Below, one piece after another: positions 1 to 64,000 of a stretch of DNA of 64,000 nt. The DNA lies in NCBI GenBank assembly GCA_020436225.1, contig JAGQYE010000016.1, positions 1 to 64,000 on the forward strand, in the 5' to 3' direction. The DNA comes from Bacteroidota bacterium. Lineage in GTDB: Bacteria > Bacteroidota > Bacteroidia > Chitinophagales > JADIYW01. How positions within the stretch are numbered: the first letter of the stretch is position 1; each line of letters opens with the position of its first letter. The notes beneath the pieces were generated by a model. The model searched no databases and was not told the origin of the DNA. It saw only the letters and a list, made by a program, of their open reading frames with translations. A program made the translations under genes and the position numbers.

Positions 1-22
1 AAAAACATTAAATAAATTACAC

Positions 23-328
23 ATGATTTTTATTTACAATACTATCTATAAAACATTTGAAACCCCTGAGGATTTAGATGATTATGATATCTCTTCTTGT
101 ATTAAGATTAAAATGGTAGAACCTATAAAAATTCATGAATTACTAAATGAATGTGGATATAATGTTAAGGAGTCAGGTACACCTACTTTTGTTGATAATA
201 TAACTATTGCATATCCATTAATTCCGAGAGTAAATTTGTGCGTTATTGATTTAAATACTAACAAAGAAGTATCTGCTGATGGCGATGGTATACATGATGC
301 GCTAAATAATCTAATAATGAAGCTTTAA
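23..328 (+). CDS. Hypothetical protein, possibly 5'-truncated by the window
   Basis: Encodes 101 residues from an ATG at 23 to a TAA at 326-328. I do not recognise the family. The protein is acidic, mixed alpha/beta in appearance, with no signal peptide or membrane segment. The reading frame stays open from the ATG to the left edge of the window (no stop in codons 2-22), so the true start may lie outside and this may be only the C-terminal part. It stands alone ahead of repeat-rich intergenic DNA. The aa composition and codon use look like the rest of the window, so it is probably a real gene. Confidence 0.5.
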   Translation: MIFIYNTIYKTFETPEDLDDYDISSCIKIKMVEPIKIHELLNECGYNVKESGTPTFVDNITIAYPLIPRVNLCVIDLNTNKEVSADGDGIHDALNNLIMKL

Positions 329-486
329 TGACTCATTAAAATAGTCACACCCTTTTAATGTAGGCTCTTGCAGTATCCTACACTTTAGCCAAACATATAC
401 TGCATCTATGGCTCGCAGCCCATTTTTTCTGTCATGCTTTTTGTAGCCAATACTATATAGCACATTGCTTTTTTAGTCACATCGTC

Positions 487-539
487 ATACTGAACTTGTT
501 TCAGTATCTAAATCTTTGCGGTCTTTGCGTCTTTATGTG
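487..539. repeat. REP-like hairpin followed by CTTTGCG direct repeats
   Basis: A perfect 8-bp stem ATACTGAA / TTCAGTAT (487-494, 500-507) with loop CTTGT is followed directly by CTTTGCG at 514 and 523 and a decayed CTTTATG at 531, at 8-9 nt spacing. It lies in non-coding DNA. Hairpins reading CTGAACTTGTTTCAG and CTTTGCG tracts recur in intergenic DNA of many Bacteroidota genomes, so this looks like a dispersed repeat rather than a gene-specific signal. Confidence 0.5.
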
Positions 540-614
540 AAATAATAAAAAAGCAAAGCGCTATGCTTAGCTTCAAACAAAAAATCACGCCAGAAAAAAA
601 TGGTCTGAAGCTAC

Positions 615-743
615 TTAAACATAATGTGGTCTTATGGTACTGCCATCTTTTACCCTAATTACTCTGGCTGTTTCTTTAGCAGATGCCAACGATGTAATTA
701 ATAGTAGGATGATTATTACTGATTTAGAGAAAGTCCTTTTCAT
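615..743 (-). CDS. Small secreted peptide ORF (42 aa)
   Basis: An ATG at 743-741 opens a 42-residue frame ending in TAA at 617-615. Residues 1-22 form a convincing signal peptide: basic MKR.. start, a hydrophobic VIIILLLI core and an ASA cleavage motif. The mature part is about 20 residues (KETARVIRVKDGSTIRPHYV). Its VKDG...RPHY ending resembles, as I recall, short Bacteroidota secreted proteins with a VKGYTRKDGTYVRPH-type motif that usually run on further, so this copy may be a shortened remnant. Function is unknown. No clear promoter or ribosome site was seen. Confidence 0.45.
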   Translation of the reverse strand: MKRTFSKSVIIILLLITSLASAKETARVIRVKDGSTIRPHYV

Positions 744-897
744 CAGTATAATTTAAAGAAGAAAGAATAGGGATACAAGCAGTCACTTCCGATGTATTAT
801 TTTCTTGCCGATATTTCCATCAATTTCCTTTTATTCCATACTATTATTATGTATATTATAAGTAGAAGAAGTAAACACAACACGAACTAATAAAAAA

Positions 898-1098
898 ATG
901 TATGCAATTATGGATAGAATTTGTATTTATCCCAAAGATGTTCAGCTAATCACAGGAAAGAGCGAACGATGGGGAAGGGAAATCATTAAAAAAATTAAGG
1001 AGAAGTTTAATAAAGAAGATCATCAATTAGTAACTATTGATGAATTATGCAGCTATTTAGGAATAGAGCCGGATGTGGTAAGAAAGATTTTAAGATAA
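898..1098 (+). CDS. Small hypothetical protein, HTH-like
   Basis: Encodes 66 residues. The sequence is rich in Lys, Glu and Ile and predicted mostly helical. The C-terminal half (residues 45-66, TIDELCSYLGIEPDVVRKIL) reads like the second and third helices of a small DNA-binding fold, and the central part (residues 15-40) is basic. Similar short proteins with an IYPKDVQLITGKS-type start occur widely in Bacteroidota as uncharacterised genes. It is a single gene running toward the tRNA pair on the other strand. Role unknown; DNA binding is inference only. Confidence 0.6.
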   Translation: MYAIMDRICIYPKDVQLITGKSERWGREIIKKIKEKFNKEDHQLVTIDELCSYLGIEPDVVRKILR

Positions 1099-1150
1099 AT
1101 TTTAGGAAAAAATGAGTTTTGTTACCTATTTGTTACTCACTTTAATAAAA

Positions 1151-1189
1151 AATGACATAATAATTTGATTTTCAATCTTTTATGTCATT
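1151..1189 (-). terminator. Intrinsic terminator of the tRNA operon
   Basis: A 10-bp perfect inverted repeat AATGACATAA / TTATGTCATT with a 19-nt loop sits 8 nt past the 3' end of tRNA-Leu. Read on the minus strand it runs straight into a T-rich tract, as expected for rho-independent termination. Confidence 0.6.
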
Positions 1190-1196
1190 AAAGAAG

Positions 1197-1280
1197 TACC
1201 CGGGGCGGGACTCGAACCCGCACAACCGCGATGGTCACAGGATTTTAAGTCCTGCGTGTCTACCATTCCACCACCCGGGC
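1197..1280 (-). tRNA. tRNA-Leu (anticodon TAA)
   Basis: Read on the minus strand, the 84-nt gene begins GCCCGGG and closes with CCCGGGT plus discriminator A, forming a 7-bp acceptor stem with one G-U pair. The D arm (GGTGGAATGGTAGACACG), an anticodon loop CTTAAAA with anticodon TAA, a class-II variable arm and the T arm GGTTCGAGTCC are all visible. The CCA end is not encoded. It lies 43 nt downstream of tRNA-Gly and ahead of a hairpin terminator, so the two are probably cotranscribed. Confidence 0.95.
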
Positions 1281-1323
1281 GCAACTTTAAACAAAAAAAG
1301 GAGTTAGGAAACTCCTCATTATG

Positions 1324-1396
1324 AGCGAAAGACGAGACTCGAACCCGCGACCCTCACCTTGGCAAGGTGATGCTCTACCAACTGAGCTACTTTCGC
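1324..1396 (-). tRNA. tRNA-Gly (anticodon GCC)
   Basis: A 73-nt minus-strand gene with acceptor stem GCGAAAG / CTTTCGC, D arm AGCTCAGTTGGTAGAGC, anticodon loop TTGCCAA (anticodon GCC) and T arm GCGGGTTCGAGTCTCG. CCA is not encoded. It is the first gene of a two-tRNA unit, 33 nt downstream of the predicted start site of a matching promoter. Confidence 0.96.
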
Positions 1397-1435
1397 ATAT
1401 TTTAAAGAACTTAACCGTATTTATCTAACGGACTG

Positions 1436-1465
1436 CAAAGATAATAATCTTTTTATTTTTAACAA
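1436..1465 (-). promoter_or_regulatory. Bacteroidota-type promoter of the tRNA pair
   Basis: On the minus strand, TTG (1465-1463) is separated by 19 nt from TATCTTTG (1443-1436), a perfect match to the Bacteroidota -7 consensus TAnnTTTG. Predicted transcription start is about 1429, 33 nt before mature tRNA-Gly. It is back-to-back with the argB promoter. Confidence 0.7.
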
Positions 1466-1509
1466 TAGAACGAGATTTTTTTTCTGCAATTTTTATTTTC
1501 TAAACAAAA

Positions 1510-1541
1510 TTTGAACTTAGTATAACATAGGTTTACTTTTG
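1510..1541 (+). promoter_or_regulatory. Bacteroidota-type promoter of argB-argE
   Basis: TTTG (1510-1513), a 20-nt spacer, then TACTTTTG (1534-1541) match the TTTG-N19-21-TAnnTTTG consensus of the phylum's primary sigma factor. This places the start site near 1548, about 40 nt before the argB ATG. Confidence 0.7.
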
Positions 1542-1587
1542 TTTTAACCTCAACTACTTATTTTCACAGTTTTATAAGCCTGTTTAT

Positions 1588-2382
1588 ATGGAAAAAATTG
1601 TAGTCATAAAAATTGGAGGAAATTGCATCGATGATGAGGTAGCATTGTCGGCATTTTTATCAGATTTTGCTGCAATTAAATTTCCAAAAATTTTGATTCA
1701 TGGTGGCGGAAAATTAGCTACGCAACTCGCATCACAATTAAATTTAGAAACAACCTTAATAGATGGTCGACGAATTACTGACGAAAAAATGTTAGATGTT
1801 GTAACTATGGTTTATGCCGGATTGATCAACAAAAAAATTGTTGCTCAATTGCAAGCAGCAGAATGTAATGCAGTTGGTTTTTGTGGCGCAGATGCCAATC
1901 TAATCCAAGCACATCAACGCGTAAACAATGAAATTAATTATGGTTTTGTCGGTGATATAGATAAAGTCAATGCTGATTTTTTAGTAGACTTATTAGATAA
2001 AAATTATACACCAATTTTAGCACCGATAACACATAATAAAAAAGGAATATTACTCAACACCAATGCTGATACTTTAGCCTCTTCCATAGCAATTGCCTTG
2101 GCACAGAAAAGTAATAAAGTAGATTTTTATTATTGTTTTGAAAAAAACGGTTTGCTGGCAAATGTGGATGACGACATGAGTTTAATTTCAGCTGTGAATA
2201 TCCAAGAAATTGAGTTACTAAAACAAAATCAAACTATTACGAAAGGAATGATACCTAAAGTAGATAATATCAGTTTTGCATTGAAGAACGGTGTGGATAA
2301 AGTGGTTTTGTGTAATGCTAAACATATTGGAGAAATTTTTGAAGAAAATAGTATATTAGGGACCACATTCACCATAAAATAA
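1588..2382 (+). CDS. argB: N-acetylglutamate (or N-succinylglutamate) kinase
   Basis: Second step of arginine synthesis: phosphorylates the gamma-carboxylate of N-acylglutamate with ATP in the cytoplasm. The 264-residue protein has amino-acid-kinase landmarks: the glycine-rich KIGGN (8-12), HGGGK (38-42), and the substrate loop GRRITDE (60-66); a TKGM near the C-terminus also fits. Length is typical. It has its own promoter and runs into the next gene with a 1-nt gap. Because the partner argF' looks succinyl-specific, the acyl group handled here may be succinyl rather than acetyl; that is inference. Confidence 0.93.
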   Translation: MEKIVVIKIGGNCIDDEVALSAFLSDFAAIKFPKILIHGGGKLATQLASQLNLETTLIDGRRITDEKMLDVVTMVYAGLINKKIVAQLQAAECNAVGFCGADANLIQAHQRVNNEINYGFVGDIDKVNADFLVDLLDKNYTPILAPITHNKKGILLNTNADTLASSIAIALAQKSNKVDFYYCFEKNGLLANVDDDMSLISAVNIQEIELLKQNQTITKGMIPKVDNISFALKNGVDKVVLCNAKHIGEIFEENSILGTTFTIK

Positions 2383-2383
2383 A

Positions 2384-3451
2384 ATGACCAAAAGAATAAA
2401 CGAACCGGCTATTCCATGTCTTGATTTATTGAGAGATTTAATTGGAGTTGCATCTTATAGCAAAGAAGAAACAAATGCAGCTGCTGTAATTCGTAAATTT
2501 CTTAAAACCCATAAAGTTACGTTTGAAACAAATCAAAACAATACGTGGGCAAAAAATAAACACTATAATTTTCTAAAGCCTACCATCTTATTAAATTCTC
2601 ATATTGATACAGTAAAGCCGGTGAATGGCTGGACGAAAGATCCTTTTAAACCAACCATCGAAGACGAAAAATTATATGGTTTAGGTAGCAATGATGCAGG
2701 CGCTGCATTAATTAGTTTATTAGCTACTTTCTTACATTTTTATGAGAAAGAAGATTTGAATTACAACCTCATTTTTGCAGCAACAGCAGAAGAAGAAATT
2801 TCAGGAAAAAACGGAATCGAATCCATAGAAGAGATAACATCTTCGTGTGCTTTTGCCATTGTGGGTGAGCCTACAGAAATGAAATTGGCAATTGCCGAAA
2901 AAGGTTTGATTGTTTTAGATGCCGAATTAAAAGGAAAGTCTGGTCATGCAGCTCGTAATGAAGGTTTAAATGCAATTTATTTGGCAATGGTGGACATTCA
3001 ATGGTTCCAAAATTATCAATTTAAGAAAATTAATCCAGTTTTAGGACCAATGAAAATGACTGTCAGTATGATACAAGCCGGAACGCAACACAATGTAGTC
3101 CCGGATTTATGTAAATATACTGTTGATGTTCGCACTATTCCAGAATATAACAGTGAACAAATATTAGAAATCATCAACGACAACGTGAAAGCAACAGTAA
3201 AAGCTCGTTCTACACGTTTGCAGCCATCACAAATTGAGAAAGACCATATTCTTGTTAAAACGGCAGAAAAATTAGGTATAGAAATGTTTGGTTCTTCTAC
3301 TTTGTCCGACCAAGCTTTATTGAAAATTCCAAGCGTCAAAATTGGTCCCGGAAAATCAGAGCGCTCACATACAGCCGACGAGTTTATTTATTTATCAGAA
3401 ATTGAAGAAGGTCAAAATATCTACATTAAGCTACTCGAGCAAATTCTTTAA
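2384..3451 (+). CDS. argE: M20-family acyl-ornithine/acyl-citrulline deacylase (ArgE-like)
   Basis: Zinc amidohydrolase of the ArgE/DapE/M20 group, 355 residues. Metal ligands are seen as H73-x-D75 (SHIDT), D104 (GSNDAG) and the catalytic/ligand Glu cluster at 136-138 (AEEE). It starts one nucleotide after the argB stop codon (TAA-A-ATG), so the two are translationally linked. In an argF'-type pathway the substrate is likely N-acylcitrulline, releasing citrulline for argG, rather than N-acetylornithine. That specificity is inferred from context and cannot be read from the motifs. Confidence 0.85.
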   Translation: MTKRINEPAIPCLDLLRDLIGVASYSKEETNAAAVIRKFLKTHKVTFETNQNNTWAKNKHYNFLKPTILLNSHIDTVKPVNGWTKDPFKPTIEDEKLYGLGSNDAGAALISLLATFLHFYEKEDLNYNLIFAATAEEEISGKNGIESIEEITSSCAFAIVGEPTEMKLAIAEKGLIVLDAELKGKSGHAARNEGLNAIYLAMVDIQWFQNYQFKKINPVLGPMKMTVSMIQAGTQHNVVPDLCKYTVDVRTIPEYNSEQILEIINDNVKATVKARSTRLQPSQIEKDHILVKTAEKLGIEMFGSSTLSDQALLKIPSVKIGPGKSERSHTADEFIYLSEIEEGQNIYIKLLEQIL

Positions 3452-3500
3452 TTTAGATTACCATTACTGATTGCTATTAGCAAGAGTATTCCTAAAATTT

Positions 3501-3531
3501 GGTTAAATATTTTGCGTTTAAATATTTAACC
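3501..3531. repeat. 12-bp perfect inverted repeat before dodecin
   Basis: GGTTAAATATTT and AAATATTTAACC flank a 7-nt loop, about 50 nt after the argE stop and 46 nt before the dodecin ATG. It has no T-tract, so it may be a weak terminator or mRNA end of argBE, or an operator/5'-UTR structure of dodecin. Confidence 0.5.
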
Positions 3532-3576
3532 TATACATTTAACCATAATTTAATGTTAACCTTTAAAATTTAAGCT

Positions 3577-3777
3577 ATGTCAGTATTAAAAGTAATCGAA
3601 TTGATGGCAAGTTCCGATAAAAGTTGGGAAGATGCCACTAAAACTGCTATCAGCAAAGCATCTAAAACAGTGAAAAACATAAAAGCTGTTTGGGTAAAAG
3701 ACCAAAGTGTTGCTGTTGACAAAGGAAAAGTAACGGAATTTAGAGTAACACTGAAAGCAAGTTTTGAAGTGAGTTAA
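3577..3777 (+). CDS. Dodecin family flavin-binding protein
   Basis: 66-residue protein matching the dodecin family in length and pattern: beta strand VLKVIELMASS, a long helix SWEDATKTAISKASKTV, then KAVWVKDQSVAV and FRVTLKASFEV strands. Dodecins form hollow dodecamers that store or buffer flavins; the aromatic W39 in the NIKAVWVKDQ segment is where family members stack the isoalloxazine ring. A single-gene unit followed by two tandem hairpins. Family assignment is firm; the bound ligand here is inferred. Confidence 0.9.
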   Translation: MSVLKVIELMASSDKSWEDATKTAISKASKTVKNIKAVWVKDQSVAVDKGKVTEFRVTLKASFEVS

Positions 3778-3797
3778 GCTGAAATAAATCAGCTTTT
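3777..3797 (+). terminator. Terminator hairpin directly after dodecin
   Basis: AGCTGA-AATAAA-TCAGCT followed by TTT starts within the dodecin stop codon; it is the first of two tandem hairpins. Confidence 0.5.
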
Positions 3798-3803
3798 AAA
3801 TTG

Positions 3804-3829
3804 AAAAGGACACGTTTAAGTGTCCTTTT
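3804..3829. terminator. Bidirectional intrinsic terminator
   Basis: AAAAGGACAC - GTTTAA - GTGTCCTTTT forms a perfect 10-bp stem with A- and T-tracts on both sides, between the convergent dodecin gene and the minus-strand hypothetical gene. It can terminate both. Confidence 0.85.
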
Positions 3830-3839
3830 TCTGTTGAAT

Positions 3840-4307
3840 TTATTTTCCAAAAATTTTATTCAAATCCACGCCCATTTTACTTATTATATCTTGAGCTTTT
3901 CCTTGTAAATCGGTAATGTTCATTTTGCTCATAATCTTTCCGAAATCCGGTTTCCCTGATGCATCTGTAAATTCAGTTTTAAAACGTTCAACTACTTCTG
4001 TTACCGAAAAATCGCGAACCTTTTGAGCTGTTTCTTTTGATAAACCTACTTTGGTTTCTAAATCATTGGCAACATTATCGCGCAATTTTTGAAATCCCGG
4101 AAAATTTTTAATGTCGTTGATGCCGTTATTCATCAACTCTTTAATGCCACTTAATCCGCCAGCCATTACATCTTCAGAAAAAAACTTTTTAAAATTTTCC
4201 AACAATACATTGGTACTTTGTGTGGTTTGGTCGGCACTTAATCCAAATTTTTCTTGAATTTGTTGTTGGATTTTTGCTTGGATGTCGTTGTATATTTCTT
4301 GTAACAT
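3840..4307 (-). CDS. Hypothetical all-helical cytoplasmic protein
   Basis: 155 residues with no signal peptide or membrane segment and strongly amphipathic helical character throughout (e.g. MLQEIYNDIQAKIQQQIQEKF). A repeated 'GLS..T' element (GLSADQT near 22, GLSKET near 93) suggests two related helical halves. I do not recognise a named family; similarity to DUF937-like proteins is only an impression. It is transcribed divergently from the beta-CASP nuclease from its own TAnnTTTG promoter. Confidence 0.65.
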   Translation of the reverse strand: MLQEIYNDIQAKIQQQIQEKFGLSADQTTQSTNVLLENFKKFFSEDVMAGGLSGIKELMNNGINDIKNFPGFQKLRDNVANDLETKVGLSKETAQKVRDFSVTEVVERFKTEFTDASGKPDFGKIMSKMNITDLQGKAQDIISKMGVDLNKIFGK

Positions 4308-4327
4308 ATCGCTCTTTTTTTATACAT

Positions 4328-4335
4328 CAAATATA
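4328..4335 (-). promoter_or_regulatory. Promoter -7 box for the helical hypothetical protein
   Basis: Minus-strand TATATTTG matches TAnnTTTG exactly, 21 nt upstream of the ATG at 4307. A clear -33 TTTG is not seen. Confidence 0.45.
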
Positions 4336-4429
4336 CTTTTATTCTTTAAAAATGGAGATTTTTTATAATTTTTTATCGAGAATTAAATTTGTACTTTCGT
4401 AGGATGTGTAGTAGAACACTTTATTTAAT

Positions 4430-5818
4430 ATGAAAATTCAATTTTGTGGAGCAGCTCAAACCGTAACCGGAAGTTGTCATTTAGTAACCTTAGATAATGG
4501 CACAAAAATTCTGTTAGATGCAGGCTTGTATCAAGGGAATGAAGATGAATTTGAAAGTTTTAACCAGCAATGGTTTTTTCAACCTTCAGAGATTGATATA
4601 CTTATTTTATCGCACGCACACATCGACCATAGCGGAAGAATTCCAAAATTGGTAAAAGATGGCTTCAAAGGAAAAATTTATTGCACTTCTGCCACAAGAG
4701 ATTTATGTGCAATTATGTTGTTGGATAGCGCACATATTCAAGAAAGCGATGCATTGTATGAGTCAAAAAAATTAAAGAAAACAGTTCAACCTTTATACAC
4801 ACAATATGATGTTAAAGCTTGTTTGAAACAATTTTTTACAATAGAATACAACAATTGGCAATCTATTTCTAAAGATGTTAATGTTTTATTTTCGGATGCC
4901 GGACATATTTTAGGCAGTGCTTGTGTTACGTTAAAAATAAAAGAAAATAATCAAGAAAAAATGCTTGGATTTTCCGGCGATGTTGGTCGATATAACCGTC
5001 CAATTTTGAATGATCCGCAAGTAATGCCATTGTTAGATTTTCTTATTTGCGAATCAACTTATGGCGGAAAAACGCACGAAGCAACACCACAAGATGACGA
5101 TAAATTTTTACGAATCATAAACGAAACATGTGTTCAGAAAAAAGGCAAGCTCATCATTCCTGCATTTAGTGTTGGCAGAACACAAGAAATTGTTTATCGC
5201 TTAGATAAGTTTTTTACTTCAGGTAAATTAAATAATATTCCGGTGTATGTAGATAGCCCATTGTCGATGAACGCAACCGAAGTATTTATAATGCATCCCG
5301 AATGTTACGACGAAGAAATTTATGCTTATTTACAAAAAGATGAAAACCCGTTTGGATGGAATAATTTACATTATACACGAGATGCCAAACAATCTAAAAA
5401 ATTGAATGAAACAAATGAAGCTTGTATTATTATTTCGGCTTCCGGAATGGCAAATGCGGGCAGAATTCGGCATCATATTTATCATCAAATAGAAAAAGAA
5501 GAAAATACAATTTTAATCGTTGGCTATTGTGCTGATGGAACACTTGGTCAACGCTTAACGCAAAAACCGGAAACCGTAAAAATTTTTGGAGAAGAAAAAA
5601 AAGTAAAAGCATCTATCGAAATTATTAGTGGCATGAGCGCTCACGCAGACGAACCGGAATTATTGAAATTTATAGCTAATCAAGATAAACAAAAACTAAA
5701 AAAAATATTTTTGGTGCATGGCGAATTAAAAAGGCAAAAGCTTTTTAAAAATGCACTTTTAGAGAATAAATATCAACAAGTAGAAATTCCGAGCTTAGGA
5801 ATGGAATTTAATTTATAA
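4430..5818 (+). CDS. MBL-fold beta-CASP RNA nuclease (CPSF-like)
   Basis: 462-residue metallo-beta-lactamase/beta-CASP protein. The zinc motif HAHIDH (62-67), H159 in DAGHILGS, D184 in SGDVGR, the beta-CASP segment with STYGGKTHE (209-217), and C-terminal motifs SAHAD (404-408) and VHGE (429-432) are all present, so both metal sites look intact. Family members (YSH1/CPSF73-like) are endo- and exoribonucleases in RNA processing. It is followed 51 nt later by the HerA-like ATPase and may share its transcript. A TACTTTCG at 4392-4399 could be its -7 box. Confidence 0.88.
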   Translation: MKIQFCGAAQTVTGSCHLVTLDNGTKILLDAGLYQGNEDEFESFNQQWFFQPSEIDILILSHAHIDHSGRIPKLVKDGFKGKIYCTSATRDLCAIMLLDSAHIQESDALYESKKLKKTVQPLYTQYDVKACLKQFFTIEYNNWQSISKDVNVLFSDAGHILGSACVTLKIKENNQEKMLGFSGDVGRYNRPILNDPQVMPLLDFLICESTYGGKTHEATPQDDDKFLRIINETCVQKKGKLIIPAFSVGRTQEIVYRLDKFFTSGKLNNIPVYVDSPLSMNATEVFIMHPECYDEEIYAYLQKDENPFGWNNLHYTRDAKQSKKLNETNEACIIISASGMANAGRIRHHIYHQIEKEENTILIVGYCADGTLGQRLTQKPETVKIFGEEKKVKASIEIISGMSAHADEPELLKFIANQDKQKLKKIFLVHGELKRQKLFKNALLENKYQQVEIPSLGMEFNL

Positions 5819-5869
5819 TAACAAACGATTTTTAAATGAAATCTTATTTTTATACATAAAAAGTAAAAC

Positions 5870-7408
5870 ATGGCAGAACAAGAAAAATTTGTAGAAACAA
5901 TTCAACAAGGATATACATTTAAGGGTGCATCAATCGATATTGGTGGTGGAATGTTAGATGGCAAAGCAGTGCCGAATACGTTAGTGCGTTTACCATTAAA
6001 AACCTTAAACCGACATGGATTAATTGCCGGCGCAACAGGAACAGGAAAAACAAAATCTATTCAAACGCTTTCTGAAAAATTATCGGAAAATGGAGTTGCC
6101 GTTTTAATGATGGATATAAAAGGCGATTTTTCAGGCATAGCAGAACCGGGTGCATCCAATCCCAAAATAGAAGAACGCGTTGCTGCAATTGGCACAACAT
6201 GGACAGCAAAAGGATATCCGGTGGAGTTGATGACCATTTCCGAACAAGATGGCGTTCGCTTGCGGGCAACGGTTACAGAATTTGGTCCTGTTTTAATATC
6301 AAAAATATTAGACCTCAATGATACGCAAGAAAGCATCGTTGCCATGGTGTTTAAATTTTGCGACGACCAAAATTTAGCACTGTTAGATTTAGAAGATTTG
6401 AAAAAAGTGCTACAGTTTTTAAATAACGAAGGCAAAGAAACATTTGAGAAAACCTATGGTTCAATAAGTACAGCTTCTGTTGGAACTATTTTTAGAAAAG
6501 TAATTGAATTGGAACAACAAGGTGCTCAGCTATTTTTTGGAGAAAAATCATTTGATGTAAATGATTTAATGCGCAAAGATGAAAATGGAAATGCCTTTAT
6601 CAATATCGTTCGACTAACCGACATCCAAGATAAGCCAAAATTATTTTCAACTTTTATGTTGAGTTTGTTGGCAGAAGTGTATAGCAAATTTCCTGAACGT
6701 GGTGATGTAGAAAAACCGGAATTAGTTATTTTCTTAGATGAAGCACATTTGATTTTCGATAATGCAAGTTCAGCGTTGAAAGACCAACTCGAAGCTATAA
6801 TAAAATTAATTCGCTCTAAAGGTGTTGGTATATTTTTCTGTACACAAAATCCGAATGATATTCCGGAAAGTATATTAGCACAATTGGGTTTAAAAGTGCA
6901 ACACGCATTGCGTGCTTTTACGGCAAAGGATAGACAAGCAATTAAATTAGTGGCTGCCAATTATCCTATTTCTGATTTTTATAAAGTAGAAGATTTAATT
7001 ACGCAATTAGGTATCGGAGAATCATTTGTTACAGCTTTAAATGAAAAAGGAATTCCAACGCCGTTAGTACATTGTATGATGAATGCACCACAGTCGCGAA
7101 TGGATGTGTTGAATGCAGATGAAATGAAAGATAAAATCAGCCAATCAAAATTATATGAGAAATATGGCGAAGTAATAAATCCTGAAAGTGCTTATGAAAT
7201 TCTTACACAAAGGATAGAAAAATCTGTTCAACAACAATCAGAAGAAACTCAGCAAGTAGAAACACCAACATCCAATAAAACAGGAAGAGCGCAAAAATCA
7301 ACTTTAGAAAAAGTATTGAGTAGTAGTGTAACCAAACAAATAGCTCGTACCGCAACTTCCACATTAACGCGTGGATTATTAGGTGCTTTAAAAGGTATGT
7401 TTAAATAA
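5870..7408 (+). CDS. HerA-like ATPase, DUF853 (YjgR) family
   Basis: 512-residue P-loop ATPase. Walker A GATGTGKT (54-61), a DIKGDFSG segment (82-89) that is typical of DUF853/YjgR, and Walker B LVIFLDEAH (285-293). Related HerA/FtsK-type proteins are hexameric DNA translocases; the exact role of DUF853 proteins is not known. The last ~80 residues are low-complexity (Gln/Thr/Ser-rich) and end in a short hydrophobic amphipathic tail. It is 6 nt upstream of ppk2, so probably part of a herA-ppk2-argH operon. Confidence 0.85.
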   Translation: MAEQEKFVETIQQGYTFKGASIDIGGGMLDGKAVPNTLVRLPLKTLNRHGLIAGATGTGKTKSIQTLSEKLSENGVAVLMMDIKGDFSGIAEPGASNPKIEERVAAIGTTWTAKGYPVELMTISEQDGVRLRATVTEFGPVLISKILDLNDTQESIVAMVFKFCDDQNLALLDLEDLKKVLQFLNNEGKETFEKTYGSISTASVGTIFRKVIELEQQGAQLFFGEKSFDVNDLMRKDENGNAFINIVRLTDIQDKPKLFSTFMLSLLAEVYSKFPERGDVEKPELVIFLDEAHLIFDNASSALKDQLEAIIKLIRSKGVGIFFCTQNPNDIPESILAQLGLKVQHALRAFTAKDRQAIKLVAANYPISDFYKVEDLITQLGIGESFVTALNEKGIPTPLVHCMMNAPQSRMDVLNADEMKDKISQSKLYEKYGEVINPESAYEILTQRIEKSVQQQSEETQQVETPTSNKTGRAQKSTLEKVLSSSVTKQIARTATSTLTRGLLGALKGMFK

Positions 7409-7414
7409 AAAATC

Positions 7415-8173
7415 ATGGCAACTATAAAACTTTCAAAAATTTCGACGAAAGCTCCAAAGAATTTGGATAAAGAAAAAACGAAAAAACAATCTGAAAAAAT
7501 AATCGAAGAAATTTTTGAGTTGCAAGATAAATTGTACGCCTCAAAGAAAGGAAGCGTATTGGTGATCTTGCAAGGAATTGATGCCAGTGGTAAAGATGGT
7601 GTTGTAAAGAAAGTGTTCAGGAAACTCAATCCGGCAAATATTAAAGTGTATAATTTTAAGAAACCTTCAGAAGAAGAATTTGCGCACGATTTTTTGTGGC
7701 GATTACATAAGCTTGCTCCAAGAAATGGTGAAATTGTCATCTTTAATCGTTCGCATTACGAAGATGTATTAATTCAGCGCGTACACAATTGGATAGATAA
7801 GAAAACAGTTCAACAACGCTTTGATGCCATCAATGATTTTGAAAAATTATTGCTACAAAATGGAACTAAAATCGTAAAATGCTATATGCATATTTCTAAA
7901 GAAGAACAATTAAATCGCTTGGAAGAACGGAAAGTAAATCCAAAAAAAATGTGGAAACACAACGACAACGATTGGGAAGAAAGAAAACTTTGGGATAGCT
8001 ATAGAAAAGCATATGAAGATGCGATTGAACATTGCTCGAAAGCGGCAAAATGGAACATTGTTGCCGTTGACCAAAATTGGTATAAAAAATATCAAGTTGC
8101 TACTTTAGTTCGAGATGCATTGAAAGAAATGAAATTAGAATATCCAAAACTCAAGACTTCAACTACAAAATAA
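7415..8173 (+). CDS. ppk2: Polyphosphate kinase 2 family protein
   Basis: 252 residues with the PPK2 core: P-loop GIDASGKDG (54-62), the FNRSHYEDVL Walker-B/lid region (110-119) and the QRVHNW and EERKxNPxKxWK lid segment. PPK2 enzymes transfer phosphate between polyphosphate and nucleotides, mostly making nucleoside di- or triphosphates at polyP expense. The subclass (I/II/III) cannot be safely set by eye. The gene ends one nucleotide before argH starts, an odd partner for an arginine gene. Confidence 0.9.
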   Translation: MATIKLSKISTKAPKNLDKEKTKKQSEKIIEEIFELQDKLYASKKGSVLVILQGIDASGKDGVVKKVFRKLNPANIKVYNFKKPSEEEFAHDFLWRLHKLAPRNGEIVIFNRSHYEDVLIQRVHNWIDKKTVQQRFDAINDFEKLLLQNGTKIVKCYMHISKEEQLNRLEERKVNPKKMWKHNDNDWEERKLWDSYRKAYEDAIEHCSKAAKWNIVAVDQNWYKKYQVATLVRDALKEMKLEYPKLKTSTTK

Positions 8174-8174
8174 A

Positions 8175-9512
8175 ATGGCAAAACTTTGGCAAAAAAGTAA
8201 TCAACTCGAAAATGAATTATCTAAAAAAGTAGAAAAATTTACAGTAGGTAATGATAGAATTTTGGATAGTTTATTAGCAAAATATGACGTTTTAGGCTCA
8301 TTGGCACATACTAAAATGTTGAATAAAGTTGGCTTATTATCTGATGAAATTCTTGTTTCTGTTCAACAAGAATTAAAACAAATTTATAAAGAAATCGAAT
8401 CAGGGAATTTCCAACTAAACGAACAAAGCGAAGATATTCATTCCGACATAGAATTTCGATTAAGCAACGGAAAAGCCATTCACACAGGCAGAAGTAGAAA
8501 CGACCAAGTGTTGTTGGATCTTAAATTATTTTCGAGAGAGAAAATCCAATATATCGTAGAGCAAACAAAATCTTTGTTTGATTTATTGATTCAATTATCT
8601 GAAAAACACAAAAATAATTTGTTACCCGGCTACACACATTTGCAATTAGCAATGCCGAGTAGTTTTGGTTTGTGGTTTGCTGCTTATGCAGAAGGCTTGA
8701 CTGATGATACGGAAAATTTGTATGCAGCATTTAAACTCGTCAATAAAAATCCGCTTGGTTCAGGTGCAGGTTATGGAAGCTCGTTTCCCTTAGATAGAAA
8801 AATGACAACAGCGTTATTAGGTTTCGATGATTTAAATTACAATGTCGTGTATGCACAAATGAATAGAGGAAAGATGGAACGTGTGGTGTTGCAAGCGCTC
8901 GGAAATATTGCTGCTACTTTATCTAAATTAGCAGTTGATGCAACGCTTTATTTAAACCAACATTTTGCGTTCATTTCTTTTCCGGATGTGTTGACGACAG
9001 GTTCGTCTATTATGCCACACAAAAAAAATCCGGATGTGTTCGAGTTGATAAGAGCCAAATGCAATAAACTTCAAAGTTTAGCTAATCAAGTAAATACTAT
9101 TACCACCAACTTACCGTCAGGTTATCACCGCGATTTGCAAATTATTAAAGAAGATTATTTGCTTTCGTTTGATACTTTAATGGATTGTTTGGAAATGATG
9201 CAAATTATGATGAATAATATTTCTGTAAAAGAAAATATTTTAGAAGATGATAAATATAAATATTTATTTACTGTAGATAGTATCAATCAACTCACTCAAG
9301 AAAAACAAATTTCGTTTCGAGACGCATACATCGAAATTGGAAAACAAGTGGAAGTCGGCAAATATCAAAAACCAAAATCTATACAACATACTTTAATAGG
9401 AAGTATAGGCAATTTGAGTAACGTAGGAATTCAAAATAATATGGAAAAAGTGGTCGCTCAATTTCCATTCCAGAAAATCCAGCAAGCAATTCAAGAACTC
9501 GTAAAAGTTTAG
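8175..9512 (+). CDS. argH: Argininosuccinate lyase
   Basis: Final step of arginine synthesis: cleaves argininosuccinate to arginine and fumarate. 445 residues with fumarase/ASL superfamily signatures: TGRSRNDQ (104-111), the TH pair in GYTHLQ (152-157) and the flexible signature loop GSSIMPHKKNPD (276-287) with its catalytic Ser. The start codon follows the ppk2 stop by one base, so expression is tied to the herA-ppk2 transcript. The argininosuccinate synthase gene (argG) is not in this window. Confidence 0.95.
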   Translation: MAKLWQKSNQLENELSKKVEKFTVGNDRILDSLLAKYDVLGSLAHTKMLNKVGLLSDEILVSVQQELKQIYKEIESGNFQLNEQSEDIHSDIEFRLSNGKAIHTGRSRNDQVLLDLKLFSREKIQYIVEQTKSLFDLLIQLSEKHKNNLLPGYTHLQLAMPSSFGLWFAAYAEGLTDDTENLYAAFKLVNKNPLGSGAGYGSSFPLDRKMTTALLGFDDLNYNVVYAQMNRGKMERVVLQALGNIAATLSKLAVDATLYLNQHFAFISFPDVLTTGSSIMPHKKNPDVFELIRAKCNKLQSLANQVNTITTNLPSGYHRDLQIIKEDYLLSFDTLMDCLEMMQIMMNNISVKENILEDDKYKYLFTVDSINQLTQEKQISFRDAYIEIGKQVEVGKYQKPKSIQHTLIGSIGNLSNVGIQNNMEKVVAQFPFQKIQQAIQELVKV

Positions 9513-9522
9513 TTATTCTTTT

Positions 9523-9539
9523 TTGGCAAAGTTTTTGCA
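9523..9539 (+). promoter_or_regulatory. Sigma-54 (RpoN) type promoter
   Basis: TTGGCAAAGTTTTTGCA fits the sigma-54 consensus YTGGCACG-N4-TTGCW except for AA in place of CG, with the obligatory GG-N10-GC spacing exact. It lies 11 nt after the argH stop and 45 nt before the LolA-like gene's ATG, giving a start site near 9550. No enhancer-binding regulator is encoded in the window. Confidence 0.7.
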
Positions 9540-9583
9540 TAAAAGAATTATTAAACTTATTTTTAAAGAATAAAAAAAACAGA

Positions 9584-10393
9584 ATGAGAAAAACGATAAG
9601 TATTTTGGTGGCCGGTTTGATGATGGCTACTTCAAGTTTTGCGCAAAGCGTAAACGATTTAGTTCCTAAGGTGATGGCTGCTATGGGAACAAAACAAGGA
9701 ATGACGTATCATTTCTATGCACAAGAGCGTATGCACAATGGTAAATACAGTCAAAGTGATGTAGAGTTTACTGTTATTCCATCTCCGTTGCGTATTTTTG
9801 CTGTTGCCCACAAACCACAGTCAGCTCAATTAATTTATAATGCAGCAGTTTCCAAAGATGTACGTGTAAAAAAAGGCTTTAAGTTGAATTTAAGTCCAAC
9901 CAACAGCCTTTTAATGAAAGGTGTTCACAATCCAATTACGAGAGCAGGATTTGCACAAATAAAACATATTTTACAAACAAATATAAATAATCATAAAGGT
10001 CAAAATTTAGAAACTTTCGTAGATATTGAAGGTACAGTTGTATATGATGGCAAACAATGCTGGAAAGTTGTAATCAAAGATCCTGATTATAAAATTACAA
10101 CGTATAAAGTTACAGCAAGTGATAAAACAGTTTGGGATATCGGTCAAAAATTGGCAGTTTCAGAGTACAAAATTATGGAGTTGAATAATATTGACGATGA
10201 CGACATTGACGCTGGTGATGTTATTAAAGTGCCTTCTTCTTATGCCAAAGTAACTACATTATATGTTGATAAATCTAACTATTTACCAATTTACCATAAA
10301 ATGGAAGATGAAAAAGGTATTTATGAGATTTATGAATTCAAAGAGTTGAAATTAGGTGTGAATTTAACAGATGCTAATTTCCAATTCAAATAA
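9584..10393 (+). CDS. Secreted LolA-like / DUF1571-type protein
   Basis: 269 residues with an N-terminal signal peptide (residues 1-20, MRKTISILVAGLMMATSSFA, followed by Q). The mature part is beta-rich with alternating strands (YHFYAQERM, VEFTVIPSPLRIFAV, VVYDGKQCWKVVI, YKITTYKVT, LPIYHKMEDEKG.YEIYEFKEL) like the LolA/LolB/outer-membrane-lipoprotein-sorting fold; DUF1571 is the closest family I can suggest. A D-rich turn (DDDDIDAGD) breaks the fold. It is transcribed alone from a sigma-54-type promoter and ends at a strong terminator. A periplasmic lipid- or lipoprotein-binding role is inferred. Confidence 0.65.
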   Translation: MRKTISILVAGLMMATSSFAQSVNDLVPKVMAAMGTKQGMTYHFYAQERMHNGKYSQSDVEFTVIPSPLRIFAVAHKPQSAQLIYNAAVSKDVRVKKGFKLNLSPTNSLLMKGVHNPITRAGFAQIKHILQTNINNHKGQNLETFVDIEGTVVYDGKQCWKVVIKDPDYKITTYKVTASDKTVWDIGQKLAVSEYKIMELNNIDDDDIDAGDVIKVPSSYAKVTTLYVDKSNYLPIYHKMEDEKGIYEIYEFKELKLGVNLTDANFQFK

Positions 10394-10410
10394 TAAACAC
10401 AATTTTTAAT

Positions 10411-10442
10411 AAAAAAAGGAACTCTTTAGAGTTCCTTTTTTT
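10411..10442. terminator. Bidirectional terminator, 14-bp perfect stem
   Basis: AAAAAAAGGAACTC - TTTA - GAGTTCCTTTTTTT. It serves the LolA-like gene on + and argF' on -; its right edge overlaps the argF' stop codon (10443-10441). Confidence 0.92.
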
Positions 10443-11394
10443 ATACTTGATTATTTTCTAAGATAGTTTTGATAACGGCTTGTGTGGCATTTTCGCGGTT
10501 GGCTGCTTGTTGTATAACGATAGAATAAGCAGCATCTAAAACATCATCAGCAACGACTACATTTCTTCGTGCCGGCAAACAATGCATAAATTTTGCTTGA
10601 TTGGTCAATTGCATTTTTTTGTCGGTTATCATCCAATCTTCATCAATAGGCAAAATTTTTCCATAATCAAGATATGAACTCCAATTTTTGGCATAAATAA
10701 AATCAGCATTTTTAAACGCTTCTGCTTGATTATATTCTATGTTTGCTTTGCCTGAAAATCGCTCAGCTAATTCATAACCTTTCGGATGCGTGATAACAAA
10801 CTCAACATCAGCTTTATTCATCCATTCGGCAAACGAATTGGCAACACATTGTGGCAACGGCTTGATGTGTGGCGCCCAAGTTAAAACTACTTTAGGTTTT
10901 TTCTTATTGCTAAATTCTCGAATCGTCATTAGGTCGGTCAATGATTGCAATGGATGTACTGTCGCCGATTCCATATTGACAATTGGAACGTTTACATTTT
11001 CCAAAAATTTATGCAATACAAATTCGCTGTAATCTTTTTCTTTATCTGTCAAAGTAGGAAAGGAGCGAATGCCAATGATATCAGCATATTCAGAAATGAC
11101 GGCTGCGCCTTCTTTGATATGTTCAGCCGTTGTGCCGTTCATTATTGCGCCATCTTCGTATTCCATTTGCCAACTGTCTTGCGTTAAATTTAAGATGATA
11201 GTTTGCATGCCTAAATTTTGTGCTGCTTTTTGCGTGGAAATTCTCGTTCTCAAACTTGAGTTCAAGAAAATCAACACCATCGTTTTATTTTCGCCGAGAT
11301 GTTTGTAAGCAAATTTATTTTTTTTAATGTCAATAGCCTGTTGTGCTAAGACTTCAACATCGTTGACATCATTTACATTGAGAAAGTTTTTCAT
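10441..11394 (-). CDS. argF': N-succinylornithine (acylornithine) carbamoyltransferase
   Basis: 317-residue transcarbamylase that carbamoylates an N-acylated ornithine. The carbamoyl-phosphate motif is NSSLRTR (45-51) and HCLPARR lies near the C-terminus. The whole protein follows the Bacteroides fragilis succinylornithine enzyme closely (e.g. LGENKT, TWAPH, YAKNWSSY, HCLPARR) rather than ordinary OTCase. The residue that decides acetyl versus succinyl is position 90 in this numbering (Glu in acetyl enzymes, Pro in B. fragilis); here it is Ala (GTTAEH), which favours succinylornithine. It is third in argC-argD-argF', 19 nt after argD. Confidence 0.9.
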   Translation of the reverse strand: MKNFLNVNDVNDVEVLAQQAIDIKKNKFAYKHLGENKTMVLIFLNSSLRTRISTQKAAQNLGMQTIILNLTQDSWQMEYEDGAIMNGTTAEHIKEGAAVISEYADIIGIRSFPTLTDKEKDYSEFVLHKFLENVNVPIVNMESATVHPLQSLTDLMTIREFSNKKKPKVVLTWAPHIKPLPQCVANSFAEWMNKADVEFVITHPKGYELAERFSGKANIEYNQAEAFKNADFIYAKNWSSYLDYGKILPIDEDWMITDKKMQLTNQAKFMHCLPARRNVVVADDVLDAAYSIVIQQAANRENATQAVIKTILENNQV

Positions 11395-11413
11395 TAATAA
11401 TTATAAGTAAAAG

Positions 11414-12544
11414 TTATGAATTCAAACATTGCTTCAGTGCAACAATTAGGCTGTCCACTTCATTTTTTCCAATCGTTAAACTTGGAAGTAAGCGAATCGT
11501 ATTGGCATTGTTAGAGTTTCCAACAAAAATATGCTGCTCGTTTAATAACCTATTTCTCAAATCTTTAATCGGAAAATCAAACTCAATTCCAAGCATCAAA
11601 CCTTTTCCTCTTATCGCTTTTATTTGTGGAATTGTTTGTAATTGTTCAAGAATATATTGCCCGATTTTATTGGCGTTTTCGATTAAATTTTCTTGTTCCA
11701 TTACTTCCAAAACGGCTAAACTTGCTGCACATGCTAACGGTGAACCACCAAATGTTGTTCCTAATAATCCATATTTGGCTTCAAATTTTGGATGAATTAA
11801 AATGCCACCAATCGGAAAGCCATTGCCCATTCCTTTTGCCATCGTAATGATGTCCGGCTGTACGTTTGCAAATTGATGTGCGAAGAATTTCCCGCTTCTT
11901 CCAAATCCACTTTGAATTTCATCTGCAATAAAAACAGCATTATGTTCATAGCAAAGCTGTTGAATGAGTGAAAAAAAATCGGCATTGGGTTCATAAATGC
12001 CATTTACACCTTGAATAGATTCAACAATTACAGCGCAAATTTCCTTATTAGAAAATGCATCACGTAACGCTTGTTCATTGTTGAGTTCAACAAAAATTAC
12101 ATGACTGTCATCGTTTACTTTTGCTTTTATTTTTGGATTGTCGGTAATGGCAACAGCGCCGGAAGTTCTTCCATGGAATGCACCATGAAATGCAATTGTT
12201 TTTTTCTTGTTATTATGAAACGATGCCAATTTAAGAGCATTTTCTATTGCTTCGGCACCACTATTTACCAAAAATATATTGTAGTTATCATAACCGGAAA
12301 GCTGACCTAATTTTTGCGCTAATTCTTGTTGAATATCGAGCTTTACAGAATTAGAGTAAAATGAAAGTGCTTGAAGTTGTTCTTCTATTCTTTTTACATA
12401 ATGCGGATGTGTATGACCAATTGAGATTACAGCGTGACCGCCATAAAAATCAAGGTATTCAGTGCCTTTAGCATCATATACAAAACAGCCATTTCCTTTT
12501 ACAAGGTTGATATCAAAAACAGGATATACGTCAAATAATTTCAT
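11414..12544 (-). CDS. argD: Acylornithine aminotransferase
   Basis: 376-residue class-III PLP aminotransferase that converts N-acylglutamate semialdehyde to N-acylornithine using glutamate. The PLP-phosphate motif SGAEA (95-99), the FHGRTSGA segment (123-130), ADEIQSGFGR (207-216) and the Schiff-base lysine K237 (MAKGMGNG) are present. It lies 59 nt downstream of argC and 19 nt upstream of argF' on the same strand. Length is normal for ArgD. Confidence 0.93.
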   Translation of the reverse strand: MKLFDVYPVFDINLVKGNGCFVYDAKGTEYLDFYGGHAVISIGHTHPHYVKRIEEQLQALSFYSNSVKLDIQQELAQKLGQLSGYDNYNIFLVNSGAEAIENALKLASFHNNKKKTIAFHGAFHGRTSGAVAITDNPKIKAKVNDDSHVIFVELNNEQALRDAFSNKEICAVIVESIQGVNGIYEPNADFFSLIQQLCYEHNAVFIADEIQSGFGRSGKFFAHQFANVQPDIITMAKGMGNGFPIGGILIHPKFEAKYGLLGTTFGGSPLACAASLAVLEVMEQENLIENANKIGQYILEQLQTIPQIKAIRGKGLMLGIEFDFPIKDLRNRLLNEQHIFVGNSNNANTIRLLPSLTIGKNEVDSLIVALKQCLNS

Positions 12545-12603
12545 TTTTTATTTCAGATTTCAGAATTATGATTTCAGATTTCTACTTTCTACTCACTACT
12601 CAA
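12545..12603. repeat. Low-complexity ATTTCAG / TTTCTACT repeats in the argC-argD gap
   Basis: The 59-nt spacer contains ATTTCAGA three times and then TTTCTAC / TTCTACTCACTACTCA. A similar TACT-rich tract recurs at 17585-17615 between gap and rpoD, suggesting a dispersed intergenic family. Confidence 0.35.
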
Positions 12604-13569
12604 TTAGTACGCAGATGCTTTCAACCGCAAACCTTCATCTTCTTTAAAACCAAACATCAAATTCATGTTTTGTACGGCTTGTCCGGAAGCACCTTTTACC
12701 AAATTATCTACGGCGGAAATAATCATCAATTTATCTGCAAATTTTTCCAAATACAACAAGCATTTATTGGTGTTCACCACTTGTTTTAAATGAATATTTT
12801 TTTCGGAGATAGAAACAAAAGGAGCATCAGCATAGAAATCAGCAAATATTTTTTTCGCTTTTTCAAGATTGTCCCTAAAAGGAACATAAGCAGTAATGAG
12901 AATGCCGCGTGTATAATTTCCTCTGTATGGAATAAAATGGATGCTCGAATTAAAAGTCGTTTGCAGTTGTTTTATCGACTCTTGAATTTCACCCAGGTGC
13001 TGATGTGTAAAAGGTTTATACACAGAAATATTATTATTACGCCAAGAAAAATGTGCCGTTTCGCTCAAACCAACGCCGGCGCCGGTGCTGCCTGTAATGC
13101 CGGAAATATGTATATCGTTTTTTAAAAGTTTAGCTTTTGCCAATGGCAATAATGCATATTGAATGGCACTTGCAAAGCAGCCTGTATTGGCAACTAATTG
13201 TGCTTTTTGTATTTTTTTCTTGTTGAGTTCAGGTAATCCGTAAATAAATTTTCCTGCATTTTTTTTCAAACGAAAGTCGTTGCTTAAGTCGATGATTTTG
13301 GTAGTAGGCGAGAAGTGATTTTCTTGCAAAAATGAAGTTGATTTTCCATGGGGCAAACAAAGAAAAACAAGGTCAACGTTAGTTTGCAATTTGTCTGTAA
13401 ACACGAGTTTCGTTTCGTCGATTAAATCGTTGTGTACTTCTTCTATTTTTTTTCTGGCTTGACTTCTGCTATAACAAAATTTGATTTTCACTTTTGGATG
13501 TTGCAAAAGTATGCGAATAAGTTCGCCGCCTGTATAGCCTGCAGCACCAACAATACCTACGTTTATCAT
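12604..13569 (-). CDS. argC: N-acyl-gamma-glutamyl-phosphate reductase
   Basis: 321 residues; NADPH-dependent reduction of acylglutamyl phosphate to the semialdehyde. The Rossmann start GAAGYTGGEL (8-17), the LPHG motif (72-75) and the catalytic Cys C131 in NTGCFAS are clear. First gene of the minus-strand arginine group argC-argD-argF'. No TAnnTTTG box is visible immediately upstream; the next upstream gene on the same strand is the decayed PIN toxin, 73 nt away. Confidence 0.94.
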   Translation of the reverse strand: MINVGIVGAAGYTGGELIRILLQHPKVKIKFCYSRSQARKKIEEVHNDLIDETKLVFTDKLQTNVDLVFLCLPHGKSTSFLQENHFSPTTKIIDLSNDFRLKKNAGKFIYGLPELNKKKIQKAQLVANTGCFASAIQYALLPLAKAKLLKNDIHISGITGSTGAGVGLSETAHFSWRNNNISVYKPFTHQHLGEIQESIKQLQTTFNSSIHFIPYRGNYTRGILITAYVPFRDNLEKAKKIFADFYADAPFVSISEKNIHLKQVVNTNKCLLYLEKFADKLMIISAVDNLVKGASGQAVQNMNLMFGFKEDEGLRLKASAY

Positions 13570-13642
13570 AATTCTAAATTAATAGAAATAAATTAGGAAT
13601 AGGAAAATGAGAAATGATGTTTGTGTTAATTGGTTGAAAATA

Positions 13643-14086
13643 TTAAGATTTACGAGTTATCTTTTCATAGAGTTCGTTAGTGCTTATAAACTTATTCCAT
13701 TTTTTTGAAATTAAATCATTTATAAGTTCTTTATCGCCAGTCCATAATTTGCCTTTTATATGTTCTGTTAATGCAACAAATTCTGTATCATCAATATCTA
13801 CATCTTTTGTTATTTCTTCAGCAAAAAGAAATACAGAATTTGGAATGAGATTAATATTGATAAACTTTATTTTATTCGTAACTAATAAAATAATTCTATC
13901 TAAATCTTCATTCTTGTATCTACTATATTTTAGAATCTTGTTTTTATGAAGCTGAATTTCTTATAAAAGCGTTTCTGTTGAATAAAAATTTAGTCCGCTT
14001 TTAGGTTGAAATAAAATTCTACCAATTTTGGTATTGGTATTCAGGATTGCACTAAATGCAATGTTTGTATCAATTACGATTCTCAT
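13643..14086 (-). pseudogene. PIN-domain (VapC-like) toxin broken by an in-frame stop
   Basis: Reading from the ATG at 14086-14084 gives MRIVIDTNIAFSAIL..., the opening strand of a PIN ribonuclease, but codon 42 is TAA (13963-13961). Reading through, the same frame continues without another stop to 13645-13643 (147 sense positions plus one stop), keeping PIN features: acidic D6, E43 just after the stop, DIDDTEF (97-103) and TGDKEL (116-121). One base change would restore a full-length toxin. The ATG overlaps the antitoxin stop (ATGA), as in coupled TA operons. Unless the stop is an assembly error or is read through, the toxin is dead. Confidence 0.85.
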
Positions 14087-14286
14087 TTTTGAAGAAGTGC
14101 TTTAGTTCTTCTCCAACGATTTTTTTTAATTGATTTAACTAACTTATCAGCATCATTTTGTGTTGCGGTAGACTTTTTTGATAGTTCTTTATATTGTATC
14201 CAATCTGCAATATCTTGCAAGTCATCAATCTTTATTTTATTTGAAAGACGTATGATTATTTCATTCCCAATATTTTGAACAACCAT
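14083..14286 (-). CDS. Antitoxin partner of the PIN toxin
   Basis: 67-residue protein with an N-terminal beta-like segment (IGNEIIIRLSNKI), a helical middle (DDLQDIADWIQYKELS) and a basic C-terminal tail (KSIKKNRWRRTKALLQK), the layout of small antitoxins that pair DNA binding with toxin wrapping. Its stop codon overlaps the toxin start by 4 nt (ATGA). The antitoxin frame is intact although the toxin has a nonsense codon. Family name not assigned. Confidence 0.7.
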   Translation of the reverse strand: MVVQNIGNEIIIRLSNKIKIDDLQDIADWIQYKELSKKSTATQNDADKLVKSIKKNRWRRTKALLQK

Positions 14287-14305
14287 AATGCTTTAAGTTT
14301 ATAAT

Positions 14306-14313
14306 CAAATATA
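14306..14313 (-). promoter_or_regulatory. Promoter -7 box of the toxin-antitoxin unit
   Basis: Minus-strand TATATTTG matches TAnnTTTG; the predicted start site near 14299 is 13 nt before the antitoxin ATG. CTTTAG at about -33 is a weak upstream element. Confidence 0.5.
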
Positions 14314-14343
14314 ACAAAATAAATTTATAAGACTAAAGACTTC

Positions 14344-14646
14344 TTATTGCTTATTCGCATTAAAAATATAGTCATTGAAGATTTTTAGGTTGGCTAAAAA
14401 TACATCATTGCTCAATTTTTCTTCACTTGAAGTAAATCGGATTTTTATGGTGTCTTTATTAAAATCAGGTGTGATGAAATCTTCTTCAACTTTATTGACA
14501 TTTTTAATTTCTAAGAAATGCAACAAATGATTGATGATTTGTTTGGCTTCTAAAACAGAATCTATCTTTACAGAATGCGTGATATTAGTGGCTTTCTCAA
14601 AAGAAGCAATTAAGGCTTTTCTATTGTAGGTCAAAGTTTGTTCCAT
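14344..14646 (-). CDS. Hypothetical protein
   Basis: 100 residues, no signal peptide or membrane helix, mixed composition with a helical N-terminal half (ALIASFEKATN, EAKQIINHLLHFLEI) and a strand-like KIRFTSSE segment. I do not recognise it. It lies downstream of ffh on the same strand with a 62-nt gap, so it may be read through from ffh. Confidence 0.5.
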   Translation of the reverse strand: MEQTLTYNRKALIASFEKATNITHSVKIDSVLEAKQIINHLLHFLEIKNVNKVEEDFITPDFNKDTIKIRFTSSEEKLSNDVFLANLKIFNDYIFNANKQ

Positions 14647-14708
14647 GGAATTATTTTATTCTACAACAATAAAAAGTTCCAAAAAATTCCAAGCAACAAA
14701 AAAATAAA

Positions 14709-16016
14709 TTAGTGTTTGCCCATGCCCATACTTTGCATGCGCTTCATCATCACTTTCATTTGGTCGAATTGTTTTACGAAAGCATTGACTTCTTGTATTG
14801 TGTTTCCTGAACCTTTGGCGATGCGTTCTCTGCGTTTGCCGTTTAAAATATCCGGATTTCTTCTTTCTTCAACAGTCATCGAAAAAATTATTGCTTCAAT
14901 TTTTTTGAACGAATCATTATCGATGTCGATATCTTTTATAGCTTTGCCAACGCCTGGAATCATGCCTAACAAATCTTTGATATTTCCCATTTTTCGAATT
15001 TGATTGATTTGCTGTAAGAAATCTTCAAAGTCGAATTGGTTTTTGGCAATTTTCTTTTGTAAACGTTTGGCTTCTTTCTCGTCAAATTGTTCTTGCGCTT
15101 TTTCAACAAACGAAACGATGTCGCCCATTCCCAAAATACGTTGCGCCATACGTTCCGGATAGAAGATGTCTAATGTGTCTTCTAATTTCTCGCCTCGCGA
15201 AACAAATTTAATCGGTTTGTTTACCGTGTATTTTATGGACAACGCCGCACCACCGCGTGTATCACCATCTAATTTAGTTAAGACAACGCCATTAAAATCT
15301 ATCTTTTCGTTGAAGGCTTTTGCTGTATTTACTGCATCTTGTCCGGTCATGGAATCTACGACAAACAACGTTTCTTGTGGTTGAATGGCTTGTTTTACAT
15401 TGTAGATTTCCGTCATCATTTCTTCATCTACAGCCAAACGTCCTGCAGTATCCACGATGACAACATTTTGTCCTTTTTGCTTGGCATGTGCAATCGCATT
15501 TTGTGCAATTGCAACCGGATTTTTATTTTCTATCTCTGCATAAACTTCCACGCCAATTTGTTCGCCTAAAACTTTTAATTGGTCGATTGCAGCTGGTCGA
15601 TATACATCACAAGCCACCAAAAGCGGTGTTTTGTTTAATTTGGTTTTGAGATAGTTGGCTAATTTTCCGGAGAAAGTTGTTTTACCTGAACCTTGTAAAC
15701 CTGAAATTAAAATAACGGACGGATTTCCTTTTATGTTGATTTCGCTTGCCGTGCCGCCCATTAATTGCGTTAGCTCATCGCTGACAATTTTTACCATTAA
15801 TTGTCCCGGTGCAACTGCTGTAAGCACATTCTGACCGAGTGCTTTATTTTTTACAGTGTCGGTAAATTCTTTGGCAATTTTGTAATTGACGTCAGCATCT
15901 ACTAATGCACGACGAATATCTTTTACGGTTGCTGCAATATTTAGCTCGGTCAGTTTTCCTTGACCTTTTAAATTCTTAAACGCACTTTCGAGTTTATCCT
16001 GTAAGTTTTCAAACAT
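14709..16016 (-). CDS. ffh: Signal recognition particle protein Ffh
   Basis: SRP54 GTPase (435 residues) that binds signal peptides and 4.5S RNA and docks with FtsY to target inner-membrane proteins. N domain 1-90; G domain with P-loop GLQGSGKTT (106-114), DTAGR (189-193) and TKLDGD (247-252); Met-rich M domain from about 320 with the SGNTIQEVN RNA-binding segment and an MKRMQSMGMG tail. Length and motif order are standard. Preceded by an AATTAGCT tandem repeat in the gap after gapdh. Confidence 0.97.
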   Translation of the reverse strand: MFENLQDKLESAFKNLKGQGKLTELNIAATVKDIRRALVDADVNYKIAKEFTDTVKNKALGQNVLTAVAPGQLMVKIVSDELTQLMGGTASEINIKGNPSVILISGLQGSGKTTFSGKLANYLKTKLNKTPLLVACDVYRPAAIDQLKVLGEQIGVEVYAEIENKNPVAIAQNAIAHAKQKGQNVVIVDTAGRLAVDEEMMTEIYNVKQAIQPQETLFVVDSMTGQDAVNTAKAFNEKIDFNGVVLTKLDGDTRGGAALSIKYTVNKPIKFVSRGEKLEDTLDIFYPERMAQRILGMGDIVSFVEKAQEQFDEKEAKRLQKKIAKNQFDFEDFLQQINQIRKMGNIKDLLGMIPGVGKAIKDIDIDNDSFKKIEAIIFSMTVEERRNPDILNGKRRERIAKGSGNTIQEVNAFVKQFDQMKVMMKRMQSMGMGKH

Positions 16017-16039
16017 GATTTATTGTGTGATAATTTATC

Positions 16040-16083
16040 AATTAGCTAATTAGCTAATTAGCTAATTAACTAATTAACTAATT
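16040..16083. repeat. AATTAGCT / AATTAACT tandem repeat, 5.5 copies
   Basis: Three copies of AATTAGCT, two of AATTAACT and a half copy lie in the 77-nt gap between gapdh and ffh, 24-67 nt upstream of the ffh ATG. The unit is nearly palindromic, so the array can fold on itself. Copy number could vary and affect ffh leader length. Confidence 0.8.
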
Positions 16084-16093
16084 GAAATAATTA

Positions 16094-17515
16094 CTAATAA
16101 TACGTCAAACGTTGTACTTTTCCAAAGTATTTTGCTAATCGAATAACTTGGCGTGTGTAGCCGTATTCGTTATCATACCAAACATATAATACAATAGATT
16201 TTTTATTTGGCGAGATTAACGTTGCCGGTGAATCTAAAATAGAAGCATGTGAATTTCCAACGCAATCGGTTGACACTAATTCTTGTGAGGTAGAGAATTC
16301 AATTTGCTCTACCAAGTTTCCGAATGTAGATGCTTCTTTTATAATTTGGTTGACTTCTTCAATAGATTCAACAGCACGAGACAAGTTTAAATTTAAGATA
16401 GCTAATGAAACATCGGGTGTTGGTACACGAACGGCATTTCCTGTGAATTTTCCCGACATTTCCGGCATTACTTTCGTGATAGCACTTGCTGCGCCGGTTT
16501 CTGTAATAACCATATTCAGCGGAGCAGAACGACCTCTTCTATAACTTTTGTGATAATTGTCTAATAAGTTTTGGTCGTTGGTGTAAGAGTGTACGGTTTC
16601 AACATGCCCACTTTCAATGCCTAATTTATCAGAAATTACTTTTATAATAGGCGATATAGCATTTGTTGTACAAGATGCCGCTGTAAAAATTTTATGTTCG
16701 TCCGGATTGTAGCTTAAATGATTCACACCATAAACAATATTTGGCAAACTGCCTTTTCCGGGCGCAGTTAATAATACTTTTGCAATTCCTTTTGCTTTTA
16801 AATGTGTGCTCAATTTTTCTTCATCTCTAAAAATGCCGGAATTATCAATCAACAATGCATCTTTAATGCTATATTGAGTGTAATCAATTTCTGCAGGATT
16901 ATCTGCTGTAATTAAATGTATTTTATTTCCATTTGCGATTAGTGCTTTGTTCTCAAAATCTTCAGTAATAACACCGCGAAATTTTCCGTGTACAGAATCT
17001 TTGCGAAGCAAAGAAGAACGCTTTTTTATTTCTTCATCTGTATTTTTTCCTCGAGTAACAATTGCTTTTAACACTAATTGCTCGCCTTTTCCGTATTGTT
17101 GCAATAATTCACGAGCAGCTAAACGTCCAATTCTACCAAAACCAAACAATACAACATCAATTGGTTTTAGTTTTCTTTTTCCGGTTCCGTAGTCTTTTAA
17201 TTTTTCAGCAATAAAAGCATCAATATCATTTGCCTTTTCATTTAGATATTGAGAAGCTAAAGTAGCCAAATCAATTCTTGCATTTTCGATATCCAATTTA
17301 GAGATTGCAGTGGCTAAGTTGACCAACATCTCAATAGTAATTGGCAAGTTTAAATGCATTTTTGCATACTCTTTATTGTTGAGCACTTCTGTATAGCGCG
17401 CATCAGCAATATTTCTTCTTAATACGATTAATTCTACATTTTTGTCTAACCATAATGTGCCGGCAATATTAATTAACTCTAAGGCACTTTTTTCTTTGGA
17501 AGTCCAATTGCTCAT
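16094..17515 (-). CDS. gap: Glyceraldehyde-3-phosphate dehydrogenase, long form
   Basis: 473 residues, about 140 longer than classical GAPDH. The first ~117 residues are a helical extension; the Rossmann motif GFGRIGR starts at 125, and the catalytic cysteine is C282 in ASCTTNAISP. The glycolytic/gluconeogenic NAD(P)-binding core is complete. Long GAPDHs with this N-terminal domain occur in Bacteroidota and some proteobacteria. It sits in a minus-strand series rpoD - gap - ffh separated by spacers of ~80-105 nt. Whether it works in glycolysis or gluconeogenesis cannot be told. Confidence 0.93.
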   Translation of the reverse strand: MSNWTSKEKSALELINIAGTLWLDKNVELIVLRRNIADARYTEVLNNKEYAKMHLNLPITIEMLVNLATAISKLDIENARIDLATLASQYLNEKANDIDAFIAEKLKDYGTGKRKLKPIDVVLFGFGRIGRLAARELLQQYGKGEQLVLKAIVTRGKNTDEEIKKRSSLLRKDSVHGKFRGVITEDFENKALIANGNKIHLITADNPAEIDYTQYSIKDALLIDNSGIFRDEEKLSTHLKAKGIAKVLLTAPGKGSLPNIVYGVNHLSYNPDEHKIFTAASCTTNAISPIIKVISDKLGIESGHVETVHSYTNDQNLLDNYHKSYRRGRSAPLNMVITETGAASAITKVMPEMSGKFTGNAVRVPTPDVSLAILNLNLSRAVESIEEVNQIIKEASTFGNLVEQIEFSTSQELVSTDCVGNSHASILDSPATLISPNKKSIVLYVWYDNEYGYTRQVIRLAKYFGKVQRLTYY

Positions 17516-17620
17516 TTTGATTTTATTAGTTGTTAGTGATTAGTGATTAGTTAATAGTAAAATGTTTTTAATCTCTCATTTCTCATCTTACTACTTGATA
17601 CTTACTACTTTCTACAAAAA

Positions 17621-18490
17621 TTAGTTACCTAAATAGTTTTTCAAGAGTTTGCTTCTGGATGTTGCACGTAACTTGTTGATGGCTTTGTCTTTGATTTGAC
17701 GAACACGTTCGCGAGTTAATCCAAATTTTTCGCCGATATCTTCTAAAGACATTGGATGCTCTACGCCGATTCCGAAGTAATATTTAATAACGTCTTTTTG
17801 TCTGTCGGTTAACGTGGACAACGAGCGTTCGATTTCTTTTCTTAAAGATTCTAAATATTCTAATTGTATATCAGTACGAGGAGCCGACGTATTTTCCAAC
17901 ACATCTAATAATGAATTTTCTTCGCCTTCTTGGAAAGGTGCATCAACAGAAACGTGTCGAGCTGCAACACCTAAAGTTGTTTCTACTTCTTCGCGCGTAA
18001 TTTCTAAGATTTCTGCTAATTCATCTGCTGACGGTTCACGTTCAAATTCTTGTTCCAAGTTGGAAAATGCTTTGTTGATTTTATTTAACGAGCCAACTTT
18101 GTTTAATGGCAAACGAACAATACGAGATTGCTCGGCTAAGGCTTGTAAAATAGATTGACGAATCCACCAAACGGCATAAGAAATAAATTTGAAACCGCGT
18201 GTTTCGTCAAAACGTTGAGCGGCTTTTATCAAACCTAAATTTCCTTCGTTGATTAAGTCACTTAAAGTCAAACCTTGATTTTGATATTGCTTGGCTACAG
18301 AAACTACGAAACGCAAGTTGGCTTTCGTTAATCGCTCTAATGCACGTTGGTCTCCGGCACGAATGCGTTGCGCTAAGTCCACTTCTTCTTCCGGCGTAAG
18401 TAGGTCCACTTTTCCGATTTCTTGTAAGTATTTTTCTAAAGATTGGCTTTCGCGATTGGTGATGGATTTGGTGATTTTGAGCTGACGCAT
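17621..18490 (-). CDS. rpoD: Primary RNA polymerase sigma factor (Bacteroidota type)
   Basis: 289-residue sigma-70 family factor beginning [16 protein letters not shown]. It lacks region 1.1 and the long non-conserved insert of proteobacterial RpoD. Region 1.2 ([11 protein letters not shown]), region 2 ([20 protein letters not shown], then [15 protein letters not shown]), region 3, and the region-4 HTH ([19 protein letters not shown]) follow in order. A longer frame opens at 18526, but the predicted transcription start is near 18517, so the internal ATG at 18490 is the real start. This is the factor expected to read the TAnnTTTG promoters in the window. Confidence 0.96.
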
Positions 18491-18523
18491 AATTATACTG
18501 ACTTGTAAAGATTTAAAAGAGTG

Positions 18524-18554
18524 CAAAGGTAAATATTTTTCGCTTGAATGTCAA
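18524..18554 (-). promoter_or_regulatory. rpoD promoter TTGACA-N17-TACCTTTG
   Basis: On the minus strand TTGACA (18554-18549), a 17-nt spacer, and TACCTTTG (18531-18524). Both elements are near-ideal, which fits a highly expressed housekeeping gene. The 5' UTR would be about 27 nt. Confidence 0.75.
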
Positions 18555-18569
18555 TATTTTAATATTAGA

Positions 18570-18606
18570 TTAACATCAACCTTTAATAATTTAATCGCTA
18601 TTTTAG
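18570..18606 (+). promoter_or_regulatory. Possible promoter of the lptF/G operon
   Basis: TTAACA (18570-18575) and TATTTTAG (18599-18606; one mismatch to TAnnTTTG), spacer 23 nt, directed away from the rpoD promoter. Confidence 0.35.
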
Positions 18607-18622
18607 CAAAGTAATTCTTTTC

Positions 18623-20083
18623 ATGATAAAACGCGTAGATAGAGTAGTATTAGGTAGCTTCATTTTGCCCTTGATTATTACCTATATTTTGACATCTTTC
18701 ATTTTTGTCATGCAATTTTTATGGAAATACATTGATGACATTGTGGGCAAAGGCATTGAACTTTCTTTAATTGCAAAATTAGTGGCACTTTTTTCGTTAA
18801 CTATTGCACCTATGGCATTGCCTTTGGCTATTTTGCTCGCATCTACAATGGTAATCGGAACGTTAGGAGAAAATAACGAGTTGACAGCCTATAAATCCGG
18901 TGGTGTTTCATTGGTAAGAGTAATGGGCAGTTTAATCGTTTTTAGTATTTTTTTAGCCGGATTTGCTTTTTATTTTTCCAATAAAATTTTGCCGAAAGTG
19001 CATTTGAAATTCTATTCTTTGTTATTCGACATTAGAAAACAAAAACCGGCATTAGATATCACAGAAGGCGTTTTTTATCGTGGAATTTCGGGTTATGCCA
19101 TTAAAGTACAGAAAAAAGATAAAGACAATAAAACTTTGTATGGCATTATGGTGTACGACCATTCTGATGGGAGAGGAAATGATAATTTAGTATTAGCTAA
19201 GAAAGGAGATATTGCTTTGGGTAATTTTGGGAAATATTTAATTCTAACACTGTATGATGGCAGGCAATATTTGGACATTCAGAAAAGGTTGAACGACAAA
19301 GGTGAACAACAACAAGAACAAACCATTATGGAATTTAAAAAATGGCGCAAAATTTTTGATTTGAATGAATTTAAAATGACACGCACGGATGAATCCTTGT
19401 TTAAGTCGCATTATATAATGTATAGCGCGCATCAATTAATGCATGAAGCAGATTCGTTAGGAAAAAATATTGATAATATATATATTGATAATAAGAAAGT
19501 GAATGCTACATATTTTTCTGTATTAAAAAGTATAACAAAAGACACTATAATTCGCCCCAAAGCATTACCAACAGAATCGTTTGATATAAATAATGTTTTT
19601 AGTCGTCATATAACAGAACAATGTAGAATTAATGCACGAGGAAGTGTTCAAGGCATCATTAGTACTAATAATTCATTCTTGTCGGATTTAGACTATAAAG
19701 AGAGAAATTATGTGCAAGTTTATTGCGAATGGTACAAGAAATTCAGTTTATCTTTTGCTTGCTTAGTATTGTTATTTGTAGGCTGTTCCATGGGCGCCAT
19801 TGTACGAAAAGGTGGATTCGGTACACCAATTTTAATTGCAGTTTTGTATTTTGTACTCTTTCACGCCTTAAATGTAATTGGAGAAAAGTTAGCTAAAGGC
19901 TTAATCATTCCTCCATTTGCAGGTATGTGGCTTTCCTGTTTGGTGTTAATGCCTATAGCTTTATTTCTAACATATAAAGCAAACCGAGATTCTGTTATAT
20001 TTAGAAGTGAATGGTATGAGCAGTTATTTAAAAGATTTAGTTCGCTACTTGCACGTTATAAACAAAAAAGAGTAAACGATTGA
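18623..20083 (+). CDS. LptF/LptG family LPS-export permease (YjgP/YjgQ)
   Basis: 486-residue inner-membrane protein of the lipopolysaccharide ABC transporter, which with LptB and LptC extracts LPS from the inner membrane. It has the family's layout: N-terminal helices (residues ~12-32, 50-78, 95-120), a long periplasmic beta-jellyroll segment (~130-375), and C-terminal helices from about 377. The NELTAYKSGG motif near residue 89 is the coupling helix seen in LptF/G. Bacteroidota often carry separately placed lptF and lptG copies; which this is I cannot say. It overlaps the next gene by 4 nt. Confidence 0.88.
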   Translation: MIKRVDRVVLGSFILPLIITYILTSFIFVMQFLWKYIDDIVGKGIELSLIAKLVALFSLTIAPMALPLAILLASTMVIGTLGENNELTAYKSGGVSLVRVMGSLIVFSIFLAGFAFYFSNKILPKVHLKFYSLLFDIRKQKPALDITEGVFYRGISGYAIKVQKKDKDNKTLYGIMVYDHSDGRGNDNLVLAKKGDIALGNFGKYLILTLYDGRQYLDIQKRLNDKGEQQQEQTIMEFKKWRKIFDLNEFKMTRTDESLFKSHYIMYSAHQLMHEADSLGKNIDNIYIDNKKVNATYFSVLKSITKDTIIRPKALPTESFDINNVFSRHITEQCRINARGSVQGIISTNNSFLSDLDYKERNYVQVYCEWYKKFSLSFACLVLLFVGCSMGAIVRKGGFGTPILIAVLYFVLFHALNVIGEKLAKGLIIPPFAGMWLSCLVLMPIALFLTYKANRDSVIFRSEWYEQLFKRFSSLLARYKQKRVND

Positions 20084-21213
20084 TAGTATTAGTGTTTGTA
20101 TTTTGTGTTCTTTTACTGATGTATGCCTACATCTTGTATCCTTATTGGATTGCCAAAAGAGCAAAAGATAAAACGTTTAATTATTTATCATATTCTTTGA
20201 ACGATATATTGCCCGATGTTTGTATAGTTATTCCGGCACATAATGAAGAAAAAATTATTGCTGAGAAATTAAATAGTATTCTGACGTCAACTTATCTTAA
20301 AGAAAAAATACACATTCTTGTTGGTTTAGATGATTGTTCAGATGCTACAAAATTGATCATCGAAAATCAATTTAATTTTCCGAATATAAATATTGTTGAG
20401 TTTGCTGAACGGCAAGGAAAACCTATGGTTTTGAACCAATTGATACAACAACATACAACAACAAATGTTGATTTATTAATTATTACAGATGCCAATATCA
20501 TATTTGAGCAATCAACTATTTTTGAATTAGTAAAATATTTTAAAGATGAAAAAATTGGATTAGTAGATTCTGTGTTGATGGCAAAAATAAATCACAATAA
20601 AAGAGAAGAAATTTATTGGAAATATGAAACAGAATTAAAGATAAATGAGAGTTTGGTTTTCGGGAATATTTTAGGACCATCCGGCGCTTGCTATGCAATT
20701 CGTAAGAAATTATATATACCAATTCCAACAAATTTTGTTGTAGATGATTTCTTTATTGGTTTTAATATTCTTCAGCAAAAGAATAGAACGATTCTCAATT
20801 CCAATGCGATCTGCTTCGAAGATTTAATCACCAATTGGAAACAAGAATTTATGCGGAAAATCCGTATTTCAATGGGCAATTTCCAAAATTTATTTCACTT
20901 TAAAAAGTATGCATTTCAGTTGCATACTTCGGTTGGACTCATGTTCTTTTCACATAAAGTTATTCGTTGGCTGACACCGTTTTTTCTTTTGATAATTTAT
21001 TACATTCTGCTATTAGAATTTACATTGCCTATCTTAATCGTAACTTTATGTTTACCTATTATTGACTGCCTTTTGTTTATTTTTGGTGTTGAATTTAAAC
21101 CTTTACGGCACTTTCACTATTTTATAGTTATGAATATTGCCGTTTTTATCGGTTTTATTAAATTTTGTAAAGGAGTCAAATCAAATGTCTGGAAACCAAC
21201 TGCAAGAAAATAA
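20080..21213 (+). CDS. Family-2 glycosyltransferase with membrane anchor
   Basis: 377 residues. N-terminal hydrophobic helix (1-20), then a GT-A domain: [13 protein letters not shown] (48-60), the GLDDCSDAT nucleotide-binding strand (82-90), TDAN as DxD-like motif (136-139), and RKIRISMGN as the acceptor-side motif; two C-terminal hydrophobic segments. The start is TTG at 20080, overlapping the lptF/G stop (TTGATAG); the next ATG (20119) would cut away most of the first helix. Sugar donor and product are unknown; the neighbour suggests an envelope glycan. Confidence 0.8.
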
Positions 21214-22417
21214 GCAAACATTAGACACCATTGAAAGTGCCATTGATGCTATAAAAAATGGAAAAATTGTAATCGTTGTGGATGATGAAGATCGTGAAAA
21301 TGAAGGCGATTTTATTACAGCTGCACGCAATGCAACTCCGGAAATCATCAATTTTATGGCAACGCATGGTCGCGGTTTAATTTGCGCACCATTAATTGAA
21401 GATAGATGCGTTGAACTGCAATTAGATTTGATGGTCAACAGCAACTCTTCTCATTATGAAACGCCATTTACGGTTTCTGTTGATTTAATTGGAAATGGTT
21501 GTACCACAGGCATTTCGGCGTCAGACAGAGCGAAAACTGTGTTAGCTTTAGTTGATAAAAATACTAAGCCGGATGATTTAGGAAAACCGGGTCATATTTT
21601 TCCACTTAAAGCCAAGAAAGAAGGCGTTTTGCGTAGAACCGGACACACTGAAGCTGCAATAGATTTGGCAAGACTTGCCGGATTTGAGCCTGCCGGATTA
21701 TTGGTTGAAATTCTGAAAGAAGATGGCGAATGTGCTCGTTTAACTGATTTGTTTCCAATCGCTAAAAAATTCAATATGCCAATTGTTTCTATTAAAGATT
21801 TAATAGAATATAGATTGCAACACGACAGAATGATTAAGCGCGAAGTAGAAGTGAAGATGCCAACAAAATATGGCGAATTCAAATTAGTTGCCTATAAACA
21901 AGTTGGTTCTAATGATGAACATTTTGCTTTAGTAAAAGGTGAGTGGCAAGAAAATGAACCGGTTTTAGTACGTGTTCATTCTTCTTGCATTACAGGTGAT
22001 ATTTTGGGCTCTTTGCGTTGCGATTGTGGTGACCAATTACATAATGCCATGAAAATGGTCGAAAAAGCAGGCAAAGGTGTTATCTTATATATGATGCAAG
22101 AAGGACGAGGCATTGGATTTATGAATAAGTTGAAAGCTTACAAGCTACAAGAAGAAGGTTTGGATACAGTTGATGCCAATTTAGCGTTAGGTTTTAAAGC
22201 CGACCAACGCGATTTCGGTATTGGTGCGCAAATACTGCGCGATTTGAATATTACAAAAATGAAGTTGATTACCAATAATCCTAAGAAAAGAGCAGCACTT
22301 AAAGGTTATGGTTTAGAGATTGTTGAAAATGTGCCGATTGAAATTGCACCAAATCAACATAATTCAAAATATTTAGCTACTAAGCGCGATAAAATGGGAC
22401 ACGAAATCGGTAAATAA
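21185..22417 (+). CDS. ribBA: Bifunctional 3,4-DHBP synthase / GTP cyclohydrolase II
   Basis: 410 residues; supplies both precursors of riboflavin. N-terminal RibB domain (1-~205) with [10 protein letters not shown] (33-42) and HGRG (61-64); C-terminal RibA domain (~210-410) with the zinc cysteines C268, C279 and C281 ([14 protein letters not shown]) and the MQEGRGIG loop. The frame is open upstream to 21137, but the ATG at 21185 follows an AAAGGAG ribosome site at 21169-21175 with a 9-nt gap, and gives the usual protein start. It overlaps the glycosyltransferase by 29 nt. Confidence 0.95.
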
Positions 22418-22483
22418 TGTAGCTGATTTTTGTTCTAGGAATAGGAGAAAAGATACTTAAATATTTTCTTTTTAGCAAACACT

Positions 22484-25400
22484 TTATTTCAGATTATTTT
22501 TGGTGGAATCACTTTCTGTTTCCGGAGCTTGTAAGCTATTGTCTGTTTTAGTATTGTCTTTGTTTTCCTTTTTCTTCTTTCTTTTCTCTCTTAATTGAAA
22601 TAAATCTTTGAAGCTATCGAAATCTTTTTGGAAAGAAATGGCGCCACCTGTTCGAATTCTATCTTGGTTGATGATGTCGTAGTTGGCTGTTCTGGCATAC
22701 GTTTTCAAACGAATTCTACCATCAGGTGTAACCAAATATTCCAACATAAAATCGCCAGCAATGTATGCGTTATTTGTCGATTGACCTGTAATATTTGTGC
22801 TGGAAGTGCTTCCAAAGTTTACATTACCACCAATAGATAAAATGATTCTGTTGCCTAATAATTCTTGTTTATAACTAAACCCAAAATTTCTGGAGTCTTT
22901 CGATTCTAAATCTGAGAGCAATAAATCTATGGAAGCTCCTTTGATAACGCTACTCAATCCACGCGTTAATAAACTGGATAATTGAGCCGATACCAATTGT
23001 GTAACTGAGTTGGAAGCTCCAGTGAATTTTTGATCACTTGAACTGCCTGTCGGATAGAAAGTATTAAATAACAACAAGAAAACTGCTTGATTATTTCGCT
23101 CATTTTCATTGTTATTTATTTCATCTAATTTTCTTTTTAAATCATCAGATTGTGCTGAAATACTGCCTGTTGTTGGTGTAATTTTAAAAGCAATTTCAGG
23201 TTTCTCTAGAGTTCCATCTATCAACAAATTTAAATCAATAGGAAAAGTTCTGTTGCGCATTGAGAACGTGCTGTCAAACAGATTTTTTACGGAAGCTGAT
23301 TTTACATTATATAAAGCTGTTATGTCTAATTCAGCTTTCATTGGATCGCCGACAAATGCAATGCTGCTGCCCGGTTTTATATTAAACGTTTTATTTAAAA
23401 CACCTTGAAAACTAAAGTCATATTTTCCTTCAGTAAGATTGTAATTTCCATTAAGAATTAAATCTCCTTTTTTGCTTAATACAAGGTTTAAGTTGTCGCT
23501 GTAACCTCTTCCAACAATTTTATCGTTAGTGTTAGGATCTAAGATGATGTTGACTTCAGCATCAGGTGTAGCTTCAATATTCATATTGATATTAATGCCA
23601 TTTATTTTTGATTTGTATTCTGTTTGTTTTTCAGTTTGATTAGGATTAACGAATCGAATAAAAGTATAACCTTTGTCGGCAGCTTTTTCTGTAACAGGTA
23701 AGTTGAAAACAGTATTTTTCATGGTTTCCATCCTTGTTATATCTATGTTTAAATTGCTAAAAGGACCATCAATATCTACTTCGCCTTTTGCAAATACATT
23801 TCCATAGAAGTCGTGATTTTCTTCATACGTTGTATGCATAAAATTATAACCACTTGGTGCGCTTAAATGTGCTTTATCTACTTTCCAATCTTTAAATCCG
23901 GTATGTAATAATTTTCCACTGAGTAGTGCTGTGTTTCCATAGTTATCATAAAGCGTAATATCGCCAAAATCAAAACCTCTGCTGTTGAGTTCAATTTCTT
24001 CATTGGCCATCTTAAAAGTGGTACCGAGATAGCGCAAAATCAATTCTGCTGTGTCAATGACTTGTACTTTCCCATTGAGTACCGGTTTTTTAATATTTCC
24101 GGAAACGTTGACTTGCCCTTTTACAAAAGCTCTTGGAACTAATAATTCTTTTTTCAATAGTGTTTCTAAAAAACTCAGATTCAACCGTTCGATTTGAGTG
24201 TTTATATCTAATTTTTCTTTTCCTTTAACTTGCATATCGTAAGTTCCATCAAAAGAAAGTTGATAGTTATCATCTTCAATGGTACCACCTGCTTCTACTA
24301 TTTTATTGCCTTTTCTTCCGTAAATGCCATCTAAGCCGATGTATTTTACTTTATAATCCAATACTTGAAGATTGTTGATTACTACATCAGCATTAGCTTG
24401 TAGTTTGGTCAACATATTTTGAATACTGAGCGTGCCCGAAAGTGTTCCTTGTTTAACGATGCCGGCGCTATCTATCAATTGATAAAGGTCGGATAACTCT
24501 AAATTTTCAATATTTATTTTTGCTTCAGAAAGAGAATTTCGTCCGTTTTGAATATTTATTTTTTGATTGCCTTGTACAACAGAAATGTTTTTAGCGATGA
24601 AAGTGCTGTCCACTATAGTTAATTCATTGCCTTGTTCTATTTGCCAAATTTTGTTGTTTAATTTTAATTTAGAATCGATGATTTTAGCGATGATGGAATC
24701 CTTGTTGAAATCAATAATTGAAAGAAGACGAACAGAATTTGAGGCTGAGTCATCGGAAATTTTCAAGTTGGTAAGTAATTGTTTTAAAGAACTGTTTAAG
24801 CTAAGGTTGATATCATTGATGCCTGTTTTTTTAATCTGTACTTTGTCGATATTGCCATTGATTAAAAGTTCATCGTTATTAGTATTTCCATCAATTGAAA
24901 TGCGATTAAAAGCGATGTCGCTATAATTTGCAGAATCCATTACTGCATTTAGGTTGAAAACGTTTTGCGTAGTATTTATTGATGTTTTTAAGTCTAAAGC
25001 ACTTAAATATTTTAATTGAGGAACAAAAACTTTAATTAAACCAAAGTCAGATTTTAAATTGACATGTGCATCTATTTGTTGCGCTTCGGTTAATTTTAAA
25101 TCTTTAGGTTTAGGTTTTATTAATTTTGAATAATTACTCAAGAAAACTTTTAGAGAAGGCACCAACGTTAATGGATTGAATTTTCCATTTAGATTAGCAT
25201 TAAATTGATCAGATGTTAGTGAATAATTTTTTGTAACACCATCATTCTCTAAATTGATATTGACATCCGAAAGTGCCAAAATATTTTTATTATTTTGAAA
25301 GATGATATTGCTGAATTTTCCAACGCCAAATAAATCATTTATATTTTTTCCAACGCCGTGAACTTCGCCATCTAATGAAATCATCAATGAATCTTTCGTG

Positions 25401-27301
25401 AAATTGAGTTTATTTAAATCAGCATTTTTTATGCTTGTAACAAAATCATATTTTGGAAGTTTATCGTTGAAATCTGCTGTTCCGTTAAAATCCACTAAGA
25501 AACATTCATCATCAAAAAATGCTTTTCCCGTAAATTTTTTCCGGTCAATAATTCCATCAATATTTATTTTATCAAAAACATATCCGTTAAAATAAAAATT
25601 GCGCAAAATGCCATGTAATTTGGTATTCAGGTCTTGAGTTTTAAATCCGTTTCCGTTCGCATCAATGTCCACATCAACTGTTCCAAGTAGTTTTGAATTT
25701 CCTGTCAGTGTTGCTAAATTCAATTTTTTTGCTTGTATTTTTCCTGAATATTTAGGTGCTTTTCCTTTTGGAAAACTCATTTGAACATCAGTTATTAAAT
25801 CGCCTAAATTTTCTGTTTTTAAAATTCCTTTTGCAACAAAATCGTTTGTAAAGCCAAAGAATGTACCATTAAATTGGATATTTCCGGCATTGTCCACTTG
25901 TTTTGGAATTTTTACGAATGTTAGTAATTGCTTTAATTCGTTGGAATTTGTTTTGAGTTGGTGTATATCTAAGTCAAATAAAGTTTGACTGATTTTTGGT
26001 AATCCTTTAATGTTTCCGGTGATTTCCAAAACACTGTTTTTGCCGGCTTCTATATGTAAATCTTTGACTCTTAAATTAGCTAATCTTCCTATTATATTGC
26101 CCTTAACTTGTAAATTTTGAGGAATATATTTTTTTACTACCGGCGCAAAAAGAGCAACATCTTCAGCCCTTGCTTGAATCTTATCTATATTAGCCTTGAG
26201 TGTTACTGCATTGCTGAAATCACTGAAAGAACGCCATTCGTCATCAAATAAAAGAGCATAATTTCCACGCAAAGTTGATTGGTTGAAATCAAGAATTAAA
26301 TTGTCTGTGTAAATTCCGTTGTTATCTAATAAAACATTCGATTGGAAATCTTTTATGTTCAAACCATCATCGCAAATAGCGTCAAGGTGTTTCAGATTTA
26401 CATGCATGCCGGTTGAATCCCATTTATAATCTTTTACATCTACATTGATGTCATGGATGTTCATTTGGCTAATCAAAAAATTACCTGCTTTCTGGTTCTT
26501 ATTTTTAAAATCCATCGCATGATGTCCATTTGTCATAGTGAGTTGGTCAACCGTAATATTCAGCTTTTTCCCTAAACCTTGCACGTCAAAGCCTTTGCTT
26601 GGTTTTTTCGATTTTGGTTTGTTGACTTCATTATAATCTGTTAGTTTATAAAATGGATCGACTAATTCTACTTTCTTGGCATCTATTTTTAAGTGTTGAA
26701 GATTCAATTCTCGAACATCGACAAATATTTTGGTGAATTGAATATCCATTCGTTTATCTGTATGCGGATCATCTAAAATAATTTTTGAATTCGTCAGCAA
26801 TAATTTGTTTAATCGCAACTCTAATGGCTTGCTTTTTGCTTTTTTCTTCGATTTATCTTTCGAAGTAAATTGTTCTAATAAAAAATGAAAATTATAAACG
26901 CTGTCATTTATTCCTCTATAGCCATAAAAACGAACACCATCTAAGGCAACATTATCTATATAGATTTTTTTATCGCGAATATTTCTGATTTGGTCAGTAA
27001 TTGTTCTGCCTAACATTAAATCTACGTCCAATTTTTTGGCGAACAACAATGTATCATTCTTGCTTTTTTGTGAAGAAAAGTAAACATTATACATTTCTAC
27101 GGTTCTAAAAAAATCAATACTTACTGAGTCAATTTTGACATTGCTGTTTAGTTGTTTTGATAAATAATCACTTACTTTGTGGACGATATAAGTTTGAAAT
27201 TTTGGTTGTTGGATGAGATAAAAAGTACAACCAAAAATAAGGAACACCAATAGTAGAATTACTAGAAATGTTCGGAGTATATATTTGAGAAAATTTTTCA
27301 A
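22484..27301 (-). CDS. tamB: TamB / DUF490 envelope-assembly protein
   Basis: 1605-residue AsmA/TamB-like protein: one N-terminal membrane helix (~8-32), then a very long repetitive series of beta strands expected to form a periplasm-spanning hydrophobic groove, and a C-terminal DUF490 domain (roughly the last 450 residues; e.g. the VLNKTFNIKPGSSIAFVGDP segment). TamB-type proteins are implicated in phospholipid transport to, or protein insertion into, the outer membrane. The tail (KRKKKKENKDNTKTDN) is a charged low-complexity end. Transcribed divergently from tsaD across a 40-nt gap. Confidence 0.9.
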   Translation of the reverse strand: MKNFLKYILRTFLVILLLVFLIFGCTFYLIQQPKFQTYIVHKVSDYLSKQLNSNVKIDSVSIDFFRTVEMYNVYFSSQKSKNDTLLFAKKLDVDLMLGRTITDQIRNIRDKKIYIDNVALDGVRFYGYRGINDSVYNFHFLLEQFTSKDKSKKKAKSKPLELRLNKLLLTNSKIILDDPHTDKRMDIQFTKIFVDVRELNLQHLKIDAKKVELVDPFYKLTDYNEVNKPKSKKPSKGFDVQGLGKKLNITVDQLTMTNGHHAMDFKNKNQKAGNFLISQMNIHDINVDVKDYKWDSTGMHVNLKHLDAICDDGLNIKDFQSNVLLDNNGIYTDNLILDFNQSTLRGNYALLFDDEWRSFSDFSNAVTLKANIDKIQARAEDVALFAPVVKKYIPQNLQVKGNIIGRLANLRVKDLHIEAGKNSVLEITGNIKGLPKISQTLFDLDIHQLKTNSNELKQLLTFVKIPKQVDNAGNIQFNGTFFGFTNDFVAKGILKTENLGDLITDVQMSFPKGKAPKYSGKIQAKKLNLATLTGNSKLLGTVDVDIDANGNGFKTQDLNTKLHGILRNFYFNGYVFDKINIDGIIDRKKFTGKAFFDDECFLVDFNGTADFNDKLPKYDFVTSIKNADLNKLNFTKDSLMISLDGEVHGVGKNINDLFGVGKFSNIIFQNNKNILALSDVNINLENDGVTKNYSLTSDQFNANLNGKFNPLTLVPSLKVFLSNYSKLIKPKPKDLKLTEAQQIDAHVNLKSDFGLIKVFVPQLKYLSALDLKTSINTTQNVFNLNAVMDSANYSDIAFNRISIDGNTNNDELLINGNIDKVQIKKTGINDINLSLNSSLKQLLTNLKISDDSASNSVRLLSIIDFNKDSIIAKIIDSKLKLNNKIWQIEQGNELTIVDSTFIAKNISVVQGNQKINIQNGRNSLSEAKINIENLELSDLYQLIDSAGIVKQGTLSGTLSIQNMLTKLQANADVVINNLQVLDYKVKYIGLDGIYGRKGNKIVEAGGTIEDDNYQLSFDGTYDMQVKGKEKLDINTQIERLNLSFLETLLKKELLVPRAFVKGQVNVSGNIKKPVLNGKVQVIDTAELILRYLGTTFKMANEEIELNSRGFDFGDITLYDNYGNTALLSGKLLHTGFKDWKVDKAHLSAPSGYNFMHTTYEENHDFYGNVFAKGEVDIDGPFSNLNIDITRMETMKNTVFNLPVTEKAADKGYTFIRFVNPNQTEKQTEYKSKINGININMNIEATPDAEVNIILDPNTNDKIVGRGYSDNLNLVLSKKGDLILNGNYNLTEGKYDFSFQGVLNKTFNIKPGSSIAFVGDPMKAELDITALYNVKSASVKNLFDSTFSMRNRTFPIDLNLLIDGTLEKPEIAFKITPTTGSISAQSDDLKRKLDEINNNENERNNQAVFLLLFNTFYPTGSSSDQKFTGASNSVTQLVSAQLSSLLTRGLSSVIKGASIDLLLSDLESKDSRNFGFSYKQELLGNRIILSIGGNVNFGSTSSTNITGQSTNNAYIAGDFMLEYLVTPDGRIRLKTYARTANYDIINQDRIRTGGAISFQKDFDSFKDLFQLREKRKKKKENKDNTKTDNSLQAPETESDSTKNNLK

Positions 27302-27315
27302 CAGAATAAAACTAA

Positions 27316-27323
27316 CAAAGGTA
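27316..27323 (-). promoter_or_regulatory. tamB promoter -7 box
   Basis: Minus-strand TACCTTTG (perfect TAnnTTTG) lies 15 nt upstream of the tamB ATG, implying a 5' UTR of only about 8 nt. No TTTG at -33. Confidence 0.5.
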
Positions 27324-27341
27324 CAAAATTAACGATAAATA

Positions 27342-28349
27342 ATGCCTGAAATTGCACTCTTAGCTATTGAATCTTCTTGCGACGACACCTCAGCTGCAGT
27401 CTGCATTAATGGGCAAATTGTTTCCAACTTAATTGCCAACCAAAAAGTACACGAACAGTATGGTGGTGTAGTGCCGGAAATGGCGAGCAGAGAACATACT
27501 AAAAACATTGTTCCGGTTGCAACAGAAGCATTGAAGAAAGCAAACATTTCTTGGCAAGATTTGAATGCTATCGCTTTTACACGCGGACCGGGTTTAATGG
27601 GTTCTTTGTTGGTGGGCGGAATTTTTGCAAAATCATTAGCACAAGCTTTACAAATTCCTTTGATAGATGTGCATCACATGCAAGCACATGTATTGGCACA
27701 TTTTATTGATGAACCCAAGCCTAAGTTTCCATTTTTGTGCTTGACGGTTTCCGGCGGGCATACGCAAATTGTGCTGGTTAAAGATTATTTAGATATGCAA
27801 ATCATTGGCACTACTATAGATGATGCTGCAGGTGAAGCTTTTGATAAAACAGCCAAAATGTTGGAGTTGCCTTATCCGGGCGGACCATTAATTGATAAAT
27901 ATGCGCAATTAGGAAATTACAAGCGATTCAAATTTTCAGAACCTCAAATTGATGGTTTGAATTTTTCTTTTAGTGGATTAAAAACAAACGTGTTATATTT
28001 TCTGCAAAAAGAAATAAAGCAAAATCCAAATTTTATCCAAGAAAATTTGAATGATATTTGTGCTTCTGTTCAACATACTATTGTACATATTTTGATGAAA
28101 AAGTTGACACAAGCCGCTCAACAAACTGGTATTAAAGAGATTGCGATTGCCGGTGGTGTAAGTGCTAATTCAGGTTTAAGAACAGCCTTACAACAACTCG
28201 GCGAGCAAAATAATTGGAATACATATATTCCTCAATTTCAATATTGTACAGATAATGCCGGAATGATTGCTATAACAGCCTATCACAAATATCTAAAACA
28301 AGAATTTTGTGCTTTAGATATTCCAATAAAAGCGAGATTAGAATTTTAA
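27342..28349 (+). CDS. tsaD: tRNA N6-threonylcarbamoyladenosine transferase TsaD
   Basis: 335 residues of the Kae1/Qri7/YgjD family, which with TsaB/TsaE installs t6A37 on ANN-decoding tRNAs. The IESSCDDTS nucleotide-binding start (9-17), metal ligands H112 and H116 (HHMQAH), SGGHTQ and the C-terminal AGGVSANSGLR and DNAGMIA motifs are all present. Length is standard. Followed after 16 nt by the hotdog thioesterase. Confidence 0.96.
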   Translation: MPEIALLAIESSCDDTSAAVCINGQIVSNLIANQKVHEQYGGVVPEMASREHTKNIVPVATEALKKANISWQDLNAIAFTRGPGLMGSLLVGGIFAKSLAQALQIPLIDVHHMQAHVLAHFIDEPKPKFPFLCLTVSGGHTQIVLVKDYLDMQIIGTTIDDAAGEAFDKTAKMLELPYPGGPLIDKYAQLGNYKRFKFSEPQIDGLNFSFSGLKTNVLYFLQKEIKQNPNFIQENLNDICASVQHTIVHILMKKLTQAAQQTGIKEIAIAGGVSANSGLRTALQQLGEQNNWNTYIPQFQYCTDNAGMIAITAYHKYLKQEFCALDIPIKARLEF

Positions 28350-28365
28350 ATAAGAAAAAAGAAGC

Positions 28366-28782
28366 ATGCAACGCATAAAAATTGAACCGCCTAAAAAAAG
28401 TCTATTCAAATATTCATTTACGATAAATGAAGACGATATAAATATGGCAAACCATGTTGGCAATGAACGCATTTTAGTGTTCGCCAATACGATTAGAGAA
28501 AAAATGTTTCAGCATTTGCAATTAAATTTATTGAATACAGAAAGTGGAATTATAGTTGCCAACCATAGCATTGTTTACAAATCAGAAGGATTTCTGGGAG
28601 ATGCTATTTCTTGTGTTGTCGGAGTTGAAAATATGTCAGAATGTAGTTTCGACTTAATTTTTCACTTTATCAAAAATCAGGAAAAAACATTGGCGATGGT
28701 GCGCACAGGTTGTGTTTATTTTGATTACATCAATCGAAAAATTCATCCACTTCCTGAAAGTTATATCCAAACATTCAAGTAG
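28366..28782 (+). CDS. Hotdog-fold (4HBT) thioesterase-like protein
   Basis: 138 residues with the acyl-CoA thioesterase pattern: DDINMANHVGNERILVFANTIREKMF, then GIIVANHSIVYKSEGFLGD and a two-strand C-terminal half. The N-terminal D-x-N-xx-N-H-V piece is the family's usual active-site region. The acyl substrate is not predictable. Cotranscribed with tsaD by spacing; it ends 3 nt before the convergent glyoxalase-like gene. Confidence 0.75.
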   Translation: MQRIKIEPPKKSLFKYSFTINEDDINMANHVGNERILVFANTIREKMFQHLQLNLLNTESGIIVANHSIVYKSEGFLGDAISCVVGVENMSECSFDLIFHFIKNQEKTLAMVRTGCVYFDYINRKIHPLPESYIQTFK

Positions 28783-28785
28783 GAT

Positions 28786-29181
28786 TTAAAATCCCCACAT
28801 CATCGGCTCAATAATTTCTACACTATGTCCGTCCGGATCTCTAAAGTAAAATGACTTTTTTCCGCTTTTCCATGTAATTTCATCTTCTATATCAATATTG
28901 TTTTTTATTAAATAAAGCTTCCAATCTTCGTATTCATTTGCTTTACATTCAAAAGCAAAATGCTGAATGCCCATAGCTGCATGCGGTGGAGGAGATATTT
29001 GATTTTTTGTTTTTTCAGTATCAAAACAAAGTAATAAATCAGTTCCCACTTTGAAAAAAATGAGTCGCTCATTTTCCATGATAATATCAAATCCTAAAAG
29101 CTGATGATAAAAGTTTTTAGTCTTTGCCATGTCTGTAATGTTGATTGAAGTTTCTTTGATTTTTTCTAACGTTAATGCCAT
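28786..29181 (-). CDS. Glyoxalase/bleomycin-resistance (VOC) family protein
   Basis: 131 residues with two beta-alpha-beta-beta-beta modules: TSINITDMAKTKNFYHQLLGF in the first and IQHFAFECKANEYEDWKLYL...FYFRDPDGHSVEIIEP in the second. His near residue 72 and the terminal Glu in DGHSVEIIEP are typical metal ligands; the N-terminal position is Thr/Asn-like rather than His/Gln, so metal use is uncertain. Substrate unknown. Confidence 0.8.
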   Translation of the reverse strand: MALTLEKIKETSINITDMAKTKNFYHQLLGFDIIMENERLIFFKVGTDLLLCFDTEKTKNQISPPPHAAMGIQHFAFECKANEYEDWKLYLIKNNIDIEDEITWKSGKKSFYFRDPDGHSVEIIEPMMWGF

Positions 29182-29293
29182 TACTTTCTTTTATTTTAAG
29201 ATAACATTATTTCTTATTTTTTTGTTGATTTTCTATCTCACAATGCCTCGCTTTCTGTTATTTTAGATACTTTTATTAAAAGTAAAATTTATT

Positions 29294-30919
29294 ATGCCAT
29301 TTTCTGCCCGCAAACGCCAACAATATTTAGAACAATTAGAAAAGGATGATTTTGATTTATTAGTTGTTGGTGGTGGAATAACCGGAGCGGGAATTGCATT
29401 AGATGCCGTTTCAAGAGGCTTGAAAGTTTGTTTGGTTGAAAAGAAAGATTTTGCTTCCGGAACAAGTTCGCGTTCTACTAAATTGATTCATGGTGGTTTG
29501 CGCTATCTAAAACAATTGGAATTTGGAATCGTGCGCGAAGTAGGTCAGGAGCGTGCTATCTTATATAAAAATGCACCGCACATCGTTTTACCTGAACGAA
29601 TGTTATTGCCCATTATTTCCGGTGGCTCACTTGGTAAATATTCAACTTCCTTAGGTTTATATGTTTATGATAAATTAGCAGGTGTTGAGCGTGAAGAAAG
29701 ACGCAAAATGCTTTCTAAAGAAGTAACTCTGCAACATGAACCTCTTTTAAATTCCACTATTTTAAAAGGTGGAGGTATGTATGTAGAATATAGAACAGAT
29801 GATGCGCGTTTGACAATTGAAGTGCTAAAAACAGCCGTTGAAAAAGGCGCTTTGTGTTTGAATTATGTGGAATTGGAATCATTCACCTTAAATGAAAAAC
29901 AAAAAGTTAACGGCGCAGTTTGTAAAGATGTTTTTACAAAAAATGAAATAAAAATAAAAGCAAAGAAAATTATCAATGCTTGCGGACCTTGGGTTGATGA
30001 ACTAAGAAAGAAAGATAATTCACTAAAGAAAAAAAGATTACACCTTACAAAAGGAATTCATATTGTCATCACAAAAGAAAAGTTGCCGATAAAACAAGCC
30101 ATCTATTTTGATGTGGAAGATGGTCGAATGATTTTTTCAATTCCAAGACAAAACAAAGTATATATCGGCACCACAGATACCAATTATTCTGAAGATAAAG
30201 GCACACCACACGCAACTAAAGAAGATGTCTTGTATTTGTTGAGTGCTACTAATAAAATGTTTCCTTCTGCCAACTTAAAATTGGAAGATATTGAAAGCAC
30301 TTGGGCTGGACTTAGACCTTTAATTCACGAAGAAGGAAAATCGCCATCAGATTTATCTCGCAAAGATGAAATTTTTATTTCCGATTCTAATTTGATTTCT
30401 ATTGCTGGTGGAAAATTAACCGGATTTAGAAAAATGGCAGAGCGCAGTGTAAACGTGGTTTGCAAACAACTCAAACTCGAAGAAGGTAGAAATTTTCCAA
30501 AATGCAGCACAGAATTTATTAAGTTGAGTGGCGGTCATTTAGAAAAATATCACAACGATTTTGCTATAGATTTACAAGATGATTTTAAGCAATTTTATTT
30601 AGATGATGTTTTACATTTAGTATTAAAATACGGAAGCAATACCGAATATATTTTAGCTTCCGCACAAACCAATTTTAATAACGATTTACTTTTAGCTGAA
30701 GCAGATTATTGCTTGGAAAATGAAATGACAAACAACATTTCAGATTTTATCATTAGAAGAACGGGAAGATTGTATTTCGAGCGACCTTCAATAGAAAATT
30801 ATAAAGAACAATTACACCAATTCTTTAATACACAACTCAATTATTCGGACACTTTTGCTGCAAAAAATCTCGACGATTTTAACGCAGAATATTATTTATC
30901 AATAGCATTCTCTTTGTAA
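29294..30919 (+). CDS. glpD: Glycerol-3-phosphate dehydrogenase (FAD, GlpD/GlpA type)
   Basis: 541 residues; oxidises sn-glycerol-3-phosphate to DHAP and passes electrons to the quinone pool. FAD-binding GGGITGAG (26-33), the DFASGTSSRSTKLIHGGLRYL signature (residues ~52-72), and a C-terminal DAO_C domain from about 400. No glpF/glpK neighbours are present. It ends at a palindromic hairpin that is also just upstream of the pruA promoter. Confidence 0.92.
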   Translation: MPFSARKRQQYLEQLEKDDFDLLVVGGGITGAGIALDAVSRGLKVCLVEKKDFASGTSSRSTKLIHGGLRYLKQLEFGIVREVGQERAILYKNAPHIVLPERMLLPIISGGSLGKYSTSLGLYVYDKLAGVEREERRKMLSKEVTLQHEPLLNSTILKGGGMYVEYRTDDARLTIEVLKTAVEKGALCLNYVELESFTLNEKQKVNGAVCKDVFTKNEIKIKAKKIINACGPWVDELRKKDNSLKKKRLHLTKGIHIVITKEKLPIKQAIYFDVEDGRMIFSIPRQNKVYIGTTDTNYSEDKGTPHATKEDVLYLLSATNKMFPSANLKLEDIESTWAGLRPLIHEEGKSPSDLSRKDEIFISDSNLISIAGGKLTGFRKMAERSVNVVCKQLKLEEGRNFPKCSTEFIKLSGGHLEKYHNDFAIDLQDDFKQFYLDDVLHLVLKYGSNTEYILASAQTNFNNDLLLAEADYCLENEMTNNISDFIIRRTGRLYFERPSIENYKEQLHQFFNTQLNYSDTFAAKNLDDFNAEYYLSIAFSL

Positions 30920-30921
30920 AA

Positions 30922-30937
30922 ACTTGTTATAACAAGT
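30922..30937 (+). terminator. Palindrome after glpD, likely terminator
   Basis: ACTTGTTATAACAAGT is a perfect 16-nt palindrome preceded by AAAA and followed by AATTTTTTT, the shape of a short intrinsic terminator, 3 nt after the glpD stop. An operator role for the downstream pruA promoter is the alternative. Confidence 0.6.
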
Positions 30938-30960
30938 AATTTTTTTCAACTAAAAAGATG

Positions 30961-30968
30961 TAACTTTG
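30961..30968 (+). promoter_or_regulatory. pruA promoter -7 box
   Basis: TAACTTTG matches TAnnTTTG exactly, 55 nt upstream of the pruA ATG; the -33 region is T-rich without a clear TTTG. Confidence 0.5.
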
Positions 30969-31023
30969 TTCATACATTAGATGAAATCTTTTGTTATTTC
31001 TTTCATTTCTAATACGCTAAAAT

Positions 31024-32655
31024 ATGGCTAATAAAATCGCAACTATAGCATTGCCGAACAACGAACCTATTTTAGGCTATCTTCCAAATAGTCCTGAACG
31101 TGCTCAACTGAAACAAGAATTACAACGAAGAAAAGGAACTGTGCTGGATATTCCAATGGTCATCAACGGAAAAGAAATTCGTACGAATGATTTAGTAGAT
31201 ATTTTTCCGCCACACGAATTAGCACATAAACTTGCACATTACCACAAAGGCAACAGCGAACACGTTCATCAAGCGATAGATGCTGCATTAAATGCCCGAC
31301 AAAAATGGGCAAACATGCATTGGGAAGATAGAGCTTCAATTTTCCTCAAAGCTGCCGATTTAATTTCCGGACCTTATCGTGATTCCATAAATGCAGCAAC
31401 GATGTTAGGTCAATCCAAAAATGTTTATCAAGCAGAAATTGATGCCGCTTGCGAGTTAGCCGATTTCTTGCGCTTTAATGTGTATTTCGCTTCGCAAATT
31501 TATAGCGAGCAACCAATCTCTACTTCAGGCGTTCGAAACACAATTGAATATCGACCTTTGGAAGGATTTGTGTATTCGATTACGCCATTTAATTTTACAG
31601 CCATTTCGGGCAACCTTTCGGTTTCTCCGGCATTGATGGGCAATGTGGTTGTTTGGAAACCATCTAACACGCAAATTTATTCTGCTTGGACAATTATGGA
31701 AATTTTCCAAAAAGCAGGCGTTCCGGATGGCGTTATCAATATGGTATTTGCGGGTGGTGCTGAAACAACGAATGTTATTTTATCTCATCCCGAATTTGCA
31801 GGAGTACATTTTACAGGCTCAACCGGTGTGTTCAATCAAATTTGGGAAACCATAGGAAGAAACTTACATCTTTATAAAAATTATCCGAGAATTGTGGGCG
31901 AAACAGGTGGCAAAGATTTTATTTTGGCGCACCATTCTGCAGATATTGATGTGTTGTCAACCGCCATTTTGCGTGGTGCTTTCGAGTATCAAGGGCAAAA
32001 ATGTTCAGCTTGTTCGCGTGCATATATTCCAAAATCTATTTGGGATAAAACTTGGGAAAAGATGTATGCTTCATTAAAAACGTTTAAGATTGGCAACGTA
32101 GAAAATTTTACTGTGATTATGGGCGCCGTTATTTCTGCTGATGCTTATAATAAAATTGTCAGTTATATCGAAAAAGCAAAATCAAATCCGGATAATATTT
32201 TGATGTTTGGCGGCAATTACGACAAGCGAAAAGGTTACTTTATCGAGCCGACAGTAATTTTGACAAAAGACGCAAAATCGTTGACTATGCGCGAAGAAAT
32301 TTTTGGCCCGGTTTTAACGATTTATGTATATGAAGACGAAGAAATCGACGATATCTTACATTTAGTAGATACTACTTCCGAGTATGCTTTAACCGGAGCA
32401 ATTATTGCGCAAGATACTTATGTAATTGAGAAATGGAAACAAGCATTGACCAATAGCGCCGGTAATTTTTATATTAATGATAAGTGTACAGGTGCTGTAG
32501 TTGGGCAACAACCGTTTGGTGGCGCACGTAAAAGTGGAACAAACGACAAAGCAGGAAGTAAATGGAATTTATTGCGTTGGGTTTCGCCAAGAACTGTCAA
32601 AGAAAATTATTTACCAGCTAAAGATTATAATTATCCTTATATGAGTGAAGAGTAA
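31024..32655 (+). CDS. pruA: 1-pyrroline-5-carboxylate dehydrogenase
   Basis: 543-residue aldehyde dehydrogenase of the monofunctional P5C type (animal ALDH4A1-like), converting P5C/glutamate semialdehyde to glutamate with NAD. The general base is E293 (VGETGGKDF) and the nucleophile C327 (GQKCSACSR). The FTGSTGVF NAD loop and GGARKSGTNDKAG C-terminal signature match the P5CDH subgroup. The proline dehydrogenase partner is not in the window. Confidence 0.93.
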   Translation: MANKIATIALPNNEPILGYLPNSPERAQLKQELQRRKGTVLDIPMVINGKEIRTNDLVDIFPPHELAHKLAHYHKGNSEHVHQAIDAALNARQKWANMHWEDRASIFLKAADLISGPYRDSINAATMLGQSKNVYQAEIDAACELADFLRFNVYFASQIYSEQPISTSGVRNTIEYRPLEGFVYSITPFNFTAISGNLSVSPALMGNVVVWKPSNTQIYSAWTIMEIFQKAGVPDGVINMVFAGGAETTNVILSHPEFAGVHFTGSTGVFNQIWETIGRNLHLYKNYPRIVGETGGKDFILAHHSADIDVLSTAILRGAFEYQGQKCSACSRAYIPKSIWDKTWEKMYASLKTFKIGNVENFTVIMGAVISADAYNKIVSYIEKAKSNPDNILMFGGNYDKRKGYFIEPTVILTKDAKSLTMREEIFGPVLTIYVYEDEEIDDILHLVDTTSEYALTGAIIAQDTYVIEKWKQALTNSAGNFYINDKCTGAVVGQQPFGGARKSGTNDKAGSKWNLLRWVSPRTVKENYLPAKDYNYPYMSEE

Positions 32656-32740
32656 TTTTTTTAGAGTTAAATTTTCTTTTTATTTCTCTCTATATTTTTT
32701 ACTAACTAAAAATAGTGATTTTTAATTTTTATCTTCGTGA

Positions 32741-34036
32741 ATGAAAAAATCGCTTCCACTCTTTTTGTGCTTATTTTTTGTTTGCACTTATTTTATTAAA
32801 GCAGAAAATAAATTCTTAGTTAGTTACACATTAGTTAAAAGTCATACTAAAAAATCCATCAAAGCACTTTGGAAAAAACACCATATTCCTAAGATTGTAA
32901 TGCCGGTTAAAAACGACGTTGACATTTACGAAATTATCTACAAAGCAAAATGGATTGACAGTTCTTGGATAAAATGTTCAGGCATATATTATGTACCCAA
33001 AAACACCAAGAAGTTGCCGCCGTATATGATGTTTGGACATGGAACGCAAATAAATAAACAAAGAATAGTGAGTGATGAAGATCCGCAACAAGGCATTTGT
33101 TTAATGTTTGCTGCTGATGGTTATGCCGCTTGTTATCCCGATTATTATGGAATTGGAAAAGGTGAGAAGGAGCACTTATACCAACATGCATGGTCAGAAG
33201 CCATGGCATTTATTTATATGTTGTATGCTGTTGATGAATTAAATAAAGAAATTAATTTAAAAACAAACGGACAATTATTTTTAACCGGCTATTCGCAAGG
33301 TGGTCATGCATCGTTTGCTGCACAAAAATATTTGGAAGCGCTTAATGATCCAAGATTTCAAGTTACGGCTACTTCGCCTATGAGTGGTGCTTACGATATG
33401 ACAGGAGAACAGGAAAAGTATATGTTCCAAAAATATCCGCGACCTTTTTATTTACCTTATCTTTTAATTTCTTATCAAGAAGCCTATCATATTGTAGATG
33501 TTGATAATATATATAGCATTTTTAAACCGCCTTTTGACACGTTGTTGCCGAAATATTACATCAATAATTACGATAAAACATTAGATGATTTAGATAAATT
33601 AATGCCTAAAGTTCCGGCACAAGTTTTAAAAGATTCTATTGTAGAGGCTTATGTAAACAATCCGAACCATCCATTTAAAATAAGATTAAGAGAAAATAAT
33701 TTGACCAATTGGAAACCCAAAGCGCCGGTTCAATTTTGTTTTTGTAAAGGCGATAGAGAAGTAAATTATAAAAACTCAATTGTTGCATATAACACGATGA
33801 AATCGCTTGGTGTAACTAAAATAAAGTTGAATAATCTCAGCGATAAATTGGACCACAATACTTGCGCACCATTTGCTGTATTAGCTACTAAATTTTATTT
33901 CGATAGATTTAAAAAACACGGCGATAATCCTAAGATGAAAGATGTGCCCAAATTCTTGAAATCCTTAAGCAATATTGTAAAAAGGAAAGAAGAGAAAAAA
34001 TATTTAGAATCCGGAAAAGACGGTATTCGTTATTGA
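32741..34036 (+). CDS. Secreted alpha/beta-hydrolase (lipase/esterase-like)
   Basis: 431 residues with a signal peptide (1-21, FFVCTYFIKA). The nucleophile elbow is GYSQGG (183-188, Ser185), with an oxyanion region FGHGT (98-102). The late DREVN and DHNTCAPF segments could carry the Asp and His of the triad. Overall pattern resembles secretory (LIP-type) lipases and prolyl-oligopeptidase-like hydrolases; no more precise call. A C-terminal T9SS signal is absent. Stands alone before a repeat-containing spacer. Confidence 0.7.
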   Translation: MKKSLPLFLCLFFVCTYFIKAENKFLVSYTLVKSHTKKSIKALWKKHHIPKIVMPVKNDVDIYEIIYKAKWIDSSWIKCSGIYYVPKNTKKLPPYMMFGHGTQINKQRIVSDEDPQQGICLMFAADGYAACYPDYYGIGKGEKEHLYQHAWSEAMAFIYMLYAVDELNKEINLKTNGQLFLTGYSQGGHASFAAQKYLEALNDPRFQVTATSPMSGAYDMTGEQEKYMFQKYPRPFYLPYLLISYQEAYHIVDVDNIYSIFKPPFDTLLPKYYINNYDKTLDDLDKLMPKVPAQVLKDSIVEAYVNNPNHPFKIRLRENNLTNWKPKAPVQFCFCKGDREVNYKNSIVAYNTMKSLGVTKIKLNNLSDKLDHNTCAPFAVLATKFYFDRFKKHGDNPKMKDVPKFLKSLSNIVKRKEEKKYLESGKDGIRY

Positions 34037-34347
34037 TGTTTGAAGCCATGTCATGTTTCATGTCCACACTGAAGCCATGGTTTTTATCCACTCAAAATAT
34101 ATACTTAGTGTACTTATTGCCTTAGTGGTGAATTTAATTAGCGAATGTGGAAATGAAGTAATGAAATAATGCTTAGTGAACTTAGTGCCTGAGTGGTAAA
34201 AAAATAAACATAAATTACATTATTATTTCAAATTTTTTTTGGATGATTACCAATAATTAATTCATTTTTTTTCTTTTATAATAGTTAATTCATCCATAAA
34301 ATGTACATTCCTTATTATTGCGTATTTTGTGCAAAATAGTTGTTGCG
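34037..34347. repeat. Non-coding spacer with degenerate repeats
   Basis: A 311-nt gap before trpF. TGAAGCCATG occurs at 34041 and 34070. A ~30-bp unit (cttagtgNacttaNtgcctNagtggtNaa) occurs at 34103-34132 and again at 34171-34200. TAATGAAATAATG at 34158-34171 recurs upstream of the rRNA methyltransferase. No gene, Trp leader peptide or terminator-type hairpin was found here. Confidence 0.55.
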
Positions 34348-34995
34348 ATGAAAATAAAAATCTGTGGCATGAAATATCCGGAAAATATTCAGGCTGTTGC
34401 CGATTTAATGCCGGATTATTTGGGTTTTATTTTCTATGAAAAATCAAAACGCTATGTGTTGTCAAATGACAATAATACATTCTCTGATTTTATGTTTGAA
34501 GATAGTTTACGTGTCCAAAAAGTAGGTGTTTTTGTCAATGAACCCGTTCCAAATATTATACGTATTTCTACAGCGTATGATATACAAACATTGCAATTGC
34601 ACGGCGATGAATCACCTGAGTTTTGTGAAGAATTGCGCTGGTTAGGCTATACGATTATCAAAGCATTTGGAATAGACGATACATTTGATTTTTCTATTTT
34701 AGGTGAATACGAAAATGTATGCGATTATTTCTTATTCGACACAAAAACCAAAGATTATGGTGGCACAGGCAAACATTTCGATTGGAATTTATTGAAACAA
34801 TATAAATTAACTAAACCTATTTTCTTGTCAGGTGGATTGGAAATGCAAGATATTCCAACTATTCACGATTTATTAAACGATATTCCTATTCATGCCTTAG
34901 ATTTTAATAGTAAATTGGAGATGGATTTCGGGTTGAAAGATGTAGAAAAATGTAGAGATGCAATCAAGCAATGTAGAAATTTATTGATGAATTAA
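34348..34995 (+). CDS. trpF: Phosphoribosylanthranilate isomerase
   Basis: 215 residues; Amadori rearrangement of PRA to CdRP in tryptophan synthesis. MKIKICGMKYPEN with the catalytic-type Cys C6, QLHGDE, and FLFDTKTKDYGGTGKHFDW (general-acid Asp in FDTK), then FLSGGL. The frame extends upstream to a TTG at 34318, but the ATG at 34348 gives the standard TrpF start. First gene of trpF-trpB-trpA-hisH; trpE, G, D and C are not in the window. Confidence 0.94.
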   Translation: MKIKICGMKYPENIQAVADLMPDYLGFIFYEKSKRYVLSNDNNTFSDFMFEDSLRVQKVGVFVNEPVPNIIRISTAYDIQTLQLHGDESPEFCEELRWLGYTIIKAFGIDDTFDFSILGEYENVCDYFLFDTKTKDYGGTGKHFDWNLLKQYKLTKPIFLSGGLEMQDIPTIHDLLNDIPIHALDFNSKLEMDFGLKDVEKCRDAIKQCRNLLMN

Positions 34996-35052
34996 ATCTG
35001 TTGCATTTTCAATGAAATCTTAATTATTAAATTAATTTATTATTTAATTCAA

Positions 35053-36249
35053 ATGTCGGAGAATATAAACTCTAAATATCAAGTAAACGAAAAAGGTTAC
35101 TACGGACAATTCGGTGGTGCTTATATTCCGGAAATGTTGCATCCGAATATTGAAGAACTCCAACAAAAATATTTAGAGATAATTTATGATGAAAATTTTC
35201 AAAAAGAATTCCAACAACTTTTAAAAGATTATGTCGGTCGCCCAACACCATTGTATTTTGCATCAAGATTAAGCGAAAAATTCCAAACACAAATTTATCT
35301 GAAACGCGAGGATTTATGCCATACCGGTGCGCATAAAGTCAACAATACTATCGGACAAATTTTATTAGCAAAACGTTTGGGCAAAACACGCATCATTGCC
35401 GAGACAGGTGCCGGTCAACATGGCGTTGCCACAGCAACTGTTTGTGCCTTGATGAATTTGCCTTGTGTGGTGTACATGGGCGAAGTGGACATTCAACGTC
35501 AGGCACCAAATGTAAAACGTATGCAACTTTTAGGAGCAGAAGTGCGTCCGGCAACATCAGGTTCTAAGACGTTAAAAGATGCCACCAACGAAGCTATGCG
35601 CGATTGGATTGCCAACCCAACAGACACACATTATATCATCGGCAGTGTTGTTGGGCCACATCCATTTCCGGATATGGTTGCCCGTTTTCAGAGTGTCATT
35701 TCAGAAGAAATAAAACAACAATTAAACGAAAAAACAGGTAAAGAAAATCCTGATTTTGTGGTGGCATGTGTGGGCGGTGGAAGCAACGCAGCCGGAGCAT
35801 TTTATCATTTCTTAGATGATGAAAAGGTGCAGTTGGTTGCTGTAGAAGCTGCCGGTCATGGAGTGCATTCCGGTAAAAGTGCTGCAACTACTCAATTGGG
35901 AAGAATTGGCGTTTTGCATAGCTCAAAAACTTTGTTTATGCAAACCGAAGACGGACAAGTAGTTGAACCACATTCTATTTCTGCCGGCTTAGATTATCCA
36001 GGTATCGGACCTATGCATGCCAATTTATTCGATACTAAACGTGCACATTTTTTAAGTGCTACTGATGATGAAGCCTTGAAAGCAGTTCAATTACTTGCTA
36101 AATTAGAAGGCATCATTCCGGCATTGGAAAGTGCTCATGCTATTGCAGTTTTAGACAGAATTGGAGCTAAGCAAAATGATGTTGTGGTGTTGAATTTATC
36201 CGGTCGCGGCGATAAAGATTTGGATACTTATATCAGAGAAATAATATAA
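35053..36249 (+). CDS. trpB: Tryptophan synthase beta chain
   Basis: 398 residues; condenses indole with serine on PLP. The Schiff-base lysine is K95 in HTGAHKVNN, with E117 in AETGAGQHG and the phosphate loop CVGGGSNA. Length and motif set are of the TrpB1 type that works with TrpA. It lies 57 nt after trpF and 14 nt before trpA. Confidence 0.97.
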
Positions 36250-36263
36250 AATCATAAGTGTAG

Positions 36264-37040
36264 ATGAGCAACAGAATCAAAGAATTATTTCAACAAAAAA
36301 ATAAAAATATACTCAGCATTTTTTGTACTGCAGGATTTCCGAATAAAAATGATATCGTTTCCATTTTAGAACATGCCCAAAAAAATGGTGTAGATATGGT
36401 GGAAATTGGAATGCCATTTTCCGACCCAACAGCTGATGGTCCCGTTATTCAATATTCCAATACAATCGCTATTAATAATGGAATGACGCTAAAAGTTTTG
36501 TTTGAGCAATTAAAAGACATCAGACAAAAAATAAATATTCCTTTAGTGTTGATGGGTTATTTTAATCCGGTGTATCAATATGGCGTTGAGAATTTTTTGA
36601 ATGATGCTAATGCTTGTGGAATTGATGGAGTCATCATTCCGGATTTACCGATGTACGAATACGAAACCATGTATCAGCAGATGTTTGAAAAATATAAGTT
36701 GAAAAATATTTTCTTGGTAACACCACAAACATCTACCGAAAGAATAAAAAAAATAGATGTACTTTCTGATGCCTTTATTTATATTGTTTCTTCTAATGCG
36801 ATAACAGGTGGCAATGCGGATATACAAGAAAGTCAGGAAAAATATTTCCAACGCATACAAGCGATGCAACTAAACAATCCGATTGTAATTGGTTTTGGTA
36901 TCAAAGATAAGTCGACATTTGATACAGCTTGCAACTATGCAAATGGCGCTATTATAGGAACAGCATTTATTAAAGCGATAGATCAATCCAAAGATTTGGA
37001 AAATGATATCGCAAGTTTTATAAAAAAAATCCAAGCATAA
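36264..37040 (+). CDS. trpA: Tryptophan synthase alpha chain
   Basis: 258-residue TIM barrel that cleaves indole-3-glycerol phosphate and feeds indole to TrpB. Catalytic pair E47 (MVEIGMPF) and D58 (DPTADGP), and the VTPQTSTERI segment following the beta6 loop, are intact. 9 nt upstream of hisH. Confidence 0.96.
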   Translation: MSNRIKELFQQKNKNILSIFCTAGFPNKNDIVSILEHAQKNGVDMVEIGMPFSDPTADGPVIQYSNTIAINNGMTLKVLFEQLKDIRQKINIPLVLMGYFNPVYQYGVENFLNDANACGIDGVIIPDLPMYEYETMYQQMFEKYKLKNIFLVTPQTSTERIKKIDVLSDAFIYIVSSNAITGGNADIQESQEKYFQRIQAMQLNNPIVIGFGIKDKSTFDTACNYANGAIIGTAFIKAIDQSKDLENDIASFIKKIQA

Positions 37041-37049
37041 ATTTGTCTT

Positions 37050-37643
37050 TTGAAAGTTGTCATCATTAAATATAATGCCGGAAATACAAAGAGTGTAGAA
37101 AATGCTTTGTTGCGTTTAGGTGTTCAACCAATTATAACAGATGATAAAGAAATCATACAACAAGCCGATAAGGTTATTTTTCCCGGAGTTGGTCATGCCG
37201 CGCCAACTATGCAATATTTAAAAGAACGAAATTTAGATAGTGTAATAAAAAATCTAAAACAACCCGTTTTGGGAATTTGTCTCGGGCAACAATTAATGTG
37301 TGCACACAGCGAAGAAGGAAATGTAGAAGGCTTAGGCATTTTTCCGGTTCAAGTGAAGAAGTTTAAATCAAACAATCAATTTGAAAAAATTCCGCAGATA
37401 GGTTGGAACTCTATTCGAAATCTTAAATCCACTATATTTCAAAATATAATAGAAGAAAGCTTTGTCTATTTTGTACACAGCTACTATTGTGAACTTAGTG
37501 ATTATACCATCGCAACAACAGATTATATTTTACCTTTTTCTTCTGCCTTACATAAAGCTAATTTTTATGCAGTTCAGTTCCATCCGGAGAAAAGTGCAAC
37601 GATTGGTCAAGAAATAATGCATAATTTCTTGAATCTTTGTTAA
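37050..37643 (+). CDS. hisH: Imidazole glycerol phosphate synthase subunit HisH
   Basis: 197-residue class-I glutamine amidotransferase supplying ammonia to HisF. Nucleophile C77 in GICLGQQLM and the HPEKS catalytic His/Glu near the C-terminus. Begins with TTG at 37050: translation from it gives the family-typical MKVVIIKYNAGN, and no ATG fits. It is 9 nt after trpA, so histidine and tryptophan genes share a transcript. Its partner hisF is 3.6 kb downstream beyond the protease. Confidence 0.93.
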   Translation: MKVVIIKYNAGNTKSVENALLRLGVQPIITDDKEIIQQADKVIFPGVGHAAPTMQYLKERNLDSVIKNLKQPVLGICLGQQLMCAHSEEGNVEGLGIFPVQVKKFKSNNQFEKIPQIGWNSIRNLKSTIFQNIIEESFVYFVHSYYCELSDYTIATTDYILPFSSALHKANFYAVQFHPEKSATIGQEIMHNFLNLC

Positions 37644-37675
37644 GAATTAACATTTTTTAATAAATAGAAATTCCG

Positions 37676-37683
37676 TATTTTTG
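37676..37683 (+). promoter_or_regulatory. Protease promoter -7 box
   Basis: TATTTTTG fits TAnnTTTG, 17 nt upstream of the ATG at 37700; upstream TTAACATTTT lies near -30. The 5' UTR would be about 10 nt. Confidence 0.55.
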
Positions 37684-37699
37684 GAGTAAATATAAGATT

Positions 37700-40468
37700 A
37701 TGAAAAACATCTTTTTGCTTTTTAGCATTTCAATTTTTTCATATAGTTTTCTCTTTTCAGGAGAACCTGTGTTGAAAAGAACCTGTGCAACAAAAATTCC
37801 GACCTTAGAATGGAAGCATGATTTTAGAAATAAGAAGCAACAGTATTTATTACATGCAGCTACACAGCGAACGACAGCAAGTTATCAGCTACCTGTAATT
37901 GTGCATGTAATCTATTGGGCGAATGACCAAAATATTTCTGCCGCTCAAGTAAATTCACAAATAGACGTGTTGAATAATGATTATGCAGGAACAGGTTTAA
38001 ATGTAGGAAATTGTCCTGCTGTATTTCAACCATTAATAGCCAATACGCAAATTTCTTTTTGTCCTGCTACAGTGGATCCATCTGGTAATGTTTTGGCTGA
38101 ACCGGGAATTGAAAGAATAAATGCTCAAACAAGTGGGTTTTCTAATCCTGGTACTGCTGGTTGGTCAGATACTTATATTGACAATAACGTTAAACCTGCA
38201 ACACATTGGGATCCTGAAAAATATTTGAATATATGGGTTTTACCTTTAGAAGATGGAACTCTTGGATATGCAACTTTCCCGGGAGGTTCAAGTGACGAAG
38301 ATGGTGTTGTTATTGGATATAAATATTACGGAACAATGGGAACTGTTTCTTCACCATATAATAAAGGTAGAACAGTAACACATGAAGTAGGACATTGGCT
38401 AGGATTATATCATATTTGGGGAGATAGTTTTTGTGGAGACGATGAAATAAATGATACGCCGACAGCACAATCCCAAAATTTTGATTGTCCTACTTTTCCT
38501 TATAGAGTTAATGGTTGCGGTGCCGGAACGAGTCCAAATGGAGAAATGTTTATGAATTTTATGGATTATGTAGATGATGCTTGTATGTATATGTTTACAA
38601 ATGGACAAAATGATGCTATGCATACTACAATGACATCCTTTCCAATGAGAGCAGCATTGGCAACTTCAAATAAATGTAATTCTGATCAAGCACCAGTAGC
38701 AAATTTTTCTGCAAACAGCACATCTGCTTGTCCGGGTTCAACGATAAACTTTTCTGATTTATCAACGTATAGTCCTACAAGCTGGAGTTGGGCTGTATCT
38801 CCAAATTCAGGATGGTCATTTACCGGAGGAACAAATGCTTCTTCTCAAAATCCAAAAATTAAGTTTAATACAAATGGAAATTACACTATTACTCTTACTG
38901 CTTCAAATTCATTTGGTAGTGATGTTGAAACTAAAAATGATTTTATTTCCATTTCAACACCAGCAAGTGTAGCTATTCCATTTTCTGAAGGATTCCAAAG
39001 TTCAACATTCCCGCCTTCCGGTTGGGAGTTAGTTTCTAATTCCGGATTCAATTGGGAAAGAACAACAGCAGCAGGCGGTTTTGGAACATCAAATGCAAGT
39101 ATGTATTTCAATAATTCCGCAAATAATGCTGAATACAATAGAGATGATATTGTAACACCATATATTGACTTAGTAGGTGCTGTTAGTCCAAAAATAAAAT
39201 TTGATTATGCTTATGCTAGATATGATGCAACTTATTTCGATACAGTTGAAGTCTTAATTAAAGCAGCTTGCGAAAGCAATGAAGTTTCATTATTCAAAAA
39301 AGGAGGATCACAATTAGCTACAGCACCGGATAATACTAGTGGATTTGTTCCTACAAGTAGTCAATGGAAACGAGATTCAATTGCAATTCCTGCTGCTTTC
39401 TTAAACAAAAAAGTAAAATTTATATTTAGAAATTATGGTGATTGGGGCAATAATGTTTATGTTGATAATGTCAATGTATATGGAAATATTGTACCAACAT
39501 GCGTAGGTACACCAACGGCTAATTTTACCTCATCTACAACATCAATATGTAAAGGAGGAAGCATTACTTTTACTAATACTTCTACCTCATCTAATGATGC
39601 TTTAGATTCTGTTCGTTGGACCATCAGTGGTGCAACACCTTCAACTTCTTCATCAATTACAACTGTAAACGCATCTTTTGCAAATGTGGGCTCTTTTACT
39701 GTGACATTGAAAGCTTACAAATGTGGAACTGTTAGTACAAAGAATGCTACAATAACTGTTAAAGACTATCCAAATGTAACAGTTACATCGCCGACAATTT
39801 GCAGTGGAAATACAGCAACCATTACAGCGAGTGGCGCTACTACTTATACTTGGAATCCAAACATTGGAAGTGCAGCTACTGTTACAACACCAATATTAAA
39901 TAATTCAACTGCATATACTGTTACAGGTACAACTAATGGTTGTAGTAAAAATGCAACTTCAAATGTTACAGTAAACCAAACACCAGCAACACCAAGTATT
40001 TCGCAAAGCAACGATACATTAAATAGTAATGTTATTATAAGTGGAGCAACTTATAAATGGTATTTAGTAGGTAATTTAGTTGCATCTACATCACAGCCAT
40101 TTTATAAAATAACTCAGAGTGGTGTTTATACACTTAAAATTGAAGATAATGGTTGTCCTTCTGCTTTATCAAATACGTTTAATGCTGTTTTGACATCTAT
40201 TAGAAATCAAAAATTAGATATTCAATATTCTATTATACCAAATCCTTCTAATGGAAATTTTGATTTGAACATCTATGCTTTCAAACCGCAAACATATCAA
40301 TTGCGTCTGTTTAATGTAACGGGTCAAACTTTATTAGAAGAGGTTATTGACTTACATATTGGCACAAATAGCAAAAATATTCAATTGAAAAACATTGAAA
40401 AAGGTATGTATTATTTAAGCATTATCGGAAAAGAAGGTGTTAGTACACAAACGATTTTAATTCAATAG
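37700..40468 (+). CDS. Secreted M43-type zinc metalloprotease with T9SS sorting domain
   Basis: 922-residue exported protein. Signal peptide (1-20); a pappalysin/cytophagalysin-like catalytic domain with THEVGHWLGLYH giving zinc ligands H228, H232 and H238 and a Met-turn at MNFMDY (M288); a PKD-like domain (~335-420); a jelly-roll/MAM-like segment (~425-600); one or two more Ig/PKD-like modules (~605-785); and a C-terminal type IX sorting domain (last ~75 residues, starting IIPNPSNGNFDL and ending in a hydrophobic strand). The product should reach the cell surface or medium. It sits inside the his gene series. Confidence 0.9.
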   Translation: MKNIFLLFSISIFSYSFLFSGEPVLKRTCATKIPTLEWKHDFRNKKQQYLLHAATQRTTASYQLPVIVHVIYWANDQNISAAQVNSQIDVLNNDYAGTGLNVGNCPAVFQPLIANTQISFCPATVDPSGNVLAEPGIERINAQTSGFSNPGTAGWSDTYIDNNVKPATHWDPEKYLNIWVLPLEDGTLGYATFPGGSSDEDGVVIGYKYYGTMGTVSSPYNKGRTVTHEVGHWLGLYHIWGDSFCGDDEINDTPTAQSQNFDCPTFPYRVNGCGAGTSPNGEMFMNFMDYVDDACMYMFTNGQNDAMHTTMTSFPMRAALATSNKCNSDQAPVANFSANSTSACPGSTINFSDLSTYSPTSWSWAVSPNSGWSFTGGTNASSQNPKIKFNTNGNYTITLTASNSFGSDVETKNDFISISTPASVAIPFSEGFQSSTFPPSGWELVSNSGFNWERTTAAGGFGTSNASMYFNNSANNAEYNRDDIVTPYIDLVGAVSPKIKFDYAYARYDATYFDTVEVLIKAACESNEVSLFKKGGSQLATAPDNTSGFVPTSSQWKRDSIAIPAAFLNKKVKFIFRNYGDWGNNVYVDNVNVYGNIVPTCVGTPTANFTSSTTSICKGGSITFTNTSTSSNDALDSVRWTISGATPSTSSSITTVNASFANVGSFTVTLKAYKCGTVSTKNATITVKDYPNVTVTSPTICSGNTATITASGATTYTWNPNIGSAATVTTPILNNSTAYTVTGTTNGCSKNATSNVTVNQTPATPSISQSNDTLNSNVIISGATYKWYLVGNLVASTSQPFYKITQSGVYTLKIEDNGCPSALSNTFNAVLTSIRNQKLDIQYSIIPNPSNGNFDLNIYAFKPQTYQLRLFNVTGQTLLEEVIDLHIGTNSKNIQLKNIEKGMYYLSIIGKEGVSTQTILIQ

Positions 40469-40488
40469 AAATATTTATATAACAAGCG

Positions 40489-40512
40489 AAGCTGCATTTT
40501 ATAATGCAGCTT
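40489..40512 (+). terminator. Intrinsic terminator of the protease gene
   Basis: AAGCTGCATT - TTAT - AATGCAGCTT, a perfect 10-bp stem followed by TTTTATTT; it ends only about 15 nt before the hisA ATG. Confidence 0.88.
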
Positions 40513-40527
40513 TTTTATTTTTACAAT

Positions 40528-41256
40528 ATGCTTATTATTCCGGCAATTGATATTATTGATGCTAAATGCGTTCGACTTACCAAAGGCGATTACGATACTA
40601 AAAAAGTATATAATGAAAATCCTGTAGAAGTTGCAAAAGAATATGAAGCCAATGGCATTACACATTTGCATTTAGTGGATTTAGATGGTGCTAAAAAAGG
40701 TGAAGTGGTCAATTGGAAAGTATTAGAAGCAATTGCATCGAATACAAAATTAAACGTAGATTTTTCCGGTGGAATTAAAACCAAAGAACAAGTAAAACAA
40801 GCGTTTAATTTAGGCGCCAATCAAATTGCAGTAGGAAGTTTGGCAGTAAAAAACAAACAAGAATTTGTAGATTGGATTTGGGAATTTGGCGAAGAAAAAT
40901 TAATCTTAGGTGCTGATGTGATGAACGAAAAAATTGCTGTCAATGGTTGGCAAGAAAATAGCCATCAATCTATTTTTTCTTTTTTAGATTTTTATTTTGA
41001 AGAAGGAATCGACTATGTTTTATGTACTGATATTTCGAAAGATGGTATGTTGCAAGGTCCGTCTTTTTCCTTATATCAGAAAATCATCAAAGAATACGAA
41101 GAAATTAAATTGATTGCTTCCGGCGGTGTTTCATCTATTCAAGATTTACATCAACTTAAAGAGATGGGTTGTTACGCAACAATTGTCGGAAAAGCTTTAT
41201 ACGAAAATAAAATTACACTAAAAGAACTTCAACCTTTTATAGAAAATATTGAATAA
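40528..41256 (+). CDS. hisA: ProFAR isomerase
   Basis: 242-residue TIM-barrel isomerase (fourth step of histidine synthesis) starting [17 protein letters not shown] with catalytic D8, and D129 or equivalent in TDISKDGM. The open frame begins at 40504, but those extra residues are encoded inside the terminator hairpin, so ATG 40528 is chosen. Followed by hisF after 14 nt. No promoter is visible between the terminator and the start codon. Confidence 0.93.
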
Positions 41257-41270
41257 AATACATTAGCTCA

Positions 41271-42023
41271 TTGTTGACCAAACGCATCATACCATGTTTA
41301 GATATTAAAGACGGCGAGACTGTTAAAGGTGTAAATTTTGTGGATTTGCGTAGCGCCGGCGATCCGGTTGAGTTAGCAAAAAGATATGTAGAACAAGGCG
41401 CAGATGAGTTGGTTTTCTTAGATATTACGGCAACCGTAGAAGCTCGAAAAACTTTAGTTGAATTGGTTGGAAAAATTGCCACAGCTATAAATATTCCGTT
41501 TACGGTTGGTGGAGGAATTTCTACGATTGCAGATGTTGATGCGTTGTTGAATGCCGGTGCTGATAAAGTTTCTATCAATTCATCAGCTGTAAAAAATCCC
41601 GAATTAATCAACCAATTATCCAAGCAATTTGGGGCACAATGTATTGTTGTTGCTATCGATACAAAACTCTATGATGATTGGAAAGTGTATGTAAAAGGTG
41701 GACGTGAAGCAACATCAATTTACACTAAACATTGGGCGAAAGAAGTAGAAGAAAGAGGTGCAGGCGAAATTTTATTGACATCAATGAATAACGACGGAAC
41801 TAAAAGTGGCTTTGCTTTAGATATTACAAATTGGTGTGCTACGCAACTTCAAATTCCTGTAATTGCAAGTGGAGGTGCAGGCAACAAACAACATTTTTTA
41901 GATGTTTTTAATAAAGCTAATGCTGATGCCGCTTTGGCTGCCAGCGTTTTTCATTTTGGAGAAATTCCAATTCCTGATTTGAAACATTATCTAAAAGAAA
42001 ATGGAATTAGTGTAAGAATATAA
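41271..42023 (+). CDS. hisF: Imidazole glycerol phosphate synthase subunit HisF
   Basis: 250-residue cyclase half of IGP synthase. TTG-TTG start; the first TTG gives the standard [15 protein letters not shown]. Catalytic D11 (CLDIKDG) and D130 (VAIDTK) are in place, as are the FTVGGGI and ASGGAG phosphate loops. It partners HisH and yields IGP plus AICAR. Confidence 0.96.
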
Positions 42024-42071
42024 AATTATCTCTTATAAAGAAAGAATATTTAGAAATTTAAAAGAATAAAA

Positions 42072-42671
42072 ATGAATCCTGATTTTTCTAAAGACGCAAA
42101 CGGACTTTTGCCGGCAATTATTCAAGATGCCAACACCGGAAAAGTATTGATGTTGGGCTATATGAATGAAGAAAGTTTAGCAAAAACAAAAGCAACAAAT
42201 AAGGTTACATTTTTCTCAAGAAGTAAAAACAGACTTTGGACAAAAGGAGAGGAAAGTGGCAATTTTTTGGAAGTAGTCGATATAAAATTAGATTGTGATA
42301 ACGATACTTTTTTGGTAAAAGTAAATCCTGTTGGTGCGGTGTGCCATACCGGAAGTGATACGTGTTGGAACGAAAAAAATGAGCATGAATTTTCATTTTT
42401 ATACGAGCTGGAAAAAATCATCTTAGATAGAAAAATAAATCCGAAAGAAAAATCTTACACCAACGAATTATTTAATAAAGGCATTAATAAGATAGCACAG
42501 AAAGTAGGTGAAGAAGCCGTAGAAGTTGTCATTGAAGCAAAAGATTCAAATGAAGATTTATTTAAAAATGAAATAGCCGATTTATTATTTCATCTTTTAG
42601 TCTTGCTACGTGAAAAAAATATTTCAATAGAAAACATTATGGAAGTTTTACGTTTGCGCCATAAAAAATAG
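42072..42671 (+). CDS. hisIE: Bifunctional PRA-CH / PRA-PH (HisIE)
   Basis: 199 residues. N-terminal phosphoribosyl-AMP cyclohydrolase (1-~105) with VTFFSRSKNRLWTKGE, the DCDND metal loop and the GAVCHTG...DTCW cysteines; C-terminal phosphoribosyl-ATP pyrophosphatase (~110-199) with the helical metal motif EEAVEVVIEAKD and ADLLFHLLVLL. Catalyses steps 2 and 3 of histidine synthesis. Last of hisA-hisF-hisIE. hisG, D, C and B are not in the window. Confidence 0.96.
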   Translation: MNPDFSKDANGLLPAIIQDANTGKVLMLGYMNEESLAKTKATNKVTFFSRSKNRLWTKGEESGNFLEVVDIKLDCDNDTFLVKVNPVGAVCHTGSDTCWNEKNEHEFSFLYELEKIILDRKINPKEKSYTNELFNKGINKIAQKVGEEAVEVVIEAKDSNEDLFKNEIADLLFHLLVLLREKNISIENIMEVLRLRHKK

Positions 42672-42725
42672 AAATGGAACTAATTTATTATAGTTGATGT
42701 TTTAGATATAAAAATTAAAAATACA

Positions 42726-42893
42726 ATGAGCGTTTGGCGAGTTATTTTAAGCATTATATTTCCACCTTTAGCCGTTTATGATAAAGGTTGCGGAAGTATT
42801 GTCATTACCTTTATTCTAACTTTGATTGGTTGGGTGCCAGGGGTTATTGCGGCGTTGGTTATCTTAAACAATCCGAAATACGAAATCAGATAA
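42726..42893 (+). CDS. Pmp3/YqaE (UPF0057) small membrane protein
   Basis: A 55-residue ORF from ATG 42726 to TAA 42891-42893. Two hydrophobic helices (about 4-18 and 24-47) joined by DKGCGS, with the PPLAVY and GWVPGVIAALVIL patterns of the Pmp3/YqaE proteolipid family. The family affects membrane potential and stress tolerance in other organisms. It lies 54 nt after hisIE and may be read through from it. Confidence 0.88.
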   Translation: MSVWRVILSIIFPPLAVYDKGCGSIVITFILTLIGWVPGVIAALVILNNPKYEIR

Positions 42894-43012
42894 TCGTATA
42901 TTCTAATACTTACTTATTAAGTACTTAATTAAATTTATAACAATAATTGGTTACTAAGTTTAGTTGATTTTTCTTATAAGGAAGAATTACATTAGTTTAA
43001 TACTTGACAATA

Positions 43013-43076
43013 GTTCATAGCTTGTTTAAATTAAAAGGTCAATACATTTTTAATTTAAATCTTATCAACTATGAAC
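43013..43076 (+). promoter_or_regulatory. Nested 5'-UTR hairpin covering a start codon
   Basis: An inner perfect 12-bp pair TTTAAATTAAAA (43025-43036) / TTTTAATTTAAA (43048-43059) is enclosed by an outer 8-bp pair GTTCATAG (43013-43020) / CTATGAAC (43069-43076). The outer right arm contains the esterase ATG (43071). If the mRNA starts upstream of 43013, the start codon would be sequestered. Confidence 0.5.
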
Positions 43077-44072
43077 CATTTTAAACTAAGCGTTGCTGTA
43101 TGCTTTTGCTTACTTTTTGCAACGCAATGTATCCCAACAGGAGGTGGCGGTGGCGGTACACCAGCACCTGCAGCTACTTATCGCGAAATTATAGATACTT
43201 CTTATGGAGTAGATGCCAAACAAAAAATGGACATTTATTTGCCGGAAGGTAGAACAATGGCGTCGACAAAAACTTTAATTCTTATTCATGGTGGTGGCTG
43301 GCAAACCGGCGATAAAAGCGAACAAACGTATAAAAATATTATCAACAGAATTAAAGTTACCAATCCGAATGTGGCAATAGTAAATATGAATTACAGATTA
43401 GTAAGCGGTAATGGCGATCCGCAATTATCTGATTTAATGGATGATGTACATTCGGCAATTACCTTCTTAAAATCTAACGCTTCGACGTTTAAGATTTCCA
43501 ACCGATTTGCACTTTGGGGTTTTAGTGCCGGCGCACATTTAGCTACTTTATATGCGTATGCTTATGATACTAATAATGATGTAAAAGTGGTGAGCGATTG
43601 GTGTGGTCCAACAGATTTTACTGGTACAAATCCTAATGATTTTACATTGCAGCTTATTGTTACCGGAAAAAATACGTATATGCTTCAACGCGATTTATTA
43701 GGTGGTGTTGAGCGTTCAGATAACCCGACTTTATGGTCGAATGCGAGCCCGTTAAGTCATGTTACAGCTTCTACTAAACCTACTATAATTATACATCATT
43801 CGAGCGACCCGGTTGTGCCTTATTACAATAGTTCATTCTTAAATACTGAATTAAATAATGTTGGTGTTCCACATAGTTTGATAGATGCAAGAAGTATTGT
43901 TAATCAAGAGTCGTATAAAGTGTTTGGTTTTTATATGCCGGACATTAACAATGTTTCTCATGATTTTACAGATCCTAACGGATATCCGATTGCAGTAGAT
44001 AGTAGGATTACAGATGGTGTGAGAAATTATACCGTTGATACAACTTTAGGATTCTTTAATAGATTCTTATAA
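43071..44072 (+). CDS. Lipoprotein alpha/beta-hydrolase (carboxylesterase-like)
   Basis: 333 residues. N-terminal lipoprotein signal ending LFATQC with C20 as the acyl site, then a glycine linker (TGGGGGGTPAPA). The oxyanion motif HGGGW (73-77) and nucleophile elbow GFSAG (150-154, Ser152) place it with the BD-FAE / HSL-like carboxylesterases; Asp and His could be in SSDPVVPY and NVSHDF. Probably anchored in the outer or inner membrane; substrate unknown. The start codon lies within a predicted hairpin. Confidence 0.78.
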   Translation: MNHFKLSVAVCFCLLFATQCIPTGGGGGGTPAPAATYREIIDTSYGVDAKQKMDIYLPEGRTMASTKTLILIHGGGWQTGDKSEQTYKNIINRIKVTNPNVAIVNMNYRLVSGNGDPQLSDLMDDVHSAITFLKSNASTFKISNRFALWGFSAGAHLATLYAYAYDTNNDVKVVSDWCGPTDFTGTNPNDFTLQLIVTGKNTYMLQRDLLGGVERSDNPTLWSNASPLSHVTASTKPTIIIHHSSDPVVPYYNSSFLNTELNNVGVPHSLIDARSIVNQESYKVFGFYMPDINNVSHDFTDPNGYPIAVDSRITDGVRNYTVDTTLGFFNRFL

Positions 44073-44087
44073 AATAAGAATAAGAAA

Positions 44088-45374
44088 TTAATCTTCCTTG
44101 TTTTTATAAGGTCTGATGATTAAGCGCAAAGTTCTGTCGTAGGTAAAATAATTGTACAACCAACCTACCGTAACAGAGATTTTATTTCTAAAACCAACTA
44201 AACTCATTACGTGTACAAAAAGCCAAGCTAACCAAGCTATAAAACCGCCCATTTTTATTCCGTTACTTTCCATAACGGCTTTGTTTCTGCCTACTGTAGC
44301 CATAGAGCCTTTATCAAAGTAGCGGAATTTTTGCGGTTCTTTTTTGTCGATTAAAGCTAATATATTTTTGGCAACCATTTCTCCTTGTTGAATAGCAACA
44401 GGCGCCACCATAGGATGTCCTTTCGGTGATTCTTCCGTTACCATTGCAGCGACATCTCCAATAGCAAAAATATTATCAAATCCTTTTATTTGGCAATGCT
44501 CATTCACTAAAAAACGATTTCCGCCAACAATACAATCCGGCGCAAAACCTTCTACTGTATTGCCTTTTACGCCGGCTGTCCAAATCAACGTATTGCTTTT
44601 TATCTTCATGCCGTCTTGTGCCGTCAATTCATCTCCGTTATAGTCGGTTACCATCGTATTTAACCAAACATTTACGCCAAAATTTTTCAGGTACTTCAAC
44701 GCTTTCGCTGAATTTTCCGGATGCATAGTGCCTAAAATTCTGTCGCTCGATTCAAACAAATGAATTTGCATCTTTCTAAAATCAATTTCAGGATAATCTT
44801 TAGGCAAGATATTTTTTTTCATTTCGCCAAGTGCACCGGCCAACTCAACTCCGGTTGGTCCACCACCTACAATAGAAATATTAATTAATTCTTCTTTGGT
44901 ATTTTCATCACTAGTGAGTAATGCTTCTTCAAAATTTTCTAAAATGAAACTTCTCAAATTTAATGCTTGCGGAATATCTTTCATCTGCATCATCTTAGAA
45001 TAAACTTCTTTTGGAAATTTAAAAAAGTTAGTCATGCTTCCTGTGGCGATAACTAAATAATCGTATTTTAAATCGCCGATATCAGTATGAACTTTTTGAT
45101 TTTTTAAATCGATGTTTCGAACTTCAGCCAAACGGAAAAGTCCATTCGGAATTTTCTGCATTAATTTGCGTAAAGGATATGCAATGCTATCCGGCTCTAA
45201 ACCTCCGGTTGCCACTTGATAAAGTAAAGGCTGAAAGCAATGGTAATTGTGTTTGTCTAATAAAACAATTTGCACATCTTTGTTTCTTAGCGTTTTTGCG
45301 ATTTCGATTCCACCAAAACCGCCGCCAATAATCACGACGCGTTTCTTTTGCGTTAAAGGTATTTTTAAGTCCAC
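44088..45374 (-). CDS. ndh: Type II NADH dehydrogenase (NDH-2)
   Basis: 428-residue single-subunit flavoprotein that passes NADH electrons to quinone without pumping protons. FAD-binding GGGFGG (17-22), the FQPLLYQVATGGLEP segment that lines the quinone site, NADH-binding VGGGPTGVELAG (~168-179), and FAIGDVA near residue 305; an amphipathic/hydrophobic C-terminal region (FIAWLAWLFVHVMSLVGF) for membrane attachment. It converges on the esterase gene with only 15 nt between. Confidence 0.92.
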   Translation of the reverse strand: MDLKIPLTQKKRVVIIGGGFGGIEIAKTLRNKDVQIVLLDKHNYHCFQPLLYQVATGGLEPDSIAYPLRKLMQKIPNGLFRLAEVRNIDLKNQKVHTDIGDLKYDYLVIATGSMTNFFKFPKEVYSKMMQMKDIPQALNLRSFILENFEEALLTSDENTKEELINISIVGGGPTGVELAGALGEMKKNILPKDYPEIDFRKMQIHLFESSDRILGTMHPENSAKALKYLKNFGVNVWLNTMVTDYNGDELTAQDGMKIKSNTLIWTAGVKGNTVEGFAPDCIVGGNRFLVNEHCQIKGFDNIFAIGDVAAMVTEESPKGHPMVAPVAIQQGEMVAKNILALIDKKEPQKFRYFDKGSMATVGRNKAVMESNGIKMGGFIAWLAWLFVHVMSLVGFRNKISVTVGWLYNYFTYDRTLRLIIRPYKNKED

Positions 45375-45485
45375 TTTTTTAAAGTTTTTGTTTGGTTTTA
45401 TTAGATTAACAAATTAAACTTCGTAAAGATATTAGAAGTATATTGATAAATGTTTAAATATTTCATACACTACTGTTATTTATCC

Positions 45486-45493
45486 TATATTTG
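45486..45493 (+). promoter_or_regulatory. Crotonase-gene promoter -7 box
   Basis: TATATTTG is a perfect TAnnTTTG, 33 nt upstream of the ATG at 45526; TTTC at 45461 is a weak -33. Confidence 0.5.
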
Positions 45494-45525
45494 TCAGCAA
45501 CTTTTAAGCGTAAAATTAACTGAAT

Positions 45526-46290
45526 ATGTCTCATATACACTTAATCAAGAAAGATAATTATGCCATTATACAAATGGATAGAGAAAAGGCAAATCCGATG
45601 AATTATGAATTTGTTGCAGGCTTGCGTATCGCTCTTAAAAATTTATTGGAAGATGATTCTATACAAGGTGCTATCATCAATGGGAAAGAGCATTTTTTTT
45701 CAGCAGGTTTAGATTTACCTGAATTATATGCATACGACGAACAACAATTTGAAAAGTTTTGGAAAAACTTTATGGAATTAGTTTGTGATTTAGTAGCATT
45801 TGATAAACCACTTATCGCATCTATAAATGGACATTCACCCGCAGGTGGTTGTGTGTTGGCTATTGGTTGCGATTATAGAGTGATGGCAGCAGGAAATTAT
45901 AAAATAGGATTAAATGAAATTCCAATTGGACTTATTGTGCCTCGTGGTATTTTTGATATTTATAGCTATTGGATAGGAAAGAAGTTAGCCTTTCAATATT
46001 TAATGGAAGGAAAATTATATTCACCGGAACATGCCAAAGAGATTGGATTAGTGGATGAAGTGGTGCCGGGAGAAAATGTATTGGAAACAGCTGAAAAGAA
46101 ACTGAAACAATATTTGCAATATGAACAAAATGGATGGAGAACAACAAAACGTCAATTTAAACGTGAGCAATTGCAATCCATTTCTTCTATTTCCGATTTT
46201 GAAATGAAAATGATGCTACGCCAATGGTGGAGCGCGCCGGTTCGCTCTATAGTTGAAAAATTTGTTGAAAATCTAAAGAAGAAAAATTAA
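45526..46290 (+). CDS. Enoyl-CoA hydratase/isomerase family protein
   Basis: 254-residue crotonase-fold protein. FSAGLDL (~57-63) and HSPAGGCVLAIGCDYRVMA supply the two oxyanion-hole strands; GLNEIPIGL follows. The canonical glutamates of enoyl-CoA hydratase in the active site are not clearly both present, so isomerase or another CoA reaction is possible (mitochondrial dodecenoyl-CoA isomerase-like overall). No fatty-acid genes are next to it. Confidence 0.82.
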   Translation: MSHIHLIKKDNYAIIQMDREKANPMNYEFVAGLRIALKNLLEDDSIQGAIINGKEHFFSAGLDLPELYAYDEQQFEKFWKNFMELVCDLVAFDKPLIASINGHSPAGGCVLAIGCDYRVMAAGNYKIGLNEIPIGLIVPRGIFDIYSYWIGKKLAFQYLMEGKLYSPEHAKEIGLVDEVVPGENVLETAEKKLKQYLQYEQNGWRTTKRQFKREQLQSISSISDFEMKMMLRQWWSAPVRSIVEKFVENLKKKN

Positions 46291-46304
46291 TTAAGTAATG
46301 TATT

Positions 46305-46438
46305 AATGAAATAATGTAGAAATGTAAAAAGCGCAGTTATTTTTTTTACTTTTTTGTTAATCTATCCTATTTAATTTCTTTATTTGTCTTTTTATAGAAA
46401 TGTTTAAACTAATTATTTAATTGCTTCATTATTTCATT
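46305..46438. repeat. AATGAAATAATG and its inverted copy
   Basis: AATGAAATAATG (46305-46316) and its complement CATTATTTCATT (46427-46438) flank 110 nt in the spacer before the methyltransferase gene. The same string occurs in the spacer before trpF. Confidence 0.4.
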
Positions 46439-46467
46439 GATTAATAGTTTTATTACATCATTAATAT

Positions 46468-47409
46468 ATGCAAGAAAAATTTATCGCTTTTGAAAATAGG
46501 TTGAGGAAAGTGTATAAACATTTTTCAAAAATTGCACGCAAGCAATCGGTTTCTTGCTATCGTGTGTATGCAGTTGATTTGCCCGAATTCCCTTTTATTA
46601 TTGATGTTTACAAAGATTGTGTTTATGTTGCTGAGTATAAAAGCAAACATAAATTAAGTGAGCAAGAATATTCAGATTGGTTATCTACTTCACTCCAAAT
46701 TATACAAACTGTATTTGATTTGCCTAAAGAAAATATTTTTTTGAAACTTCGAGAGCGGCAAAAAGGAGAGCAGCAATACGACAAACTTCATCAACACAAA
46801 CAAGAGCGCATTGTACAAGAAAATGGGTTGAGTTTTATTGTAAATCTATCCGATTATTTAGACACTGGTTTGTTTTTAGATCATCGTATTACGCGAAAGA
46901 TGGTTCAAGAAATGGCTGCTAATAAAAGCGTATTAAATTTATTTGCTTACACCGGGAGTTTTTCAGTTTATGCAGCTGCCGGAAATGCGAGTAAAATTAC
47001 CACAGTTGATATGTCGAACACCTATTGTACTTGGGCAAAAAGAAATTTCTCCTACAATAAATTATATGATGAAAGTAAACACACATTTGTTCGAGAGGAT
47101 GTCATAGAATATATAAAAGAAATACCTTCAAACTCGTACGATATTATTATTCTCGATCCGCCAACATTTTCTAATAGTAAAAAGATGAAATCTATTTTAG
47201 ATATTCAACAAAATCATGTTTCTTTAATTAATCGATGTTTGGATATTTTAAAAGAAAATGGAATACTGATTTTTAGTAATAATTATAGAAATTTTGTGTT
47301 AGATGCAGAGCATATCAAGAGTAATAAAATTAAAGATATAACGAAGCAAACAACACCTTTTGATTTTGAAGGAAGATTAAACCGTGTTTGTTTTCGGATT
47401 GAAAAATAA
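46468..47409 (+). CDS. RlmK-like 23S rRNA methyltransferase (standalone)
   Basis: 313-residue class-I SAM methyltransferase. N-terminal ~120 residues with a small beta-rich domain, then the core: NLFAYTGSFSVYAA (SAM motif I, 157-170), TTVDMSNTYCTWAKRNF, the catalytic motif IILDPPTFSNSKKM (227-240), and FSNNYRNF. These match the C-terminal (RlmK, m7G2069) half of E. coli RlmKL closely; the N-terminal RlmL half is missing. Site and product are inferred. Confidence 0.8.
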   Translation: MQEKFIAFENRLRKVYKHFSKIARKQSVSCYRVYAVDLPEFPFIIDVYKDCVYVAEYKSKHKLSEQEYSDWLSTSLQIIQTVFDLPKENIFLKLRERQKGEQQYDKLHQHKQERIVQENGLSFIVNLSDYLDTGLFLDHRITRKMVQEMAANKSVLNLFAYTGSFSVYAAAGNASKITTVDMSNTYCTWAKRNFSYNKLYDESKHTFVREDVIEYIKEIPSNSYDIIILDPPTFSNSKKMKSILDIQQNHVSLINRCLDILKENGILIFSNNYRNFVLDAEHIKSNKIKDITKQTTPFDFEGRLNRVCFRIEK

Positions 47410-47410
47410 A

Positions 47411-47929
47411 TTAATTCCTCAATTTTTGTGTACGTTCTTCTTTAGTCTTCTCTTCTTGGTTTGGCGTTAATGTGAAATTATTTTCTTTGGCAAAAGCAAT
47501 TTGCGCCGTTTGGAATTTGTCATCTAACGGATCTTCTTTTTTAGAAATTTTATCACCTAAAATGGTAATCTTATTATTGACTACTTCGCTACTCTCATTG
47601 TTTTTATTGATGATTAAATCTAACATTTCCTTGTATTCATTCTGAGTAATTGACAGATAGAATTTAAACAAGTTTTTTGCACTCTTTAAAAATTTCTTAT
47701 TGCCGTTAAATGGTTGCATCTCATCCAAAATAACTAAACTTTTTTTTACTTGTTGGTGAATATTATCTAAAGTAAAATCGTTTGGGTTTTGAGAGAAAGC
47801 TTTTATTGAAGTGCCAATTTTATTTTGTTCTATGATGATTTTATCGTTGTAATCAATCGCCGGATTGTCAGATGCAAAAGAAAATGTTGCCGATAAAAAC
47901 AAACATAAAATGAATGTGATTTTTTTCAT
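47411..47929 (-). CDS. Secreted hypothetical protein (tandem paralogue 1)
   Basis: 172 residues. Signal peptide ~1-19 (TFILCLFLSATFSFA), then a helical protein with a YNDKIIIEQNKIGTSI start, KKSLVILDEMQPFNG, AKNLFKFYLSI and a charged Lys/Glu tail. The same landmarks in the same order occur in the next gene upstream, so the two are tandem duplicates. Possibly LIC11966-like, but that is only an impression. It ends 1 nt from the convergent methyltransferase gene. Confidence 0.7.
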   Translation of the reverse strand: MKKITFILCLFLSATFSFASDNPAIDYNDKIIIEQNKIGTSIKAFSQNPNDFTLDNIHQQVKKSLVILDEMQPFNGNKKFLKSAKNLFKFYLSITQNEYKEMLDLIINKNNESSEVVNNKITILGDKISKKEDPLDDKFQTAQIAFAKENNFTLTPNQEEKTKEERTQKLRN

Positions 47930-47940
47930 TTTCTCAGTTT

Positions 47941-48405
47941 TTATTGTTGTAATTTATATTTAATACAGAATTGTTTTTGAGCATCTTCAAATGGAGGGAA
48001 AACTAATTGCATTTTGTTTTTCACGTTATCAAATATTCCATTCTTTTTTGCTTTAAAATCTTCGTTTCCCAATTCGGGATCTTCTACATATTTTAATAAT
48101 TGAGGGAAATCTATGTCAGCAATTTCTTTATACGTATTAAAGAGCGTTCGAGTCGCATTATAATAAGCGGTTTCGTTATTATAAATTTTTAAGCTATCTA
48201 AAAATTGAATGCTCTTTTTTATTTCAAATTTTAATATTTTCAAATTAAGTAACGTTGCACTTTTATTGAATTCATACATCTCATTTCCTATGCTTGCTTG
48301 AGCATCTAAAATAGAGTGATGGAAAACATATGCATTGACGTCATAATTCTGGGCAGATGCATTTTTTATTGTAAATAGAGTAATGCAAATTAGTAAGTAT
48401 CTCAT
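47941..48405 (-). CDS. Secreted hypothetical protein (tandem paralogue 2)
   Basis: 154 residues with a signal peptide (1-18, ending NASA). NAYVFHHSILDAQASIG, KKSIQFLDSLKIYNN, TRTLFNTYKEIADIDF parallel the downstream gene, 11 nt away, with low identity but identical spacing. Helical; function unknown. A weak TTGGCAC...TTG sigma-54-like element lies just upstream but is too close to the start to accept. Confidence 0.7.
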   Translation of the reverse strand: MRYLLICITLFTIKNASAQNYDVNAYVFHHSILDAQASIGNEMYEFNKSATLLNLKILKFEIKKSIQFLDSLKIYNNETAYYNATRTLFNTYKEIADIDFPQLLKYVEDPELGNEDFKAKKNGIFDNVKNKMQLVFPPFEDAQKQFCIKYKLQQ

Positions 48406-48472
48406 TTTTGATAAACAACAATTTAAGTGCCAATATAAGTAATTTGAAGGTCTTTCTTTTTAAAATGTTGGA

Positions 48473-49360
48473 TTAAAATTCCATTTCTCTTAAATCGTGG
48501 ATGATATCTGCCAAATAAGCTTTTGCATCAAATTTAGGATTGCCAATAAAAGGAATTAATCCTATCATATCGCCATGACTAACAGAAGGTGCTTCTTTCG
48601 TGAACATCAAACCTCTGTAATTGCCCCATTTACTCGATTCTATCCCAACCATTCCATCATTTTTACCTTCGTAATCCCGAATGATATAGGCCATTGTTTT
48701 CCATAAAATATGTGGATATTCTTTGTTGACGTGGCTGGCATAACTTTGGTAATATACTTTTGCAGAATCCGGAACTTCGTCATTAAAACGTTTCATGCCA
48801 TCTATGGTTATTTGTTCAACAGCACGTAAACTATCCGGACGTTTGTCACCGATTAATAATGCATAAAGGTTCACCAATCGAGCAGCTGCGAATTTAGGTA
48901 TCGGCAATTTCCCTACAATAATATCGGCTAATTTTGCTCCATAATGTGGCGTGCCTAAAGTAGTAATGCTTGCAACATGGTCGTCCATGCCTAATTTGCT
49001 GACTAAATAACGAGCTTCCAATCCACCTTTTGAATGCCCAATTATGTTTATCTTGTTTTTCTTAGTTTTCTCTAAAATATCCAAGATTCTAAATTTTAAT
49101 TTAATGGCATTATCAGGAATAGATAAAAATGCTGCTTGCTGTGCCGTGAAAACATCACAACCATATTGTTTTAAATAATCAGGGATGTTGCCCCAATATT
49201 GAATCAACTTATTCTCATCGTGAAATCCTAATCCACTGACTAAAATAACCGGATATTTAGTGTCGCAATAAGAAAGTTTTGTGTCAGAATTTTCTAAAGC
49301 CATATATAGTTCCAATAAAAAACAGATTTGCAAGATGAAAAGTTGAGTTTTAAAAAACAA
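48473..49360 (-). CDS. Triacylglycerol lipase-like alpha/beta hydrolase
   Basis: 295 residues. PVILVSGLGF (oxyanion region, ~37-46), nucleophile elbow GHSKGG (108-113, Ser110), a TTLGTPHYG strand typical of Pseudomonas-type lipases, an Asp in GKNDGMVG and a His in SVSHGDM as likely triad members. The first 19 residues are hydrophobic and may be a signal or anchor; alternatively translation starts at Met20 (49303). Substrate probably an acylglycerol. Confidence 0.8.
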   Translation of the reverse strand: MFFKTQLFILQICFLLELYMALENSDTKLSYCDTKYPVILVSGLGFHDENKLIQYWGNIPDYLKQYGCDVFTAQQAAFLSIPDNAIKLKFRILDILEKTKKNKINIIGHSKGGLEARYLVSKLGMDDHVASITTLGTPHYGAKLADIIVGKLPIPKFAAARLVNLYALLIGDKRPDSLRAVEQITIDGMKRFNDEVPDSAKVYYQSYASHVNKEYPHILWKTMAYIIRDYEGKNDGMVGIESSKWGNYRGLMFTKEAPSVSHGDMIGLIPFIGNPKFDAKAYLADIIHDLREMEF

Positions 49361-49410
49361 ATGTTTTCTAAAAAACTTTTTATCTTAACTATGAATTAAT
49401 ATTAAGATAG

Positions 49411-49441
49411 TTGCATTTTAAACAAATTCTATCTTAATTTG
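49411..49441 (+). promoter_or_regulatory. Promoter of the Phe/Tyr operon
   Basis: TTG (49411-49413), a 20-nt spacer and TTAATTTG (49434-49441; one mismatch to TAnnTTTG). Predicted start site is about 49448, just before the leader ORF's second ATG (49452), so the leader peptide would be almost leaderless. Confidence 0.45.
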
Positions 49442-49445
49442 CAAT

Positions 49446-49493
49446 ATGATAATGAACAATTTCTTTTACGGATATTATTTTTTTCGCGCATAA
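49446..49493 (+). CDS. Phe/Tyr-rich leader peptide of the pheA operon
   Basis: ATG 49446 (or 49452) to TAA 49491 encodes MIMNNFFYGYYFFRA, 15 residues with four Phe and three Tyr codons, almost contiguous. Such runs mark ribosome-stalling leader peptides of amino-acid attenuators. The stop codon is followed at once by alternative hairpins and a terminator ahead of pheA. The presence of both Phe and Tyr codons matches an operon that makes both. Confidence 0.8.
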   Translation: MIMNNFFYGYYFFRA

Positions 49494-49561
49494 GCGAGAC
49501 GAGTAATGCTGTAAAAAAATGTAAGTATAATGAGTCTCGAGTTAAATCGAGACTTTTTTTT
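49482..49561 (+). promoter_or_regulatory. Transcription attenuator of the Phe/Tyr operon
   Basis: Three mutually exclusive pairings are visible. 1:2, TTTCGC (49482-49487) with GCGAGA (49494-49499), folds across the leader stop. 2:3, CGAGAC (49495-49500) with GTCTCG (49534-49539), is the antiterminator. 3:4, AGTCTCGA (49533-49540) with TCGAGACT (49547-49554) plus an 11-T tract, is the terminator. A ribosome stalled at the FF/YY codons (49473-49484) would mask segment 1 and let 2:3 form; one reaching the stop would mask 1 and 2 so 3:4 terminates. Mechanism inferred from structure; not tested. Confidence 0.75.
49533..49561 (+). terminator. Leader terminator before pheA
   Basis: Perfect 8-bp stem AGTCTCGA-GTTAAA-TCGAGACT followed by T11, 18 nt before the pheA ATG (49579). 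Its only sensible role is inside the attenuator. Confidence 0.9.
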
Positions 49562-49578
49562 TGACTATAGTATAAAAT

Positions 49579-50421
49579 ATGAAACCAAACATTACTATTC
49601 AAGGATTTGAAGCTTCTTTCCACGAAATTGTTGCGTTACAGTTTTTTGGAAATGATATAAAAACTATAGAATGTAAAACATTTCCCAAATTGTTTGATGT
49701 CATGCATAAAAACAAAGCAGATTATGCAGTTTGTGCTATCGAAAATTCTATTGCAGGATCTATTTTACCCAATTATGCTCAACTTAGAAAATCAGATTTG
49801 AAAATTATTGGAGAAGTCTATCTAAGAATTGAAATGAATTTAATGGCATTGCCCAATCAAACAATAGAAGATATTACAGAAGTGCATTCACATCCAATTG
49901 CGTTGTTGCAATGTCAAAAATTATTCGAGAAATATCCAAGTATTCAATTGATTGAGTCGGCAGATACAGCTTTGAGTGCTAAAGAAATTAAAAATTATTC
50001 TATTAAACATAGAGCTGCCATTGCCAGTAAAAGAGCTGCCGAAATCTATGGATTAAATATTATTGCTGCAGATATTCATGATAATAAGAGAAATTTTACG
50101 CGTTTCCTGATTTTAACAAAACAACAAAATGAAGATCGCAAACCGGCAATAATCAATAAGTCTTCTTTGTCTTTTAGAACCAGCCACTTGCCGGGAAGTT
50201 TGGCAAAAGTATTAACTGTTATTGCCTCGCATAATATTAACCTTTCTAAAATTCAATCTTTGCCTGTTGTGGGCGAAGAGTGGCAATATTATATGTATGC
50301 TGATTTAGAATTTGACGAAGCGTCAACTTATTACAAAATGCTGGAAGAAGTTCAACCATACATTTCTGAATTAAAAATTTTAGGAGAATACCAACAAGGC
50401 GATAAAATAAATAAAGCATAA
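49579..50421 (+). CDS. pheA: Prephenate dehydratase (monofunctional)
   Basis: 280 residues; converts prephenate to phenylpyruvate for Phe synthesis. Prephenate-dehydratase domain (~1-180) with AIENSIAG (53-60), the SADTALSA segment and signature NFTRF (172-176); C-terminal ACT domain (~195-270; SLSFRTSHLPGSLAKVL and NLSKIQSLPVVGEEWQYYMYADLEF), the likely Phe-binding feedback site. No chorismate mutase domain is present; that activity is fused to the DAHP synthase at the operon end. Confidence 0.95.
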   Translation: MKPNITIQGFEASFHEIVALQFFGNDIKTIECKTFPKLFDVMHKNKADYAVCAIENSIAGSILPNYAQLRKSDLKIIGEVYLRIEMNLMALPNQTIEDITEVHSHPIALLQCQKLFEKYPSIQLIESADTALSAKEIKNYSIKHRAAIASKRAAEIYGLNIIAADIHDNKRNFTRFLILTKQQNEDRKPAIINKSSLSFRTSHLPGSLAKVLTVIASHNINLSKIQSLPVVGEEWQYYMYADLEFDEASTYYKMLEEVQPYISELKILGEYQQGDKINKA

Positions 50422-50442
50422 ACAACACAAAAAAAACGACCG

Positions 50443-51609
50443 ATGATTATCGAACCTGCTAATAAATTACAACACATCAACGAATACTATTTTAGTGCAA
50501 AGTTGAAAGAAATTGCAAAACTGAAAGCTGCAGGCAAACCAATTATTAATTTAGGAATTGGTAATCCGGATCAAGCACCATCTGCACAAACCATTGATGC
50601 ATTAAAACAATCTGCAAATCAGCCACAAAATCACGGATATCAAAGTTATATCGGCATTCCGGCTTTACGCCAAGCTATGAGTAATTGGTATATAAATACT
50701 TATGATGTTGAACTTAATCCTGAAACAGAAATTTTGCCATTGTTAGGTTCTAAAGAAGGAATTTCTTTTATTTCCAACGCATTCTTAAATCCAGGCGATA
50801 AAGTGTTGGTGCCCAATCCGGGTTATCCAACATATACTTCGGCAACGTATTTAGCCGGTGCTACTCCAATTTATTACGATTTAGATGAACAAGAAAATTG
50901 GATTCCTGATTTATCTTCTATCGATGAAAAAACATTGGAAGAAGTAAAACTCATGTGGGTAAATTATCCGAATATGCCAACCGGGGCAAGCGGCAACAAT
51001 GAAGTTTTTAAAACATTAATTGAAATTGCACATACTTTTAAAATTCTTATTGTAAATGATAATCCGTATAGTTTAGTTTTGAATGAAGATAAACCGGTTT
51101 CCATTTTACAAACTGAAGGCGCAAAAGCGGTTTGTTTAGAATTAAATTCATTGAGTAAATCGCACAATCTTGCAGGCGCCAGAATTGGGTTAATAGCAGG
51201 AGCGCAAGAGTATATCCAAACCATTTTAAAAGTAAAAAGCAATGTCGATTCAGGTATGTATTTGCCGGTACAAGCAGCAGCTATTGCCGCTTTGAGCAAT
51301 GATGATACATGGCATCAAAACAGAAATCTTGAATATAAAAAAAGAAGAACGTTCGCTTATCAAATTATGGATGCATTGGAATGTCAATATACAACTAAGC
51401 AAATTGGTATGTTTTTATGGGCAAAAATTCCGGATAAATATAAACATGTAGAAGAACTGACAGAGAAAATTTTACATGAAGCTGATGTGTTTATTACGCC
51501 CGGATTTATTTTTGGTAGTAATGGCGAAAGATATATTCGTATTTCGTTGTGCAGTCCTGAAAATGATTTAAAAGAAGCGTTAGAACGAATTAAAAAAATC
51601 CAAGCATAA
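50443..51609 (+). CDS. Class I/II (aspartate/aromatic type) aminotransferase
   Basis: 388 residues of the fold-type I PLP family. Schiff-base lysine K239 in LNSLSKSHNLAGARIG, NPGYPTY (125-131), VNDNPYS (204-210) and a C-terminal RISLC motif with the carboxylate-binding Arg. The SKSHNLAGARIG segment and its location between pheA and tyrA imply transamination of phenylpyruvate and hydroxyphenylpyruvate (or prephenate). Separated from both neighbours by 16-21 nt. Confidence 0.88.
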   Translation: MIIEPANKLQHINEYYFSAKLKEIAKLKAAGKPIINLGIGNPDQAPSAQTIDALKQSANQPQNHGYQSYIGIPALRQAMSNWYINTYDVELNPETEILPLLGSKEGISFISNAFLNPGDKVLVPNPGYPTYTSATYLAGATPIYYDLDEQENWIPDLSSIDEKTLEEVKLMWVNYPNMPTGASGNNEVFKTLIEIAHTFKILIVNDNPYSLVLNEDKPVSILQTEGAKAVCLELNSLSKSHNLAGARIGLIAGAQEYIQTILKVKSNVDSGMYLPVQAAAIAALSNDDTWHQNRNLEYKKRRTFAYQIMDALECQYTTKQIGMFLWAKIPDKYKHVEELTEKILHEADVFITPGFIFGSNGERYIRISLCSPENDLKEALERIKKIQA

Positions 51610-51625
51610 ATTGAAATAATAAAAG

Positions 51626-52468
51626 ATGAAAGTTGCAATTTTTGGTATCGGTTTAATTGGAGGTTCAGCAGCAAAAGATTTGCGAACTGCAAATTTTTGT
51701 ACAGAAATTATTGGAGTAGGAAGGAGCGAAGCAAGCAACAACAAAGCATTAGAATTAGGTTTGGTTGATAGAATAGTTTCTAAAGAAATTGCTGTTCAAG
51801 AAGCCGACGTAATTATACTTACAGTTCCTGTTAATAGTTTAATTCAAGAATTAATTTTTGTTTTAGATAATATACAGTCACACCAAACTGTTACGGATAT
51901 GGGCTCAACCAAAGGTATTATCATTGATGCTATAAAAGAGCATCCAAACAGAAAACGCTACGTTGCTTCACATCCTATGGCAGGAACAGAAAATAGCGGG
52001 CCTTCAGCAGCTATTTCAAATTTGTTTAAAAATAAAATTTGCATCATCTGTGATAAAGAAAACAGCGATGCCGATGCGATAGCCAATGTTGAAGCGTTAT
52101 ACAATACGCTTGGAATGCGCATAAAATATATGGATGCACATCAACACGATATGCACGCCGCATATATTTCTCATATTTCTCACATCAGCTCGTTTGTGTT
52201 GGCAGCCACTGTTTTAGAAAAGGAAAAAGATGAAGCCGCTATTTTAGAAATGGCAGGTGGTGGTTTCGAAAGCACTGTACGTTTAGCCAAAAGTTCGCCG
52301 GAAATGTGGGCGCCAATTTTTCAACAAAACAAGAATTATTTACTCGAAGTGATGGATACGTATATCGAGAAAATGTATCACTTTAGAAATTTAATCAATA
52401 AAAATAAAGATGAAGAACTCTTACATTTTATGCAGGAAGCCAATGAAATCAGGAAAATATTAAAATAA
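51626..52468 (+). CDS. tyrA: Prephenate dehydrogenase
   Basis: 280 residues; NAD(P)-dependent oxidative decarboxylation of prephenate to 4-hydroxyphenylpyruvate for Tyr. Rossmann GIGLIGGS (7-14), TDMGSTKG, and the catalytic His H116 in SHPMAGTE. No fused chorismate mutase or ACT domain. Third gene of the operon. Confidence 0.95.
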   Translation: MKVAIFGIGLIGGSAAKDLRTANFCTEIIGVGRSEASNNKALELGLVDRIVSKEIAVQEADVIILTVPVNSLIQELIFVLDNIQSHQTVTDMGSTKGIIIDAIKEHPNRKRYVASHPMAGTENSGPSAAISNLFKNKICIICDKENSDADAIANVEALYNTLGMRIKYMDAHQHDMHAAYISHISHISSFVLAATVLEKEKDEAAILEMAGGGFESTVRLAKSSPEMWAPIFQQNKNYLLEVMDTYIEKMYHFRNLINKNKDEELLHFMQEANEIRKILK

Positions 52469-52519
52469 ACTTTATAATCTAACTAATTACAAATCACTAA
52501 TAACACATAACTTTATAAC

Positions 52520-53611
52520 ATGAGTAATCTAAACATCGTACCTCTAAAAGATTGGGGTTTTAATTTCGAGCGACCGATAATAATTTCCGGTCCGTGTTCT
52601 TGCGAAACCGAAGAACAAATGTTGGAAACAGCACAACGTTTAGCAGATAAAGGTATTCACGTATTGCGTGCCGGAATCTGGAAACCACGTACGCGTCCGG
52701 GAATGTTTGAAGGTATTGGCAAAGAAGGTTTGGCTTGGTTAGTAAATGCTGCAAAACAAATCGGCAAACCAACCACTGTAGAAGTAGCAACAGCACAACA
52801 CGTAGAAGAAGCTTTAGAAGCGGGCATTGATATTTTATGGATTGGCGCACGTACAACAGTAAATCCATTTTCTGTGCAAGAAGTAGCTGATGCTTTGCGT
52901 GGAGTTGATATTCCTGTGTTGGTTAAAAATCCAATAAATCCGGATTTGCAACTTTGGTTAGGTAGTATGGAACGTTTAAATGCGGTTGGTATTACCAAAT
53001 TAGGTGCTATTCATCGTGGATTTTCTTCTTACGAAAAATCAAAATATAGAAATAAACCGATGTGGGAATTGCCTGTAGAGTTGAGAAGACTTTATCCTAA
53101 TATGCCGATTATCGTTGACCCTTCTCATATTTGTGGAGTAAGAGATTTAATTCCTTCTGTTTCTCAAAAAGCACTCGACTTAGATTTTGATGGTTTGATG
53201 ATTGAATCGCATCGCGATCCGGATAATGCTTGGAGTGATGCATCTCAACAAGTAACGCCGGAAAGATTAGGAGAAATCGTTTCTTCTTTAGTGGTTCGTA
53301 GCAGCAAATTAGATGATTATGCTGAAAATAAATTGGAAGCTTTGCGTGCGCAAATTGATAGAATTGACAACTATATGTTGGAAATTATGGGCGAACGAAT
53401 GGAGATTGCAAGAAAGATAGGTGAGTTTAAACGCGATAATGGAATTACCATTTTACAAACCAATAGATGGGACGAAATTATTCATGATAGAGTGAAAAAA
53501 GCAGCTAAAAAAGAGCTTACAGAAGACTTTGTTAAGGATTTAATGGAGGCAGTTCACCAAGAATCTATCCGTCATCAAACAAAAATTATGAACAATATTT
53601 TAGCTGAATAA
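52520..53611 (+). CDS. Bifunctional DAHP synthase - chorismate mutase
   Basis: 363 residues. N-terminal type-Ibeta (KDO8P-like) DAHP synthase (~1-265): SGPCSCE (23-29), LRAGIWKPRTRPG, GARTT, KNP and DPSHICG motifs. C-terminal AroQ chorismate mutase (~278-363), helical, with ALRAQIDRIDNYML...ERMEIARKIGEFK and a final HQESIRHQ. The order (synthase first, mutase last) is the one known from Porphyromonas-type enzymes, in which the mutase domain gives prephenate feedback inhibition of the synthase. It provides the mutase missing from PheA and TyrA. Confidence 0.94.
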   Translation: MSNLNIVPLKDWGFNFERPIIISGPCSCETEEQMLETAQRLADKGIHVLRAGIWKPRTRPGMFEGIGKEGLAWLVNAAKQIGKPTTVEVATAQHVEEALEAGIDILWIGARTTVNPFSVQEVADALRGVDIPVLVKNPINPDLQLWLGSMERLNAVGITKLGAIHRGFSSYEKSKYRNKPMWELPVELRRLYPNMPIIVDPSHICGVRDLIPSVSQKALDLDFDGLMIESHRDPDNAWSDASQQVTPERLGEIVSSLVVRSSKLDDYAENKLEALRAQIDRIDNYMLEIMGERMEIARKIGEFKRDNGITILQTNRWDEIIHDRVKKAAKKELTEDFVKDLMEAVHQESIRHQTKIMNNILAE

Positions 53612-53709
53612 TTTGACTTTGTATTTAATATGTTGATTATTAGTTAGTTAATATAAAAATGAATTTTATTCAAAATGTTAGTAGATTTTTGCCTTAGTTC
53701 TAATAAACC

Positions 53710-53738
53710 TTGCTTTTTTATAGAGTTTATTAAATTTG
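53710..53738 (+). promoter_or_regulatory. Promoter of the 68-aa gene
   Basis: TTG (53710-53712), 18-nt spacer, TAAATTTG (53731-53738), a perfect -7 box, 34 nt before the ATG. Confidence 0.6.
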
Positions 53739-53772
53739 AGCAAATCAATTTCTAACCTTAAAAATTACAAAG

Positions 53773-53979
53773 ATGGACAAAGACAAAATGATTAAAGCGT
53801 ATTGCCTTAAAACAAAAGAAAAAAATGTACCTATGCACGATGCAGTAGTTTCAAAAACTGCAAGAGGTGGTTATATGGCATCAGGCAATGATGGCAAAGG
53901 AAATAAAATGGCTGCTATTTTAAGCGAAGCAAAAGCATTGCAAGCAATTAAAGATGGTGTAGCTAAGAAAGGTTTCTAA
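53773..53979 (+). CDS. Small conserved hypothetical protein
   Basis: 68 residues: MIKAYCLKTKEKNVPMHDAV... then an SKTARGGYMASGNDGKGNKMAAIL middle and a helical ALQAIKDGVAKKGF tail. The opening YCxKxKEKxxMxxxxxxxKxxRGxxMAxG resembles DUF5679-like zinc-ribbon proteins, but only one Cys remains, so metal binding is unlikely. Basic, no signal peptide. Good promoter and a strong terminator say it is expressed on its own. Function unknown. Confidence 0.7.
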   Translation: MDKDKMIKAYCLKTKEKNVPMHDAVVSKTARGGYMASGNDGKGNKMAAILSEAKALQAIKDGVAKKGF

Positions 53980-53996
53980 GCCGACATTTTAAAATT

Positions 53997-54037
53997 AAAA
54001 AAGGCTGTCTCTTAAATAATTTGAGACAGCCTTTTTT
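53997..54037. terminator. Bidirectional terminator, 15-bp stem
   Basis: AAAAAAGGCTGTCTC and GAGACAGCCTTTTTT flank an 11-nt loop between the convergent small gene and the D-aminoacylase gene. Confidence 0.92.
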
Positions 54038-54102
54038 GTTTCTTATAGAAAGAGCAACCTAATCAAGTGCTCTTTTATTTGATTAATAATTTGATTTAGC
54101 AA

Positions 54103-55848
54103 TTAATTCCAATTACTTCTCAATAATTGCCCAAATATTTTTTCTTTACCTAAGGCTTCGTGGAATTTTACTTCGCCATTATTTGTATAGGCTTCGTTTC
54201 CATTTATGAAAACATGTTGTACTACTTTTCCACTGCGTTTTATCAAACGATAACTACCATCAAAATGTGGATGATAATCTTCAATCGGTTCAGTATTCAA
54301 ATCAGATTCTAATTTTGTTGGGTCAATAATCACAACATCTGCACGTTTTCCTACAGAAATATCGCCAGCATCAATACCTAAAAAGTCGGCCGGTTCTTTC
54401 GTTAAGCGATGTATAGCTTTTTCTATCGTCATAATATCCGGATTGCGCACAGCTTGCTTTAATAAATGTAAAGCGCCATCGTGGAATGCCATATTTAAGT
54501 TATGTGCACCGGAATCGTTGAAACCCGGAAAGCAATGTTCGCTATTCAATAATTCCATACGTACACTTTCTCTGTGGTTCGATGTTTCGCATTTCCAACG
54601 AATTTGCGTGTCGTATTCCGCTAATAAATTCATAAAATGTTCAACAGGTTCTTTGCCTGCTTCTTTGGCAATTTGGTCGAAGTTTTTGCCAACATGTGCT
54701 TCCACCGGCGATTTAATTACCCACATTTCCTTTAATGCTTTCGGGAAAACAGATGCTGCTTTATGATTCCATTCTTTTAAGAATTGTTTTCTAAATTCCT
54801 GATCGGTAAACATTTTTCTTCTGCCTTCTCTGTCGGAAGAAATGGCTTTTATCATACACGGAAATTCTTCAAACAATGGCGTTACAGGACCATCTCCATA
54901 ATTTAAAAATGGAACAGATAATGTTTGGAATTTCATTTTTGTTCGCAACACTTTGTTACCTAAGAATCCTAATAATTTTAAAAGTTTATAAATTCGTTCA
55001 TTTGATTTTAAATCTAAAGCAGCAACAATAGTTGTTTTCAATGTTTTTTTGAAAAATCCACCTTGACTTAATCTTGTTATAGTAGCGAACGATGTTTTGT
55101 CTACCGCATTTGGTGTGATTTGTAATACGCGATTTCTGTTGCGTAGCACGTTTGCCAAGCGTTTATATTCAGACCTTGCAGCTAACTGAGACGGTACAGA
55201 ATAACCTGTAAATTGAGGAGAATAAACGCCTGCCCAACGATGAAAGGGCAACATATCTACAGAAAGACCGAGGTATCCGGCATCTAAGGCATCGGCAACA
55301 ATTTTTTCCATTTTTTGCAATTCTTCTTCGCTTGCTTTTCGCTCTTTAAAACTTCGCTCTAAACCCATCACATGAATACGCAAGTTAGAATGTCCCAAGA
55401 AAGAAGCGATATTAGGACCAACCGGAACTGTATCTAAGTGTTCATAATATTCGCGAACGTTTGTCCATTTCATATTGCCCAGCATCCATTTGCTCAATAC
55501 TTTCGCCGGAATATTCTCGACACGCGCAAATAAATCAACAATTTCTTCTTCTTTTCCAAGTGCAGCTGAAAGTGAGCAATTGCCAATTACAACCGTAGTT
55601 ACGCCATGTCGAACAGACTCTTCTAATGCCGGCATTACTTCTAATTCTGCATCATAATGCGCATGAATATCTAATAATCCCGGCATAACCCATTTGCCAG
55701 AGGCATCTATTTCTTTTGCATTTTCAATTGTCGGAGCTTTATCCAAAACGGCATCTATCTTATTGTCTTTGATAACCACATCTTTTTGAATGCCTTTATT
55801 GCCTAATCCGTCAAAATAAATACCGTTTCTGATTATTGTAGTTTCCAT
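54103..55848 (-). CDS. D-aminoacylase (N-acyl-D-amino-acid deacylase) family
   Basis: 581-residue amidohydrolase. Zinc-type start PGLLDIHAHYDAE with H62 and H64, TTVVIGNCSLS, SHSNLRIHVMG-like HSN segment, and a long insert; C-terminal GKRADVVIIDPTK with the usual beta-sandwich return. D-aminoacylases release D-amino acids from N-acyl forms. No signal peptide. On the same strand, but beyond the ferredoxin gene, lie an aldehyde dehydrogenase and a D-threonine-aldolase-like PLP enzyme, hinting at D-amino-acid use. Confidence 0.82.
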   Translation of the reverse strand: METTIIRNGIYFDGLGNKGIQKDVVIKDNKIDAVLDKAPTIENAKEIDASGKWVMPGLLDIHAHYDAELEVMPALEESVRHGVTTVVIGNCSLSAALGKEEEIVDLFARVENIPAKVLSKWMLGNMKWTNVREYYEHLDTVPVGPNIASFLGHSNLRIHVMGLERSFKERKASEEELQKMEKIVADALDAGYLGLSVDMLPFHRWAGVYSPQFTGYSVPSQLAARSEYKRLANVLRNRNRVLQITPNAVDKTSFATITRLSQGGFFKKTLKTTIVAALDLKSNERIYKLLKLLGFLGNKVLRTKMKFQTLSVPFLNYGDGPVTPLFEEFPCMIKAISSDREGRRKMFTDQEFRKQFLKEWNHKAASVFPKALKEMWVIKSPVEAHVGKNFDQIAKEAGKEPVEHFMNLLAEYDTQIRWKCETSNHRESVRMELLNSEHCFPGFNDSGAHNLNMAFHDGALHLLKQAVRNPDIMTIEKAIHRLTKEPADFLGIDAGDISVGKRADVVIIDPTKLESDLNTEPIEDYHPHFDGSYRLIKRSGKVVQHVFINGNEAYTNNGEVKFHEALGKEKIFGQLLRSNWN

Positions 55849-55981
55849 ATAAAAAAGTAAAAAGTTAAGTAAGTAAAATTAATGAAATTTACCTAATCCT
55901 TATTCAAAAATGAAAAGATTATGGTTAATAAAAATCAAGAATAATCTTGCGTTAATTAATTTAAACTAAATTCGAGATGCA

Positions 55982-56011
55982 TTGTTAGTGTTAATGATTT
56001 TACTATTTTTG
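55982..56011 (+). promoter_or_regulatory. Ferredoxin promoter
   Basis: TTG (55982-55984), 19-nt spacer, TATTTTTG (56004-56011), with the ATG 18 nt on at 56029; 5' UTR about 10 nt. Confidence 0.6.
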
Positions 56012-56028
56012 ATTTATTAAGAAAAGAA

Positions 56029-56310
56029 ATGGCACATACAGTAAAAGTTATATTAGACGGCATTGAACATACCATTCAAGTGAATGATGATGAGACAATT
56101 TTAGAAGCGGCAATTAATGCTGATTTAGATCCGCCTTATGCTTGTCGTGTTGCGGCTTGTTGTAGTTGTAAAGCAAAATTAATTGAGGGCGAAGTGGAAA
56201 TGGACGACGATGAACCATTAACCGAAGAAGAGAAAGAAGAAGGTTTTATCTTGACTTGTCAATCGCATCCTAAAACAGCAACTTGCGTCATTAATTACGA
56301 TGAAGCTTAA
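56029..56310 (+). CDS. Plant-type [2Fe-2S] ferredoxin
   Basis: 93 residues with the ferredoxin fold and cluster ligands C39, C44, C47 (C-x4-C-x2-C) and C77. Sequence CRVAACCSCKAKLIEGEVEMDDDEPLTEEEKEEG resembles the ferredoxin domain of PaaE-type reductases, here standing alone. Highly acidic, as for electron-carrier docking. Its redox partner is not adjacent. Confidence 0.93.
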   Translation: MAHTVKVILDGIEHTIQVNDDETILEAAINADLDPPYACRVAACCSCKAKLIEGEVEMDDDEPLTEEEKEEGFILTCQSHPKTATCVINYDEA

Positions 56311-56316
56311 ATTATA

Positions 56317-56347
56317 AATGGCTTACTTTCAAAGAAAGTAAGCCATT
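56317..56347. terminator. Hairpin terminator after ferredoxin
   Basis: AATGGCTTACTTTC - AAA - GAAAGTAAGCCATT, a perfect 14-bp stem starting 6 nt after the stop; the T-tract is weak (CTTGTTTTA). Lies between convergent genes. Confidence 0.75.
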
Positions 56348-56370
56348 CTTGTTTTATTTAGTTTGGATTC

Positions 56371-57945
56371 CTATTTGAATTTTTCTTTATTTCCAATACC
56401 ATCTAATGGTAGTACATTGGCTAAGAATTTAAACCAGTTTCTTGTTTTTCCAAACCAACTCAACATGACAGCATGTAGTAATTTATATTTAGAGTTTGTA
56501 TAAGGATACCATTGAGGCTCAATCAATTTGCCTTGTTTGTCAATCAAAACAGATTTTAAGTTACAAAATGCCAATAAACCATCTTCGCCTTTAAATCTGC
56601 CAATGCCACTGTCTTTCATGCCACCAAAAGGTAAATAAGGATTGGCTTCGTTGAGCATGTGGTTGTTTACGCAAACATTTCCGCACTTTATAGCTCTTGC
56701 TACTCTGATGCCACGGTCAACATCTTTACTCCAAACTGAAGCACTTAATCCATAAACAGAATCATTAGCTAATGCAATAGCTTCTTCTTCTGTTTTAAAT
56801 TTCATGATGGCTAATGTTGGTCCAAAAGTTTCTTCAGATGCAACCTTCATTTCGTGTGTACAATTTTCTAATATTGTTGGCGGAATATGGTGAGAGCCTT
56901 TTTCTTGAATACCTCCACAAAGTAATTTTGCACCTTTTGCTAAAGCATCTTCAATATGATCTTCAATAATTTTTACTTGAAATGAAGCTGTAATAGCACC
57001 AACGTCACAATCTTCCGGAGATTTAGTGTCTCTATTTGGATGAGAAGTACGCAAGCGTTTTGTTCTTTCCACTAAGTATGGAACAAGCTTGTCATAAATC
57101 CCTTCTTGAACATATAAACGCTCTATTCCGGTACAATTTTGCCCGGCATTGGTAAATGCACCCCACATAATTCCGTTTGCGGTACGGTCGATATCTACAT
57201 CATCGAATACTATACTTGGATCTTTGCCGCCTAATTCTAAATCAATTGGAATAAGTTGTTTGGCGCAGGCTTCCATTAGTTTTTTGCCTGTTCCAACACT
57301 TCCGGTAAAATGAACTTTGTCCGGTTTTTGTGCCAATAAATTGCTGCCTGTTGCTTTGCCACCGATGATGACTTGAATGGCATCTTTCATAAAGCCACTG
57401 TTAGCGAAGAAATGTTCCCAAAGTGGTTTTAAAGGCGTTACTTCTGATGGTTTTACGATGCTGGCATTTCCGGCTAAAAACGACATTAAACTTGGAACTA
57501 TAACCTGATAGAAAGGGAAATTCCAAGGAGTAATAATTAAAACTGTTCCTAAAGGCTCTCTAAATTGACGTGATTTTTTCTCCATTAAGAAAATTGGCCA
57601 ATTCATTTTTTGGTCTTTTAATACCTTGGGTGCCAATTTAGTATATACATCAATTACATCTGTTACTTCAAATACTTCTGCAGCAAATGCATCGGTTCTT
57701 GCTTTTCCGGTTTCTGCAATAATGCAATCCAAGATAAAATCACTGTGTTCTAATACGTAATCTCTGATTTTGTGAACTTCGACAATACGTTGTTCGATGG
57801 TCATTGCTTGAATGGTTTTCTGAACAGTTCTTGCTTTTTCAAAAATTTGACCAGCTTGTTCTTCTGAGATGTCGTCAATCTCATATAAGGTGGTACTAAT
57901 TATTGGATTGTTTACTTTAATTGAGTTGTTTATCAGTGTTTCCAT
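56371..57945 (-). CDS. NAD(P)-dependent aldehyde dehydrogenase
   Basis: 524 residues. TPWNFPF (139-145), FTGSVGTG (213-220), general base E237 (ELGGKDP) and nucleophile C271 (NAGQNCTGIERLYV), then the PFGGMKDSGIGR C-terminal motif. Slightly long, with a C-terminal hydrophobic/aromatic extension (HAVMLSWFGKTRNWFKFL) like membrane-associated fatty-aldehyde-type ALDHs. Downstream of the PLP racemase/aldolase-like gene on the same strand. Substrate unknown. Confidence 0.88.
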   Translation of the reverse strand: METLINNSIKVNNPIISTTLYEIDDISEEQAGQIFEKARTVQKTIQAMTIEQRIVEVHKIRDYVLEHSDFILDCIIAETGKARTDAFAAEVFEVTDVIDVYTKLAPKVLKDQKMNWPIFLMEKKSRQFREPLGTVLIITPWNFPFYQVIVPSLMSFLAGNASIVKPSEVTPLKPLWEHFFANSGFMKDAIQVIIGGKATGSNLLAQKPDKVHFTGSVGTGKKLMEACAKQLIPIDLELGGKDPSIVFDDVDIDRTANGIMWGAFTNAGQNCTGIERLYVQEGIYDKLVPYLVERTKRLRTSHPNRDTKSPEDCDVGAITASFQVKIIEDHIEDALAKGAKLLCGGIQEKGSHHIPPTILENCTHEMKVASEETFGPTLAIMKFKTEEEAIALANDSVYGLSASVWSKDVDRGIRVARAIKCGNVCVNNHMLNEANPYLPFGGMKDSGIGRFKGEDGLLAFCNLKSVLIDKQGKLIEPQWYPYTNSKYKLLHAVMLSWFGKTRNWFKFLANVLPLDGIGNKEKFK

Positions 57946-58042
57946 AATGGTTAATTAGGGTAACAATATACCTACAAATAGTGATACATAAAAATAAGCG
58001 CGTAAAAAAAATGGGAAGAAATCTTTAATATTAACTATCAAT

Positions 58043-59242
58043 TTATAGAAAACATTTTCCTTGTCCGCGATAGGTTGGTGTTGTGCCAATATTTTTTCCG
58101 TCGGAAATTAAGTGCAATTGATTAAAACGCTCACAAAGTTCGCCGGCTTTACTATGTCTAAATAGGATCGTATCGCCGATAGAAAGTTGTTCTTTTCCAT
58201 AATAAACACAAGGAGTTTGCACTTCTCCTGTTCCTTCGTTTTCTGTCAATTGTATGTCTTGTGGTAAATAAGGCTTAGGTTGTTTATCTATACCAATAGT
58301 ACCGCTGGCAATATATCCACCGCCTAAACAAGTATAGGTATTTTCATTTGGTTTTCTAACGATTTGTACAGCAAATCCGGCTGCCGGTTGATGGTGAAAA
58401 TTACTATAATAATCAAAAAGGGCAGGAGAATAGAAACCGGAACCGACTGTTATTTCGGTTACCCAATCTTCTTGCATGCTACTTTCAATACTTCCTGTGC
58501 CACCTGCATTTACAAAATCTAATACATGATTTTTACTTTTAATGTAGTCAACAATTTCTTTTCTTCTGTTTGAAAAATCTTTAATGGATAATTTCTTTAA
58601 ATACGGTATTAGATAATTTTTAATTCCATTAGCCGGATTTTTATCACCTAATCCTGCAATTTGAGCTTCATAACCCATAACTCCTTTTAGAGAAATATTC
58701 GGATATTTATCAAATGCATCGATAAATTGCTTTGCTTTATTTACGCTGTTTAGTGGCGAACGCATCACACCAAACAACAAACCCGGAAATGAAGTGGACA
58801 TATCAATATCTATACAAATAGGTTGAACAACGCCGATAGATAATGCTATTGCTTGGATGAGTTTTAAGTGTTCTTCACTATCCACCATCAAAATTATTTT
58901 TTTTCCTGATTTTGTTGCTTTACAAATCTGTTCGATTTCATTTTTATTGACAATAGGATATCCTAATAGTATATCATCAAAATCATTTTCGGATAAAAAG
59001 AGAGCTTCATTTCCTGAGTAACTCAGGATGCCTTTGTAAATCGGATTAGCATTAAAAATTCTGCGAAGAACATCTATACATCTTATGGACTTAGAAGCTA
59101 CACGTATAGTTTTATTTTTTACAGTAACTCTTTTGGCAATATCCTGACAATTTTGGTTTAATAAATCAACATCACAAAAAGCAAGTGGTAATGAAAGATC
59201 TTTAAAAATATTGTTGTAGTAAGTGAAATTTCTGGTTAGCAT
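58043..59242 (-). CDS. Alanine-racemase-fold PLP enzyme (D-threonine aldolase/D-serine dehydratase-like)
   Basis: 399 residues. Fold-type III PLP barrel with the Schiff-base lysine K51 in RVASKSIRC, and a C-terminal beta domain containing a Cys near CLGGGYIASG and a late HSKAGELCERF, matching the D-Thr-aldolase/DSD1-like subgroup whose His and Cys can bind a divalent metal. It is more likely a metal-assisted D-amino-acid lyase or racemase than a peptidoglycan alanine racemase. Substrate uncertain. Confidence 0.8.
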   Translation of the reverse strand: MLTRNFTYYNNIFKDLSLPLAFCDVDLLNQNCQDIAKRVTVKNKTIRVASKSIRCIDVLRRIFNANPIYKGILSYSGNEALFLSENDFDDILLGYPIVNKNEIEQICKATKSGKKIILMVDSEEHLKLIQAIALSIGVVQPICIDIDMSTSFPGLLFGVMRSPLNSVNKAKQFIDAFDKYPNISLKGVMGYEAQIAGLGDKNPANGIKNYLIPYLKKLSIKDFSNRRKEIVDYIKSKNHVLDFVNAGGTGSIESSMQEDWVTEITVGSGFYSPALFDYYSNFHHQPAAGFAVQIVRKPNENTYTCLGGGYIASGTIGIDKQPKPYLPQDIQLTENEGTGEVQTPCVYYGKEQLSIGDTILFRHSKAGELCERFNQLHLISDGKNIGTTPTYRGQGKCFL

Positions 59243-59280
59243 TATTTAATATTTAATCCAAAGAATTTTTTTCGTTTATA

Positions 59281-61728
59281 TCAAAATTCTAAGCGATACT
59301 GCATGGTAAAGTTAATTGGAGGCTCGAGTTTCCCGACTCGGAGCCAATATTCTCGATTGGTGAGATTCTTGACTATAAATCCGAAAGTATGTCTGTTTTT
59401 ATACGTATAAAACATTCGAGCATTCACGATAAAATCTCCATTTTTAGGCTTATTATTATAATATTCGTCGATACCTGCACCGGGAATTGCCAAGAATAAT
59501 TTATCAAAGTTTTCTTGATTGCTATAATAACGAGCATCTACGCCAATGGTAAGTTTATTGTCGTAAGTATATTCAAAATCTAAAGTGAGTAAATGTCTAT
59601 TTCTATATTTCAAAACATAACTTGCTGTATCTCCAGTGATAGGCGTAAACATATGTCTAAAGAATGCACCGAGATATGGTCCCACTCTATCTAATCCATA
59701 ACCCAAATATTTATCTAACATAATTGGCAATGTATAAGTATAGCCTGTCATGATATTGAAAGAATGTTTCTTATACGTAATGGCATGTTTTAATGAAATA
59801 TCTAATCCGGCAATCCGAGCATCGGTAATATTTTCTGCTTTTAACTTAATAAGTGCATAATAGGTTGTGTCTGATAAATTGACATTAAAGTCAACCATAT
59901 TTTTATATTGTTGCCAGAAAAAGGCAATATCAATTAATCCGGAATATTTCTTCCCTTTAGAAAATAATTTTTGTTGATAGCCTATTTCTGATGTCCATCC
60001 ATATTCAGGTTGTAAATCATCATTTGGTAAAATAGCCAATGTATTGCGTACAACAGTAGAGTCATAGTTGAACACATAAACAGTATCGCCAAGTGGACTA
60101 TATTCGTATCTAACTTTTGGGAATACTACGTTCGAGCTACCAAGTGTTAAATCTACAAATCGTTCTGCAAAGCTTGGAAAACGATATGCCTGCCCAATAT
60201 TAAAACGAATAGATGCTTTTGAAGTAACTTGATAATTTAATCCGGCACGCCATTGTCCCGGTAAATAAAATTTACGTTTTCCGCTACTGTTTTTAAAATC
60301 AGTTCCCGTAACACCCGATTTACCTTGATACGTAAATGTTTCAATTCTAACGCCGCCCGAAAGTGTAAGATTCTTGTATTTTTTATCTAATTGCATGTAG
60401 GCTGCAAATAGATTGGCTACTTTATTTGGAGTGCCGCTAAAATCAGGCACATTTATCCATAAAAATTGATTATTTGCACCTGCAATTAGTGTGAAATCTT
60501 TGGCTGCATATTGTTTTGTAAATCGATAATCAATATTTTCTAAAATTGTTTTCGTGTCAAATGAAGGTCTATTAAAATATGTTCTTGTCAGAATTTCGTG
60601 TTTATTATTCTTCTTATCATACATGGTAACGTATGGGTCGAATGTCAATCGGATGTTTGTAAAAACATTATTGGCAGACGGTATGTAAGAGCCTTCTTTA
60701 TTATTTTTCCAATAGAAAAATTCTGTTTCTTGATTATAGGAAAAACTTCCTGCTAAACCCCAACTTAATCGTTCATTTTTTTTACTTGTCCAACGAGTTC
60801 GATAGGTAACACGCGCTAAATATTCTAAGCCGTCTTCATATTGTTGATTTTGGATATAAGCAGCTCCTCCAACGGTATATTCGAAATTATTGGATACTTT
60901 ATGAGAGCGCATAAAAGTGAAACCGGTGCTGGGTTGCGGAATATCCCACCATTTAGCTTCTCGGCGTTTAGGCGGACCATAAAATGAAAGAAAAGATGTA
61001 AAACGAGTTTTTGGTGTTTTAGTAGGAACTTCGGTGCGTAAGTTAATCGTTCCATTCATTGCTGAAGAGCCATATAATACGGAAGATGCGCCTTTTAAAA
61101 CTTCAATTTGTCCAACTGTTTCAATTGGTAATAATGCCCATTTAATGTCGCCTCTGTCTGGAGATAAAATGGTTTGTCCATCTAATACAAAACCTACACG
61201 CGAGCCTACACCATAAGCCCAACCGCTTCCTCCGCGAATATTAGCTTGACCATCTGCAACGTTCAATCCTGAAACTCTACGTAAAACTTCATCAATTTTT
61301 GTTGCATTGGTATTTAGAATTTGTTTAGGTTTTACTACTTCAATAGAAATTACTTCTTCGCTGGCTTTTTTGGGAAACATTGAACCGGTAATTACCAACT
61401 CATCACCTAAAACATTGGTTAATTCTTCTTCTAATGAAATATCCAAGCGTATTGTGTCATTCTCATTTGCTGTTACGCTTTTAGATATTTCTTTAAATCC
61501 AACATAAGAAAACGTAAGCGTATGCGTGCCTGCTGTAGTTTTAATTTCGTAATTTCCATTTAAGTCTGATATAGACGAAGTAGAACTATCAGACAAGATA
61601 TTAACTCCAATTAATGCTTCTTTAGAAATGTTATCTATAATTGTTCCTTTAACTATTACATCTTGAGCAAAACCTCCAAAAGGAATAATTAGCAAAAAAA
61701 ATAAAAAATACTTGATTGTTTTTCTCAT
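59281..61728 (-). CDS. TonB-dependent outer-membrane receptor
   Basis: 815 residues. Signal peptide (1-21), carboxypeptidase-D regulatory-like domain (~24-105, VKGTIIDNISKEALIGVNIL...YVGF), plug domain (~110-225; VLRRVSGLNVADGQANIRGGSGWAYG, GQIEVLKGASSVLYGSSAMNG) and a 22-strand beta-barrel ending in ...FTMQYRLEF with the C-terminal aromatic. No SusD-like partner is next to it, so a siderophore, vitamin or small-ligand importer is likelier than a glycan system. It is a close structural paralogue of the next gene. Confidence 0.92.
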   Translation of the reverse strand: MRKTIKYFLFFLLIIPFGGFAQDVIVKGTIIDNISKEALIGVNILSDSSTSSISDLNGNYEIKTTAGTHTLTFSYVGFKEISKSVTANENDTIRLDISLEEELTNVLGDELVITGSMFPKKASEEVISIEVVKPKQILNTNATKIDEVLRRVSGLNVADGQANIRGGSGWAYGVGSRVGFVLDGQTILSPDRGDIKWALLPIETVGQIEVLKGASSVLYGSSAMNGTINLRTEVPTKTPKTRFTSFLSFYGPPKRREAKWWDIPQPSTGFTFMRSHKVSNNFEYTVGGAAYIQNQQYEDGLEYLARVTYRTRWTSKKNERLSWGLAGSFSYNQETEFFYWKNNKEGSYIPSANNVFTNIRLTFDPYVTMYDKKNNKHEILTRTYFNRPSFDTKTILENIDYRFTKQYAAKDFTLIAGANNQFLWINVPDFSGTPNKVANLFAAYMQLDKKYKNLTLSGGVRIETFTYQGKSGVTGTDFKNSSGKRKFYLPGQWRAGLNYQVTSKASIRFNIGQAYRFPSFAERFVDLTLGSSNVVFPKVRYEYSPLGDTVYVFNYDSTVVRNTLAILPNDDLQPEYGWTSEIGYQQKLFSKGKKYSGLIDIAFFWQQYKNMVDFNVNLSDTTYYALIKLKAENITDARIAGLDISLKHAITYKKHSFNIMTGYTYTLPIMLDKYLGYGLDRVGPYLGAFFRHMFTPITGDTASYVLKYRNRHLLTLDFEYTYDNKLTIGVDARYYSNQENFDKLFLAIPGAGIDEYYNNKPKNGDFIVNARMFYTYKNRHTFGFIVKNLTNREYWLRVGKLEPPINFTMQYRLEF

Positions 61729-61781
61729 ATAGATATTTTGTGTAAAAATACCTTAGTTTTTTCTAAATGCTATTAAATGAA

Positions 61782-61833
61782 AATAAACTTTTGTGAACAT
61801 ACACTTAAATAGTGATGAACACAAAAGTTTATT
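61782..61833 (-). terminator. Long hairpin between the two receptors
   Basis: AATAAACTTTTGTG and CACAAAAGTTTATT form a perfect 14-bp stem around a 24-nt loop containing an inner CACT/AGTG pair; on the minus strand it is followed by TTTCATTT. Position just past the upstream receptor's stop suggests termination or mRNA-end protection. Confidence 0.65.
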
Positions 61834-61849
61834 AAACTTGGTTTATTAA

Positions 61850-64000
61850 TTAGTTAAAAGTCATATCCATACGGAATCCAAAGCTTCGAGGTGCTTCTAA
61901 TAAAGCAGGGCGAAGTGTGTATTCTCTGTTGGTTATGTTTTTGATGATAAACGCGAAATTAAAATCACGATTATCTCTTGAAAAATGATAGCCGATTCTT
62001 GTATCTAAGATGAAGTCGCCTTTAAATTTAGGATTAACATCAGATAGGGAAGCACCTTTCTTTAAATGGCTGGCTGCGTACGCATAATAGCTTGGTAAAA
62101 TCGTTGCAAAAACATTGTCGATATTTTCCATAAAGCTGAAGAATGCACCTGTAACACCAAAAGTAAATCCTTTAAAGTCAACATCCCAAACTCCTACAAA
62201 CTGATGTTGGATTCTATATTTTAAGATATTGAATTTTGCGATGTCTTTGTAATCCGGATTATTTTCATCATAGTTTTTATATTGAGGCATTATATAGGTA
62301 TAACCTAATTGTAATGTTGAAGGAAATTTGCCGCCTAATTTTCCTTCTCCACCAATGGTGGCTTCAACACCATAAATCATAGTTTGGCTGTTTACATTAT
62401 TAGCTTGGAAACCGAAAGTTGGTGTGTTTATGAAATTGAATTCCATCATGTTTTTATACTGCATATAAAAGGCTGCTACATCCACAAAAGCTCTTAAATA
62501 TTTTCCAAGTTTCACACCTTGTTTAATTCCTAATTCTACACTAAGTCCTGTTTCAGAATAAAGATTTGGGTTTGGATAAATACCAAAACCCGGGCTAAGT
62601 TCTGTAGTAATATATTTTTCTGCAATGGTTGGGAATCTGTAACCTTGACCGAATGAAGTTCTGATATAAGTATATTTAGCAGCTTGTACGCTAACACCAA
62701 CACGAGAAACCGGTTTAGTTTCCCATTTTTGTTTATCTAATCTATTAGACTCGAAACGGAAACCATACGTAATATTTAATATTTTGAAGAATTTTTTATC
62801 TAATTGGAAATAGCCGGCAATATTGGTTCCGATATGTGTAGTGTCTCCAAATAATTGAGATTTAGAGCGAACATGGTTAGCCACAACGCCTCCGGTTACT
62901 GTAAAGTTCCATTTTTCTATTCTTCTTTGATATTGATATTCGGCATAATAGAAATCGTTCGAGTTGTCTTGATTATTAGAATTGTCTATAGCTGTCTTAA
63001 CATATCTTCCTAATACTTTATGACTGTTTCCTTTTAAATCAGCATATCGGAAAAATGGATCAACACTTACCCTGAATGTCTTTGATGCAGTTGGAATTCC
63101 GGTTACATTACTTGGTATGTATTTATTGATGCCGTCGCCACCCCATAAAAAGAAGGTTTGACTTCTTGACATTTGAAAGTTGGTATTTGCACCAAAACTC
63201 ATCTTGTCGTTGATTTTATAACGCAAGTTTACTGTAAATCTGCCTCTTGTTACATTGGAGCCCCATTTATGGCTTTGTTCTTTATAAAACATACCACCTG
63301 AAACTAAATCCAATTTGTTTATTTTTTGTCTGTAAGCAAAATTAAAACCAAAACTATATGGACGAGTTGTGTAATTATTTTTGATTGTTGTATCTTTTCC
63401 AAACAAGCCATTTCCTCCGGATAATAAGGTAATACTATCTAATTTCCACCATTGTTTGTTTTCGGTAGTTTTAGTAAGCGTTTCAGTGTTTGGATCATAT
63501 CTATAATCATTCTTATTTGGATTATCTATAACAGAACCAAAGATTGAAAATTTGGCATACGGTTTTGCTGTTGGAGTAGCCGTTCTTACATTTATAATAC
63601 CATTCATAGCAGATGAACCATATAGTGCAGAAGCTGCACCTTTGATGATTTCTATTTGTCCAATATTTTCGAGCGGTAAATTGTCCCAACTTGGAAATCC
63701 TGCATCAGCTTGTAGGATAGGTAAATCGTCCATTAGTAATAGTACTCTGGAACCTGCTCCGTACGAATATCCGGAACCACCTCTTATATTAGCTTGTCCA
63801 TCTACCACTGTTACACCTGAACTCTTTTGAATAGCTTCAGAAACATTACTCATATTTTGTTTTTCCAAAGTAGCAGGTTTAATAACATCAATAGAAACTG
63901 ATTCTTCGCCTATTTTTCGTTCATATTTACTACTTGTTACAACTAATTCATCCAACATACTTTGCATTTCGCCCATATTAATATCCAGCGTTTGAGTTTG
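61850..64000 (-). CDS. TonB-dependent outer-membrane receptor, 5' end outside window
   Basis: At least 716 residues visible. The frame continues open past an internal Met at 63976 to the window edge (reading QTQTLDIN MGEMQS...), so that Met is not the start; the missing part should hold the signal peptide and most of the CarboxypepD_reg domain. Plug motifs SSGVTVVDGQANIRGGSGYSYG and GQIEIIKGAASALYGSSAMNG and the C-terminal ...RSFGFRMDMTFN barrel end are clear. Same family as the downstream receptor, sharing long plug motifs, so the pair arose by duplication. Ligand unknown. Confidence 0.9.
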   Translation of the reverse strand, partial: QTQTLDINMGEMQSMLDELVVTSSKYERKIGEESVSIDVIKPATLEKQNMSNVSEAIQKSSGVTVVDGQANIRGGSGYSYGAGSRVLLLMDDLPILQADAGFPSWDNLPLENIGQIEIIKGAASALYGSSAMNGIINVRTATPTAKPYAKFSIFGSVIDNPNKNDYRYDPNTETLTKTTENKQWWKLDSITLLSGGNGLFGKDTTIKNNYTTRPYSFGFNFAYRQKINKLDLVSGGMFYKEQSHKWGSNVTRGRFTVNLRYKINDKMSFGANTNFQMSRSQTFFLWGGDGINKYIPSNVTGIPTASKTFRVSVDPFFRYADLKGNSHKVLGRYVKTAIDNSNNQDNSNDFYYAEYQYQRRIEKWNFTVTGGVVANHVRSKSQLFGDTTHIGTNIAGYFQLDKKFFKILNITYGFRFESNRLDKQKWETKPVSRVGVSVQAAKYTYIRTSFGQGYRFPTIAEKYITTELSPGFGIYPNPNLYSETGLSVELGIKQGVKLGKYLRAFVDVAAFYMQYKNMMEFNFINTPTFGFQANNVNSQTMIYGVEATIGGEGKLGGKFPSTLQLGYTYIMPQYKNYDENNPDYKDIAKFNILKYRIQHQFVGVWDVDFKGFTFGVTGAFFSFMENIDNVFATILPSYYAYAASHLKKGASLSDVNPKFKGDFILDTRIGYHFSRDNRDFNFAFIIKNITNREYTLRPALLEAPRSFGFRMDMTFN

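Follow-up and report, generated by a model that had tools for sequence, protein, structure and literature searches.

Upstream of pheA, in a 64,000-nt stretch of Bacteroidota contig JAGQYE010000016.1 (hereafter the window), we found what is very probably (about 92%) an attenuator of transcription that works through a translating ribosome, as pheL and trpL do, with a sensor that mixes Phe and Tyr codons, ahead of an operon of the order pheA-aminotransferase-tyrA-DAHP synthase/chorismate mutase (pheA-AT-tyrA-DAHPS/CM).

Architecture of the pheA leader and its operon

All features described here lie on the forward strand. By direct reading, the leader peptide ORF (MIMNNFFYGYYFFRA, 49446-49493) encodes M-I-M-N-N, the sensor block FFYGYYFF (49461-49484) and R-A before a stop codon, bearing out the 15 codons with four Phe and three Tyr that had been claimed from the letters by the sequence-only reading. 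As in other leader-peptide attenuators, the ORF is short and dense in codons for the amino acids that its operon makes, and its aromatic block is conserved class-wide, with Phe and Tyr interchangeable.

The RNA segments that follow can pair in alternative ways. Segment 2, the 5′ strand of the antiterminator (CGAGAC, 49495-49500), begins 10 nt past the last Phe codon and is identical to CGAGAC at 49548-49553 in segment 4; each is complementary to segment 3 (GTCTCG, 49534-49539), which is common to antiterminator and terminator, and the 2:3 and 3:4 pairings are therefore mutually exclusive, as that reading had proposed. The intrinsic terminator 3:4 (49533-49562) lies between the leader and the first gene, with arms AGTCTCGA (49533-49540) and TCGAGACT (49547-49554) and a tract of nine T (49554-49562), not the eleven originally counted. 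Segment 2 is also enclosed in a 1:2 hairpin (49464-49516), with an outer stem pairing TTTTACGG (49464-49471) with CTGTAAAA (49509-49516) and an inner stem pairing 49482-49487 with 49494-49499; the inner stem, which had been taken for the 1:2 pairing, is real and forms the tip of this longer hairpin. The 116-nt leader RNA folds at -35.2 kcal/mol (z = -4.85), which none of 200 shuffles equalled, and the minimum-energy fold consists of the long 1:2 hairpin, reaching from the sensor codons at 49464 to 49516, and the terminator.

The genes downstream are pheA, encoding prephenate dehydratase (49579-50421; PDT domain, Pfam PF00800, 5.7e-58, with a weak ACT domain), a class I/II aminotransferase (50443-51609; PF00155, 2.5e-61), tyrA, encoding prephenate dehydrogenase (51626-52468; NCBIfam NF006307, 357 bits against a cut-off of 295), and a DAHP synthase fused to a type II chorismate mutase (52520-53611; PF00793 and PF01817). 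The assembly (2.69 Mb in 141 contigs; G000, with the window on contig C75) was also used for the genome-level observations below. Beyond the DAHPS/CM gene there is a 68-aa ORF (53773-53979) with no Pfam or NCBIfam match, followed by a strong hairpin (53997-54037) and a T run; sub-threshold Rfam matches to Thr_leader and trpB at 53929-54041 were rejected, this being an ordinary terminator hairpin 3′ of the small ORF.

From this arrangement we infer the following course of events. Transcription would begin at the leader ATG or a few nucleotides away, and a ribosome would start on the 15-codon peptide immediately. When Phe- or Tyr-tRNA is scarce, the ribosome would stall within FFYGYYFF with its leading edge just short of segment 2, which would then be freed from the 1:2 hairpin and pair with segment 3 before segment 4 exists; with 2:3 formed, RNA polymerase would read through into pheA-AT-tyrA-DAHPS/CM. 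When both amino acids are ample, the ribosome would reach the stop codon and cover segment 2, and 3:4 with its T9 tract would terminate transcription. If the leader is not translated at all, the 1:2 hairpin would keep segment 2, making termination the default.

Conservation and covariation in Bacteroidia

We sampled pheA regions from the window's genus, family, order and class and, further afield, from elsewhere in the phylum, and scanned 350 nt upstream of pheA at 177 distinct loci, mostly from Bacteroidia, with the reverse strand and dinucleotide shuffles as controls. An ORF with at least seven Phe or Tyr (F/Y) in 12 codons was present at 68% of the 177 loci, the reverse strand giving 0.6% and the shuffles 0.8%. 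At a cut-off of five F/Y in 12 codons, a leader was present in 146 loci and absent in 32; roughly one fifth of the sampled pheA loci are without a recognisable leader. An intrinsic terminator follows 139 of the 146. The F/Y leader spans about 20 families (19 counted, plus four named loci); in one more family, leaders of the MKLTQTYFWFYP type contain Trp and fall short of the F/Y cut-off. No F/Y leader was found in 28 usable loci elsewhere in the phylum (L043-L072), nor upstream of pheA in several families within the class. Leader peptides in the genus include MNNTFFYGYYFFRT, MIKGYFYGYYFFRS, MNKFYFYGYYFFRN and MNQSFFYFYYYFHA, those of other family members MNSVFFYSYYFYL and MNGLFYYGFYFWTGISGAK, and that of Daejeonella lutea is MNINSTYYFAYFYYPQ. 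One locus labelled Pyrinomonadaceae (L031, JAIBCC010000015.1) has a pheA 64% identical to that of the window and a long F/Y leader (MNLTPNNKNFNTVNAFGFFFGYFGYYFKLPKRRF); it is either a misbinned Chitinophagales contig or a case of cross-phylum transfer.

The sequence-only reading had proposed that an F/Y-rich ORF and compensatory changes in 2:3 and 3:4 be sought in relatives. The ORF is conserved in the genus, in the family and in about 20 families of the class, and compensatory changes were found in the window's family for 3:4 and also for 1:2. For ten members of this family, RNAalifold predicted the 1:2 hairpin and the terminator with eight compensatory pairs; none of 500 shuffles matched either the covariation score of 1:2 and 3:4 or the count of doubly changed cells, and in this alignment the paired cells fell to half when the pairing partners were shifted by one base. 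All six genus members retain the 2:3 helix, and one pair in it shows a compensatory change that extends to segment 4; the compensatory set at locus L029 reads CGGGAC, GTCCCG and CGGGAC. Covariation of 2:3 was counted in genus members only, because MAFFT misaligned segment 2 beyond the genus, and at this depth it is thin, since 192 of 500 shuffles reach the same level and six sequences are too few. Elsewhere 2:3 was assessed by shuffles and by cross-locus pairing: the loci together contain 84 different pairing sequences for segment 3, and pairing within a locus exceeds pairing between loci.

Amino acids probably sensed by the leader

Mixed codons are the rule, with at least two Phe plus at least two Tyr in 132 of 135 leaders and means of 5.0 Phe and 3.5 Tyr per leader (n = 135). 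At aligned aromatic columns, 334 of 508 departures (66%) are swaps to the other of the two residues and 27 are changes to Trp; from random single-base changes we would expect a swap in about 1 in 6 to 8, by our own estimate from the genetic code. The content of the operon matches, as had been remarked from the letters, in that the operon makes both amino acids: among 108 loci with enough sequence, 81 have pheA followed by AT-tyrA-DAHPS/CM in that order. Because mixed codons are the rule and F and Y interchange, dual sensing is supported, and the codons, their exchange and the operon content together fit a dual Phe/Tyr sensor. When the loci were compared, operon content showed no clear relation to the F/Y/W composition of their leaders.

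It seems unlikely that only stalling at Phe codons matters and that the Tyr codons are bystanders, on the model of E. coli pheL, which senses Phe. None of the 135 leaders is without Phe, which is on average the more frequent residue, and two leaders (L037 and L042) have Phe without Tyr, yet two or more Tyr are present in nearly all the others, F and Y exchange at aligned positions, the last aromatic codon, which sets the spacing described below, is often Tyr, and tyrA belongs to the operon in most loci. The leaders of L037 and L042 are MNLSRFFGFSFFGTG and MNLSRFFGFFFFGTG, at loci where the downstream sequence is too short to judge the presence of tyrA.

Another reading, which we consider improbable, is of a sensor for all three aromatic amino acids, stalling at Phe, Tyr or Trp as would suit an operon whose DAHP synthase controls the supply of chorismate. 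Trp codons do occur in 35 of the 135 leaders (1.3% of residues), often within the aromatic block, and one group carries the MKLTQTYFWFYP-type leaders; against this, the window leader is without Trp, trpE in the same genome has a Trp leader of its own, and W frequency has no clear link to operon content. Three loci (L035, L155 and L158) have mixed Phe/Tyr/Trp leaders upstream of pheA (MKQTQTYFWYYPSPNTGG, MKLTQTYFWFYPASKREG) and are possibly pan-aromatic sensors in their own right.

Other leaders in the window genome were sought at named operons (trpE, hisG, ilvD, thrA and a leuA-like gene). The leader ahead of trpE (MTINKFWWWNSKRR, with WWW; G000:C110, locus L228:7072-7211) appears to be a second attenuator. 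It has a promoter element (TATATTTG) 4 nt before its ATG, an antiterminator CGGCGA/TCGCCG with CGGCGA 9 nt past the last Trp codon, and a terminator (AGCTCGC-GCGAGCT-T7) 60 nt before trpE. Upstream of hisG (G000:C110, L228, hisG at 1933) we found an ORF with three His codons (MRIIFFLASHFTHHSK) and no T-tract terminator, possibly a weak or different his leader. No convincing leader was found at ilvD, thrA or the leuA-like gene of this genome.

Antiterminator spacing and the predicted edge of a stalled ribosome

The antiterminator strand was sought at each locus as the complement of the 5′ arm of the terminator, without use of its expected position. Counted from the last aromatic codon, segment 2 starts at a median of 10 nt (quartiles 8 and 12; 135 leaders), and the start falls at 6-15 nt in 87% of leaders compared with 19% of shuffles, with a nominal P of about 3e-64 that overstates independence because the loci are related. 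The group medians lie within 6-15 nt in 19 of 23 groups, so the spacing signal is not due to a single clade. By comparison, the distance from segment 2 to the stop codon is loose (MAD of 10, against 2 for the distance to the last aromatic codon), with the strand starting before the end of the ORF in 108 of 135 leaders and after it in 27. In the E. coli pheL control, the antiterminator strand was located 8 nt past the last Phe codon.

When a ribosome waits on a codon with its A site empty, it shields about 10 nt on the far side of that codon, given the known toeprint position of +15 to +16. Because the observed spacing is close to this length, the antiterminator strand is predicted to begin just where a ribosome halted at the last aromatic codon would end. 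When the RNA left free by such a ribosome was folded with segment 4 not yet transcribed, 2:3 formed in all 135 leaders compared with 47% of shuffles, with a mean energy of -17.3 kcal/mol against -8.4 for the shuffles. Sequence and geometry alone thus give an exclusive antiterminator that would be masked by a ribosome past the sensor codons and free when it stalls on them. The protecting 1:2 hairpin is found in the window and its family, with compensatory changes, and most other lineages favour another fold: with no ribosome, 1:2 is favoured in 40 of 135 loci and 2:3 in 94, so that the default state without translation may differ between lineages. A further point against an attenuator is the 6-bp 2:3 helix, which has less stability than 3:4 and would have to prevail kinetically.

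The fixed distance between codons and antiterminator also bears on the simplest explanation, a constitutive or factor-controlled intergenic terminator next to a chance F/Y ORF. TTT and TAT codons are abundant in AT-rich DNA, and five F/Y in 12 codons occur in 17% of shuffles, yet the richer ORFs, with at least seven, arise by chance in less than 1% and are found in over two-thirds of loci; together with the fixed distance and the predominance of F/Y exchange, this makes coincidence extremely improbable.

Candidate promoter and predicted start of the leader

Upstream of the leader we noted a candidate -7 element (TTAATTTG, 49434-49441), with a single mismatch to the consensus TAnnTTTG, 4 nt before the ATG at 49446, and a candidate -33 TTG element (49411-49413), 20 nt upstream of the -7-like element and at a spacing similar to that in relatives. 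TAnnTTTG is the known Bacteroidota -7 element (PMC7366714). Exact copies lie upstream of 78 of the 135 leaders compared with 5 of 135 shuffled sequences, mostly at 4-10 nt from the ATG, with a second cluster at about 15-22 nt. In the phylum at large few mRNAs are leaderless (in B. thetaiotaomicron, 3.7% of 5′ UTRs are shorter than 10 nt, and in F. psychrophilum 5.5% are leaderless). Because TAnnTTTG sits at 4-10 nt from the ATG in many leaders, a near-leaderless start of the predicted transcript is plausible and recurrent. The earlier placing of the leader ATG almost at the predicted transcription start therefore agrees with a recurring pattern; to judge from homologues, translation could start just as well at the second in-frame ATG (49452).

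An inverted repeat (TTAAGATAG ... CTATCTTAA, 49402-49437) spans the -33/-7 region and could be an operator or a chance occurrence. Locus L028 retains part of it with both arms changed to match (AAAATAG/CTATTTT), and L026 and L027 are without it.

Leader-peptide attenuation requires a ribosome close behind RNA polymerase, and so the conservation and precise spacing of this attenuator in about 20 families are evidence, at the level of genomes, of transcription-translation coupling in Bacteroidia. Ribosomes of this class are reported to fail to recognise Shine-Dalgarno sequences (PMC9976891). On balance, we favour the view that these leaders form a Bacteroidia-wide class, absent from Rfam, of Shine-Dalgarno-free and often near-leaderless dual Phe/Tyr attenuators whose antiterminators lie at the ribosome edge, implying coupling. 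The frequent distance of 4-10 nt from promoter to ATG offers a concrete hypothesis for how ribosomes might load fast enough. The leader is also a ready candidate for an Rfam family and for a simple reporter of aromatic amino-acid starvation.

Comparison with known systems

If pheA were preceded by a T-box or a ligand-binding riboswitch, a structured leader with a terminator would be seen as well, but the window and the loci of 15 relatives contain no Rfam match to either and the conserved features are short-ORF codons and ribosome-scale spacing, with no aptamer, leaving this reading next to no probability. The Rfam scan of the window gave sub-threshold matches only; Phe_leader (RF01859) scored 28.1 bits (E = 0.27), below its gathering score of 55, and reached threshold in none of 15 Bacteroidota loci, with the E. 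coli control at 132.3 bits.

The 2021 transcriptome study of F. psychrophilum describes clues to leader-peptide attenuation upstream of amino-acid operons and, in the same section, a structured 5′ element ahead of pheA that is conserved among Flavobacteriaceae and has no Rfam match (PMC9723704). The description of such attenuation as sparse in Bacteroidota was therefore overstated, as the main text of that study already reported this kind of attenuator in the phylum. Its pheA element is probably the same as that of the window in another family; the main text gives no peptide, specificity or geometry for it (PMC9723704). What our sequence comparison would add is the mixed Phe/Tyr sensor and its spread over about 20 families, together with the spacing to the ribosome edge and the predicted near-leaderless start. 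A large attenuation survey by Lopatovskaya et al. (2010) may include Bacteroidetes cases.

Of the systems in other bacteria, E. coli pheL-pheA is much like the window in having a short aromatic leader peptide, the 1:2, 2:3 and 3:4 pairings and a terminator ahead of pheA, with the antiterminator strand starting 8 nt after the last Phe codon compared with 10 nt in the window. In contrast to the window, which mixes Phe and Tyr and has tyrA in the pheA operon, the pheL leader has Phe only and tyrA-aroF is a separate unit. The trp attenuator (trpL), like the trpE leader described here, has the same mechanism as proposed for the pheA leader, with Trp codons in place of Phe and Tyr. In enterobacteria, too, one leader can respond to several of the amino acids that its operon makes, as in thrL (Thr and Ile) and ilvL (branched-chain amino acids); the window leader resembles these as a multi-amino-acid leader and differs in that its pair is Phe and Tyr.
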